Shown here: piece by piece, positions 1 through 42,738 of the stretch
How the letters are laid out: each line of letters begins with the position of its first letter
Position numbering within the stretch: the first letter of the stretch is position 1
Assembly (NCBI GenBank): GCA_947259215.1
Contig: CAMYLJ010000050.1
Coordinates: forward strand, 1 to 42,738
DNA from: an uncultured delta proteobacterium
GTDB lineage: Bacteria > Myxococcota_A > UBA9160 > JAFDET01
Reading direction: 5' to 3'
DNA length: 42,738 nucleotides
Notes under the pieces: generated by a model
Databases searched by the model: none
The model's input: only the letters and a program-made list of their open reading frames with translations
Told to the model about the DNA's origin: nothing
Translations under genes and position numbers: made by a program

Positions 1-324
1 GCCGTAGGCGGGATGCACCACGCCGACTTCGGGCTTGCGACCGACGCTGTACATGAGCCGATTCACACGCCGCTCCGTGACGTGAGGCGGGAACTCGAAT
101 TCGCCCCGTTCGTTGGTCGTCTGCCAGCGCCAGTCGATGGCCTCGACCGCGAGGCTCCAGCGCAGGCCGATGTTGCGGATCACGAACACCTCGGCGCCGT
201 CGACGGGCTCGCCAGACGCCTTGTCGACCACCGTGCCCGCAATCCGCGGTGTGCGGACCCGAGCACATCCCCCGAGGATCAGCGCAGCCGCGAGAAGCGC
301 ACTCAGTAGTCGTAGACCTGCCAT
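1..324 (-). CDS. Lipoprotein with carboxypeptidase-regulatory-like domain (partial)
   Basis: Reading leftward from an ATG at 324, the frame stays open to the window edge (108 codons visible), so the C-terminus is missing. The first 20 or so residues are a lipoprotein signal ending in a lipobox (LGGC, Cys about residue 20), so the product is probably anchored in the envelope. The next stretch, IAGTVVDKASGEPVDGAEVFV, has the pattern of a CarboxypepD_reg-like (transthyretin-like) beta-sandwich domain, which is a binding or structural module rather than an enzyme. It lies on the element side of the tRNA remnant, so it is probably cargo of the integrated element. It reads the same way as the integrase, 237 bases downstream. 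Function unknown. Confidence 0.7.
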   Translation of the reverse strand, partial: MAGLRLLSALLAAALILGGCARVRTPRIAGTVVDKASGEPVDGAEVFVIRNIGLRWSLAVEAIDWRWQTTNERGEFEFPPHVTERRVNRLMYSVGRKPEVGVVHPAYG

Positions 325-561
325 ATTCCGTCCCCCACATCCCGCTGGACGACCAACCGCCAACAGCGGGTGAGCGACCGCACGGGTCGCATCGACCGGC
401 TCGGAGGTGATGTTGAGCCAGGCAGCTGCGGACCCCTCCAGCGATGTCGTGGAGTGCAAGGATAAAGGGACCGGACGCTTTCGGAGATCCGCTCGCAACA
501 CCGGACGGTTGCGTCCCGGAGGACGAGCTGCGACGGGCGCCGCGCGAGGATCGTGGATGGG

Positions 562-1815
562 TCAGGGGACGACGTTGGCCGCGACCGATTCGCGCCGCGG
601 CTCCGGCACTTCCCGCGCCGAACTCGAGCCGCTCGCCGGCTCCGAAGGCGCCGCCGAGCCGGTCAACGCCGCCAGGACGGCGCGCGAGTGGTCCTCCAGG
701 GCCTCCCGGGCGCTGTCGCTGGCGAGCCGGGCGTAGACCGCCGTGGTGGCGGGGGAGCGGTGGTTCAGGACGTGCCCGATGAGGTGGAGTGAGGCGCCCG
801 CCTGGGCGAGCCAGCTTCCGACCGTGCGCCGGAGGTCGTGGAGGCGAGCGTCCTCGCAGCCGGCGGCCTTGCGGATCCGCCGCCAGGCCGAATCCACCTG
901 GCCCACCGTCGTGCACTCGCCCTTGCGCGGGCCCGCAAAGACGTAGTGCGAACCACCTCCTCGCGGAAGGCTCTTCAGGATCTGCCGGGCAGGCTCCGTC
1001 AGGGGCACGAAGTGGGTTCGGTCGTTCTTGGTGTTGCGGATCCGGAGCAGGCCCGAGTCGAAGTCGACGTCGCGCCACTCGACGCGGAGGAGCTCGCGCT
1101 TGCGGCAGCCGGTCAAGAGCAAGAGCCAGAAGTACGCCCGGATCTGGATGCTGGGGTCGCTCTCCACCGCCTGCACGAGGGCCCTGACCTCGGCGGGCTT
1201 GAGCCAGCGATCCCGCGACTCCTCCCGGAAGCGGCGCACGCCCCGGGCCGGATTCGGGTGGCCTTCGGGGAGAAGTCCTTCGCGCTCGGCCCACGAGAAG
1301 AGGTGCGAGACCAGCGCCAGGGTCCGGTTGGCGACGTAGCGACCGCGCTCACCGATGGCCCGGTGCAGCGTCGCCACGTCCGTTCGGCGGATGCCCTGGG
1401 CCTTGCGGCTGCCCCAGGCCGGCACCACGTACTGCGCCAGGCGCTGCTCGTCGTCGCGCCAGCTCCGTTTGTGCGGCCGCGAGTGCTCCTCCAGGTAGAG
1501 ATTCGAGAGCTGGCGCACCGTGAGGGCGCGGCGAGCGCGTTTGCGCTCCTGCGCGGGGTCCCCACCGCGCACGGCCTCGGCCAGGACCTTCCTCGCCTGC
1601 TGGCGCGCCTCGTCGGCGGTCAGCTCGCCGAAGCGACCGATCGAGACGAGCCGCTTCTCACCCGCCTCGCTGCGGTAGAAGACGACGAACGTCTTGGTGC
1701 CGCTCGGAAGCACGCGCAGCCCGAAGCCGCGCAGGTGCGCGTCCCAAACGATCGACCAGCCCGTCCCCTGGGCCACCGCCGCATCACAGCTCCGCTTGTT
1801 CAGCCTCGTCCGCAA
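562..1815 (-). CDS. Tyrosine-type site-specific integrase (DUF4102/P4-like)
   Basis: This 417-residue recombinase should integrate and excise a genomic island or prophage at a tRNA gene. Residues about 5-90 form the arm-type DNA-binding domain typical of P4-like integrases (SCDAAV, RGFGLRVLPSG, VSIGRFGELTADEAR). Residues about 100-190 are the core-binding domain. The catalytic domain shows Arg238 (GCRKRE), Lys263, His326/Arg329 (HDLRR), His348 (GHVLNH) and the nucleophile Tyr361 (TAVYARL), so it looks active. A TTG is the first codon after an in-frame stop and follows a GGGAG Shine-Dalgarno-like sequence. The last 40 or so residues are a low-complexity Ser/Pro/Glu tail. It reads away from the tRNA-Ser remnant about 165 bases upstream, the usual arrangement of an integrase at the end of its element. 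Confidence 0.93.
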   Translation of the reverse strand: MRTRLNKRSCDAAVAQGTGWSIVWDAHLRGFGLRVLPSGTKTFVVFYRSEAGEKRLVSIGRFGELTADEARQQARKVLAEAVRGGDPAQERKRARRALTVRQLSNLYLEEHSRPHKRSWRDDEQRLAQYVVPAWGSRKAQGIRRTDVATLHRAIGERGRYVANRTLALVSHLFSWAEREGLLPEGHPNPARGVRRFREESRDRWLKPAEVRALVQAVESDPSIQIRAYFWLLLLTGCRKRELLRVEWRDVDFDSGLLRIRNTKNDRTHFVPLTEPARQILKSLPRGGGSHYVFAGPRKGECTTVGQVDSAWRRIRKAAGCEDARLHDLRRTVGSWLAQAGASLHLIGHVLNHRSPATTAVYARLASDSAREALEDHSRAVLAALTGSAAPSEPASGSSSAREVPEPRRESVAANVVP

Positions 1816-1832
1816 TCACCTGACTCCCGATT

Positions 1833-1853
1833 TTGTGGGCAGATTGTGGGCAG
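1833..1853. repeat. Tandem 10-bp direct repeat beside the integrase start
   Basis: Two abutting copies of TTGTGGGCAG (1833-1842 and 1844-1853) lie between the integrase start and the tRNA remnant. Short direct repeats in this position are typical of integrase arm-type binding sites. That role is inferred from location and repetition only. Confidence 0.45.
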
Positions 1854-1978
1854 GCGCGAGGCGAAACCGGTCGCAGCCTGACGCGACCCAGGATGCCCGC
1901 TGGCGGGAATAAGTCAACGAGAATCAGAGGTTCGGCGTAAGGCAGCGCGCTCGGTCGCACCCCGGCGAAACCGGGCTT

Positions 1979-2042
1979 TGCTGACTCGAAATCAGGTGAT
2001 GGGCTTGCTCATCCGTGGGTTCGAATCCCACCCTCTCCGCCA
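1979..2042 (+). pseudogene. tRNA-Ser(CGA) 3' fragment, probable attachment site
   Basis: The sequence holds an anticodon stem CTGA/TCAG around loop CTCGAAA (anticodon CGA). It also holds a class II variable arm (GATGGG-CTTG-CTCATC), a perfect T arm (GTGGG TTCGAAT CCCAC), an acceptor strand CCTCTCC, discriminator G and encoded CCA. The matching 5' acceptor strand (GGAGAGG) and a D arm are absent within the expected distance upstream. It is therefore not a complete tRNA gene but a tRNA 3' copy, as left at one end of an element integrated into tRNA-Ser. The orientation places the element to the left and original chromosome to the right; the restored tRNA should lie beyond the left edge of the window. 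Confidence 0.75.
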
Positions 2043-2069
2043 CGGCCCTCCGTCGCCAAGATTCCCGCG

Positions 2070-2303
2070 TCAGGGCCGCGGAGCGGACCCGAGCGCATTG
2101 CCCGCGAGCGTGATGCCCTCCAGGTGGGGCAGCAGCTCGCGATGGACCGCGATCACCTGGCTGTTAGGGAGCGAGAGTCCCGGCAGCCACTCCGAGCCGG
2201 TGGGCATCGGAGACCGGTCCCAGTAGACGACCCGCCTGCGCCCGCCCGCGCTCAGCGACTCGGCGTCGGCCGGATTCGGCGGATCAGAGGTAGCCGAGGG
2301 CAC
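2070..2303 (-). pseudogene. Possible remnant of a FAD-dependent oxidase C-terminus
   Basis: A 77-codon frame next to the attachment site. Its last 50 residues contain VVYWDRSPMP and a terminal LPHLEGITLAGNALGS. This resembles the end of protoporphyrinogen-oxidase or amine-oxidase-like flavoproteins, where a xxGLxLAGN segment completes the FAD site. No N-terminal Rossmann GxGxxG part is found nearby. It overlaps the 3' end of the sulfatase by about 20 bases. The most likely reading is a truncated fragment left when the locus was rearranged near the integration site. The family assignment is weak. Confidence 0.3.
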
Positions 2304-4353
2304 GCAGCTGCTCCTCTTCCTCCTCGGTCAGGACGCGCGGGCTTCCCGCCTCCTCGCTGGCCTCCATCTCCGCCAGCCAGGCATCCAGGAGGCGCCGGGT
2401 CTCGGCGAGCCGATCCGGCTCCGCCCGGGACCGATCGTGCTGCGCGTCGGGATCCCGGCGCAGGTCGAACAGGCTCTCCACACCCCGACCGTGATCCTGG
2501 ATCAGCTTCCAGCCCTGGCTCTCCACGGCGGAGATTCGCACCCGCTTTCCCGACGCCAGCCGCGCGTCGGGAAGCCAGACCTCCGAGAACGCGCGGTCGG
2601 CGTTCTCGGACGCGCCGGGCGTGCCCCGGATCAGCGGCAACAAATTCGTCTCCGCGCCGAAACGCTGCGAATCGACGCCCAGGAACTCGAGGACGGTGCC
2701 GAAGACCGCCCGCGTCTCCACCGTCTCCTCGACCCGCGGCTCCACGGGCTCGGGGCCCGGCAGGGCCACGATCAGCGGCACCCGGGTCGCCTCGTCGTGC
2801 AGCGAGATGGTATGCCCCAACCAACCGCGTTCCATGAACTCCTCGCCGTGGTCCGCCAGCACCACGATGCCCGTGCTCCGATCCAGCTGCCGCTCGGCGA
2901 GCGCCGAGAGCAGCCTGCCGATCTGCCGATCCGTGTAGGCCACCTCCTCGGCGTAGAGGTCGCGCAGGTACTGCAGGTCCTCGGGGCCGAGTAGGTGCCG
3001 GACCCGCCGCAGGCGCGAGAGGTCCAGGGGATCGTCGCGCAGCCAGCCGCGGTAGCCGCCGGCGAGGTCCCACCCTTCGTGGTCCCGGTACTCGTAGTGG
3101 GGATCGAAGTAGTGCACGTAGAGGAAGAAGGGGCCGCCGGCCAGCCGGTCGAGCAGTCCGATCGCCGCGTCCGTCACCGAGTGCGAGGTGATCTCCCAGT
3201 GCCCCAGCACGTTGTCCTGGTCGAAGTGATCGAAGCCCTGGGCCATGCCGACCCACGAGCTGACGTACGTGTGGCTCACCACCGCCCCGGTGCGGAACCC
3301 CGCCTCGCGCAGGATCTCGGCCAGGGTGTACTCGCTGGCGCGGAGGCTGCCCGTCAGGGAGTAGGCGCCGTGCTCCCGCGGATAGCGGCCCGTCATCACC
3401 GAGGCGAAAGCCGGCAGGGTCCAAGGCGCCTGGGAGACGGCGCGCCCGAAGGCCGTTCCGCGATCCGCGAGCCGCTGGAGCGAAGGCGTGAGATCGCCGC
3501 GGCGGGGGTTCAGGAACGTGTAATCCCCCCGCAGCGTGTCGATGCCGATGATGACGAGGTTGCGCGCACTCCCGTCCGCCGCGGCGGCGGGGTAACGGAA
3601 GCCGAGCCAGAAGGCACTCAGCGCCGGCAGCAGCAGGAGCGCCAGCCAGAGCCACATTCCCACGCCCCGAGGCGCGCGCAGCAGCGGACCCTCCGCTGCC
3701 ACTCGCCTGACGGGAAACCGGACCACCAGGTAGGACGCGATCGCCAGCATCGCCGCCAGCGACAGCAGCGGCTCCCGACGCGAGAATCGCTCGCTCAGGC
3801 CCGGGCTGAACTTCAACAGACCTCCCGCCAGGACCAGGGAGCCGCAGAGGAAGACGAACCACAGCTTGGAGAAGCGCTCCGGATCGCCGGATCGACCTTC
3901 GAGGAAGCTCAGGCCCAGCCACAGCGCGGACCAGAGCACGGCGGCGGCGAGGAAGATCCAGACGTCGTGGTCCGTGATGGCGCCCCAGAAGATGGCGCGC
4001 ACCCCGAGCAGCACGAGCGCGCAGGGAAAGGAGAGCAGCCACGCGCTTCGGGCCGGCAGGAGCGACAGGATCGGCGACTCGGTCGTGGTGAGGAAGCGGA
4101 GCAGACCCGCGGCCGCGACACACGAGGCGCCGAGAGCGAGGCCAGCGAGCGCGAACCGCCGGGTTTTTTGCGCCAGCAGCAGGAGAACGCTGCGCTCGAA
4201 GCCGTCGGCGAGGTAGCCCTGGCGGCGCACCTCCGCCAGCGTGTCTCCCACCCCCAGCAGCACGGCCAACGACGCGAAGATCAGCAGCAGGTACGCTGCG
4301 CCCAGCCCCACCGAGAGTCGCTCACCGGAGCGCCGCGTTGCCCAACCTCGCAA
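2284..4353 (-). CDS. Membrane-anchored sulfatase-family hydrolase (Thr type)
   Basis: A 689-residue protein with about seven hydrophobic segments in the first 260 residues, then a sulfatase (alkaline phosphatase superfamily, PF00884) domain. The domain begins VIIGIDTLRGD (metal Asp) and carries FDPHYEYR and ADHGEEF as metal ligands. The nucleophile motif reads APWTLPAFASVMTGRYPREHG. The residue normally Cys or Ser, which becomes formylglycine, is Thr here, as in many sulfatase-like phosphoryl or alkyl-group hydrolases and transferases. The substrate is unknown and sulfate-ester activity is doubtful. The protein ends in LRALGYL, nearly the same ending as the second sulfatase at 11335-12744. 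The start is a TTG just 7 nt after an extended -10 (TGGTATCAT), so the mRNA may be leaderless. No in-frame ATG lies upstream. Confidence 0.88.
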   Translation of the reverse strand: MRGWATRRSGERLSVGLGAAYLLLIFASLAVLLGVGDTLAEVRRQGYLADGFERSVLLLLAQKTRRFALAGLALGASCVAAAGLLRFLTTTESPILSLLPARSAWLLSFPCALVLLGVRAIFWGAITDHDVWIFLAAAVLWSALWLGLSFLEGRSGDPERFSKLWFVFLCGSLVLAGGLLKFSPGLSERFSRREPLLSLAAMLAIASYLVVRFPVRRVAAEGPLLRAPRGVGMWLWLALLLLPALSAFWLGFRYPAAAADGSARNLVIIGIDTLRGDYTFLNPRRGDLTPSLQRLADRGTAFGRAVSQAPWTLPAFASVMTGRYPREHGAYSLTGSLRASEYTLAEILREAGFRTGAVVSHTYVSSWVGMAQGFDHFDQDNVLGHWEITSHSVTDAAIGLLDRLAGGPFFLYVHYFDPHYEYRDHEGWDLAGGYRGWLRDDPLDLSRLRRVRHLLGPEDLQYLRDLYAEEVAYTDRQIGRLLSALAERQLDRSTGIVVLADHGEEFMERGWLGHTISLHDEATRVPLIVALPGPEPVEPRVEETVETRAVFGTVLEFLGVDSQRFGAETNLLPLIRGTPGASENADRAFSEVWLPDARLASGKRVRISAVESQGWKLIQDHGRGVESLFDLRRDPDAQHDRSRAEPDRLAETRRLLDAWLAEMEASEEAGSPRVLTEEEEEQLRALGYL

Positions 4354-4360
4354 GCGGCAG

Positions 4361-4369
4361 ATGATACCA
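4361..4369 (-). promoter_or_regulatory. Extended -10 promoter of the sulfatase gene
   Basis: On the minus strand this reads TGGTATCAT (TG-N-TATCAT). The TTG start codon of the sulfatase begins 7 nt downstream, so transcription would begin at or next to the start codon. No clear -35 box is visible. Confidence 0.5.
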
Positions 4370-4422
4370 GCCGCGGCGCGCGAAATCCCCTGGGGGCCGC
4401 CTCCCTGGCGCCAGCTCGCGGC

Positions 4423-4431
4423 TGGTACGCT
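4423..4431 (+). promoter_or_regulatory. Extended -10 promoter, divergent from the sulfatase
   Basis: Reads TCTGG-like context then TGGTACGCT, an extended -10 (TG-N-TACGCT) back to back with the sulfatase promoter in the 84-base divergent gap. A GTG codon begins 6 nt downstream at 4438 and opens a short frame coupled to the SGNH hydrolase gene. Confidence 0.45.
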
Positions 4432-4437
4432 TGCGGC

Positions 4438-4464
4438 GTGACGCGCGGACCGGACGAGGCATGA
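4438..4464 (+). other. Possible 8-codon leaderless leader ORF
   Basis: A GTG located 6 nt after the TACGCT -10 box opens GTG-ACG-CGC-GGA-CCG-GAC-GAG-GCA-TGA. Its stop overlaps the ATG at 4461 in an ATGA arrangement. This would allow a ribosome to load on a leaderless mRNA and reinitiate at 4461. The frame is very short and could be chance. Confidence 0.3.
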
Positions 4465-4571
4465 GCCGAGCGAGCGAGCTGGGGGGCGTCGCCCTGTTGG
4501 TCCTCTTCGGTCTGGGAGTCGGGCTCGCCGCGGGCGAGGTCGCCGCGCGCCTGGTCTGGAGCGCGCCCTGA
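4461..4571 (+). pseudogene. N-terminal anchor of the SGNH hydrolase, cut off by TGA
   Basis: From an ATG at 4461 this frame encodes one hydrophobic segment (GGVALLVLFGLGVGLAAG) followed by EVAARLVWSAP, and then meets a TGA at 4569-4571. The same frame resumes with YDRLVAEQEPRTGH and runs into the SGNH domain. An N-terminal membrane anchor followed by such a linker is what exported SGNH hydrolases of this kind normally have. The anchor and the downstream domain were therefore probably one gene, now interrupted by a nonsense codon or a base-call error. Confidence 0.65.
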
Positions 4572-4583
4572 TACGACCGGCTC

Positions 4584-5438
4584 GTGGCCGAGCAGGAGCC
4601 GAGGACCGGGCATCCGTACCCGCGAAACCAGTGGGGCATGCGGGACGTGGACTACGGACCGAAGCCCACGGGCCGCAAGCGCGTGCTGATGCTCGGCGAT
4701 TCCTTCACCTACGGGCTCGGCGTCTACGACGAGACGCAGATCTTCCCGGCGATCCTGGAGCGGCGGCTGAACGAGATGGACCGCTTTCCCGGTGGCGTGG
4801 ACGTGCTGAACGCGGCGGAGCCGGGTTCGCTGACGGGAGACTGGCTCGAATCGTACCAGCGCGCGGTCGCGGAGTTCGATCCCGACGTCGTGATCGCGGT
4901 CTTCTTCCTGCGCGACGGAACCCGGCTCGGCTCGATGCCCAATTTCTTCGGTCCGCTGCGCGACGAGGTGGTTCGCCGGAACCGGGCGTCGCAGCTCTAC
5001 CGGGTCTCCTACCTGTACCGGCTCGTGCGAGACCGCCTGGATTGGAACCTCGTCGCCGAGCGTTACACGCGAGAGATGATCGACGCCTACCTCGGCAGCG
5101 AGGAGCAGACCGCGGAATGGACGGCGGCCTCGCGGCACCTTCGGCAGCTTCGAGACCAGGCTCAGCAGCGGGGGGCGCGCTTCGGCCTGGTGATCTTCCC
5201 GGTGCTGGTGCAGCTCGACGAGGGCTATCCCTTCCTGGAGATCTGCGACCTGCTCGAGGCGTACGCGGGCGAGCAGCTCGAGGTGCCCCTGCACAGCCTG
5301 CTGCCGGCCTTCCTGGGTGAGGACGCGCCGGACCTGTGGGTGTCGCCCATGAACCAGCACCCGAATGCCCGCGGCCACGCCATCGCGGCCGACTCGCTGC
5401 TCCCGTTCGTGGTCGGCCTCGTCGACAACGACGCCTGA
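4584..5438 (+). CDS. SGNH/GDSL-type hydrolase, separated from its anchor by TGA
   Basis: The 284-residue frame from GTG 4584 carries the SGNH block I motif VLMLGDSFTYG (nucleophile Ser) and a C-terminal block SPMNQHPNARGH holding the catalytic His. The usual Asp of this block is replaced by Asn or Met, so activity needs checking. Families like this act as lipases, esterases or O-acetylation-related enzymes on envelope glycans; the substrate here is unknown. GTG 4584 has no good Shine-Dalgarno sequence, and the frame is open upstream to the TGA at 4569. The true start is more likely the ATG at 4461, making the gene disrupted. It reads divergently from the sulfatase and converges on the UPF0489 gene. 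Confidence 0.75.
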   Translation: MAEQEPRTGHPYPRNQWGMRDVDYGPKPTGRKRVLMLGDSFTYGLGVYDETQIFPAILERRLNEMDRFPGGVDVLNAAEPGSLTGDWLESYQRAVAEFDPDVVIAVFFLRDGTRLGSMPNFFGPLRDEVVRRNRASQLYRVSYLYRLVRDRLDWNLVAERYTREMIDAYLGSEEQTAEWTAASRHLRQLRDQAQQRGARFGLVIFPVLVQLDEGYPFLEICDLLEAYAGEQLEVPLHSLLPAFLGEDAPDLWVSPMNQHPNARGHAIAADSLLPFVVGLVDNDA

Positions 5439-5453
5439 CCGCGGGCGCGCGCA

Positions 5454-6626
5454 CTACGGCTGCGGGGCCGGGAGCTGCCCGGGATCGAAGCGGATGCGGG
5501 CCCCTCCCAGGGTCGCGGCCAGCTCGCGCAGCAGCGTCCACTCGATCCGCGGCCACTCGCGCCGGGGCGTGAACCCGTCCTCGACCGAGCGCGCGATCGT
5601 CACCAGCGACGGCCGCAGCTTCCCGCTGCGCAGCAGGTCGCCGATCGCCCGCGCCCGGGCGGCGATCTCTTCCGGGCTCACCTGCGTGTGCTCGGGGAGG
5701 CCCACGAGCTCGCGCCCGTCTGCCAGGAGCTGCTCCGTGGAGGCGCCCTGGGAGAGGTCGCCCAGGATCCCGTGCAGCCGGTAGAGATCGCGCGGCGTGA
5801 GCCCGCGACGCCAGAGCGTCCACAGGGCGCCCGGCCAGCGGACGAGCGAGCCCGAGCCGAGCGCCTCGACGGACGTCATGAGCCCCTCGAGCTGCTCGAT
5901 GCGCTGCGGCGGGTCCACCGCCAGCCCGAGCTGCTCGGGCGCGAACATCCCGCGCAACGCCTCGAGGTCCGGGTCCGAAAGACCGGCCGCGCGCAGGCGA
6001 TCCGCCGCCGGGTTGTGGGTGGCGAAGGCGTCGAGGTCGATGTCCAGCACGGTCGGCCCGGGTGCCAGGTCCAGGCCGTCCTGCGCGTCCCGGAGCGAGA
6101 CCACCTGGATGCGCACCCGCACCGGGTTGCGCAGCGCCTCGCGCGGCGCCCAGCCCTCGTCCAGCACGTAGTAGTCGCTGGGGTCGTCCACGCGCGGAAG
6201 CCCGGAGGCCACGGTGCCCAGCAGGAAGTCCCGCGGTCCGTCGGGCAGCTGGCTGGCGAACTCCGGCCGCAGCCAGACGACCCGCTCCACCAGGCCGGCG
6301 TGCACGGCCGCCAGCTGGAAGCTGGCGATGTCGACGGCGCCGAGCAGCCGGGCCGGGTCACGCACGCCCGACTCGGGCAGGGGCTGCTTCGGCACCGCCA
6401 GGTCCGGGTGCGCGTCCACGTGCACGACCTGCAGCCCCGAATCCGGAAGGATCCCCTCCGCCGCCGCCTGCAGCCAGTGCGCGAGCACCCGATCGTGGGA
6501 GCCGCAGATCACGACCCGCACGGGCGGTCGTCCCTCCGACTCGCGCGCCGCGCCGACGACCGGCGCCAGGGCCGCCCACGCGACGAGCCCGGCACACGCG
6601 AAACGGATCGGAACGCGAGCCCTCAT
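5454..6626 (-). CDS. Exported UPF0489 (C5orf22-like) family protein
   Basis: A 390-residue protein. The ATG at 6626 was chosen because a strong GGGGAGGGG ribosome site precedes it and it opens directly into a signal peptide (IRFACAGLVAWAALAPVVGAA). The mature part shows VVICGSHDRVLAHW, HVDAHPDLAVP and later VLDIDLDAFATHNP. These His/Asp motifs are hallmarks of UPF0489, a poorly characterised family found also in eukaryotes, with an arginase/deacetylase-like arrangement of probable metal ligands. The enzymatic role is unknown. It converges with the SGNH hydrolase (15-base gap) and is divergent from the small exported protein at 6689. Confidence 0.75.
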   Translation of the reverse strand: MRARVPIRFACAGLVAWAALAPVVGAARESEGRPPVRVVICGSHDRVLAHWLQAAAEGILPDSGLQVVHVDAHPDLAVPKQPLPESGVRDPARLLGAVDIASFQLAAVHAGLVERVVWLRPEFASQLPDGPRDFLLGTVASGLPRVDDPSDYYVLDEGWAPREALRNPVRVRIQVVSLRDAQDGLDLAPGPTVLDIDLDAFATHNPAADRLRAAGLSDPDLEALRGMFAPEQLGLAVDPPQRIEQLEGLMTSVEALGSGSLVRWPGALWTLWRRGLTPRDLYRLHGILGDLSQGASTEQLLADGRELVGLPEHTQVSPEEIAARARAIGDLLRSGKLRPSLVTIARSVEDGFTPRREWPRIEWTLLRELAATLGGARIRFDPGQLPAPQP

Positions 6627-6688
6627 GCGCCTTCCCCTCCCCGCATGGTACAACTCGCTCTCGCCTGAACCCCGAGGAGGTCCCCCCG

Positions 6689-6982
6689 ATGCGATCCCTG
6701 ACCCCGCTGCTCGGCGCCGCTGCACTCGCCCTGGCCACGTCGGCACTGGCGCTACCCGCCACGGCCCAGGCTCCCTCCTTGCGCCGGACGCCGGTGGAAG
6801 TCGATTGCTACCAGAGTGGCATCAAGATCCTGGACGGAGACGCCACCAACTTCGAGGCGCGCTCCGCCGTCGCGGAGTTCATCGACTTCGAGCTGCTGGA
6901 TGGACGCGCCGTCCAGATCCGGCAGGTGGGGACGGCGGTCTGCGTGATCCTCGGCAAGCAGGTCGAAGCCCCGAAGCGGTAG
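6689..6982 (+). CDS. Small exported protein of unknown function
   Basis: A 97-residue protein that begins at ATG 6689 after a strong GAGGAGGT ribosome site. The first 24 residues are a signal peptide (LLGAAALALATSALALPATAQA). The mature protein of about 73 residues has two Cys (CYQSGIKIL and AVCVILGK) that could form a disulfide in the periplasm. I do not recognise a family. It stands alone between the divergent UPF0489 gene and the SRP RNA gene. Confidence 0.75.
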   Translation: MRSLTPLLGAAALALATSALALPATAQAPSLRRTPVEVDCYQSGIKILDGDATNFEARSAVAEFIDFELLDGRAVQIRQVGTAVCVILGKQVEAPKR

Positions 6983-7024
6983 ACCGCGCGCAGCCTCCCG
7001 GCCCCGGGGACTCCCGCTGGCCTG

Positions 7025-7033
7025 TGGTAGATT
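7025..7033 (+). promoter_or_regulatory. ffs: Extended -10 promoter of the SRP RNA
   Basis: Reads TGGTAGATT, with the TG dinucleotide one base before the hexamer TAGATT (7028-7033). The predicted transcription start (about 7040) lies a few bases before the basal stem of the SRP RNA. No good -35 hexamer is seen. Confidence 0.45.
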
Positions 7034-7046
7034 CCCTTGCACGCGC

Positions 7047-7170
<124 letters not shown>

Positions 7171-7200
7171 GCGCGCCACCATCCGAGGATCGCGCCCCCC

Positions 7201-9087
7201 GTGAGCTACCAGGTACTCGCGCGCAGATGGCGACCCGAGGGCTTCGACGAGGTCTTCGGGCAGTCCCACGTCACGACCCCGCTGCGGAACGCCATCCGCA
7301 GCGACCGCGTCCCCCACGCCATCCTGCTGTGCGGTCCGCGCGGCGTCGGCAAGACCACCCTGGCGCGCATCCTGGCGCGCTGCCTGAACTGCGAGAAGGG
7401 GCCCACCGAGACCCCCTGCGGCGCCTGCGGCGCCTGCCAGGAGATCTCCGAGGGACGCTCCACGGACGTGCAGGAGATCGACGCCGCCAGTCGCACCAGC
7501 GTGGACGACGTGCGCGAGCTGATCGAGGCCGTGCGCTACGCGCCCTCCCCCGGCAAGCACCGGATCTTCGTGGTGGACGAGGTGCACATGCTCTCCACCG
7601 CGGCCTTCAACGCGCTGCTGAAGACCCTGGAGGAGCCGCCGCCGCGCAGCCTCTTCGTCTTCTGCACCACCAACCCCGAGAAGATCCCCTTCACCGTGGT
7701 GTCGCGCTGCCAGCGCTACGACCTGCGGCGCATCAAGGCCAGCGACGTGGTCTCCCGGCTCACGGAGGTGTGCAAGGCGGAGGGCGTGACGCTCTCCGAC
7801 ACCAGTCTCCAGGCCATCGCCCGCGAGAGCGAGGGCTCGCTGCGCGACGCCCTGACCCTGCTCGACCAGGTGATCGCCTCCGGCGGCGAAGCGATCGACG
7901 ACGCGCGGGTGGCAGAGCTGCTCGACCTGGTGGATCGCCGCCTGCTGCTGGCGATCGCCGAAGCCTGCGTGGACGGCGACGCCCGGGGCGCGCTCGAAGC
8001 CTGCGGGCGCGCCGCCGAAGCGGGCGTGGACGCGAAGCGCCTGGGCGGCGCCCTGCTCCAGATCCTGCGCGACCTGGTGGTCCTGCGCGTGGCCCCGGAC
8101 GCCGGGCTGGTGGAGGGCGGAGACGCCGAGGTCGCGGAGCTGCGCGCCATCGCGGAGCGCGCCGAGGAGGCGCGCCTGCGCCGCATGTTCCGCGCCCTGG
8201 TGAAGGAGCAGGAAGACCTGGCCTGGGCCCCCCAGCCCCACGCCGTGCTCGAGATGGCGGTGATCCGCCTGGCCCAGATGCCCGCCGGCGACGACGTCGC
8301 CACCCTCCTGGCCCGCCTCGACGCCCTGGAAAAACAGACCCGCGGCGGCGGCGGAAGCGCGCCGGCCGGCGGTTCCGGAGCGACCAGCGGCGGCGGACGA
8401 AGCGCAGCGAGCGGAAGCTCCTCGGCGTCGAGCGAGAAGCGCTCTTCCGCGCGGGCACTGGAGACGGAGCCGCCGAGCCCGGCGAACCCGCCGGAGGCCG
8501 CCGCCCCGCAAGCGCAGCCCGAAGGGCTGCGCGCGCAGCGGTCTCAGCGACAGCGCCAGGCAGCTGGGGAAGTCGGCCCCAGGCCGGCTTCCGACTCTTC
8601 GTCTTCCGAAGGCGAGCGAAGCCATGCTATGGAGAGCCACCCTGGCCCTGCGAATCCTCCGAGCCCCGCGGCCCAGAACGAAACCCCGCCTCCCGACGAC
8701 GCCCCCCTCGACGTCGTCTTCGACCAGCTCCGCCGCTTCGCCCAGCAACGCAACCGGGGACTCTTCGCCGCTCTCGAAGGGGGGCGTCTCGTCCTGCGCG
8801 GAGCGGAGCGCCTGCGCCTGGCGGTGTCCCAGGAGTTCGCGGCGCGGCGCCTGCGGGCCCGCCTCGGCGACCTGGAGGAGGTGTGCCAGGCCTTCTTCGG
8901 GACGCGCCTGCGGGTGGAAGTGGAGTGCGACGCGGCCGAGGGCGACGAAGCCAGCGGGCCCGACGGCAACAGCGACCTCGCCCGCCGACGCCGCCAGGAG
9001 GCCCTGGACCATCCGGCGGTGAATGCGACGCTCGAGGTCCTGGGTGGCGAGATCGTCGAGATCCGCCCGCTCGGAGGCGGCCGGTGA
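7201..9087 (+). CDS. dnaX: DNA polymerase III subunit gamma/tau
   Basis: The 628-residue clamp-loader ATPase loads the sliding clamp during replication. It begins at GTG 7201 (SYQVLARRWRPEGFDEVFGQ, the canonical start of the family). Walker A is GPRGVGKT (residues 45-52), Zn-binding Cys are 61/64/73/76/79, and Walker B is DEVH (126-129), followed by the SRC arginine-finger region. The AAA+ and collar domains run to about residue 370. Residues about 377-500 are a low-complexity Gly/Ser/Pro/Glu linker. A C-terminal tau-like domain (about 505-610, FDQLRRFAQQRNRGLFAALEG) follows. Its TGA overlaps the ybaB start (GTGA), which implies translational coupling. The linker DNA contains a perfect inverted repeat (8512-8532). 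Confidence 0.96.
   Translation: MSYQVLARRWRPEGFDEVFGQSHVTTPLRNAIRSDRVPHAILLCGPRGVGKTTLARILARCLNCEKGPTETPCGACGACQEISEGRSTDVQEIDAASRTSVDDVRELIEAVRYAPSPGKHRIFVVDEVHMLSTAAFNALLKTLEEPPPRSLFVFCTTNPEKIPFTVVSRCQRYDLRRIKASDVVSRLTEVCKAEGVTLSDTSLQAIARESEGSLRDALTLLDQVIASGGEAIDDARVAELLDLVDRRLLLAIAEACVDGDARGALEACGRAAEAGVDAKRLGGALLQILRDLVVLRVAPDAGLVEGGDAEVAELRAIAERAEEARLRRMFRALVKEQEDLAWAPQPHAVLEMAVIRLAQMPAGDDVATLLARLDALEKQTRGGGGSAPAGGSGATSGGGRSAASGSSSASSEKRSSARALETEPPSPANPPEAAAPQAQPEGLRAQRSQRQRQAAGEVGPRPASDSSSSEGERSHAMESHPGPANPPSPAAQNETPPPDDAPLDVVFDQLRRFAQQRNRGLFAALEGGRLVLRGAERLRLAVSQEFAARRLRARLGDLEEVCQAFFGTRLRVEVECDAAEGDEASGPDGNSDLARRRRQEALDHPAVNATLEVLGGEIVEIRPLGGGR
8512..8532. repeat. Perfect inverted repeat inside the dnaX linker
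   Basis: GCGCAGCCC-GAA-GGGCTGCGC is a 9-bp perfect stem with a 3-base GAA loop. The core AGCCCGAAGGGCT recurs at 42463-42473 in an intergenic terminator-like hairpin. Such sharing suggests a small palindromic repeat family that can sit in tolerant coding regions. Confidence 0.45.
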
Positions 9088-9413
9088 GCCCTCCCGACCT
9101 GAAGGACCTGCTGGCCCAGGCCCAGCAGATGCAGGAGCGCATCGCCGAGGCCCAGCGCCAGCTCGCCGCGCGGCGGGTGGAGGCCTCCTCGGGGGGCGGC
9201 ATGGTGACCGCCGTCGCCACCTGCGAGCTGCGCATCGCGGAGATCCGCATCGAGCCGTCGCTGCTCCAGGAGGGCGACCGCGGCATGCTCCAGGACCTGG
9301 TGGCGGCCGCGGTGAACGCGGCGCTTGCCGAGGCCCAGCGCGTGGCCACCGAGGAGCTCCAGAAGGCCGCGGGCCCGAGCCCGGTGATTCCCGGCATGCC
9401 GGGCTCCGGTTAG
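9084..9413 (+). CDS. ybaB: YbaB/EbfC nucleoid-associated protein
   Basis: The 109-residue YbaB/EbfC family DNA-binding protein forms a dimer that binds DNA like tweezers and often lies next to recR. Features are the N-terminal helix DLKDLLAQAQQMQERIAEAQRQL, a central beta segment (VEASSGGGMVTAV) and a C-terminal helical part ending in VIPGMPGSG. The GTG start at 9084 overlaps the dnaX stop by 4 bases. recR follows after 2 bases, so dnaX-ybaB-recR is one operon. Confidence 0.94.
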   Translation: MSPPDLKDLLAQAQQMQERIAEAQRQLAARRVEASSGGGMVTAVATCELRIAEIRIEPSLLQEGDRGMLQDLVAAAVNAALAEAQRVATEELQKAAGPSPVIPGMPGSG

Positions 9414-9415
9414 CC

Positions 9416-10015
9416 GTGCGCAGCGCGCCGCCCATCGAGCGCCTGGTCGCCAACCTCAAGCGACTTCCGGGAATCGGAGAGAAGTCCGCGACCCGCCTCG
9501 CCTTCCATCTGCTCGGCAGCGCCGAGAACCAGGTGCAGGAGCTGGCGGACGCCATCGCCCGGGTCAAGAAGGACATCGTGCTGTGCGAGGTCTGCTTCGA
9601 CCTCACCGATCGCTCGCCCTGCGAGATCTGCCGGGCGCCGGACCGCGACACGGCCACGATCTGCGTGGTGGAGGAGCCCGCGGACCTGGCGGCGGTGGAG
9701 GGCACCGGAGGCTTCAAGGGCCGCTATCACGTGCTGGGCGGCGCCCTCTCGCCGATCGACGGTATCGGCCCCGAGGCGCTCCGGATCCGCGAGCTGGAGG
9801 CGCGGGTCGCCCCGGGCGAGGTGCGCGAGGTGATCCTGGCCACCAACCCCAACGCGGAGGGCGACGCCACCGCCCACTACCTGGCGGATCGGCTGCGCCC
9901 GAGCGGGGTCCGGCTGACTCGGATCGCCTACGGCATGCCCCTGGGCGGCGACCTCGAGTACGCCGACCACGTGACGATCGGGCGCTCCCTGGCCAACCGC
10001 AGCGAGCTCGAATGA
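9416..10015 (+). CDS. recR: Recombination mediator RecR
   Basis: A 199-residue RecR, a ring-forming protein that works with RecF/RecO in gap repair and RecA loading. The N-terminal helix-hairpin-helix reads LKRLPGIGEKSATRLAFHLL. The Cys4 zinc motif is CEVCFDLTDRSPCEIC, and the Toprim domain contains VVEEPADLAAVE and ATNPNAEGDATAHYL. The GTG start at 9416 is 2 bases after the ybaB stop. Length matches the family (about 200 residues). Confidence 0.96.
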   Translation: MRSAPPIERLVANLKRLPGIGEKSATRLAFHLLGSAENQVQELADAIARVKKDIVLCEVCFDLTDRSPCEICRAPDRDTATICVVEEPADLAAVEGTGGFKGRYHVLGGALSPIDGIGPEALRIRELEARVAPGEVREVILATNPNAEGDATAHYLADRLRPSGVRLTRIAYGMPLGGDLEYADHVTIGRSLANRSELE

Positions 10016-10101
10016 GCCGCCGGGAGGGAGCGCGAGGGGACCGCAGCGAAGCGGCTAAAGCCCCGTCGAAAATGGGCCGATGCACGGCCGGAAGTGGACG
10101 C

Positions 10102-10131
10102 TTGCCCCCGGCCCCTGTGGCAGGGTAGATT
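10102..10131 (+). promoter_or_regulatory. Promoter of mglBA
   Basis: A TTGCCC (10102-10107) and a TAGATT (10126-10131) are separated by 18 bases, placing transcription start near 10138 and leaving a leader of about 40 bases before mglB. The 158-base gap after recR therefore probably separates the recombination operon from mglBA. Confidence 0.5.
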
Positions 10132-10179
10132 GGGCGAGTAAACCGCTTCTGTCCTGGGGGGTTACAGCAGCTCGTGCCG

Positions 10180-10668
10180 ATGCTCGACGCCCAGCTCGTG
10201 CTCTACGACGAGGATCTCCAGCGGATCCTCGAGGTGATCCAGCGTCTGGTCCGGGATGCCAACGCCAAGGGCATCTTCCTGGTGGACAAGAACGGCCAGC
10301 TCCTCGCCGAAGCCGGCGAGATGGAGGGCGTCGACACCACCAGCCTGGCGTCGCTCACGGCGGGCAACATCGCTGCCACAGGCGGCCTCGCCAAGATCAT
10401 CGGTGAGGACGAGTTCCCCACGCACTTCCATCAGGGGCAGCGGGACAACCTCCACATCTCCCTGGTGTCCCAGCGCTTCATCCTGGTGGTGATCTTCGAC
10501 GATCGCAGCTCCCTGGGTCTGGTCCGGCTCCGCGTGAAGAAGTGCAGCGCCGAGCTGGCGCGCCTCTTCGAGGAGATCCAGAAGAAGAGCGAGCGCGCGC
10601 AGTCGGCGGAGGGCGGAAGCCCTTTCGCAGAGATCACCGACGACGACATCGACAACCTATTCGAGTAG
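10180..10668 (+). CDS. mglB: MglB-type Roadblock/LC7 GTPase-activating protein
   Basis: This 162-residue Roadblock/LC7 protein has the hallmark segments of Myxococcus MglB: DANAKGIFLVDKNGQLLAEAG, DTTSLASLTAGNIAATGGLAK, a stretch after DDRSSLGLVRLRVKK, and the C-terminal SPFAEITDDDIDNLFE that in MglB contacts MglA. In the family MglB is a homodimer that stimulates GTP hydrolysis by MglA and fixes the lagging pole during motility. ATG 10180 is preferred because the N-terminus then matches MglB length; GTG 10174 is possible. mglA follows after 9 bases, so the two are co-transcribed. Confidence 0.93.
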   Translation: MLDAQLVLYDEDLQRILEVIQRLVRDANAKGIFLVDKNGQLLAEAGEMEGVDTTSLASLTAGNIAATGGLAKIIGEDEFPTHFHQGQRDNLHISLVSQRFILVVIFDDRSSLGLVRLRVKKCSAELARLFEEIQKKSERAQSAEGGSPFAEITDDDIDNLFE

Positions 10669-10677
10669 CCGCCACCC

Positions 10678-11268
10678 ATGTCGTTCATCAATTACTCGTC
10701 GCGTGAGATCAACTGCAAGATCGTCTACTACGGCCCGGGGCTGTGCGGGAAGACGACGAACCTCCAGTTCATCTACACCAAGACCGCGCCCGACGCGAAG
10801 GGCAAGATGATCTCGCTGGCCACGGAGACCGAGCGCACCCTGTTCTTCGACTTCCTGCCCCTGGCGCTGGGCAAGATCCGCGGCTTTAGCACCCGCTTCC
10901 ACCTCTACACGGTGCCCGGCCAGGTCTTCTACGACGCCAGCCGCAAGCTCATCCTGAAGGGCGTGGACGGCGTGGTGTTCGTGGCCGACAGCCAGATCGA
11001 GCGCATGGAGGCCAACCTCGAGAGCCTGGACAACCTCAAGGTAAACCTGCGCGAGCAGGGCTACGAGCTCGACCGGGTCCCCTACGTGGTCCAGTACAAC
11101 AAGCGCGACCTGCCCAACGCCGCGCCGCTGGACGAGATGCAGCGCTTGCTCAACCCCGGCGGCGTCCCCGACTTCGAGGCCTGCGCCACGGTGGGCAAGG
11201 GCGTCTTCGAGACCCTGAAGGCCGTCGCCAAGGGCGTCCTGACGGACCTCAAGAAGATGGGCCGCTAG
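10678..11268 (+). CDS. mglA: MglA-type small Ras-like GTPase
   Basis: A 196-residue GTPase nearly collinear with Myxococcus MglA. The P-loop is GPGLCGKT (19-26). Switch II has TVPGQ with Gln82, where Ras has DxxG, which is the MglA signature. The guanine motif is NKRD, and [22 protein letters not shown] is characteristic. In the family it switches between GTP and GDP forms and sets the leading pole for gliding or type IV pilus motility. All key residues are present. Finding the pair directly after dnaX-ybaB-recR suggests a core, not accessory, gene. It converges on the second sulfatase with 66 bases between. Confidence 0.95.
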
Positions 11269-11334
11269 GCCCCTCCCCGACTCCGACACAGCTCTGTTTG
11301 CGAAGGTACGCGGGCTCGCCGCCCCGCAACGGCG

Positions 11335-12744
11335 CTAGAGGTAGCCCAGGGCCTCGAGGCGATCGCGGGTCTCCGGGTCGAGCTCGACCGGCTCCGCGCC
11401 CTCGCCTTCCGGGATCGCGGCCTCGCGCTCGGCCAGCAGCCGGCGCATGCGCTCCAGCACCTCGGGCCGCTCCGCCGCCAGGTTCCGGCGTTCGCGCGGA
11501 TCCGCGCCGAGTTCGTACAGCTCCTCCAGGAACACCCCCCGGTCCTCCTCCTCGCGGCGGAAGGCGGACATGCGGTCGTCGCGCACGTAGCGGTTCCAGC
11601 GGATGAGCTTCCAGCCGTCGGCGATCAGCATGGCGCGCCCGTGGTTGCCCCCGGCGTAGACCGCGTCCCGCGGCGCGGCCTCGCCCCGCGCCAGCGGCAG
11701 CAGGCTGCGGCCCTGGAAGTGGCCGAAGCCCGCCGGGTCGATCCCCAGCGCATCCAGGATCGTCGGCATCACGTCCACCAGCTCGACGAAGGGCTCGATC
11801 CGGCGCGGCGCCACGCCCGGGATGCGGAAGAGCAGCGGCACGTGCACCTGCTCCATGTAGAGCGTCCGCCCGTGGGAGTGACCGCCGGTGTCGTCGGGAT
11901 GCGGCTCGAAGAACTCCTCGCCGTGGTCCGCGGTGATGACCAGCAGCGTGTCGTCGCGGCCGATTCCGTGGGACTCCAGCAGCCCCAGCGTCCGCTCCAG
12001 CATCGTGTCCGTGTAGCGGATCTCTCCGTCGTACTGGGAGCGGAAGAGCGCGTTGTCTCTCCGCCGGTCCAGGGTCCCCTTGCGGCTGTAGATCAGGTTC
12101 GGCTCGGGCTCGACGCCGGGCGGCACGAAGCTCTCGTGGTACGGCGGCGGCGGGGAGTAGGGCCCGTGGACGTCGCGGTAGTGGAGGTACAGGAAGAGCG
12201 GACGCCGCTCGTCCTGGGCCAGGTAGCGGCCCAGCTTGTCGTGGATCTTCTGCGCCGTCTCCTTGCGCATGTACAGCGGGCCCTCCTTGGGCCAGCCCTG
12301 CTTGTTGTCGTCATACAGGTCGAAGCCCTGGCCGAAGCCGAAGCGCTCGTTCAGGTGCGGGTTGAAGACGAAGGCCGCCGTGGCGTAGCCCTCGGCGCTC
12401 AGGATCTCGGCCAGGGTCAGGAAGCGCGGGGCGAGCACGTCGCTTTGCGGGTTGTCGTAGAGGACCTTGTGCTGGCGCGGGTAGACGGAGGTGAAGTACG
12501 AGGGCACCGAGGCCTGGGTGTAGCTCTCCTGGCTGATCGCCCGGTTGAAGACCAGGGACTCCCGCGCCAGGGCATCGAGGAAGGGGCTGGTGTCGCGGGA
12601 GTAGCCGTGCAACCCCAGGGCGTCCGCCCGCAGGGCATCGATCGTCACCCACACCACGTTGAGCCGCGCGGGCGGCTCGGGCGCCGGCGCGCAGGCGCAG
12701 GCCGCCAGTCCCAGCCAGATCGCGATCCTCTCTCCCCGCGGCAT
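11335..12744 (-). CDS. Sulfatase-family hydrolase lipoprotein (Thr type)
   Basis: A 469-residue lipoprotein: a short signal (IAIWLGLAACACAP, lipobox LAAC) is followed directly by the sulfatase domain (LNVVWVTIDALRADAL). Metal-site motifs include HYRDVHGPYSPPPPYH and ITADHGEEFFEPH. At the nucleophile region it reads SYTQASVPSYFTSVYPRQH, again with Thr where true sulfatases have Cys or Ser, and with the neighbouring Pro changed to Ala. The end DRLEALGYL matches the first sulfatase, so the two are paralogues, one membrane-embedded and one lipid-anchored. The substrate is unknown. The ATG at 12744 lies 8 nt after a perfect TATACT -10. Confidence 0.88.
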   Translation of the reverse strand: MPRGERIAIWLGLAACACAPAPEPPARLNVVWVTIDALRADALGLHGYSRDTSPFLDALARESLVFNRAISQESYTQASVPSYFTSVYPRQHKVLYDNPQSDVLAPRFLTLAEILSAEGYATAAFVFNPHLNERFGFGQGFDLYDDNKQGWPKEGPLYMRKETAQKIHDKLGRYLAQDERRPLFLYLHYRDVHGPYSPPPPYHESFVPPGVEPEPNLIYSRKGTLDRRRDNALFRSQYDGEIRYTDTMLERTLGLLESHGIGRDDTLLVITADHGEEFFEPHPDDTGGHSHGRTLYMEQVHVPLLFRIPGVAPRRIEPFVELVDVMPTILDALGIDPAGFGHFQGRSLLPLARGEAAPRDAVYAGGNHGRAMLIADGWKLIRWNRYVRDDRMSAFRREEEDRGVFLEELYELGADPRERRNLAAERPEVLERMRRLLAEREAAIPEGEGAEPVELDPETRDRLEALGYL

Positions 12745-12752
12745 GGCGGCGC

Positions 12753-12758
12753 AGTATA
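12753..12758 (-). promoter_or_regulatory. -10 box TATACT of the second sulfatase
   Basis: On the minus strand TATACT is followed by 8 bases and then the ATG at 12744, leaving almost no untranslated leader. Confidence 0.55.
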
Positions 12759-12798
12759 CCCCTGCGTCGGACGGGCGCAGGCGAGGCGGGCGCTGGTC

Positions 12799-12804
12799 TA
12801 CACT
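12799..12804 (+). promoter_or_regulatory. -10 box TACACT of the alpha/beta hydrolase
   Basis: TACACT, 6 bases (GCCGGC), then ATG 12811. Start of transcription and of translation probably coincide. It is divergent from the sulfatase promoter within 66 bases. Confidence 0.5.
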
Positions 12805-12810
12805 GCCGGC

Positions 12811-13623
12811 ATGCCCCTCGCCGACGTCGGCGGCCACCAGCTCTACTACGAGAGCCACGGGCAGGGCCTCGGGCTGCCGCTGGTCCTGATCATGGGGCTC
12901 GGCGGGTCGTGCAAGGGCTGGCTCCCGCTCCAGGTGCCGGAGTTCTCGCGCCAGCATCGGACGCTGGTGTTCGACAACCGCGGCGTGGGCGAGAGCCAGG
13001 ACCCGGGCGGGCCCTTCAGCACCGAGGACCTGGCCGACGACACGGCGGGGCTGCTGGACGCTCTGGGCATCGAGCGCGCCCACGTGCTCGGCGCCTTCCT
13101 CGGCGGCATGGTCGCGCAGCAGCTGACGCTCCGGCACCCGCAGCGGGTCGGGCGCCTGGTGCTGGTGGCCACCTACGCGCGCCCGGACACGAAGCGGCGC
13201 CTGCTGCTCGAGCAGTGGAAGAGCATGGTGGAGCACGGCATGCCCCTCGAGGTGCACGTGAACGAGCGCGTGCTGTGGGGGCTCCAGGACGAAACCCTGG
13301 AGCAGACCGACGCCCTCGCTGCCCTGCGCACGTTCTTCGAGCGCGACGGCGCCCCCCTGCCCGACGACGTCTTCGTGCGCCAGATCGACGCCTGCCTGGA
13401 CCACGACGTCCACGACGAGCTGCGCAGGATCGCGGCGCCCACCCTGGTGATGTGCGGACGCCAGGATCAGCTCACGCCGCCGCGCCTCCACCGCCAGATC
13501 GCCGACGAGATCCCGCACGCGCGGCTCGTGACCCTGACCTACGGCGCTCACCTGATTGCGGCCGAGGCGGCTCCGCGCTTCAACGAGGTGGTGAGCGAGT
13601 TCCTGGCCGAGGCGGACGCCTAG
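12811..13623 (+). CDS. Alpha/beta hydrolase with Phe at the nucleophile position
   Basis: The 270-residue fold matches the epoxide hydrolase/esterase group: LVLIMGLGGSCKGW (oxyanion region), VFDNRGVGES, a nucleophile elbow, and the acid Asp (CGRQDQLTPP) and base His (YGAHLIAAE) near the end. The elbow reads GAFLGGM (residues 94-100), where the family has G-x-S-x-G-G. Phe96 is encoded by TTC at 13096-13098, one base from the Ser codon TCC. As written the protein should lack hydrolase activity. This could be a real lineage change, a recent mutation or a base-call error. Its stop overlaps the convergent methyltransferase stop in CTAG. Confidence 0.88.
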   Translation: MPLADVGGHQLYYESHGQGLGLPLVLIMGLGGSCKGWLPLQVPEFSRQHRTLVFDNRGVGESQDPGGPFSTEDLADDTAGLLDALGIERAHVLGAFLGGMVAQQLTLRHPQRVGRLVLVATYARPDTKRRLLLEQWKSMVEHGMPLEVHVNERVLWGLQDETLEQTDALAALRTFFERDGAPLPDDVFVRQIDACLDHDVHDELRRIAAPTLVMCGRQDQLTPPRLHRQIADEIPHARLVTLTYGAHLIAAEAAPRFNEVVSEFLAEADA

Positions 13624-14339
13624 GCGGGCAGGCTGCGAAAGCCGAGGCGCGCAAGGCTCGGGGCGAGCTCCGGATCGGCGGCCGCAGCGGCGCGCAGGCC
13701 GCGGCCCGTGAGCCCGGCCGGCCCTCCCACGTAGACGCGATTGTCGTAGCGATCCACGTCGATGCGAGCCCGGGCGGGAAAGCGCCTCGCCAGGGCGCGG
13801 GCGACGGCCGGCCCCTCGTCGAGCGCGTTCGACACCAGCAGGCCGCCCCGGGCGACCCGGCGGGCGGCCGCGGCGAGCCCCGGCTCGAGCATCCAGTCGG
13901 GCTTGTGCACGGCGCGCCCGGAGCCGACGAAAACGTCCTCCAGCACGGCGTCGAAGCGCCGGCGCTCGCGCGCCAGGAAGCGGCGGGCGTCGTCGGTCAC
14001 GATCTCGAGCCCGAGGGCCTCCAGATCGAAGGCGTCGCGGGCCGCGGCCACCACCCCGGGATCGATCTCCACCCCGACGATCTCGGCGCGCGGCGCCAGG
14101 GCCCGGGCCAGCCGGGCCGCGCTGCCGCCGCCGAGCCCCAGGATCAGGACCTTGCGGCGGCGCGCCGGCGGAAGCCACGCCAGGGGCGCGGCCAGCGCGT
14201 CCCAGACCGAGCCTGTGAGCGCGCTCCCGGGGCGCCAGAACGAAGCGAAGCTGCCGTCCACGCGCAGGGCGCGGCCGCCCGCGATGTGTCGCACCTCGAC
14301 GCGTGCGCGTCCGGCGCTCCCGTCCCGACGTCGCCCCAC
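13620..14339 (-). CDS. Spermidine-synthase-like methyltransferase
   Basis: A 239-residue Rossmann-fold protein resembling the spermidine synthase/SAM-dependent methyltransferase family: VLILGLGGGSAARLARAL (SAM or dcSAM loop), VGVEIDPGVV (acidic end of strand 2), TDDARRFLARERRRFDAVLEDVF. The aminopropyltransferase gatekeeper residues are not obvious, so polyamine synthesis is not assured. The start is GTG 14339 behind GGGGGGAG, divergent from priA with 13 bases between the start codons. Its TAG shares CTAG 13620-13623 with the convergent hydrolase gene. Confidence 0.8.
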   Translation of the reverse strand: MGRRRDGSAGRARVEVRHIAGGRALRVDGSFASFWRPGSALTGSVWDALAAPLAWLPPARRRKVLILGLGGGSAARLARALAPRAEIVGVEIDPGVVAAARDAFDLEALGLEIVTDDARRFLARERRRFDAVLEDVFVGSGRAVHKPDWMLEPGLAAAARRVARGGLLVSNALDEGPAVARALARRFPARARIDVDRYDNRVYVGGPAGLTGRGLRAAAAADPELAPSLARLGFRSLPA

Positions 14340-14340
14340 C

Positions 14341-14346
14341 TACACT
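14341..14346 (+). promoter_or_regulatory. -10 box TACACT of priA
   Basis: TACACT, 6 bases (CCCCCC), then ATG 14353 of priA. There is no room for a Shine-Dalgarno sequence in a transcript from this box. On the other strand the C-run provides the GGGGGGAG ribosome site of the divergent methyltransferase. Confidence 0.5.
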
Positions 14347-14352
14347 CCCCCC

Positions 14353-16764
14353 ATGCCCAGCTCCGGGGCTCGGCTCGCCGCCGCCGTGGCGCTGCCCGTG
14401 CCCATCGACTCCCTCTTCGACTACGCCGTGCCCCAGGCCCTCGACGCCGCGGCCCGCCCCGGCTGCCGTGTGCGCGTCCCCTTCGGACGCCGCCGCCTCA
14501 CGGGCGTAATCGTCGAGCGGCGCCTCCCGGAAACCCACGCCACGCTGCGCCGTGTGGCCCAGGTGCTCGACGCCGAGCCCGTCCTCTCCGAGACGATGCT
14601 CGGGATCCTACGCGAGGAGGCGCGCGCGGTCCTGTGCCCGATCGGCCAGGCCCTCACGACCGCCCTGCCCTCCGGCGCCACGCCGCGGAGCCCCGCGCGC
14701 TTCGGCCTCACCCGGCGCGGCCGGGCCGCCCACGAGGCCGGCGTGCTGCGCGGGCCCGCGCGGGAGCTGGGCGCGCGGCTCGCGCAGGGCCATGCCACGC
14801 TCGCCAGCCTGCGCCGGCGCCACCCCGGGGCGGCGGCGGTGCTGGCGGACCTCGGGCGCGACCGGCTGGTGGAGACCGTCGAGGTGGCCGCGCGCGGGCC
14901 GCAGCCGATCCGGGTGCGGCTGGCGCAGCTGGCGCCGGGCACCGACGCGGAGACGGTGTGCGCGACGCTGACCCGTGCCCCGCGCCAGGCCGAGCTGGTG
15001 TCGCGCCTCGCCCGCGACGGTCCCTGCGAGACGGCTGCCCTCGCCTCGGGCCCGCTGCGTGCGCTCGTCCGGCGCGGCCTGGTGGAGATCCAGGTGGAGG
15101 AACGCCAGCGCGACGTGCTGGGCGAGCCGCTGGAGACGCCGGAAGCCGTGTCCCTCTCCTCCGAACAGGAAACCGCCCTGGCGCCGATCGTCGACGCCGC
15201 GCGCGCGCGCCGCTTCGAGCACTTCCTGCTGCACGGGGTGACGGGCAGCGGCAAGACCGAGGTGTATCTGCGGGCCGTCGCGGAGGCGCTGGCCCAGGAC
15301 CGCCAGGCGTTGATCCTGGTGCCGGAGATCACCCTAACCCATCAGATCCTGGCCCGACTGCGAGCCCGCTTCGGTGACGATCTGGCGGTACTGCACAGCG
15401 GCCTGAGCCCGGCGGAGCGCTGGGAGCAGTGGCAGCGCCTGCGGTGCGGCCAGGCGCCCATCGCGGTCGGGGCCCGCTCGGCGCTGTTCGCGCCGCTCGA
15501 GCGCCTGGGCTTGATCGTGATCGACGAGGAGCACGACGGGGCCTACAAGAACGAAGAGGGCTTCCGCTACCACGCCCGCAACCTGGCCGTCCGCCGTGCG
15601 CGCGCCGCCGGCTGCCCCCTGGTGCTCGGGTCCGCCACGCCCGCCCTGGAGACCCGCTACGCCGCCGACGGCGGCGCGCTGCGGTACCTGCGCCTGCCGC
15701 GTCGGATCGGGGGGCGACCGCTGCCCGGCGTGCAGATCGTCGACCTGGAACGCGCCCGCGCCGCCACGCCCCGCGGACGCAAGCTGATCCTGACGCCGCC
15801 CTTGCGCCGCGCGCTGCGGGAGACCGTCGCAGCGGGCGGCCAGGCGCTGCTCCTGCACAACCGCCGCGGCTTCTCCACCAAGGTCCTCTGCTTCGAGTGC
15901 GGGCACGCCGAACGCTGCAAGCACTGCGACATCGCGCTGGTCTACCACGCCCCGGAGCAGCGCCTGCGCTGTCACTACTGCGACTACCAGACCGCTCCGC
16001 CGGAGGCCTGCTCGGGCTGCGGCGCGCCGGAAACCGCTCTGCTCGGGATCGGGACCCAGCGGGTGGAGGAGGAGGTCCGCGCCAGCCTGCCCGAGGCGCG
16101 CGTGGCGCGGCTCGACCGCGACGCCGCCACGAAGCGGGGAGCGACCAAGCGGATCCTGCGCGCCCTGCGCGACCGGGAGGTCGACGTCGTGGTGGGCACC
16201 CAGATGCTGGCCAAGGGGCACGACTTCCCCGGCGTGCGGCTCGTCGGCGTGGTGCTGGCCGACCTGGGCCTCCACATGCCGGACTTCCGCGCCGCCGAGC
16301 GCACCTTCCAGCTGCTGACCCAGGTGGCCGGGCGCGCCGGGCGCGGACGCGCCCCGGGGCGCGTCGTGATCCAGACCTTCTCGCCGCAACACTACGCCGT
16401 GGCTGCGGCGCGCCGGCACGACTACGAGGCCTTCTACGCCGAGGAGCTGACCCAGCGGCGTGCGCTCGGGTACCCGCCGTTCGGACACCTGGTGCACGCG
16501 CTGGTCTCGAGCCCCGACGAGGACGAGGCGCGCGCGGGGGCGGAGCGGCTGGCGGACGTGGCCCGCGGACCCGGACGCGAGGTGCTCGGCCCCGCGGCGG
16601 CGCCGCTGGCGCGCCTGCGCGACCGCTTCCGGATCCAGGTGCTGGTCCGCGGCGCCGACGCGCTCGACCTGCTGGAAGCCGGCCGCCGGATGCTCGACGC
16701 GGCCTCGCGGCTGCCCGCCACGACCCGCAGCAAGGTGGATCCGAATCCGCTGAACATGCTATAG
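14353..16764 (+). CDS. priA: Primosomal protein N' (replication restart helicase)
   Basis: An 803-residue PriA, the superfamily 2 helicase that reloads the replisome at collapsed forks. The N-terminal 3'-DNA-binding domain starts AVALPVPIDSLFDYAVP. Walker A is GVTGSGKTEVYLR (about residue 295) and Walker B/DEAH is IDEEHDGAYK (about 390). A paired zinc motif with eight Cys lies at about 512-560 (CFECGHAERCKHC, CHYCDYQ, CSGCG). The C-terminal helicase motifs include VGTQMLAKGHDFPGV and TQVAGRAGRG. It is longer than the E. coli protein (732 residues), mainly in the N-terminal half. def follows after 12 bases. Confidence 0.96.
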   Translation: MPSSGARLAAAVALPVPIDSLFDYAVPQALDAAARPGCRVRVPFGRRRLTGVIVERRLPETHATLRRVAQVLDAEPVLSETMLGILREEARAVLCPIGQALTTALPSGATPRSPARFGLTRRGRAAHEAGVLRGPARELGARLAQGHATLASLRRRHPGAAAVLADLGRDRLVETVEVAARGPQPIRVRLAQLAPGTDAETVCATLTRAPRQAELVSRLARDGPCETAALASGPLRALVRRGLVEIQVEERQRDVLGEPLETPEAVSLSSEQETALAPIVDAARARRFEHFLLHGVTGSGKTEVYLRAVAEALAQDRQALILVPEITLTHQILARLRARFGDDLAVLHSGLSPAERWEQWQRLRCGQAPIAVGARSALFAPLERLGLIVIDEEHDGAYKNEEGFRYHARNLAVRRARAAGCPLVLGSATPALETRYAADGGALRYLRLPRRIGGRPLPGVQIVDLERARAATPRGRKLILTPPLRRALRETVAAGGQALLLHNRRGFSTKVLCFECGHAERCKHCDIALVYHAPEQRLRCHYCDYQTAPPEACSGCGAPETALLGIGTQRVEEEVRASLPEARVARLDRDAATKRGATKRILRALRDREVDVVVGTQMLAKGHDFPGVRLVGVVLADLGLHMPDFRAAERTFQLLTQVAGRAGRGRAPGRVVIQTFSPQHYAVAAARRHDYEAFYAEELTQRRALGYPPFGHLVHALVSSPDEDEARAGAERLADVARGPGREVLGPAAAPLARLRDRFRIQVLVRGADALDLLEAGRRMLDAASRLPATTRSKVDPNPLNML

Positions 16765-16765
16765 A
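16760..16765 (+). promoter_or_regulatory. -10 box TATAGA before def
   Basis: TATAGA spans the priA stop codon (TAG 16762-16764) and lies 11 bases before ATG 16777 of def. It is a plausible internal promoter giving a very short leader. Confidence 0.35.
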
Positions 16766-16776
16766 TCCGGCGACTT

Positions 16777-17340
16777 ATGGCCCTGCGACCGGTTCTGCAA
16801 TTTCCCGACAAGCGCCTGCGGCAGACCTCCGAGACGATCGCCGAGGTGACCGACGAGGTGCGCGCGCTGGCCGCCGACATGCTGGAGGTGATGTACGACG
16901 AGCCCGGCATCGGCCTGGCCGCCCCGCAGCTCGGGGAGGCGATCCGCCTGATCGTGGTAGACACGGACTGGGCCGAGGAGGACGGCGAGCGCTGCCCGCT
17001 GGTGGTCGTAAACCCCGAGCTGTCGGATCCCGAGGACACGATCACCTGGACCGAGGGCTGCCTCTCGGTGCCCGACTTCACCGCCGACGTGGAGCGGGCC
17101 GAGAAGATCACCCTGCGCGGCCGCGATCTCGACGGCAATCCCATCGAGGAGCGGGCCGAGGGGCTGCGAGCGGTGTGCTTCCAGCACGAGATCGACCACC
17201 TGGACGGCGTGCTCTTCATCGACCACATCAGCCGACTGAAGCGCAACCTCTACGTGCAGAAGCGCAAGAAGGCCCTGCGCCGGGAGACCGAGGAGTCCGG
17301 GGGGGGCGGCGACGCCTCCACCCCGGGCGTCAACCTCTGA
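16777..17340 (+). CDS. def: Peptide deformylase
   Basis: This 187-residue metalloenzyme removes the formyl group from nascent N-terminal formyl-Met. All three family motifs are intact: GIGLAAPQ (44-51), EGCLSVP (93-99, Cys95 metal ligand) and QHEIDHLDG (136-144, His137/His141 ligands and catalytic Glu138). The C-terminal tail after residue 165 is charged and Gly-rich. fmt overlaps its stop, the common def-fmt pairing that couples formylation and deformylation. Confidence 0.96.
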   Translation: MALRPVLQFPDKRLRQTSETIAEVTDEVRALAADMLEVMYDEPGIGLAAPQLGEAIRLIVVDTDWAEEDGERCPLVVVNPELSDPEDTITWTEGCLSVPDFTADVERAEKITLRGRDLDGNPIEERAEGLRAVCFQHEIDHLDGVLFIDHISRLKRNLYVQKRKKALRRETEESGGGGDASTPGVNL

Positions 17341-18299
17341 GCCCCTCTCCGCTGCGCCTCGTCTTCTTCGGAACTCCCGACTTCGCCGTCCCCACCCTGG
17401 CCCGTCTGCTCGAGGGTCCGCACGCGGTCGCGAGCGTCGTCTCGCAGCCCGATCGCGGCCGCGGCCGCGGGCGCAAGGCCTCTGCGTCTCCGGTGGCGGA
17501 GCTGGCCCTGGCCCGCGGGGTGCCGCTGCTGCGGCCCGAACGCGTCGGCGACGCCAGCGTGGCCGACGCCATCGCGGCCTGCGAGCCGGACCTGGGCGTG
17601 GTGGTGGCCTTCGGCCAGTTCCTGCCCAAGCGCATCCGTCGGCTGCCGCGCCTCGGCTACCTGCTGAATGCCCACGCCAGCCTGCTGCCGGCGCTCCGGG
17701 GCGCGGCGCCCATCGCGCGCGCGATCCTCGAGGGACACGCGGAGACCGGGATCTCGATCATGCGCGTCGAGCGCGAGATGGACGCCGGTCCCGTGGCGCT
17801 GGTGCGCCGCACGCCCATCGGCGCCGACGAGACGTGCGGCGCGCTCAGCGAGCGCCTGGCCGCGCTGGCCGCCGACGCCGTGGCCGAAGCGGTGGAGCGG
17901 GCGGCGTCGGGCGAGCTCCGCTGGAGCGAGCAGGACGCCTCGCAGGCCAGCTTCGCACCCAAGCTCGAGCGGGCCGACACGGCGCTGGACTTCGACGAGC
18001 CGGCCGCACTCCTGGCGCGCCGGGTGCGCGCCCTGGCTCCCAGGCCCGGCGCGGCCTGCAGCCTCGACGGCGAGCTCCTGCGCGTGCTCGCCGCCCGGGC
18101 GGTGGCGGGGGCGACCGACGCGCCGCCGGGCACCGCCCGACGGGCCGGAAGTCGCCTGCGGATCGCCACCGGCGACGGCTGGCTCGAGCCGAGCGTCCTG
18201 CAGCGCGCCGGCCGGCGGCCGCTTCCCGTCGAGGAATTCCTGCGCGGATGCCCGATTCCCGACGGGGCGCGCCTTTCTCCGCCCGCGCGCGACCCCTAG
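17337..18299 (+). CDS. fmt: Methionyl-tRNA formyltransferase, probable CTG start
   Basis: A 320-residue enzyme that formylates initiator Met-tRNA. It shows RLVFFGTPDFAVP at the N-terminus and the catalytic trio Asn111, His113 and Asp149 (LLNAHASLLPALRGAAPI and EMDAGP). A C-terminal OB-fold domain ends in VEEFLRGCPIPDG. No ATG, GTG or TTG exists in frame between an upstream stretch with no family similarity and the conserved LVFFG strand. The only reasonable start is CTG 17337, whose last two bases open the def stop (CTGA overlap), giving the usual N-terminus and length. CTG 17352 is an alternative. Translational coupling to def is likely. Confidence 0.93.
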   Translation: MSPSPLRLVFFGTPDFAVPTLARLLEGPHAVASVVSQPDRGRGRGRKASASPVAELALARGVPLLRPERVGDASVADAIAACEPDLGVVVAFGQFLPKRIRRLPRLGYLLNAHASLLPALRGAAPIARAILEGHAETGISIMRVEREMDAGPVALVRRTPIGADETCGALSERLAALAADAVAEAVERAASGELRWSEQDASQASFAPKLERADTALDFDEPAALLARRVRALAPRPGAACSLDGELLRVLAARAVAGATDAPPGTARRAGSRLRIATGDGWLEPSVLQRAGRRPLPVEEFLRGCPIPDGARLSPPARDP

Positions 18300-18302
18300 A
18301 CT
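18297..18302 (+). promoter_or_regulatory. -10 box TAGACT of rsmB
   Basis: TAGACT includes the fmt stop codon TAG and is followed by 7 bases (CGACCCG) and ATG 18310. A leaderless rsmB transcript is predicted in addition to read-through from fmt. Confidence 0.5.
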
Positions 18303-18309
18303 CGACCCG

Positions 18310-19737
18310 ATGACCGATGCCCGCGACCCGCGCCCCCGACGGGGCCGACCGCACCCGAGCGGCGGATCCGGCCGTCGCCGCGCAGCACCGACGCGCGCGC
18401 GGCTGGTGGCGCTGCGCATCCTCGAGCGGGTGGAGCGGACGCGGGCCTACGCGGACCGCGTGCTGCGCGCCGCCCTGGGCCGGAGCTCGCTGGCGCCGGT
18501 CGACCGCGCGCTGGTGACGGCCCTGGTGCAGGGAACCCTGCGCTGGCGGGGTCGCCTGGACTTCGTGCTCTCCCACGTGCTCGACCGCGAGCTCGCAAAG
18601 CTCGAGCCGGCGGTGCGCAGCGCGCTGCGCCTCGGCGCCTACCAGATCCTGTTCGCCGAGCGGATTCCCGACCGGGCCGCCGTCGACGAGATGGTGCGCT
18701 GCGTGCGGGCGGGCGGACTCGAGCGCGCGGTGGGGCTCACGAACGCCGTGCTGCGGCGACTGGCCGCCGAAGGGCGCGCGGTCCCGCTCCCCTCGCTCGA
18801 GGAGGACCCGCTCGGCCACCTGACCCACGCGCTCTCCCTGCCCGCGTGGCTGGCCGAGCGCTGGATCGAACGCTGGGGGCCCGCGGAGGCCGCCGCCCTG
18901 GCCGCCGCCAGCAACGCGCTGCCGCCGCGCTGCGTGCGCGCGAACCCCCAGCGCACGACGCCCGCCGCGCTGCTCGCCGAGCTGCGCGCCCGCCTGCCCG
19001 ACGCCCAGCCCGGGCAGCTGGCGCCGGGCGCCCTGCTGCTCGGCTCCCGTGGCGATCCGAGGCTCGACCCGGCCTTCGCCGAAGGCCGCTTCACGCTCCA
19101 GGACGAGGCCTCCCAGCTGGTGGTGGACCTGCTCGATCCGCAGCCCGGCGAGCGCGTGCTCGACGCCTGCGCCGCGCCCGGCACCAAGGCGACGGCCGCC
19201 GCCGAGCGCGTGGGCGCTTCCGGCGCCGTGCTCGCCCTCGACCGGCACGCGCGACGACTGGCGCTGGCCGCGCGCGACGCGCGCCGGCTGGGTCTCGGGA
19301 ACCTCGCGATCCGCGAGTGCGACGTGACGTCGAGCCTGCCCGAGGAGGTGGAGGGCAGCCGCTGGGACCGGGTGCTGGTGGACGCGCCGTGCTCCGGCCT
19401 CGGCACCCTGCGACGGCACCCCGACCTGCGCTGGCGACTCGACCCCCGGGACCCCGAGACCCTGGGCGCCAGCCAGCTCGCGATCCTGCGCGGGGCGGCG
19501 CGCGCCTTGAGGCCCGGCGGCGTGCTCGTCTACAGTGTCTGCACCTTCGAGCCGGAGGAGACCGACGCCGTGGTGGAGGCCTTTCTCGCCGCCGCACCGG
19601 ACTTCCGGCGGGCCCCGCGCGCATCGCTCCCGGCGCAGCTGGCGCCGGCACTCGATATGGAGGGCAGCCTGCGCACCCTGCCCCACCGCCACGACACCGA
19701 CGGCTTCTTTGCGGTGCGCCTGGAGCGGACGTCATGA
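18310..19737 (+). CDS. rsmB: 16S rRNA m5C967 methyltransferase RsmB
   Basis: A 475-residue RNA methyltransferase with an N-terminal NusB-like RNA-binding domain (about residues 28-160, RLVALRILERVERTRAYADRV) and a C-terminal SAM-dependent RsmB/Nop2 domain. SAM motif I is VLDACAAPGTKATAAAE. Catalytic Cys are in DAPCSGLGTLRRHPDLRW (motif IV) and YSVCTFEPEE (motif VI). The first 27 residues are a basic Arg/Gly-rich extension. It follows fmt and overlaps rpe by 4 bases (ATGA), the familiar fmt-rsmB-rpe order. Confidence 0.95.
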   Translation: MTDARDPRPRRGRPHPSGGSGRRRAAPTRARLVALRILERVERTRAYADRVLRAALGRSSLAPVDRALVTALVQGTLRWRGRLDFVLSHVLDRELAKLEPAVRSALRLGAYQILFAERIPDRAAVDEMVRCVRAGGLERAVGLTNAVLRRLAAEGRAVPLPSLEEDPLGHLTHALSLPAWLAERWIERWGPAEAAALAAASNALPPRCVRANPQRTTPAALLAELRARLPDAQPGQLAPGALLLGSRGDPRLDPAFAEGRFTLQDEASQLVVDLLDPQPGERVLDACAAPGTKATAAAERVGASGAVLALDRHARRLALAARDARRLGLGNLAIRECDVTSSLPEEVEGSRWDRVLVDAPCSGLGTLRRHPDLRWRLDPRDPETLGASQLAILRGAARALRPGGVLVYSVCTFEPEETDAVVEAFLAAAPDFRRAPRASLPAQLAPALDMEGSLRTLPHRHDTDGFFAVRLERTS

Positions 19738-20408
19738 GTCGGGGACCCGTACGCATCGCTCCCTCGATCCTGGCCTGCGACTTCTCCCGCCTGGGCGAAG
19801 AGCTCGAGGCCGTCGGCAAGGCCGGCGCGGACTGGATCCACATCGACGTGATGGACGGTCACTTCGTTCCCAATCTCACCATCGGACCGCCGGTGGTCGA
19901 GGCCGTGCGCCGCTCCAGCGACCTGCCCCTCGACGTCCACCTGATGATCGAGGCGCCGGAGCGCTACGTGGAGGCCTACGTCGGCGCCGGCGCCGATCGT
20001 CTCGGCGTGCACGCCGAGACCTGCCCGCACCTGCAGCGCAGCGTCGCCCAGATCCGCGAGGCCGGCGCAAAGGCCTGCGTGGTGCTGAACCCGTCGACCC
20101 CGCCCGAGGCCGTCGAATGGGTCCTCGGCGACGTGGACCAGGTGCTGGTGATGACGGTGAACCCCGGCTTTGGCGGGCAGCGCTTCATCGCGAGCTGCCT
20201 GCCCAAGATCGCCACCCTGCGCCGTTGGATCGACGAGCGGGGCCTCGAGGTGGCGCTCGAGGTGGACGGCGGCGTCGCGGCCGGCACCATCGGCGACGCC
20301 TCCCGCGCCGGCGCCGACGTGTTCGTGGCCGGAACCGCGGTCTTCGGCGCGGACGACTACGCCGCAGCCATCGCCGGGCTCCGCGACGAGGCCGAGCGCG
20401 CCAGGTAG
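19734..20408 (+). CDS. rpe: Ribulose-phosphate 3-epimerase
   Basis: A 224-residue TIM-barrel enzyme that interconverts ribulose 5-phosphate and xylulose 5-phosphate. Hallmarks: [32 protein letters not shown] (metal-binding His and catalytic Asp), [14 protein letters not shown], and [20 protein letters not shown] with the second catalytic Asp. The start ATG overlaps the rsmB stop (ATGA), so it is translationally coupled. It is the last gene of the priA-rpe run. Confidence 0.97.
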
Positions 20409-20546
20409 AATGGCCCCCGGCGGAAGCGGGGGGTGGCGGGCGCGGTGCGGAACTTCCGCGCGAGGGCGCGCGCGAGAACGTGCTCTCCAGGACCCGCGCC
20501 ATCTACACGCCGCCCGGGCGGGCGGCCATGCCACCCGGGCCCCGGC

Positions 20547-20575
20547 TTGTGGGGTTCCGGGCCAAGCGTCATACT
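20547..20575 (+). promoter_or_regulatory. Promoter of tRNA-Pro
   Basis: TTGTGG (20547-20552) and CATACT (20570-20575) with exactly 17 bases between, placing the start of transcription a few bases before the tRNA 5' end. Confidence 0.6.
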
Positions 20576-20585
20576 CGCGGCCGGT

Positions 20586-20662
<77 letters not shown>

Positions 20663-20753
20663 GCCTCCCGCCCACCCGGGCTCGCTCCTCCGCGCCTTCC
20701 TCGACCTCGGGCACCCTCTGGCGGTACGATCGACGGGTCCCGGGAGGACCCCC

Positions 20754-21257
20754 ATGCGAACGCACTTCCCGCTGCTGATTCTGGCGCTCGGAGCGCTGGC
20801 CTGCTCCGGAGCCGGCGCCCCGCCCCGCGACGACGTCGCCGTGGTGGTGGGCATGGTGACCATCGATCCCATGTCGAAGACCCCGGTGGTGATCCTGGAG
20901 GAGCAACGGGGCGGCCGGCGGCTGCCCATCTGGATTGGCGTCAACGAGGCGCGCGCCATCGCGCAGCGACTCGAAGACGTGACGCCACCGAGACCCAACA
21001 CCCACGACCTGGCGCAGCGTCTGGTCGAGGGATTGGACGGCGCCGTGGAGCGCGTGACCGTCACCGAGCTGCGCGAGAGCACGTACTACGCAGTCATCGC
21101 GCTGCGCGCGGGCGAAGCACGCATCGAGATCGACTCGCGACCCAGTGACGCGATTGCACTCGCCCTGCGCACGGCTGCGCCGGTGTTCGTGCGCGAGGCG
21201 CTCTTCGAGGGGGGCGGCGGCGACGCCGACGACGACCGCGCTGAACACAGCATTTGA
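20754..21257 (+). CDS. Bifunctional nuclease (BFN/DUF151) domain lipoprotein
   Basis: A 167-residue protein. ATG 20754 follows GGGAGGA and opens into a lipoprotein signal ([13 protein letters not shown], Cys about residue 17). The rest matches the BFN domain (PF02577): [71 protein letters not shown]. The domain has reported DNase/RNase activity in plants and Thermotoga. A lipid-anchored, envelope-located version is noteworthy, because the substrate would then not be cytoplasmic nucleic acid. A TACGAT box at 20725-20730 may be its promoter. Confidence 0.87.
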
Positions 21258-21372
21258 GCTGCAGTTTCCGTCGGGTTTACCCCGCTGCCCGCGCGTTAGT
21301 TGCCGACCGGATGCCTGCGACGATTCCCGTCGGGGACTACGCCGTTTTTTTCAATCGTGTCGGCCCGATTCG

Positions 21373-21401
21373 TTGACAGCCCACCCGGGGGGTGGCACGA
21401 T
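21373..21401 (+). promoter_or_regulatory. Consensus -35 box with weak -10
   Basis: A perfect TTGACA (21373-21378) is followed after 17 bases by CACGAT (21396-21401). A transcript from here would start near 21408. That is after the ATG at 21400, which favours ATG 21472 as the true start of the next gene. The 140 bases before it are AT-richer than their surroundings and contain a T7 run (21345-21351) without an abutting stem. Confidence 0.4.
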
Positions 21402-21471
21402 GGCCGCCGACCCCGCGTTTCGCGTGGAATCTCCCGCGCTTGCCGCGCACGTCGATGGAGCAGCCCCCAAC

Positions 21472-21726
21472 ATGACTCACACCGAACTGGCGTGGGAGTT
21501 CGCAGAACTCTTCGGTGACCTGGACGTGTCGGACATCAACCAGGTGGTCGCGAACAACGTCCCCATGGAGACCCTGGAGTTCTTCACCTCCTACGGCGAG
21601 ACCTTCGCCGACGCCGAAGGCATCGGGGGCGACTCGCGCAAGCGGGTGCCGAACCTGTTGTTGCTCGGCTACCTGTTGCGCGTTCTCGAAGAGCGCCTGA
21701 TCGACGGGTCCGAAGACGAGGCCTGA
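21472..21726 (+). CDS. Small conserved-looking protein of unknown function
   Basis: An 84-residue acidic, helix-rich protein (THTELAWEFAELFGDLDV, ETLEFFTSYGETFADAEG, NLLLLGYLLRVLEERLID) with no signal or membrane segment. I do not recognise the family. ATG 21472 is preferred: a GGAG site lies 11 bases upstream, codon use becomes typical from this point, and a TTGACA promoter would place the transcript start after the alternative ATG 21400 (which would give 108 residues). ridA follows within 14 bases and may be co-transcribed. Confidence 0.6.
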   Translation: MTHTELAWEFAELFGDLDVSDINQVVANNVPMETLEFFTSYGETFADAEGIGGDSRKRVPNLLLLGYLLRVLEERLIDGSEDEA

Positions 21727-21739
21727 GCGCCCCCGCGCA

Positions 21740-22111
21740 ATCGAGAGCGACCGCGCGCCGGCACCGGTCGGGCCCTACTCCCAGGCGCTCGTGCTCGGCG
21801 ACTGGATCTTCGCGTCGGGCCAGATTCCGCTCGACCCCGCGTCGGGCGCGCTGGTCGAGGGCGGAATCGAGGAGCAGAGCGAGCGCGTGCTGCGCAACCT
21901 GGGCGCGGTGCTCGAGGCCGCCGGCAGCTCGCTGGCAGACGTGGTCAAGACGACCGTCTACCTGATCGACCTGGCCGAGTTCCCGCGCATGAACGCGGTC
22001 TACGCCAGCCATTTCGACCGCGACCCGCCGCCCGCCCGGGCCTGCGTCCAGGTGGCCGCGCTGCCCCTGGGCGCCCGGGTCGAGATCGACTGCATCGCGC
22101 ACAAGAGCTGA
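21740..22111 (+). CDS. ridA: RidA/YjgF-family protein, start codon unclear
   Basis: RidA-type proteins hydrolyse reactive 2-aminoacrylate and related enamines. The frame encodes IESDRAPAPVGPYSQA, then IFASGQIPLDP, VVKTTVYLIDL and ACVQVAALPLGARVEIDC, covering the whole family from its conserved N-terminus. No ATG, GTG or TTG lies in frame between the upstream stop at 21698 and this N-terminus. The choices are the rare codon ATC at 21740 or a GTG at 21791, which would delete the conserved GPYSQA. A third possibility is a missing base in the C5 run at 21731: one more C would join this frame to a CTG overlapping the previous stop. Coordinates here use ATC. Confidence 0.8.
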   Translation: MESDRAPAPVGPYSQALVLGDWIFASGQIPLDPASGALVEGGIEEQSERVLRNLGAVLEAAGSSLADVVKTTVYLIDLAEFPRMNAVYASHFDRDPPPARACVQVAALPLGARVEIDCIAHKS

Positions 22112-22124
22112 GCGCGCGCACCCG

Positions 22125-22751
22125 TCACACGGAACGCGGGGGCTCGGGCGTCCCGTAGTCGCGCACGAGCAGCCGGAGGTTCACGCCGTTGACGAGGGCG
22201 TGGCACACGACGGGCGCGATCAGGTTGCCGGTCCAGGCGAACAGGCCTCCCAACAGGAAGCCGGCGGCGAGGCTGAAGCCGGTCCAGGGCAGGAACTCGC
22301 GGCGCGGCACCAGATGGGCCAGCCCGAAGATCAGGCTGGCCAGCACCAGACCCACCCGGGGCTGGAGAGCGCCCCGAAAGAACGCCTCCTCCCCGATCCC
22401 GCTCGCCAGGGCCAGGAAGGCGATCTCTCCGGCGCGGGGGCGGCCCAGCAGCTCGGCCAGCGCTCGCGCCAGACGTTCGCCCCAGGCGGTCGCGCGGGTC
22501 ACGACCCCGGAGAGGACGATCACGGCGGCGGCGGCCACGGCCCCCAGCGCGGCGTCGCGCAGCGGCTCGGCACCGGCGCGCGCCGCCTCGGCGTCAGCGT
22601 AGAAGAGCGGCTCCCCCAGCCAGCCCGTGCGCCAGGCCACGGCCAGGACCAGCAGGCCCCCGTAGAAGATCGCCGCGGTGCGCACGAGGCGCCGGGCCGC
22701 GAGTCTCGGCTCGGAGGATCCCTCGGGGGCAAGCGGGGTGTGCGGGTGCAT
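22125..22751 (-). CDS. CPBP-family intramembrane metalloprotease
   Basis: A 208-residue, strongly hydrophobic protein with the three CPBP (Abi/CAAX-protease-like, PF02517) motifs in order: GIGEEAFFRGAL (EExxxR), FGLAHLVP and VVCHALVN. The Glu and His residues would bind the catalytic zinc within the membrane. Family roles range from prenyl-protein processing to bacteriocin self-protection; none can be chosen here. ATG 22751 is taken as start, although its AGGAGG lies 15 bases away. It is divergent from greA and converges on ridA. Confidence 0.85.
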   Translation of the reverse strand: MHPHTPLAPEGSSEPRLAARRLVRTAAIFYGGLLVLAVAWRTGWLGEPLFYADAEAARAGAEPLRDAALGAVAAAAVIVLSGVVTRATAWGERLARALAELLGRPRAGEIAFLALASGIGEEAFFRGALQPRVGLVLASLIFGLAHLVPRREFLPWTGFSLAAGFLLGGLFAWTGNLIAPVVCHALVNGVNLRLLVRDYGTPEPPRSV

Positions 22752-22851
22752 GGGCGGCGAGCTAGCCTCCTGCCACCGGCCGGCGCCCTCCCATAGGGCG
22801 TCGGTCGCGTTTTGGCGGCTTCGCCCGATTCTACCGAGGACTTCCGGTCCC

Positions 22852-23331
22852 ATGGCCGACCGCATCCCCATGAGCCGCGCCGGGTACGACAAGCTCCAGG
22901 AGGATCTCCGGCGCATGAAGAGCCGGGACCGGCACGAGATCGTCAAGGAGATCGAGGCCGCCCGTGCTCACGGGGACCTGTCGGAGAACGCCGAGTTCCA
23001 CGCCGCCAAGGAGCGCCAGGGCCACATCGAAGGCCGCATCGCCACGATCGAGGACAAGCTGGCCCGGGCCCAGATCATCGAGACCACCGATCCCAACCCC
23101 GATTCGGTCCGATTCGGGGTCACCGTGGTCCTGGTGGACTCGGAGACCGACGAAGAGGTCACCTACACGCTGGTCGGCGAAGACGAGGCGGACGTGCGCC
23201 AGGGCCTGCTCTCGGTCACTTCGCCCGTGGCCCGGGCCCTGCTCGGCAAGCAGGTGGACGACGAGATCACCGTCCGCGTCCCCAAGGGAATGCGCCACCT
23301 CGAAGTGCGCTCCATCCGCTTCGGCATCTAG
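22852..23331 (+). CDS. greA: Transcription elongation factor GreA
   Basis: A 159-residue GreA that rescues backtracked RNA polymerase. The N-terminal coiled coil (KLQEDLRRMKSRDRHEIVKEIEAARAHGDLSENAEFHAAKERQ) carries the acidic tip residues (GDLSENAE). The C-terminal FKBP-like domain contains GLLSVTSPVARALLGKQVDDEITVRVP. Length and motifs are standard. It probably has its own promoter in the 100-base gap shared with the divergent CPBP gene. Confidence 0.96.
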   Translation: MADRIPMSRAGYDKLQEDLRRMKSRDRHEIVKEIEAARAHGDLSENAEFHAAKERQGHIEGRIATIEDKLARAQIIETTDPNPDSVRFGVTVVLVDSETDEEVTYTLVGEDEADVRQGLLSVTSPVARALLGKQVDDEITVRVPKGMRHLEVRSIRFGI

Positions 23332-23428
23332 GGCCATCTATCCGAAATCCAGGGGAAAGCTCCGACTGAAGGGGCCGTGAAGCCTCGCTAGCGGCGCACC
23401 GGGCCGATCGATACGCTCGTCGGAACGT

Positions 23429-24832
23429 ATGCCTCCGTCGGGGCCGGGGGACGGGGCGGCTTTGAGATCCCTTCAGGTCAAGTTCAGCCTGCTCGTGGTG
23501 GTGGTGCTTCTGCTCGCCTGCATGGGCCTGGCGGGTATCGCGATCCAACATGAGCGCGCGGCCCTGGTTGCGGAGGTGGGCAAGCGCGGCGAAGCGCTCG
23601 CCCGCAGCCTGGCCGGGGGCGCTGCCGAGCCGTTGCTGGCGGGGGACGACCTGCGCCTGGCCGCGCTGGTGCGCGAGACCGGTGAGGGCGCCGGCATCGA
23701 GGGTGCCCGGGTGCTCTCCCGCGAAGGCGGCATCGCCGCCTCGCTGACCGACGCCGAGCGCGGGCAGCCGGGCCGGAACCTGGCGGGAACCGAGGGGTCC
23801 GCAGAGGGGTCCACGGTCGTGCAGGAGGGGAATCGCCTGGTGGCCGCCGCCCCCGTGATCTTCAGCGACGTCCGCGTCGGAGAGGCCCAGGTGACCCTGG
23901 ACCTCGGCGTGCTGGTGGAGCCGGTGGTGGCGGAGACCCAGCGCCAGCTGGCCGCGGTGGCGGTCGCGGTGGTGGTGGTGGGCGTGGCCGCAGGCCTCGG
24001 GTTCGTGGCACTGCTGGTGGGCCCGCTCTCCCGGCTGCGCGCGGGCGTCGAGCGGTTGTCGGCGGGCGACCTGTCGGTGCGCGTGCCCCCGACCTCGCGC
24101 GACGAGGTGGGCGAGCTCACGCGCGCATTCAACGAGATGGGCGAGTCGCTCCAGCAGAAGGAGCACATCCAGAACGCCTTCGGCCGCTACGTCTCTGACT
24201 ACGTGCTGGCCCAGCTGCTGGAGGATCCCGAGGGCGCGCACCTCGCGGGTGCAGAGCGCGAAGTGACGGTGTTGTTCGCGGACATCCGACGCTTCACCCG
24301 CCTGTCCGAGGGCATGAAGGCCACCGACGTGGTCGGCCTCCTGAACGAGGTCTTCCAGCTGGTGTCCGATCGCATCCTGGCCCGCGGCGGCACCATCGAC
24401 AAGTACATGGGCGATTCGGTGATGGCCTACTTCGGGGCTCCGCTGACCCAGCGGGATCATGCCCAGCGCGCGGTGGCCGCGGCCCTGGACCTGCAGCAGG
24501 CGATGGCGGCCCGGGGTCCGACCGCACCCGCCGGAGAGCCGGCGGCGGTACAGCTCGGCGTCGGCATCCACACGGGCGTCGTCGTGGTGGGCAACATCGG
24601 ATCGGACGAGCGCGCGGACTTCACGGCCGTCGGCGACGCGGTGAACGTGGCCCACCGGCTCGAGAAGCTGGCGCGGCCCGGCGAGATCCTGGTGTCCGAG
24701 GCGGTGCAGCGGCGGGTCCGCGGCGCGTTCCGGCTGCGGTTCGAGGGCGAACGTCAGCTCTCGGGCCGACTCGAGCCGGTGCACACCTATGCGGTGGACG
24801 TCGCCGGGACCGCTCCGCCGGAGGAGCGATGA
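23429..24832 (+). CDS. Membrane adenylate/guanylate cyclase with HAMP domain
   Basis: A 467-residue class III nucleotide cyclase. TM1 (about residues 16-36, FSLLVVVVLLLACMGLAGI) and TM2 (about 173-197) enclose a periplasmic sensor of about 135 residues. HAMP follows (LSRLRAGVERLSAGDLSVRV, about 198-250), then the catalytic domain from about 268. Catalytic residues look complete: metal Asp in VLFADIRRFT, purine-selecting Lys and second metal Asp in TIDKYMGDSVMAYFG, and the Asn/Arg pair in FTAVGDAVNVAHRLE. The Lys and following residues favour cAMP, but this is inference. ATG 23429 is used; TTG 23462 is possible. It overlaps the next gene by 4 bases, so the sensor probably monitors the same envelope function as the two lipoproteins. 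Confidence 0.92.
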   Translation: MPPSGPGDGAALRSLQVKFSLLVVVVLLLACMGLAGIAIQHERAALVAEVGKRGEALARSLAGGAAEPLLAGDDLRLAALVRETGEGAGIEGARVLSREGGIAASLTDAERGQPGRNLAGTEGSAEGSTVVQEGNRLVAAAPVIFSDVRVGEAQVTLDLGVLVEPVVAETQRQLAAVAVAVVVVGVAAGLGFVALLVGPLSRLRAGVERLSAGDLSVRVPPTSRDEVGELTRAFNEMGESLQQKEHIQNAFGRYVSDYVLAQLLEDPEGAHLAGAEREVTVLFADIRRFTRLSEGMKATDVVGLLNEVFQLVSDRILARGGTIDKYMGDSVMAYFGAPLTQRDHAQRAVAAALDLQQAMAARGPTAPAGEPAAVQLGVGIHTGVVVVGNIGSDERADFTAVGDAVNVAHRLEKLARPGEILVSEAVQRRVRGAFRLRFEGERQLSGRLEPVHTYAVDVAGTAPPEER

Positions 24833-25905
24833 GGCGGCTCGCCCCCCTCGCCGCCGCCGTGCTGCTCGTCGGCTGCGTGTCTGCCCTCGAGATCGGGGAC
24901 GAGCGCAAGCGCGAAGGCGATCTGCTGGGAGCGCTCGAGAGCTGGCGCTCGATTCCACGCTCCTCCTCGGAGCATGCCGCGGCCAAGCGCCGCATCGCGC
25001 GCGCCGAGACGGAGCACGCCACCCTGGCCGCCCGCTACCGACAGCGGGGCGACTACTACCGGGAGCGCGAACGGCTGGCGGAATCGGTGCTGAACTACCG
25101 CCTGGCCCTCCAGCTCGCTCCCGACGACCGCGCCAGCCTGGACCGCGTGCAGCAATTGTCGCGCGAGCTGGCGGCGCGCAAGCGCACCCACCGCAAGGCC
25201 TTCGAGGCCGCCTTCGGCCAGGGCCGCCTGGCCGTGGCTCGGCGCGAGATGAAGACGCTCCGCATGCTGGATCCGTTCGACCCCGATGTCGCGGCGAGCG
25301 AGCAGGCACTGCGTCACGCCTTCGAGGCGGAGGTGGAGAGCCGCCTGGCCCGGGGCCGCCAGGGCTTCTTCGCCGGCGACTACGCCAGCGCCGACGCCGC
25401 CTTCCGCTCCGTGCTGGAGTTGGAGCCGCGCAACGAGTCCGCCCAGGGCTATCTGGTCTTCATCGCCACCATGCGCGACGCCCAGCGACGCTCCGGCCGC
25501 AAGCCCGCCGTGCTGCGGCCTCCGAACTTCGCCGCCAGCGACGCCGAGATCCGCGCCGAGGGCTTCTACCAGAACGCCCTGGCGGCCGACCGCTCGGGGG
25601 ATCCGTACGCCGCACTTCGCTACGACCTGGCGGCGGTGGCCTCGAACCCCGCCCACCGCGGAGCGCGCAACCACATGGACGAGCTGCGCCGGCGCCTGAG
25701 CCCGCGGGTGCCCCAGCTGATCGAGTCCGGGCGCCAGGCGTTCGTGCAGGAAGACCTGGAGACCGCGCTCGACCGCTGGCGGCGCGCGCTGCTGATCGAT
25801 CCCGCCAACGAACAGGCGCGCGAGTACGCGGACCGCGCCGAGCTCATGCTCGCCAACCTGGAGCGGCTGCGCGCGGAGCCGTCCGTCGCGGCGGGGGCCC
25901 CGTAG
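24829..25905 (+). CDS. TPR-like repeat lipoprotein
   Basis: A 358-residue lipoprotein (signal LAPLAAAVLLVGCVS, Cys about residue 16) that is almost entirely helical, with repeated TPR-like units: GDYYRERERLAESVLNYRLALQLAPDD, RQGFFAGDYASADAAFRSVLELEPRNESAQ, AADRSGDPYAALRYDLAAVASNPAHRGA, ARQ-type FVQEDLETALDRWRRALLIDPANEQA. Such proteins are scaffolds for protein assembly at the outer membrane. ATG 24829 overlaps the cyclase stop (ATGA), and the FnIII gene begins 3 bases after its stop. Specific partners are unknown. Confidence 0.85.
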   Translation: MRRLAPLAAAVLLVGCVSALEIGDERKREGDLLGALESWRSIPRSSSEHAAAKRRIARAETEHATLAARYRQRGDYYRERERLAESVLNYRLALQLAPDDRASLDRVQQLSRELAARKRTHRKAFEAAFGQGRLAVARREMKTLRMLDPFDPDVAASEQALRHAFEAEVESRLARGRQGFFAGDYASADAAFRSVLELEPRNESAQGYLVFIATMRDAQRRSGRKPAVLRPPNFAASDAEIRAEGFYQNALAADRSGDPYAALRYDLAAVASNPAHRGARNHMDELRRRLSPRVPQLIESGRQAFVQEDLETALDRWRRALLIDPANEQAREYADRAELMLANLERLRAEPSVAAGAP

Positions 25906-25908
25906 GCC

Positions 25909-27002
25909 GTGGCGCACCGGGCGTGCATCGCGATCCTGGCCGCGGCGACGGCGGCCTGCGCGTCCCTGGGCGGACCCGAGCTGGAGGCGGAGCTCGTGCC
26001 TTCCCTCGAGCTCCCGGCGCCCTCGGCGGTGCGGGCCCGCAGCGGAGAGCTGCGGGCGGTGCCGCTCTCGTGGCAGGCGGTGCTGGGCCGGGAGGTGGCG
26101 GGCTACGCCGTGGAGCGCGCGGCGGGCGACGGCGAGGCCTTCGTGCGCATCACGGTGGTGCCGGGCCAGTTCGCGGCCGCGCACGTGGACCGGTCGCCCG
26201 AGCTGCGCGACGGCGAGAGCTACCGCTACGTCGTGCGCAGCGTGGCGGCGGACGGCCGCGTGGGCGTCGCCACCTCGCCCGTGGCCAGCGCCACGACCGC
26301 GACGCCACCCGAACCGCCCCCCGAGCTCGAGGCCTACAGCCACCAGCCGCGGCGCGTGGCGCTCCAATGGCGCGCATCTCCGGATGCCACCGTCGTCGGC
26401 TACCGGGTCGAGCGCGCCGCCGCTGCCGAGGGCCCCTTCACCACCCTGGCCAGCTCGCAAGGCCGCTTCGCCACCACCTACGTCGACGAGGGGCTCGGCG
26501 ACCTGCGGGTCCTCTACTACCGGGTCGCGGCGGTGAATGCGGCGGGTGAACCCGGCGAGCCGGGCACCGCGGTGCGGGCGGTGACCAAGGCCGAGCCGCT
26601 GCCGCCCCTCGGCCTGCGCATCGCCGACAAGGGCCTCGGTCGCAAAGAGCTGGCGTGGGAGCCCAACGTCGAGACCGACATCTCCGCGTATCGGCTCGAG
26701 CGAGCAGGCCATCGGACCCGGTGGAGGTGCAGAGCGAGCGCTACGGCCTGCGCGCCGAGCCCGGGCCCGACGGGGTGGCGCTGCACTGGAACGCCCGCAG
26801 TCCCGAGGGCTTCGCCGCAGCCCGGATCTATCGGCTGGGCCGCCTGCGCCACCGCGAGCTGGGGCGGGTGGAAGACGACCGCTTCGTGGACGCGCAGGTG
26901 CGGAGCGGGCGTCGCTACCGCTACGCCGTCGTCCTGGAGCGAGCCGACGGCAGCCAGGCACCGCCCTCGGACGTGGTGCAGGTCGAGGTCCCCGCCGAGT
27001 AG
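25909..27002 (+). pseudogene. Fibronectin type III lipoprotein, disrupted by a deletion
   Basis: From GTG 25909 the product starts with a lipoprotein signal (ILAAATAACASLGG). It continues with FnIII-like domains, each with a W core and a Y-x-Y strand (VPLSWQAV..YRYVVRSV; VALQWRAS..LYYRVAAV). A third domain starts normally (KELAWEPNVETDISAYRLERA) but breaks near 26700-26712. The continuation is in another frame: PSDPVEVQ, the end of such a domain, followed by a fourth domain (VALHWNARS..YRYAVVLERADG) ending at TAG 27000-27002. About 50-60 residues of domain 3 appear to be missing, and the loss is not a multiple of three. It is therefore a frame-changing internal deletion, or an assembly collapse between similar domains. 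Confidence 0.75.
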
Positions 27003-27011
27003 AGCCGGGGT

Positions 27012-27039
27012 TTGCGTTCCCGCCCCCACTGCCTAGAAT
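27012..27039 (+). promoter_or_regulatory. Promoter of tRNA-Asn
   Basis: TTGCGT (27012-27017) and TAGAAT (27034-27039) are separated by 16 bases, with the tRNA 5' end 15 bases beyond the -10 box. Confidence 0.5.
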
Positions 27040-27053
27040 GCGGCGGTCCGGAT

Positions 27054-27129
27054 TCCCCGGTAGCTCAGCTGGCAGAGCAAGCGGCTGTTAACCGCTGGGT
27101 CGTAGGTTCGAGTCCTACCCGGGGAGCCA
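27054..27129 (+). tRNA. tRNA-Asn (anticodon GTT)
   Basis: Acceptor TCCCCGG/CCGGGGA, D arm GCTCAGCTGGCAGAGC, anticodon stem AGCGG/CCGCT around CTGTTAA (anticodon GTT), T arm GTAGG TTCGAGT CCTAC, discriminator G, encoded CCA. All helices pair. Confidence 0.97.
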
Positions 27130-27200
27130 GCCGGGGCAACCCCACTCCACCGCAGCCTCGTGAATCCCCGCGACGGCGGCCGACCCCCGGCGGCGGACGC

Positions 27201-28994
27201 TCACGGCGCCTCGCCGGGCCGCGCTGCAGGCGGCGCCGCCAGCGCGCGAGCCCGGGTGCCGAGGCCCTGGGCCAGATGGGCGCGAACGCTGCCGGCGTCC
27301 ACGCCGTGGCGCTCGAGCCGCCGGGCCGCGGGGAGACGCGCCAGCTGGAAGATCCCCAGCGCCAGCGCCGCGCCCGCCACCACCACCGCCAGCACCGGCA
27401 GCAGCCCGGGCTCACGGCCGGCATCGGACACACCCCGCCAGGTGAACCAGGCGCCCGCGACCACCACGCCCGCGGCGAGGGCGGCGCGGACCCACACCCC
27501 GGGCACGACGCGTTCCCCGCGCAGCGTCCGTTCGAGCTCCGCAGCCGAGAAGTGGTCCAGGAACCAGCTCGTGTCGCCGTCGACCTCGCCTCCGCCCGGC
27601 GGAGCCAGCCACTCCCCGGTCAGGGGATCCAGGGCGGGCTCGCCGCGAGCGTGCGCCTCGACGCCGGCGCGGATCTCCCGGTGCACCTCCGCGCTGATCG
27701 GATAGCGCAGCAGCACCACGAACCCGAGCCCGAAGCACAGCGCCGGCGCCAGCGAGAACATGCCGCGCAGGGCTGCGATCACCTGGGGCGTCTGTTCCTG
27801 GTTCGCGACGTAGCCCATGGCGCCGAGCAGCGCGATCGGAATGGCGGCGCTGGGGATCTGCACGTACTTCGGCACGATCATCCAGAACGACGAGTACTGT
27901 GCCTCGCGCCGACGGCCCGTGTGGAGCTCGTCGTAGTCGATCACATCGGCCTTCATGGCGGTCAGGAGGAAGCTGATGGATCCGAAGCCGGCGCCGGCTC
28001 CGACGATGCAGATCCCGATCCAGACCGTGTCCCCGGGCCCGGCGCCGATGATGGCGGCGGATGCGACGGCGCCCAGCGCGAAGCTGGCGAGCTGCGCGTT
28101 GCGCTTGCCGAAGCGTTGCGCGACCCGCAGCCAGACCGGCAGGAAGAGGAGCGCGCTGCCAAAGTAGCCGAGCAGCAGGATGCCGAGCAGCGCGCCGGGA
28201 TTCGCGGGCCGGATCACGTACTCGCTGAAGAAGGGCATCAGGGTCGCCGACAGGCCGCCGGGAACCCCGGCCAGGACCGCTGCGGCCAGCAGCACCCGGA
28301 ACGGAGGGTTGCGCAGGGAGCGCCGCACCCCCGGAACCAGCGGGTTGGCCGGCTGGCGGGAGTAGTCGGCTCGCTCTCGCAGCCGCAGCGCCACGTTCAG
28401 GTAGAGCCCGGCCAGGAGCAGCGCGAAGACCGTCGAGAAGACGTGGAACGCGGCGCGCTCGCCGCCGAGGCGCTCGCTGAGGAGCCACGGCGCCGCGGCG
28501 GCGCAGAGCGTCCCCGTGATCACCAGGCCCTCGCGCAGCGCGAAGAGCGACGAGCGCTCGTGGTAGTCCAGGGTGAGCTCGGCACCGAGGGCCACGTAGG
28601 GCACCAGATAGACCGTGTGGAACAGGAAGTAGAGCGCGTATGCGAACAGGAACCAGGCGGCTCCGCCGAGCGGCGACAGCGTGGGCGGCGGGTGGAAGAG
28701 CAGCCAGAACGCCACGGCGCACAGCGGCGCGCCCACCGCGATCCACGGGCGGCGGCGACCCCAACGCGAGCGCGTCCGGTCCGAGAGCCAGCCCATCGCC
28801 GGATCGGTGATGGCGTCGAAGGCGCGCGCGAGGGCGATGCCGACGCCCAGGTAGCCGAGGGGGACCAGCACCGTGTCCGCGTAGAATTTCGTCATGTGGA
28901 TGGCGATGGGAATCACCATCGCCGCGCCGGCAAAGCTCGGGGCGCCGTAGATCCACATGGTGCGGGGGGACAGCTTCTGCAACGCAGCCAGCAT
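27201..28994 (-). CDS. MFS transporter, GPH (MelB-like) family, with C-terminal extension
   Basis: A 597-residue, 12-TM-type major facilitator of the glycoside-pentoside-hexuronide:cation group. The loop DAITDPAMGWLSDRTRSRWGRRRPW is the family's signature between helices 2 and 3, and DELHTGRRREAQYSSFW marks the second half. After residue about 440 comes an extra soluble segment (EVHREIRAGVEAHARGEPALDPLTGEWL and following) and two more hydrophobic helices (AALAAGVVVAGAWFTW; VLAVVVAGAALALGIFQL), unusual for the group. The substrate is unknown. ATG 28994 is used. A TATGCT sits 7 bases before an in-frame TTG at 28982, so a leaderless start there is possible. It is divergent from the SH3 gene. Confidence 0.9.
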   Translation of the reverse strand: MLAALQKLSPRTMWIYGAPSFAGAAMVIPIAIHMTKFYADTVLVPLGYLGVGIALARAFDAITDPAMGWLSDRTRSRWGRRRPWIAVGAPLCAVAFWLLFHPPPTLSPLGGAAWFLFAYALYFLFHTVYLVPYVALGAELTLDYHERSSLFALREGLVITGTLCAAAAPWLLSERLGGERAAFHVFSTVFALLLAGLYLNVALRLRERADYSRQPANPLVPGVRRSLRNPPFRVLLAAAVLAGVPGGLSATLMPFFSEYVIRPANPGALLGILLLGYFGSALLFLPVWLRVAQRFGKRNAQLASFALGAVASAAIIGAGPGDTVWIGICIVGAGAGFGSISFLLTAMKADVIDYDELHTGRRREAQYSSFWMIVPKYVQIPSAAIPIALLGAMGYVANQEQTPQVIAALRGMFSLAPALCFGLGFVVLLRYPISAEVHREIRAGVEAHARGEPALDPLTGEWLAPPGGGEVDGDTSWFLDHFSAAELERTLRGERVVPGVWVRAALAAGVVVAGAWFTWRGVSDAGREPGLLPVLAVVVAGAALALGIFQLARLPAARRLERHGVDAGSVRAHLAQGLGTRARALAAPPAARPGEAP

Positions 28995-29025
28995 ACCCGA
29001 CCCCGGCAGAGCCGCGGGGAGCCGC

Positions 29026-29031
29026 TACACT
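29026..29031 (+). promoter_or_regulatory. -10 box TACACT of the SH3-domain gene
   Basis: TACACT lies 46 bases before ATG 29078. Here there is a conventional leader with an AGGGAGG ribosome site (29061-29067), in contrast to the leaderless-type boxes elsewhere in the window. Confidence 0.45.
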
Positions 29032-29077
29032 GCCAGCCCCCGGGCTGGACGGACACGGGAAGGGAGGACGCGACGGC

Positions 29078-29653
29078 ATGGCGCAGACGTACGGGCTGCG
29101 GTCGCGGCGCGCGCTGGCCGCGGGACTCTTCGTCACCGCGCTCGGGGCCGGCGTCGCCAGCGCCGAGGACGCCTGGGTGCGCGGCGAGGTGCGACTCAAT
29201 CTCCGCACCGGAGCCAGCCCGACCCACCGGATCGTCGGCGGCGTCAAGACGGGCGACCAGGTGCGCATCCTGAAGCGCGGCGAGAATTGGACCCGGGTCC
29301 GGCTGCAGGACGGCAAGGAGGGCTGGATCCCCGCCGGCTATCTCGACCCCGAGCCTCCGCCCGGGATCAAGCTCGGCCTGCTGGAGACCGAGGCCGGCGA
29401 CCTGCGCGCGCGCGTGGACGCCTTGTCGCGCGAGAACGCCGAGCTCTCGCGCGGCTCCCAGGCATCCGGAGCCAGGGAGAGCGAGCAGGCTGCGGAGATC
29501 GCGCGGTTGTCCGAGGAGAACACGCGGCTCAAGGCGGGCGCGCGCTGGCCCGAATGGATCACCGGCGCGGTGATCCTGTCGGTGGGCATGGCGTTCGGCG
29601 CCGTATGGTCGCGCATGTCCGGCCGGCGCTCGGCCCGCAGGATCCGCCTGTAG
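29078..29653 (+). CDS. Exported SH3b / coiled-coil / C-terminal anchor protein
   Basis: A 191-residue protein built in four parts. There is a signal peptide (residues 1-29), and a bacterial SH3 domain (about 30-90, VRLNLRTGASPTHRIVGGVKTGDQV..GWIPAGYL). A coiled coil follows (about 100-155, LETEAGDLRARVDALSRENAELS), and then one membrane helix near the end (ITGAVILSVGMAFGAVW) with a basic cytoplasmic tail. This order is that of the SH3-and-anchor family (TIGR04211-like) of periplasmic, inner-membrane-tethered proteins. Cell-wall binding is plausible. The LLM oxidoreductase starts 3 bases after it. Confidence 0.85.
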   Translation: MAQTYGLRSRRALAAGLFVTALGAGVASAEDAWVRGEVRLNLRTGASPTHRIVGGVKTGDQVRILKRGENWTRVRLQDGKEGWIPAGYLDPEPPPGIKLGLLETEAGDLRARVDALSRENAELSRGSQASGARESEQAAEIARLSEENTRLKAGARWPEWITGAVILSVGMAFGAVWSRMSGRRSARRIRL

Positions 29654-29655
29654 GC

Positions 29656-30609
29656 GTGGCACCGCCCCTCGCCGTCGAGGACCGCGTCCGCTGCGGCATG
29701 GTGCTGGCCGGCAGCGACCGCGACGTGCTGCTGTCCCTGGCGCGGCGCTGCGAGGAGCTCGGCTTCGACTCCCTCTGGATGGGCGACCACGTGTCGTTCT
29801 ACGTGCCGATCCTCGAGTCCCTTTCGCTGCTGGCGTTCCTGTCGGCCGCGACGGAGCGCGTGTCGCTGGGCACGAGCGTCTACCTGCTGCCCCTGCGGCG
29901 GCCGGCCATCGCGGCCAAGACCGTGGCCAGCGTGGACGTGCTCTCCGGCGGCCGCCTCATCTTCGGCATCGGGGTCGGCGGCGAGTTCCCGCCGGAGTAC
30001 GAGGCGTGCGGCGTACCGCTGAAGGAGCGCGGCTCCCGCACCGACGAGGCCCTGGAGATCCTGCGGCGGCTGTGGCGCGAAGACGGGGTGGAGCATCGCG
30101 GCCGCCACTTCGGGTTCGGCCCCGTCACGATCGCGCCGAAGCCGGCGCAGCCCGGCGGCCCGCCCATCTGGGTCGGGGGCCGCCGCGAGCCCGCCTTCCG
30201 GCGCGCCGGGCGGCTCGGCGACGGCTACATCTCCCACATGACCTCGCCCGACGGCTACCGCGCCAACCTGGAGACGATGGGCCGCTACGCCGAGGAGGCG
30301 GGCCGCCGGCCCGAGCCCTTCGGCACCGGCGCCTTCCTGTTCACCGCGCTCGACGACGAGTACGAGAAGGCGCTCGAGCGCGCGGTGGGCCTGCTGGCCG
30401 GCGTCTACAACCAGCCGCCGGACCGCTTCCGCAAGGTGGCCAGCGACTACTGCCTGATCGGGCGCCCCGAGGACATCCTGGAGCAGATGCGCCGCTTCGT
30501 CGCGGCCGGCGCACGCCACTTCGTGCTGTCCCCGCTGTCGGATCCCACCGCCTTCGCCGAGACCGTGGGCGAACGCATCCTGCCGCAAGTTCCGGGCCTG
30601 CTCGGCTAG
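29656..30609 (+). CDS. LLM-class (F420/FMN-dependent) oxidoreductase
   Basis: A 317-residue luciferase-like monooxygenase fold protein: RCEELGFDSLWMGDHVSFYVP, VSLGTSVYLLPLRRPAIAAKTVASVDVLSGGR, FGIGVGGEFPPEYEACGVPLKERGSRTDEAL, PPIWVGGRREPAFRRAGRLGDGYISH. These match the F420-dependent LLM group used in lipid, steroid or xenobiotic redox steps; FMN use cannot be excluded. GTG 29656 is the start, giving a family-typical length. It follows the SH3 gene by 2 bases. Its TAG shares CTAG 30606-30609 with the convergent transporter gene. Confidence 0.88.
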   Translation: MAPPLAVEDRVRCGMVLAGSDRDVLLSLARRCEELGFDSLWMGDHVSFYVPILESLSLLAFLSAATERVSLGTSVYLLPLRRPAIAAKTVASVDVLSGGRLIFGIGVGGEFPPEYEACGVPLKERGSRTDEALEILRRLWREDGVEHRGRHFGFGPVTIAPKPAQPGGPPIWVGGRREPAFRRAGRLGDGYISHMTSPDGYRANLETMGRYAEEAGRRPEPFGTGAFLFTALDDEYEKALERAVGLLAGVYNQPPDRFRKVASDYCLIGRPEDILEQMRRFVAAGARHFVLSPLSDPTAFAETVGERILPQVPGLLG

Positions 30610-31991
30610 AGGTCCGGGGGGATCAGCGCCATGGCGACGGCGCTGGCGGCGAAGCAGGCCAGCGCGATCAGGAACGTGTAGCCGACCACGTCGCCGAAGC
30701 GCATCCGGGTCACGGCCAGGATCGGAATCGCGAAGAACGGCTGCACCAGGTTCGTCGTCGAGTCCCCGTAGGCGTACGCCAGCAGCACCGTGCGCACGGA
30801 CACCTGGAGCTGCTCCCCGGCCGGGATCAAGAAGGGCGCCTCGATCATCCACTTGGATCCCGCCGAGGGAACGAACAGGTTCATGAACCCGGAGTAGCAG
30901 TAGACCACGAACGGGTAGCTGCCCGTCGTGGCGAAACGCGCGAACCCGTCGCCCAGCCAGGCGCCGAGCGGCGTGTGGAGGATGAGGCCGAAGATGCCGG
31001 CGTAGAACGGGAACTGCACGATGATCCCCCAGGCCGCCGACACGCCGTTGCGGCAGGCGATCAGAAAGGAATGGGGGCGGCCGTGCAGCAGCAGCGCCAG
31101 GGTCAGGAAGCTCGCGTTGTAGGCGTTGATGGTCCAGCTGGCCCCGAAGCCCCGGGTGGCGATGGAGTGGCCCAGCGGATAGGCGAGCAGCACCGCCGCC
31201 AGCAGGGTCCAGCCGCGGAAGGCGTCGATGCGACCGGCGGGCGTGGCGGCGGGCTCGGGCTCCGGGGGCGGCGCCGGCAGGATCGCGTCCACCTGCGCGG
31301 GTGTCAGGGTGACCGCGCCGCGTCGTGGATGCAGCGCCACCGCCGCGGCCAGCCCCACGGCCCCGATCACCCCCAGGTAGATCAGGTTGAAGGGGGCGAA
31401 GAGCGTCTCGGTGACCGGGTAGAGCCGATCCACCACCGGCGGGCCGGAGGCGGGCGCCAGCAGGGGGTTGCCCGGCGTGGCCAGGATCAGCGGCCCGGAA
31501 CCGGAGAGGCCGCCGTGCCAGACGGTGCCGAGCCCGATGTAGCAGGCGGCGATCAGCACGCGCACGTCCGCGCGCGGGTTGCGGCGGCACAGGAAGGGCA
31601 CGAACAGCGCGCAGGCCACCAGGTTGAGCGCCCAGTTGAGATAGGCGGTCGCGAGCGAGAAGCACGCCGCCAGCAGCACGGCCTGGACGGGCCGTTCCGG
31701 ATCGGGGAGCGACGCCAGACGGTCGAGCAGTCGGAAGACGGGTCGGGACGCCACGCAGGCGTGAGCCGCCACCATCGCGATCGTGAACTGCATGGCCAGG
31801 GTCAGCAGATTCCAGACGCCGGCGCCCCACGCCAGCACGCTCTCCTCGACCCCGGCGCCCGCACCGAACACGGCCAGCAGCAGCGCGATCGACGTCAGGA
31901 TCATGCAGATGACCCACGAGTCGGGCACCCAGCGCTCGGTGAAGCGCGAGAGTGCGGCGCCGGCGTCGCGAAGCGGATCCAGGACGGCCAT
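30606..31991 (-). CDS. AtoE-type short-chain fatty acid transporter
   Basis: A 461-residue membrane protein of the short-chain fatty acid uptake family (AtoE, PF02667). Identifying features are the start DAGAALSRFTERWVPDSWVICM, the loop YIGLGTVWHGGLSGSGPLILATPGNP, the segment AGIFGLILHTPLGAWLGDGFARFAT, and GFMNLFVPSAGSKWMIEAPFLIPA. About ten hydrophobic helices are visible. It probably imports short-chain fatty acids for beta-oxidation, consistent with the enoyl-CoA hydratase later in the window. ATG 31991 lies 11 bases after an extended -10 (TGGTAGGGT). It shares its stop palindrome with the LLM gene. Confidence 0.9.
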   Translation of the reverse strand: MAVLDPLRDAGAALSRFTERWVPDSWVICMILTSIALLLAVFGAGAGVEESVLAWGAGVWNLLTLAMQFTIAMVAAHACVASRPVFRLLDRLASLPDPERPVQAVLLAACFSLATAYLNWALNLVACALFVPFLCRRNPRADVRVLIAACYIGLGTVWHGGLSGSGPLILATPGNPLLAPASGPPVVDRLYPVTETLFAPFNLIYLGVIGAVGLAAAVALHPRRGAVTLTPAQVDAILPAPPPEPEPAATPAGRIDAFRGWTLLAAVLLAYPLGHSIATRGFGASWTINAYNASFLTLALLLHGRPHSFLIACRNGVSAAWGIIVQFPFYAGIFGLILHTPLGAWLGDGFARFATTGSYPFVVYCYSGFMNLFVPSAGSKWMIEAPFLIPAGEQLQVSVRTVLLAYAYGDSTTNLVQPFFAIPILAVTRMRFGDVVGYTFLIALACFAASAVAMALIPPDL

Positions 31992-32002
31992 GCTGCGGCG
32001 AT

Positions 32003-32011
32003 ACCCTACCA
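32003..32011 (-). promoter_or_regulatory. Extended -10 promoter of the AtoE-type gene
   Basis: On the minus strand TGGTAGGGT (TG-N-TAGGGT), 11 bases before the ATG at 31991. It belongs to the same TGGTAnnnT type as the promoters of ffs and the first sulfatase. Confidence 0.45.
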
Positions 32012-32117
32012 TGCGGCCGACGCGGCGCGCCGGACCCAACCCCAGGCCGCTCGCTGGACAGCCGGACGTGCGGCGGGCACCTTTGCAGCGCGGGTCGGGG
32101 GACGCTGGCGGAGTCGG

Positions 32118-34091
32118 ATGGCGAGCCCCACCAGAACCGAAGCTCTCTCCGACGAGCTGCGCCGACTGGGCTCTGGCAGCGAGGGTGACCGCCTCTCGTT
32201 CCGGCTGGTGGTCGCCGTATTGCTCCGCTGCCTGCCGCTCCTGCGCGGCGTACGGCGCCATCTGCTGGCGTTCTTCGGCATCGTCCTGCTGCTCTTCGCC
32301 GCCATCCTGCCGCTCGTCGCCATGGGCTTCGACATCTTCTGGACGGGGGTCCTGCAGGGAAGCCCGCTGCCCGAAATCCAGGCGCGGCTGCTGCTGCTGG
32401 ATCCGGCGCTCGTCTCGGGAGTCGACGTGCTGTCCGAGGCGGCGCGGCGGAGCGTCCGCGACCACGCCCTGGTGGCCGCGGCCGTCGTGCTGCTGGCGGT
32501 GGCGCTGCCCGCCGCGGGAGCGCTCACCTACTACTACATCTGGATCACCCAGCGCATCAACCAGGAGCTGCGGCTCCAGCTCCACGATCGGCTGCAGACC
32601 CTGTCGCTGCGCTTCCACGCGGAGACCCGCGTGGGCGACGCCATCTATCGCCTGCACCAGGACAGCGCCATGGTGTCGGACCTGATCGAGGCCGTCTTCC
32701 TGACGCCCGTGATGCACTTCGGACGCCACCTGATCGCCGCAGGCGTGGTGTTCCTGTTCGACCCGCTGGCCGCGCTGATCTTCCTGCTGGCGTGGCCGCC
32801 GGCCCTGGCCCTCGGCTACTGGATGTCCCGCCGCCTGCGGATCGGCTTCCGCGCCGCGCGCGAGACCAACGCCGCTCTCACCGCGCGCATCCAGGAAATC
32901 CTCGAGGGCATCAAGGTGGTCAAGGCCTACGGCACCGAGCCCGCGGCCCAGCGCAGCTTCGAGGCGCACTCGCGCGCGGCGTTCGACGCCGCGTTCGGCG
33001 TGCGCTTCCTGGTCTGCATCTTCAGCGTGCTGGTGTTCGGGCTCGTGTCCGTGACGACGCTCGCGGGCTACGCCCGCATGCTCGAGATGACGCGGCTCGC
33101 AGAACCGGTGTTCGCGGTCGCGCTGCTGATCGGGTTCGGCTTCGACCGCTTCACCCTCGGCGTCTTCAACCTCCTGAAGGGCGAGCTGGGCTGGGGCAGC
33201 GGCAGCTTCCGGATCATCTACCGCATGTGGGCCCGGGCACAGGACATGGCCATCGGCCTGGACCGCGTCTTCGAGCTGCTGGACCTGGAGCCCGAGGTGC
33301 AGGACGCTCCGGACGCCGTCGACCTGCCTCCGTTCCAGCGCGACGTGACCTTTCGCGGGGTCCACTTCGGTTACGGGCCCGACCGGCCAACCCTCGAGGA
33401 CGTGGGTTTCACGGCGCGCGCGGGCTCGCTGACGGCCATCGTCGGGCCCACGGGCTCCGGCAAGAGCACGCTCATGAGCCTGCTGCTGCGGCTGTTCGAT
33501 CCCGACGCTGGAAGCATCGAGATCGACGGCCTCGACCTGCGCGCGGTGAGCCTCGCGAGCCTGCGCTCGGCGGTCTCGATCGCCTTGCAGGAGAACGTGC
33601 TCTTCGGGGCGACGGTGCGCGAGAACATCCGCTACGCGGCGCCCACCGCGTCGGACGCAGCCGTCCGCGAAGCGGCGCGGGTAGCGGCGGCCGACGGATT
33701 CATCCAGGAGCTTCCGGACGGCTACGACACCCTGCTGGGCGAACGCGGCACCAAGCTCTCGACCGGGCAGCGCCAGCGCGTCTCGATCGCCCGCGCGGTG
33801 CTGAAGGACACGCCGATCCTGATCCTGGACGAGCCGACGGCGTCCCTCGATGCGGAGACCGAGCTGCGCGTGCTGCGCAACCTGCGTGCCTGGGGACGCG
33901 ACCGCGCCATCTTCCTCGTGACGCACCGGCTCTCGAGCGTCCGCCAGGCCGATCGCATCCTCGTCTTCCACGAGGGCCGCCTGGTGGAGCAGGGCAGCCA
34001 CGAGACGCTCCTGGAGCGGCCAGGCGGCGCCTACCGGAGCCTCGTACACGCGGAGGCGCCGCCTGCCCCCCAGCGGATGGCCGCGCCGTGA
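32118..34091 (+). CDS. ABC exporter subunit 1 (membrane + ATPase fusion)
   Basis: A 657-residue type IV ABC exporter half (MsbA/MRP-like): six membrane helices in residues about 35-380, with a long loop between helices 1 and 2, then the ATPase. Walker A is VGPTGSGKST, the Q-loop lies in ALQENVLFG, and the signature is LSTGQRQRVSIARA (LSTGQ for the usual LSGGQ). Walker B is LILDEPTASLD with catalytic Glu, and the H-loop is VTHRLSS. Both ATPase sites appear competent. Its TGA overlaps the GTG of the second half (GTGA), so the two halves are made together and probably form a heterodimer. The transported molecule is unknown. Confidence 0.93.
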   Translation: MASPTRTEALSDELRRLGSGSEGDRLSFRLVVAVLLRCLPLLRGVRRHLLAFFGIVLLLFAAILPLVAMGFDIFWTGVLQGSPLPEIQARLLLLDPALVSGVDVLSEAARRSVRDHALVAAAVVLLAVALPAAGALTYYYIWITQRINQELRLQLHDRLQTLSLRFHAETRVGDAIYRLHQDSAMVSDLIEAVFLTPVMHFGRHLIAAGVVFLFDPLAALIFLLAWPPALALGYWMSRRLRIGFRAARETNAALTARIQEILEGIKVVKAYGTEPAAQRSFEAHSRAAFDAAFGVRFLVCIFSVLVFGLVSVTTLAGYARMLEMTRLAEPVFAVALLIGFGFDRFTLGVFNLLKGELGWGSGSFRIIYRMWARAQDMAIGLDRVFELLDLEPEVQDAPDAVDLPPFQRDVTFRGVHFGYGPDRPTLEDVGFTARAGSLTAIVGPTGSGKSTLMSLLLRLFDPDAGSIEIDGLDLRAVSLASLRSAVSIALQENVLFGATVRENIRYAAPTASDAAVREAARVAAADGFIQELPDGYDTLLGERGTKLSTGQRQRVSIARAVLKDTPILILDEPTASLDAETELRVLRNLRAWGRDRAIFLVTHRLSSVRQADRILVFHEGRLVEQGSHETLLERPGGAYRSLVHAEAPPAPQRMAAP

Positions 34092-36052
34092 GAGAGACCT
34101 TCGAGGCGCGCCACGACGTCTCCCAGCGCGAGGTGCTGCGGATCTTCGGCCGCGCCATCCGCTTCGTCGCTCCCTTCCGGGGCCGCTTCGCCGTGAAGGC
34201 GCTGCTCACCGTGGTCAGCCTCTTCCCTCCCCTGCTCCTGCCCTGGCCGATCAAGATGCAGATCGACCACCTGCTGGAGGGCCACCCGGTGATTCCGGGC
34301 GACTACCCCGGCTTCATCCGGCCCCTGGCGGAGCAACTGGTGGGCGCATCCCCGGCGGAGATCCTGCTCTGGACCCTCGGATTCCAGCTGCTGCTGGTGT
34401 TCACGATCGGCGCCATGGGATCCACCAGCAGCGAGCGCGACCAGGCCGACGCCCGCCTGTCCGCGGGCCGCGACACCGCCACCACCACCGAGAACGACCT
34501 CAACTACGGCCACAGCCGGGCCAGCGGCCTGCTCGGCCTGTTCGAGTTCCGCTGGACCCTGCGCCTCACGCACCTGCTGAACCACCACTATCGCTCGCGC
34601 CTGTTCGAGCGGATCCACGCGCTCCCGATGACCGCCTTCGACGACGAGCGCATCGGCGACGCGATCTACCGCGTGATGTACGACGCGCCAGCGATCACCC
34701 AGGTGGTCTACCGGCTGCTGCTGATCCCGCTCTACTCGCCCCTGGGCATCCTGCTCGTGACCTGGACGCTCGACGTCGCGTACGGGACCCGGCTTCTCGG
34801 TTGGGTCGCCCTGGCCCTGCTGCCGCTCGTCGGCCTGGCCACCTTCCCCTTCGCCGCCCTGATCCGGCGCCGCGGCGAGGAAAGCCGGATGGCGGGCGCC
34901 ACCACCGCCTCCACCGTCGAGGAAGGCATGAGCAACGTCCTCGCCGTCCAGAGCCTGGGCGCGAACGAGCGCGAGCGGCAGCGCTTCGACCGCGACAGCG
35001 CGCACTCGTTCGGTCGCTTCCGGCGCTACATCGCGGCCTGGATCTTCGCCATTGCGTGCCTCGCGGCCGTGGGGCTGCCGGTGATCCTGTGGCTGGCACG
35101 GTACGGCAGCGATCTCGTGATCGCAGGCACGCTCACCACGGGCGACTTCGCCCTCATGATCGCCTACTTCGTCCAGCTCGCGACCTACGCCTTCATCCTC
35201 GGGACCCTCTGGATCCGCCTGCAGGGCAACGCGGCGGGACTGAATCGGGTCTTCTTCCTGATGGACCTCCCCGGCGAAGAAGACGCGCCCGGCGCGCAGC
35301 CGCTGCCCGCCGTGGCACGGGGGGTCCGCTTCGAGGGCGTCGACTTCGACTACGAAGATGGAACGGCCGCGCTGCGGAGCATCGATGTCAAGGTCCCGGT
35401 GGGCGCGATGACGGCGTTGGTCGGTTCGGCCGGCGCGGGCAAGACCACGCTCGCCTACCTGGTCCCGCGCTTCCTGTCGCCGACGCGCGGACGGGTCCTC
35501 TTCGACGAGCGCGACGTCGCGGGAGCCAGCCTGGCGTCCGTGCGCTCGCAGGTGGCGTTCGTGTTCCAGGAGCAGCACCTCTTCGACACCAGCGTCGAGG
35601 AGAACATCCGCGTCGGCAGACCCGACGCCACGCAGGCGGAGGTGCACCGCGCGGCGCGCGCCGCGGGCGCGGACGAGTTCATCCGTGCCCTGCCGGACGG
35701 CTACGCCACGCGTCTCGGCCGCGCGGGCGGCAAGCTCTCGGTCGGGCAGAAGCAGCGGCTCGCCATCGCACGCGCGCTCGTGCGGGAGGCGCCGATCCTG
35801 ATCCTGGACGAGCCCACCTCGGCCCTCGACCCGGATACGGAGCGGCGCCTGCTGGTGACGCTGCGAGAGGCCGCGCGCACGCGGCTCGTGCTGGTGATCG
35901 CCCACCGCCTGTCGACGGTGCGCCAGGCCGACCAGATCCTGTTCCTCCAGGACGGGCGCGTTCTCGAGCGCGGGAGCCACGACGCGCTGATGGCGGATCC
36001 CGACGGCGCCTACCGCCGCTTCGTGGAGCTCCAGACGCGCGGCGCAGCCTAG
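34088..36052 (+). CDS. ABC exporter subunit 2 (membrane + ATPase fusion)
   Basis: A 654-residue partner of the preceding protein with the same domain order. Walker A is VGSAGAGKTT and the signature is LSVGQKQRLAIARA. Walker B is LILDEPTSALD with Glu present, and the H-loop is IAHRLST. Between helices 1 and 2 is an extra polar segment (residues about 115-150, STSSERDQADARLSAGRDT) absent from the first subunit. The GTG start overlaps the previous stop. Its TAG shares CTAG 36049-36052 with the convergent dioxygenase gene. Two unlike but both complete halves suggest an exporter for lipid or drug-like molecules; that is inference. Confidence 0.93.
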   Translation: MRETFEARHDVSQREVLRIFGRAIRFVAPFRGRFAVKALLTVVSLFPPLLLPWPIKMQIDHLLEGHPVIPGDYPGFIRPLAEQLVGASPAEILLWTLGFQLLLVFTIGAMGSTSSERDQADARLSAGRDTATTTENDLNYGHSRASGLLGLFEFRWTLRLTHLLNHHYRSRLFERIHALPMTAFDDERIGDAIYRVMYDAPAITQVVYRLLLIPLYSPLGILLVTWTLDVAYGTRLLGWVALALLPLVGLATFPFAALIRRRGEESRMAGATTASTVEEGMSNVLAVQSLGANERERQRFDRDSAHSFGRFRRYIAAWIFAIACLAAVGLPVILWLARYGSDLVIAGTLTTGDFALMIAYFVQLATYAFILGTLWIRLQGNAAGLNRVFFLMDLPGEEDAPGAQPLPAVARGVRFEGVDFDYEDGTAALRSIDVKVPVGAMTALVGSAGAGKTTLAYLVPRFLSPTRGRVLFDERDVAGASLASVRSQVAFVFQEQHLFDTSVEENIRVGRPDATQAEVHRAARAAGADEFIRALPDGYATRLGRAGGKLSVGQKQRLAIARALVREAPILILDEPTSALDPDTERRLLVTLREAARTRLVLVIAHRLSTVRQADQILFLQDGRVLERGSHDALMADPDGAYRRFVELQTRGAA

Positions 36053-36876
36053 GCCCGTCCGGAATCCGGGGCGCGCCCTGCCTGCAGCACCGGGAACTGA
36101 CGCCCCGGATCGTCCTGGAGCACACCCGTCCCGTCCCCGGAAGCGCGCAGGCAACGCGCGCCGTCGGGCGCGAACTGCACGATGTACGCCTTGCGCACGG
36201 CGTCGCTGGTGTTGGGCCCCGTGCGGTGCGGCGTGAGGGAGGAGAAGACGGCGATGCTGCCGGCGCGCAGGGGGACCGGCAGCGCGCCGGTCGGTTCCTC
36301 CAGGCACTGCCAGCCCACGTCGGTCAGCTGGTGGCGCAAGGTCCCCAGGCGATGCAGACCCGGCACGACCCAGGGGCAGCCGTTGTCGCGGGTCGTGTCG
36401 CCGAGGGCCAGCCAGCAGGTGAGGTACTGCTGGGGCTCGATGTAGGTGTAGCCGTTGTCCTGGTGCCACGGAAACTCGCGGCCCGGCGCGGGCTTCTTGT
36501 AGACCGCCTGGTCCCAGTAGAGGCGGACGTCCGGTCCGATCAGGTCGTGGGCCAGGTCCTGGAACACCGGTCCGGCGCAGAAGGCGCGGAGCCGCGCGGA
36601 GCGTGTCACCAGGTGGGGCGTGAAGGTGATGGCGCGGGCGTCGGCGATGAAGAGCCGGCCCTCGGGCCGCGTCTCCAGGAACGCGGTCACCTCCGCCTCG
36701 ACCGGATCGATCTCGGCCGTCAGCGCGTCGATCGTGGCGCGATCGAAGGCATCCTCGAGCACCAGGAAACCGCGCTCGTCGAAGCTTCGGACCTGCTCCG
36801 GCGCGAGCCGGCGAAACGGACCGCTGCGGTCCATCCAGCGGAACCCGCGGTTCAGGGGATGGAGGGACGGCGACAT
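36049..36876 (-). CDS. Phytanoyl-CoA dioxygenase (PhyH) family protein
   Basis: A 275-residue non-haem Fe(II)/2-oxoglutarate oxygenase. The iron triad is His138 and Asp140 (FPWHQDNGYTYI) with His217 (TPHRTGPN), and Arg228 probably binds 2-oxoglutarate. N-terminal FDERGFLVLEDAFD is typical of PhyH. Family members hydroxylate acyl-CoAs, ectoine or secondary metabolites. ATG 36876 is preceded by GGGGAG, with a TATACA box about 24 bases further upstream. It is convergent with the ABC exporter and divergent from the cytochrome gene. Confidence 0.88.
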   Translation of the reverse strand: MSPSLHPLNRGFRWMDRSGPFRRLAPEQVRSFDERGFLVLEDAFDRATIDALTAEIDPVEAEVTAFLETRPEGRLFIADARAITFTPHLVTRSARLRAFCAGPVFQDLAHDLIGPDVRLYWDQAVYKKPAPGREFPWHQDNGYTYIEPQQYLTCWLALGDTTRDNGCPWVVPGLHRLGTLRHQLTDVGWQCLEEPTGALPVPLRAGSIAVFSSLTPHRTGPNTSDAVRKAYIVQFAPDGARCLRASGDGTGVLQDDPGRQFPVLQAGRAPDSGRA

Positions 36877-36965
36877 GTGGGCTCCCCGCTGGTCTTCGGC
36901 TGTATAGCAGCGCTGGCGGTGGCGGGCCGTCGAAGCGCTACCGTCGGCGGCGCGAGGGGGGGAGC

Positions 36966-39287
36966 ATGCTGCGCGTCGGGCAGCGGCATCGAGGCGGACG
37001 CTGGGCGACCGGGATCGCGCTGGGCGCGCTCCTCGCGGCCTGCGGGTCCGAGGAACCGGCGCCGGCTCCCGCCGCGACGCTCGCAGCATCGCCCGCCGTC
37101 GTGGCGCGGTACGTCGGCAGCGAAGGCTGCGCCGGCTGCCACGCGCAGGAGACGGAGCGCTGGCGCGGCTCGCACCACGATCTCGCCATGCAGGAGGCGA
37201 CCCCCGAGACCGTGCGGGGCGACTTCGCCGACGCGCGCCACGAGCATTTCGGCACGCTGACCCGCTTCTTCCGCGAAGGCGACCGCTTCCGCGTCGAGCT
37301 CGTCGGGCCCGACGGCGACCGCGTCGCCTTCGACGTCGCCTACACCTTCGGGACCGATCCGCTCCAGCAGCTGCTGGTGCGCCTGCCCGACGGCCGGCTC
37401 CAGTCCCTGCCGCTGGCCTGGGACACGCGTCCCGCGTCGCAGGGCGGCGGCCGCTGGCTGCACCTGTACCCCGACGAGGCCACGCCCGCCGGCGACGTGC
37501 TGCACTGGTCCGGCCCCGCCAACACCTGGAACCACATGTGCGCCGACTGCCACTCGACGAACGTGGAGAAGGGCTTCGACCCCGCGAGCGGACGCTACGC
37601 CAGCCACTGGAGCGAGATCGACGTGGGCTGCGAGGCCTGCCACGGCCCCGGCTCCGCCCACGTCGCCGCCGCGGCCGCCGGTGGGAGCGGCGGCCTCGTG
37701 GGCGCACTGCCCGAGCGACGTCGGTGGCAGTTCTCGCCCGCTGCAGCCATCGCCCGGCGGGATCCGGCGCAGGGGAGCGGACGCGAGCTCGACACCTGCG
37801 CTCCCTGCCACTCCCGGCGCGCGCCGATCGCGCGTCCCGAGCCCGGCGGCGCCTTCCTCGACGCCTACCGCCCCGCCCTGCTCGATCCCGGGCTCTACTT
37901 CCCGGACGGACAGATCCAGGACGAGGTGTACGTCTGGGGCTCCTTCCTCCAGAGCCGCATGCACGCGGCCGGGGTCGTGTGCAGCGACTGCCACGACCCC
38001 CACGCGCCGACCCTCGCGGAGCCCGACGCCGCCTGCGGCCGCTGCCACCGCGGCGCCGTGTTCGACAGCCCCGAGCATCACCATCACCCGACAGACTCCG
38101 CGGGAGCAAGCTGCGTCGCCTGCCACATGCCCGAGCGGACCTACATGCAGATCGACCGCCGCGCGGACCACTCGCTGCGGGTACCGCGGCCGGACCTGGC
38201 AGAGCGCCTCGGGGTGCCCGACCCGTGCAGCGGCTGCCACGACGGGCGCACGCCGGCGTGGGCGGCCGAGACGGTCGCGCGCTGGCGCGGCGAGCGGCCC
38301 GCCCCGGAGCCCCACTTCGGCGAAGCGCTGGCGCTCGGGCGCCGGGGCGGCGCCGCGGCCCACGCCGCGCTGGTGGACCTGGCCCGGAGCGACCGGACCC
38401 CGGGTATCGCCCGGGCCAGCGCGGTGCGTCTGCTCGCGACCCGGCCCGGCCCGCACTCGTTCGGCGCGCTCCGGGCCGCCGCGCGCGACGACGATCCGCT
38501 GGTGCGCATGGCCGCCGCCGAGGCGGTGGAGTCCCTGCCGCCGGAGCGGCGCTGGGATGCGGCGGCACCGCTGCTGCGCGACCCGTTGCGGGCGGTGCGC
38601 ATCGAGGCCGGACGCAGCCTGGCCGGAGCGCCCCCGCGCGCCGGCGTGCCTGGCGAGCGGGCAGCCCTGGCGGAGGCGCTGGCGGAGTACCGCCGCGCCC
38701 AGGCGCGATCCGCCGACCGGCCCGAGTCCCACGTCAACCTGGGCAACCTGCACGTCTCCCTGGGCGAGATCGACGCGGCGGAGGGCTCCTACCGCGACGC
38801 GCTGCGTGTGGGGCCCTGGTTCCTGCCCGCCTACCTGAACCTGGCCGACGTGATGCGCCAGCGGGGCCGCGATGCGGAGGCCGAGCCGCTCCTGCGCGCC
38901 GCCCTGGAACGGGCACCCGCGAATCCGGACGCGCTGCACGCGCTGGGCCTCCTGCACGTGCGCACCGGCCGCATGGCGGAGGCGCTGGAGCCCCTGGGGC
39001 GTGCCGCCCGCGCGGCGCCCGAGCGGCCTCGCTACGCGCTGGTCTACGCGCTGGCGCAGCGGGAGACCGGATCCCCCGACGCTGCCCTCGCCAGCTTGGA
39101 AGCAGCGTGGCGACGCCACCCCGACGACCGCGACATCCTGCTCACCCTGGCCACCCTGCAGCGGGACGCGGGCGACCGCGCGGCCGCACTCGTCTGGGCC
39201 CGACGCCTGGCGGAGCGCTGGCCCGACGACCCCGCGGCTCGCGGCCTGCTCGCCGAACTTTCGCCCGCTTCCGGCCCCAGGCCCTAG
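36966..39287 (+). CDS. Octahaem c-type cytochrome lipoprotein with HEAT and TPR repeats
   Basis: A 773-residue lipoprotein (lipobox LLAAC, Cys26). Eight CxxCH haem sites are present, starting at residues 55, 192, 222, 278, 339, 357, 383 and 421. Many His are available as distal ligands, including the cluster HHHH before the seventh site. After the haem region comes a HEAT-like part (about 455-550, paired helices such as DDDPLVRMAAAEAVESL), then four to five TPR units (about 580-765). CxxCH plus TPR proteins are known from anaerobic and metal- or nitrogen-respiring bacteria, but their roles are mostly unassigned. Periplasmic electron transfer at a protein scaffold is the safe inference. ATG 36966 follows GGGGGGAG. 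Confidence 0.9.
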   Translation: MLRVGQRHRGGRWATGIALGALLAACGSEEPAPAPAATLAASPAVVARYVGSEGCAGCHAQETERWRGSHHDLAMQEATPETVRGDFADARHEHFGTLTRFFREGDRFRVELVGPDGDRVAFDVAYTFGTDPLQQLLVRLPDGRLQSLPLAWDTRPASQGGGRWLHLYPDEATPAGDVLHWSGPANTWNHMCADCHSTNVEKGFDPASGRYASHWSEIDVGCEACHGPGSAHVAAAAAGGSGGLVGALPERRRWQFSPAAAIARRDPAQGSGRELDTCAPCHSRRAPIARPEPGGAFLDAYRPALLDPGLYFPDGQIQDEVYVWGSFLQSRMHAAGVVCSDCHDPHAPTLAEPDAACGRCHRGAVFDSPEHHHHPTDSAGASCVACHMPERTYMQIDRRADHSLRVPRPDLAERLGVPDPCSGCHDGRTPAWAAETVARWRGERPAPEPHFGEALALGRRGGAAAHAALVDLARSDRTPGIARASAVRLLATRPGPHSFGALRAAARDDDPLVRMAAAEAVESLPPERRWDAAAPLLRDPLRAVRIEAGRSLAGAPPRAGVPGERAALAEALAEYRRAQARSADRPESHVNLGNLHVSLGEIDAAEGSYRDALRVGPWFLPAYLNLADVMRQRGRDAEAEPLLRAALERAPANPDALHALGLLHVRTGRMAEALEPLGRAARAAPERPRYALVYALAQRETGSPDAALASLEAAWRRHPDDRDILLTLATLQRDAGDRAAALVWARRLAERWPDDPAARGLLAELSPASGPRP

Positions 39288-39326
39288 CTACGCTGCAGAA
39301 ATCGCTTCCCGCCGCGGCTCGCCGGG

Positions 39327-39334
39327 TATAGGGT
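39327..39334 (+). promoter_or_regulatory. -10 region TATAGGGT of the SnoaL-like gene
   Basis: TATAGGGT contains two overlapping hexamers, TATAGG and TAGGGT, ending 8 and 6 bases before ATG 39341. Either predicts a leaderless transcript. Confidence 0.45.
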
Positions 39335-39340
39335 CTTTCC

Positions 39341-39739
39341 ATGACCCGGGAGCACCCCCACGCCGCAGTCGCGCGAGCCATCTGGGATGCGATTGCGCGC
39401 GGGGATCGGGAGGCGTTGCTGGCGCTCTACGCGCCGGATTCCGTGCTTCGCGTCCACGGAGACAATCCGCTGGCGGGGGAGTTCAAGGGCGTCGATTCGG
39501 TGCTGTCCGGGATGGCGCGTCCGGCGGATTGGGTCGACGACATGCGCTCGGAGCTGCTGGACGTCTACGCCGGGGACACGGGCGCCGTGATCCGCTACCG
39601 CGTGACCGCCGAGCGCGGAGACGCGCACCTGGACCAGGTCTACCTGACGGTCGTGGACATCCGCGACGGCCGGGTCACCCGCGCCGCCTCGTTGGCGACG
39701 GACCAGCTGCGCACCGACGCGTTCTGGCGCGCCGACTAA
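39341..39739 (+). CDS. SnoaL-like (NTF2-fold) protein
   Basis: A 132-residue single-domain protein with the SnoaL/NTF2 pattern: an N-terminal helix pair (ARAIWDAIARGDREALLALYAPDSVLRVHG), then curved beta strands (GAVIRYRVTAERGDAHLDQVYLTVVDIRDGRVTRAAS). Such proteins are small enzymes or ligand-binding domains; the substrate is unknown. There is no signal peptide, so it is cytoplasmic. It stands alone between the cytochrome and the convergent DUF885 gene. Confidence 0.82.
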   Translation: MTREHPHAAVARAIWDAIARGDREALLALYAPDSVLRVHGDNPLAGEFKGVDSVLSGMARPADWVDDMRSELLDVYAGDTGAVIRYRVTAERGDAHLDQVYLTVVDIRDGRVTRAASLATDQLRTDAFWRAD

Positions 39740-39777
39740 CCCGCTGATCTTCGCTCGCCTGCGGCTCGCTGCGCGTC

Positions 39778-39794
39778 GGGCGATTCCGTCGCCC
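39778..39794. terminator. Small hairpin between convergent genes
   Basis: GGGCGA-TTCCG-TCGCCC forms a 6-bp stem with a 5-base loop in the 57-base gap between the SnoaL-like gene and the DUF885 gene. It could end transcription from both sides, although no T run follows. Confidence 0.35.
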
Positions 39795-39796
39795 TC

Positions 39797-41617
39797 CTAG
39801 CCCGCCCGCTCCACCTCGACCAGCCACTGCTCGATGGCCGGCTCCAGCAGCACCAGGGGCAGGCTTCCGCCCCCGAGCAGCGCGTCGTGGAAGGACCGCA
39901 GCTCGAACGCCTCCCGCAGTTCGCGGCGCGCGTGCTCGCGCAGCCGCAGGATCTCGAGCTGACCCACCATGTAGGCGCAGGCCTGGCCCGGGTTCACGAT
40001 GTAGCGCTCCACCTCGGCGACGATCTCGCGCTCGCCCAGGGCAGTGTTCGCGCGCATGTAGTCGATCGCCTGCTCGCGGGTCCAGCGGCGAGCGTGGATG
40101 CCCGTGTCCACCACCAGACGCACGGCGCGGAAGAGCGCGGACGCCAGCTGGCCCACGCGATCGTACGCCGTCGGGTGGAAGCCCTGCTCGGCCGCCAGGC
40201 GCTCCGCGTACAGGGCCCAGCCCTCGACGAAGGCGGTGAACGGGATCAGGCGCCGAAACAGCGGCAGCGAGTCGTTCTCGAAGGCCAGGGCGATCTGCAG
40301 ATGATGCCCGGGCACGGCCTCGTGGTAGGCCAGGGTGCGCATGCCGAAGCGGGACACGCCCGCGACCTCGCGCAGGTTGGCGTAGAAGATGCCGGGTCGC
40401 GTGCCGTCCATGGCCGGCGGCCGGTAGTAGGCCTCCGGCGACCCCTCCTCCATGAAGGCCGGCACGCGCTCCACCACCACGCGCGCCCGCGGCAGACGGC
40501 CGAAGTAGGCCGGCAGGCGCGCTCCGGCGTCGTCGACGATCGCCTGGTAGTCGGCCAGGAGCTGCTGGCGGCCGGCTTCACCCTCCGGATAGTGAAAGCG
40601 GTCATCGGCCTCGAGGGCATGCAGCGCCTCGCGGAAACCGGCCCCGTCGGCGCTCTCGGCCGCCAGCGCGCTCCGGATCTCGGACTGGATGCGCGCCGTC
40701 TCGAGCAGCCCGAGCTCGTGGATCTCGTCGGCCGAGAGCACGGAGCTGGTGTGCTGGCGCAGGGTCCAGGCGTAGTAGGCCTCTCCGTCGGGCAGCTTCC
40801 AGACTCCGTCCTCGTCGGTGGCCTCGGCGCGCAGCTGGCCGAGCACCGCCGCCAGGCGCGCGTAGCCCGGCTGGACCGACTGCTCCACGGCGCGCGTGGC
40901 AGACTCGACGAGCGCCCGCCGCTCCGACTGCGAGAGCCCGTCCAGATCCTCGAGGGACGCGCGGAAGCGCACGACGAGCGGGCTCTCGGTGGGCGCCGGC
41001 GCCGTGAGCGCGGCCACCTGCTCCAGCACGCGGTCGAAGACGAAGCGCGGCGGCAACACGCCCTGGCGGGCGCGAAAGCGCATGGCGTCCGAGGCCTGAT
41101 CGAGCGCCCGGGCGAACTTCTGCAACCGCGCCACGTAGTCGTGCGCATCCTGCACGTCGTAGATCGCGTGCACGTTCAGCATGAAGTCCGGCAGCGCGGT
41201 CTGGATTCCCTGGAGCTGGTTCACCGGGTAGTCGTGGAAGAGGAAGGGGCGCCCTGCGACCCGGGCGTCCAGGAACCACTCCATCACGTCGTAGGAACGG
41301 CGACGGTCCGGCGAGAGCGACGCCCGGTCGTAGCTGCCGAGCATCTCCAGGTCCTGTGCCACCCGGTCGGCACGCCGGCGCGCGAAGGCCACCGAGAAAT
41401 CGTCCAGCTCGTCCGCGTGGAACCGGATGCCGTAGGGCTCGAGCAGCCGCAGCTGGGTGAGCAGCATCGGGCTCTCGAGGCCGAATCGCGCCACCACCCG
41501 CAGGAAGAAGACGTCGATCGAGAGCGGGCGACCCCACCAGGTCTGGGCGCCCAGCGCCGCGGCGGCGACGCCGAGGAGCAGCGCGCCCAGCGCGGCCACC
41601 CGCAGCGCGCGCGCCAC
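39797..41617 (-). CDS. Exported DUF885-family zinc metallopeptidase-like protein
   Basis: A 606-residue protein with a hydrophobic N-terminal segment (VAALGALLLGVAAAALGA), probably a signal or anchor. It matches DUF885 (PF05960), a family related to M32-like gluzincins. The zinc motif is LAYHEAVPGHHLQ (HExxPGHH, about residue 430), followed by FVEGWALYAERL, whose Glu would be the third ligand. Peptidase activity is likely but the substrate is unknown. The GTG at 41617 starts 3 bases after the stop of the enoyl-CoA hydratase gene, so the pair forms an operon read leftward. Confidence 0.9.
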   Translation of the reverse strand: MARALRVAALGALLLGVAAAALGAQTWWGRPLSIDVFFLRVVARFGLESPMLLTQLRLLEPYGIRFHADELDDFSVAFARRRADRVAQDLEMLGSYDRASLSPDRRRSYDVMEWFLDARVAGRPFLFHDYPVNQLQGIQTALPDFMLNVHAIYDVQDAHDYVARLQKFARALDQASDAMRFRARQGVLPPRFVFDRVLEQVAALTAPAPTESPLVVRFRASLEDLDGLSQSERRALVESATRAVEQSVQPGYARLAAVLGQLRAEATDEDGVWKLPDGEAYYAWTLRQHTSSVLSADEIHELGLLETARIQSEIRSALAAESADGAGFREALHALEADDRFHYPEGEAGRQQLLADYQAIVDDAGARLPAYFGRLPRARVVVERVPAFMEEGSPEAYYRPPAMDGTRPGIFYANLREVAGVSRFGMRTLAYHEAVPGHHLQIALAFENDSLPLFRRLIPFTAFVEGWALYAERLAAEQGFHPTAYDRVGQLASALFRAVRLVVDTGIHARRWTREQAIDYMRANTALGEREIVAEVERYIVNPGQACAYMVGQLEILRLREHARRELREAFELRSFHDALLGGGSLPLVLLEPAIEQWLVEVERAG

Positions 41618-41620
41618 GAG

Positions 41621-42430
41621 CTAGCGTCCCTTCCAGACGGGCGGGCGCTTCTCCACGAACGCGCGCTGTCCCTCGCGGGCGTCGTGGGTGCGCCGGAGCG
41701 GCCCGCCCAGCTCCTCCTGGCGCGCGTACGCCCGGTCGAGGGGCAGATCCCAGATCTCGCGCACGCCGCGCCGGGTCTGGGACACCGCCAGCGGCGCGTT
41801 TCCGGCGATGGCGTCCGCCACCGCGAAGGCCTCGTCGAGCAGCCGCGCCCGCGGCACCACCCGGTTCACGAGACCGATCTCCGCCGCCCGCTCGGCTCCG
41901 ATCGGGCGCCCCGTGAGCAGCAGCTCCATGGCGTGGACCCAGCCGACCTGACGGGGCAGCAGCACCGTGGCGTTGCCCGTCGGATAGAGCCCCAGGGCCA
42001 CCTCCTCGAGGCCGAACGTGGCCTCGGGCACGGCGATCCGGATCTCGGACTGAAGCATCAGGTCCAGCCCGCCGGCGCGGGTGTGGCCGTTCACCGCGCA
42101 CACGAGCGGCGTCTCCAGATCGTGGCCCGCCAAGAGCGCGCGATTCACGCTGCGCAGCCCCTGGAAGGTGGCGTCGTCCAGCCGCTCGCCCGCGGCCAGG
42201 CGCTGGGAGGCGGGGATGGTGGTGGTCATGTCCATGCCCGAGCAGAAGACGCGCTCGCCCGCCCCGGTGAGGACCGCGCAGCGGATCTCCGCGTCCTTGC
42301 GGATCGTTGACCAGGCGCGGGCCAGCTCGCGCAGGGTCGGCGGGTCCAGGCTGTTCGCTTTCTCCGGCCGGTCGATGGTGACGAGCGCGACGTGCGGGTG
42401 CGCGTCGGGACGTTCGAGGCGCGCGGGCAT
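41621..42430 (-). CDS. Enoyl-CoA hydratase/isomerase family protein
   Basis: A 269-residue crotonase-fold protein: VALVTIDRPEKANSLDPPTLRELA, AVLTGAGERVFCSGMDM (first oxyanion-hole region), AVNGHTRAGGLDLMLQSEIRIAVPEATFGLEEVALGLYPTGNATVLLPRQVG (second oxyanion hole), and the C-terminal GREGQRAF-type motif AREGQRAFVEKRPPVWKGR. The usual catalytic Glu of the hydratases at the LxPGxGGT position is not obvious (LYPTGNAT), so the reaction may be isomerase-, lyase- or thioesterase-like. ATG 42430 was chosen for its GGAGG site. It is upstream of the DUF885 gene in one operon. Confidence 0.9.
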   Translation of the reverse strand: MPARLERPDAHPHVALVTIDRPEKANSLDPPTLRELARAWSTIRKDAEIRCAVLTGAGERVFCSGMDMTTTIPASQRLAAGERLDDATFQGLRSVNRALLAGHDLETPLVCAVNGHTRAGGLDLMLQSEIRIAVPEATFGLEEVALGLYPTGNATVLLPRQVGWVHAMELLLTGRPIGAERAAEIGLVNRVVPRARLLDEAFAVADAIAGNAPLAVSQTRRGVREIWDLPLDRAYARQEELGGPLRRTHDAREGQRAFVEKRPPVWKGR

Positions 42431-42457
42431 GGCATTCCTCCGCGGGGAGCCTAGCTG

Positions 42458-42478
42458 ACGGAGCCCGAAGGGCTCCGT
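42458..42478 (-). terminator. Perfect hairpin, first of two
   Basis: ACGGAGCCC-GAA-GGGCTCCGT is a 9-bp stem followed by TT on the plus strand. It lies between the transporter gene end and the enoyl-CoA hydratase start, both read leftward. It shares the core AGCCCGAAGGGCT with the repeat inside dnaX. Confidence 0.5.
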
Positions 42479-42489
42479 TTGCGGCGCAA

Positions 42490-42518
42490 GCCGACCCAAG
42501 ACTCCGTCTTGGGTCGGC
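42490..42518 (-). terminator. Perfect 13-bp hairpin, second of two
   Basis: GCCGACCCAAGAC-TCC-GTCTTGGGTCGGC is a 13-bp perfect stem starting 4 bases after the stop codon of the leftward transporter gene. It is probably that gene's terminator, strong by stem stability although no T run is adjacent. Confidence 0.6.
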
Positions 42519-42521
42519 CTG

Positions 42522-42738
42522 CTAGCCGCTCGCAGGCTGGTCGCCGCTGACGACCGCCAGCTCTCGGCGGCCGCTCTCCGGCAGTGCCAGCAGGGTCTGG
42601 CCGGCCACGATCATCAAGAGGGAGAGGCTGGTCGCGACGGGGCCGATGTCGCTGGCGTCGACGATCCGCGCGCCGCCGACGAGCAGGCCCAGGGTCCAGC
42701 CGACGGTCTGGAGCATCACCATCCAGCCCATGGCCGTG
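42522..42738 (-). CDS. C-terminus of a membrane transporter, probably MFS (partial)
   Basis: The last 72 codons of a leftward gene that enters from beyond the right edge. Two hydrophobic helices are visible (LQTVGWTLGLLVGG; VATSLSLLMIVAGQTLLAL), then LPESGRRELAVVSG, which resembles the LPETxGxxL ending of major facilitator proteins. The N-terminal part is outside the window, so the family is a tentative call. Confidence 0.55.
   Translation of the reverse strand, partial: TAMGWMVMLQTVGWTLGLLVGGARIVDASDIGPVATSLSLLMIVAGQTLLALPESGRRELAVVSGDQPASG

Follow-up and report, generated by a model that had tools for sequence, protein, structure and literature searches.

The window comprises the entire contig C50 (42,738 bases) in a genome assembled into 128 contigs (5.70 Mb, 95.74% complete, contamination estimate 0.82%). 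Its first 2,043 bases almost certainly form the right-hand portion of an integrative element that inserted into a tRNA-Ser(CGA) gene; the two ends of the element lie on different contigs, and the join between them is unassembled. We observed an intact tRNA gene, an identical displaced fragment, arm repeats shared by both ends, an intact integrase and an empty site in relatives. Insertion into a tRNA gene, with the gene rebuilt at one end and a broken copy left at the other, is a common and well-understood habit of mobile DNA, and the element is ordinary by itself, being of a kind already well known.

The two ends of the element

The right attachment site, at 1981-2043 on the plus strand of the window, consists of the displaced 3′ part (nt 31-92) of tRNA-Ser(CGA) plus one flanking base, and these 63 nt are identical to C36:4349-4287. 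The 62 nt belonging to the tRNA match nt 31-92 of the intact gene without a difference (E=4.5e-26), an identity far beyond chance. The initial annotation had described a 3′ partial copy at 1979-2042; the copy is real, but the identity begins at 1981 and runs, with the flanking base, to 2043. Of the five anticodon-stem pairs, four are retained in the fragment, tRNA position 30 having a changed base, and the DNA preceding 1981 is element DNA and not a decayed 5′ half of the tRNA. ARAGORN called no tRNA at this site, as expected for a partial gene. An Rfam match to a plastid UTR family (1988-2039, minus strand; 34.7 bits against a gathering score of 68) was dismissed, as it corresponds to the reverse strand of the tRNA fragment.

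The left end lies on another contig, C36, where an intact tRNA-Ser(CGA) occupies 4288-4379 on the minus strand and the element continues on its 3′ side from C36:4287 downwards. This bears out the expectations derived from the window: that the element would extend to the left with an intact tRNA-Ser beyond it, that a second copy of the fragment sequence would exist elsewhere in the genome (it is contained in the intact gene), and that the tRNA would be rebuilt at one end with a 3′ copy, here identical and in the same orientation, remaining at the other. Both ends also carry, on their inner side, the same 21-bp repeat holding two near-identical words at 11-bp pitch. In the window it is found at 1832-1852 (plus strand), 128 bases before the fragment, and on C36 at 4236-4216, starting after 51 bases past the intact tRNA. 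With up to two mismatches allowed, the 20-base arm pattern occurs at these two places only in the whole 5.7-Mb genome, and a reversed-pattern control gave zero. These paired words are putative arm-type binding sites of the integrase.

Gene content and extent of the element

The integrase itself, a tyrosine recombinase of 417 aa encoded by an intact open reading frame at 562-1815 on the minus strand and thus transcribed into the element, was correctly recognized by the initial annotation as complete and as standing beside a partial tRNA-Ser(CGA). Pfam assigns it Arm-DNA-bind_3 and Phage_integrase domains (PF13356 and PF00589), with a Phage_int_M match falling just below threshold, and it contains the catalytic motifs that we take to be those expected of tyrosine recombinases. 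Its start codon is TTG, at a position agreeing with the ATG start of a homologue in a relative, G006. The intact frame and the motifs would permit activity, and the element may still be mobile. Homologues at E 1e-30 or better occur in 10 of 60 genomes (own included), the best identities outside the window being 44-48% in that set; the GTDB species collection yielded 15 integrase loci, all at most 33% identical, and no closely similar named relative was found, named integrases being likewise at most 33% identical. The protein also matches the general phage integrase family phrog_1, a match that does not decide for a prophage or a phage satellite. Among the scanned proteins, which represent a subset of the reading frames of an element whose interior is possibly incomplete, there were no phage structural or replication genes and no relaxase or conjugation genes.

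To the left of the integrase, the open reading frame list gives a lipoprotein-like gene inside the element at 1-501 (minus strand), incomplete at the contig start and with a weak CarboxypepD_reg match under the Pfam cut-off. Over 332 bp this region is 97.6% identical to C36:2163-1832, and its first 99 nt are exact: window bases 1-99 equal C36:2065-2163, and base 100 differs. Exact 99-base overlaps also occur at other contig ends of the same assembly (C17/C68/C84 and C23/C37), a few others sharing 67-98 bases, and the overlap resembles a fork in an assembly graph built with k=99. A mixture of strains, a duplication or a misassembly could each have produced the fork. On C36, the frame of the lipoprotein-like gene apparently shifts at about 2160, approximately where the window contig starts; this shift may reflect a deletion or a wrong join.

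The simplest reading suggests that C36:2164 joins window base 1 at this fork, giving an element of about 4.1 kb (2124 + 1980 bases). If the join is direct, the element comprises the integrase, lipoprotein-like genes and a DUF433/DUF5615 pair detected by Pfam on the C36:2164-4287 side, which we assume to be a toxin-antitoxin system. C36, however, runs on for 2064 bases past the fork, where it carries an Asp-type attachment-site copy at 1093-1169 (minus strand) and PhdYeFM/PIN genes. It is therefore possible, although we hold it to be doubtful, that the element is a larger composite island made up of C36:4287-1, an unassembled stretch and window 1-1980, with the Asp-type site and the Phd/PIN pair within it. 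The direct join is favoured over such an island by the exact 99-nt start overlap, equal in length to those at other contig junctions, and by the finding that window 1-104 is the sole match to C36:2060-4290 elsewhere in the bin (40 of 208 first-look candidates scored).

Empty sites in relatives

We compared the locus with 29 tRNA-Ser(CGA) loci of relatives and their flanks of up to 1.5 kb (the best 30 loci from 60 genomes, less the genome's own). In 8 of the 29, the genes upstream on C36 and the dnaX of the window stand on either side of one intact tRNA-Ser(CGA), which is the uninterrupted site that comparison with genomes lacking the insert was expected to reveal. Because both flanks meet at one tRNA in these loci, C36 and C50 are the two halves of one locus split by the insertion. 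Among the remaining loci, 6/29 have the upstream side only and 1/29 dnaX only, dnaX thus adjoining the tRNA in 9/29; the 14/29 with neither flank are neutral for the insertion reading, neither helping nor harming it. The right flank of the empty site consists of a small SRP RNA (7060-7160, plus strand; Rfam RF00169), which in those relatives where it and its surroundings align lies 11 to 122 bases downstream of tRNA-Ser(CGA), and of dnaX (7201-9087, plus strand; Pfam).

Base composition had been proposed as a further sign of foreign origin. The element pieces are indeed lower in G+C (C36:1-2063, 65.7%; C36:2164-4287, 67.9%; window 1-1980, 70.1%) than the flanks (72.1-73.0%), but the gap between 65.7-70.1% and the flanking values is too small for more than a weak test, and we set composition aside as a sign of origin.

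SRP RNA and dnaX directly follow the tRNA in empty sites, whereas here 5.0 kb intervene (2044-7059; sulfatase, GDSL lipase and UPF0489 by Pfam) that are absent between tRNA and dnaX in those sites and for which the element gives no explanation. This stretch is probably not part of the tRNA-Ser element. A search before SRP-dnaX for a second tRNA-Ser remnant, which would have identified the stretch as a further island, found none, the best local score being 15 forward and 14 reverse against a shuffle mean of 13.7 and maximum of 17. The extra DNA at the same tRNA-Ser site recalls the tandem accretion of integrative elements at one tRNA gene, from which it differs in having no second tRNA-Ser fragment.

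Proposed route of insertion and alternatives

We propose that the integrase would attach to the paired arm words on the inner side of each element end and catalyse recombination between the attP of the element and the tRNA gene, the crossover most likely falling in the anticodon loop. The element would supply its own matching 3′ tRNA half, so that the gene at the left end on C36 remains intact, and the 3′ half that originally belonged to the host would be displaced to window 1981-2043. The identity block, which starts at tRNA position 31, on the 5′ side of the anticodon stem, and continues to the CCA end, fits a crossover in the anticodon loop, a location given as one known tRNA crossover sub-site in the available text of two sources (PMC4383910; PMC8371274). 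As far as the accessible part of the Islander description goes (PMC4383910), the element resembles the tRNA-gene islands of class A in its regenerated tRNA, displaced 3′ fragment and internal tyrosine integrase, as well as in an anticodon-centred attachment site, the identity block here reaching the anticodon stem; it departs from them in having its ends on separate contigs, possibly only about 4.1 kb of DNA, and named relatives at most 33% identical. The likeness to integrons is general only, namely a tyrosine recombinase capturing modules at a fixed site; the integrase scores 29.2 bits with NCBIfam integrase_gron against a cut-off of 265, and the site here is a tRNA gene.

An element that integrated long ago by the same route and has since lost its mobility would look similar, and the broken integrase homologue in G006 and the lack of transfer or replication genes in the visible pieces would suit such a remnant. 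The intact frame and catalytic motifs of the window integrase, the identity of the tRNA copies and the perfect agreement of both arm pairs speak against it, and we regard it as rather unlikely. It is very improbable that C36 and C50 come from different organisms through chimeric binning, or that the fragment is an artefact of misassembly: the assembly does have 128 contigs, with the ends on two of them, but the C36 left flank and the C50 right flank together make up a single locus, which is conserved in 8 relatives' loci, the ends share exact sequences of 63 nt and 21 nt, and contamination is estimated at only 0.82%. Least credible, to the point of being almost negligible, is a decayed tRNA duplication bearing no relation to the integrase. 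The presence of the 3′ part alone would agree with it, but the 63/63 identity and sharp 5′ edge leave no decay to account for, the arm repeats are common to the fragment side and the intact-copy side, and in G006 the fragment likewise begins at nt 31, next to the start of an integrase.

Related elements in other genomes

Apart from the genome studied (G000), G006 is the only one of the 60 genomes (own included) with a partial copy of nt 31-92. There the copy is adjoined by a truncated homologue of the same integrase, which answers the concern that the fragment might also occur in relatives without the integrase. Among 79 genomes of the order, the arm pattern with at most one mismatch is present in three (twice in G000, once each in G057 and G006), with controls at zero. 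In G057 an intact tRNA-Ser(CGA) precedes the pattern at a spacing equal to that in G000, which is the layout of a left end, and in G006 it lies between the tRNA-Ser fragment and the start of the integrase homologue (74% identical over 42 aa, then broken), which is the layout of a right end. The intact tRNA-Ser(CGA) of G006 differs from its own fragment at 7/62 positions and is followed within 150 bases by one arm word, not two; because of these differences and the single word, G006 does not hold a simple pair of ends, and it appears as if the 3′ half of its tRNA had been replaced by a later element. The G006 loci are C162, local 9579-9927 (right-end layout with the broken integrase), and C315, 1229-1320 (intact tRNA-Ser(CGA)). 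G030, a member of another family, has a tRNA-Ser(CGA) with 100% identity to the G000 gene, whereas the gene of same-family G002 reaches 95%. The spread of tRNA-Ser(CGA) variable arms is patchy, as if elements swapped tRNA 3′ halves.

Arm words and partial tRNA-Asp copies

The pitch of the arm words recurs beside other integrases. We examined 17 integrases, namely 16 of 18 homologue matches (G037 and the second G019 match being left out) and the G006 fragment. In six of them, the 90 bases upstream of the start contain a direct repeat with 7 or more matches and a pitch of exactly 11 bp; the test was prompted by the window and G006 cases, which are therefore not independent support, and the length and distance limits were set after a first look. 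Other pitches from 8 to 15 gave 0 or 1 cases, and random stretches at pitch 11 about 0.5%. The words differ between most integrases. A second tRNA-targeted integrase lies directly 3′ of tRNA-Pro(GGG), at C23 618-2020; the end of C23 shares a 99-nt overlap with C37, on which two further integrases of the group are located.

The same genome contains 31 partial copies of the 25-base core of the tRNA-Asp(GTC) 3′ end besides the intact gene at C17:153274-153350 (32 in total, counted with at most three substitutions within the contig pieces covered; searching the whole genome yielded 38 matches at E 0.1 or better). Copies were seen on C17 (153274-213197), C44, C68, C97, C62, C64, C57, C52, C28, C75, C115, C42 and C36, mostly in one orientation per contig, and several types of paired arm words, also at about 11-bp pitch, precede them. 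Only two of the 24 integrase genes in the genome lie on these contigs (C17:153478-153975, beside the tRNA, and C62:19608-20135). As a sample of the cargo, 78 frames were picked from C17, C44, C68 and C97 with a rough rule based on composition (one of 79 listed was dropped). Metabolic families (acyl-CoA dehydrogenases, hydrolases and DUF3604) are the most frequent among them, 2/78 frames have a PIN domain, and three defence models match four members in all. Partial tRNA-Asp(GTC) end copies also occur in G002, G006, G023 and G045. A search for the far end of the array, in which C28:1-20000 was compared with the DNA immediately downstream of tRNA-Asp in 29 relatives' loci, gave no match within 1.5 kb. 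The Asp copies look like tandem accretion on an unusual scale, an integron-like array, and are more striking than the Ser element. The Asp-type copy at C36 1093-1169 (minus strand) and its Phd/PIN pair share a contig end with the left end of the Ser element.

One could speculate, with a low probability in our estimation, that the host keeps integron-like cassette stores anchored at tRNA genes, in which small elements, each with private arm words at 11-bp pitch and a tRNA 3′ end, would stand in long arrays served by few integrases, with modules passing between tRNA sites; the Ser element would be a module of this type, its assembly fork bearing an Asp-type site together with a toxin-antitoxin pair. 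If the 11-bp pattern holds, sequence alone could suffice to match an element lacking an integrase with the enzyme that mobilizes it, and the tRNA-Asp arrays would become readable in the same way. The Ser element itself provides, in a high-G+C group, a cleanly bounded integration site at tRNA-Ser(CGA), marked by arm words on the inner side of each end and seen empty in relatives.
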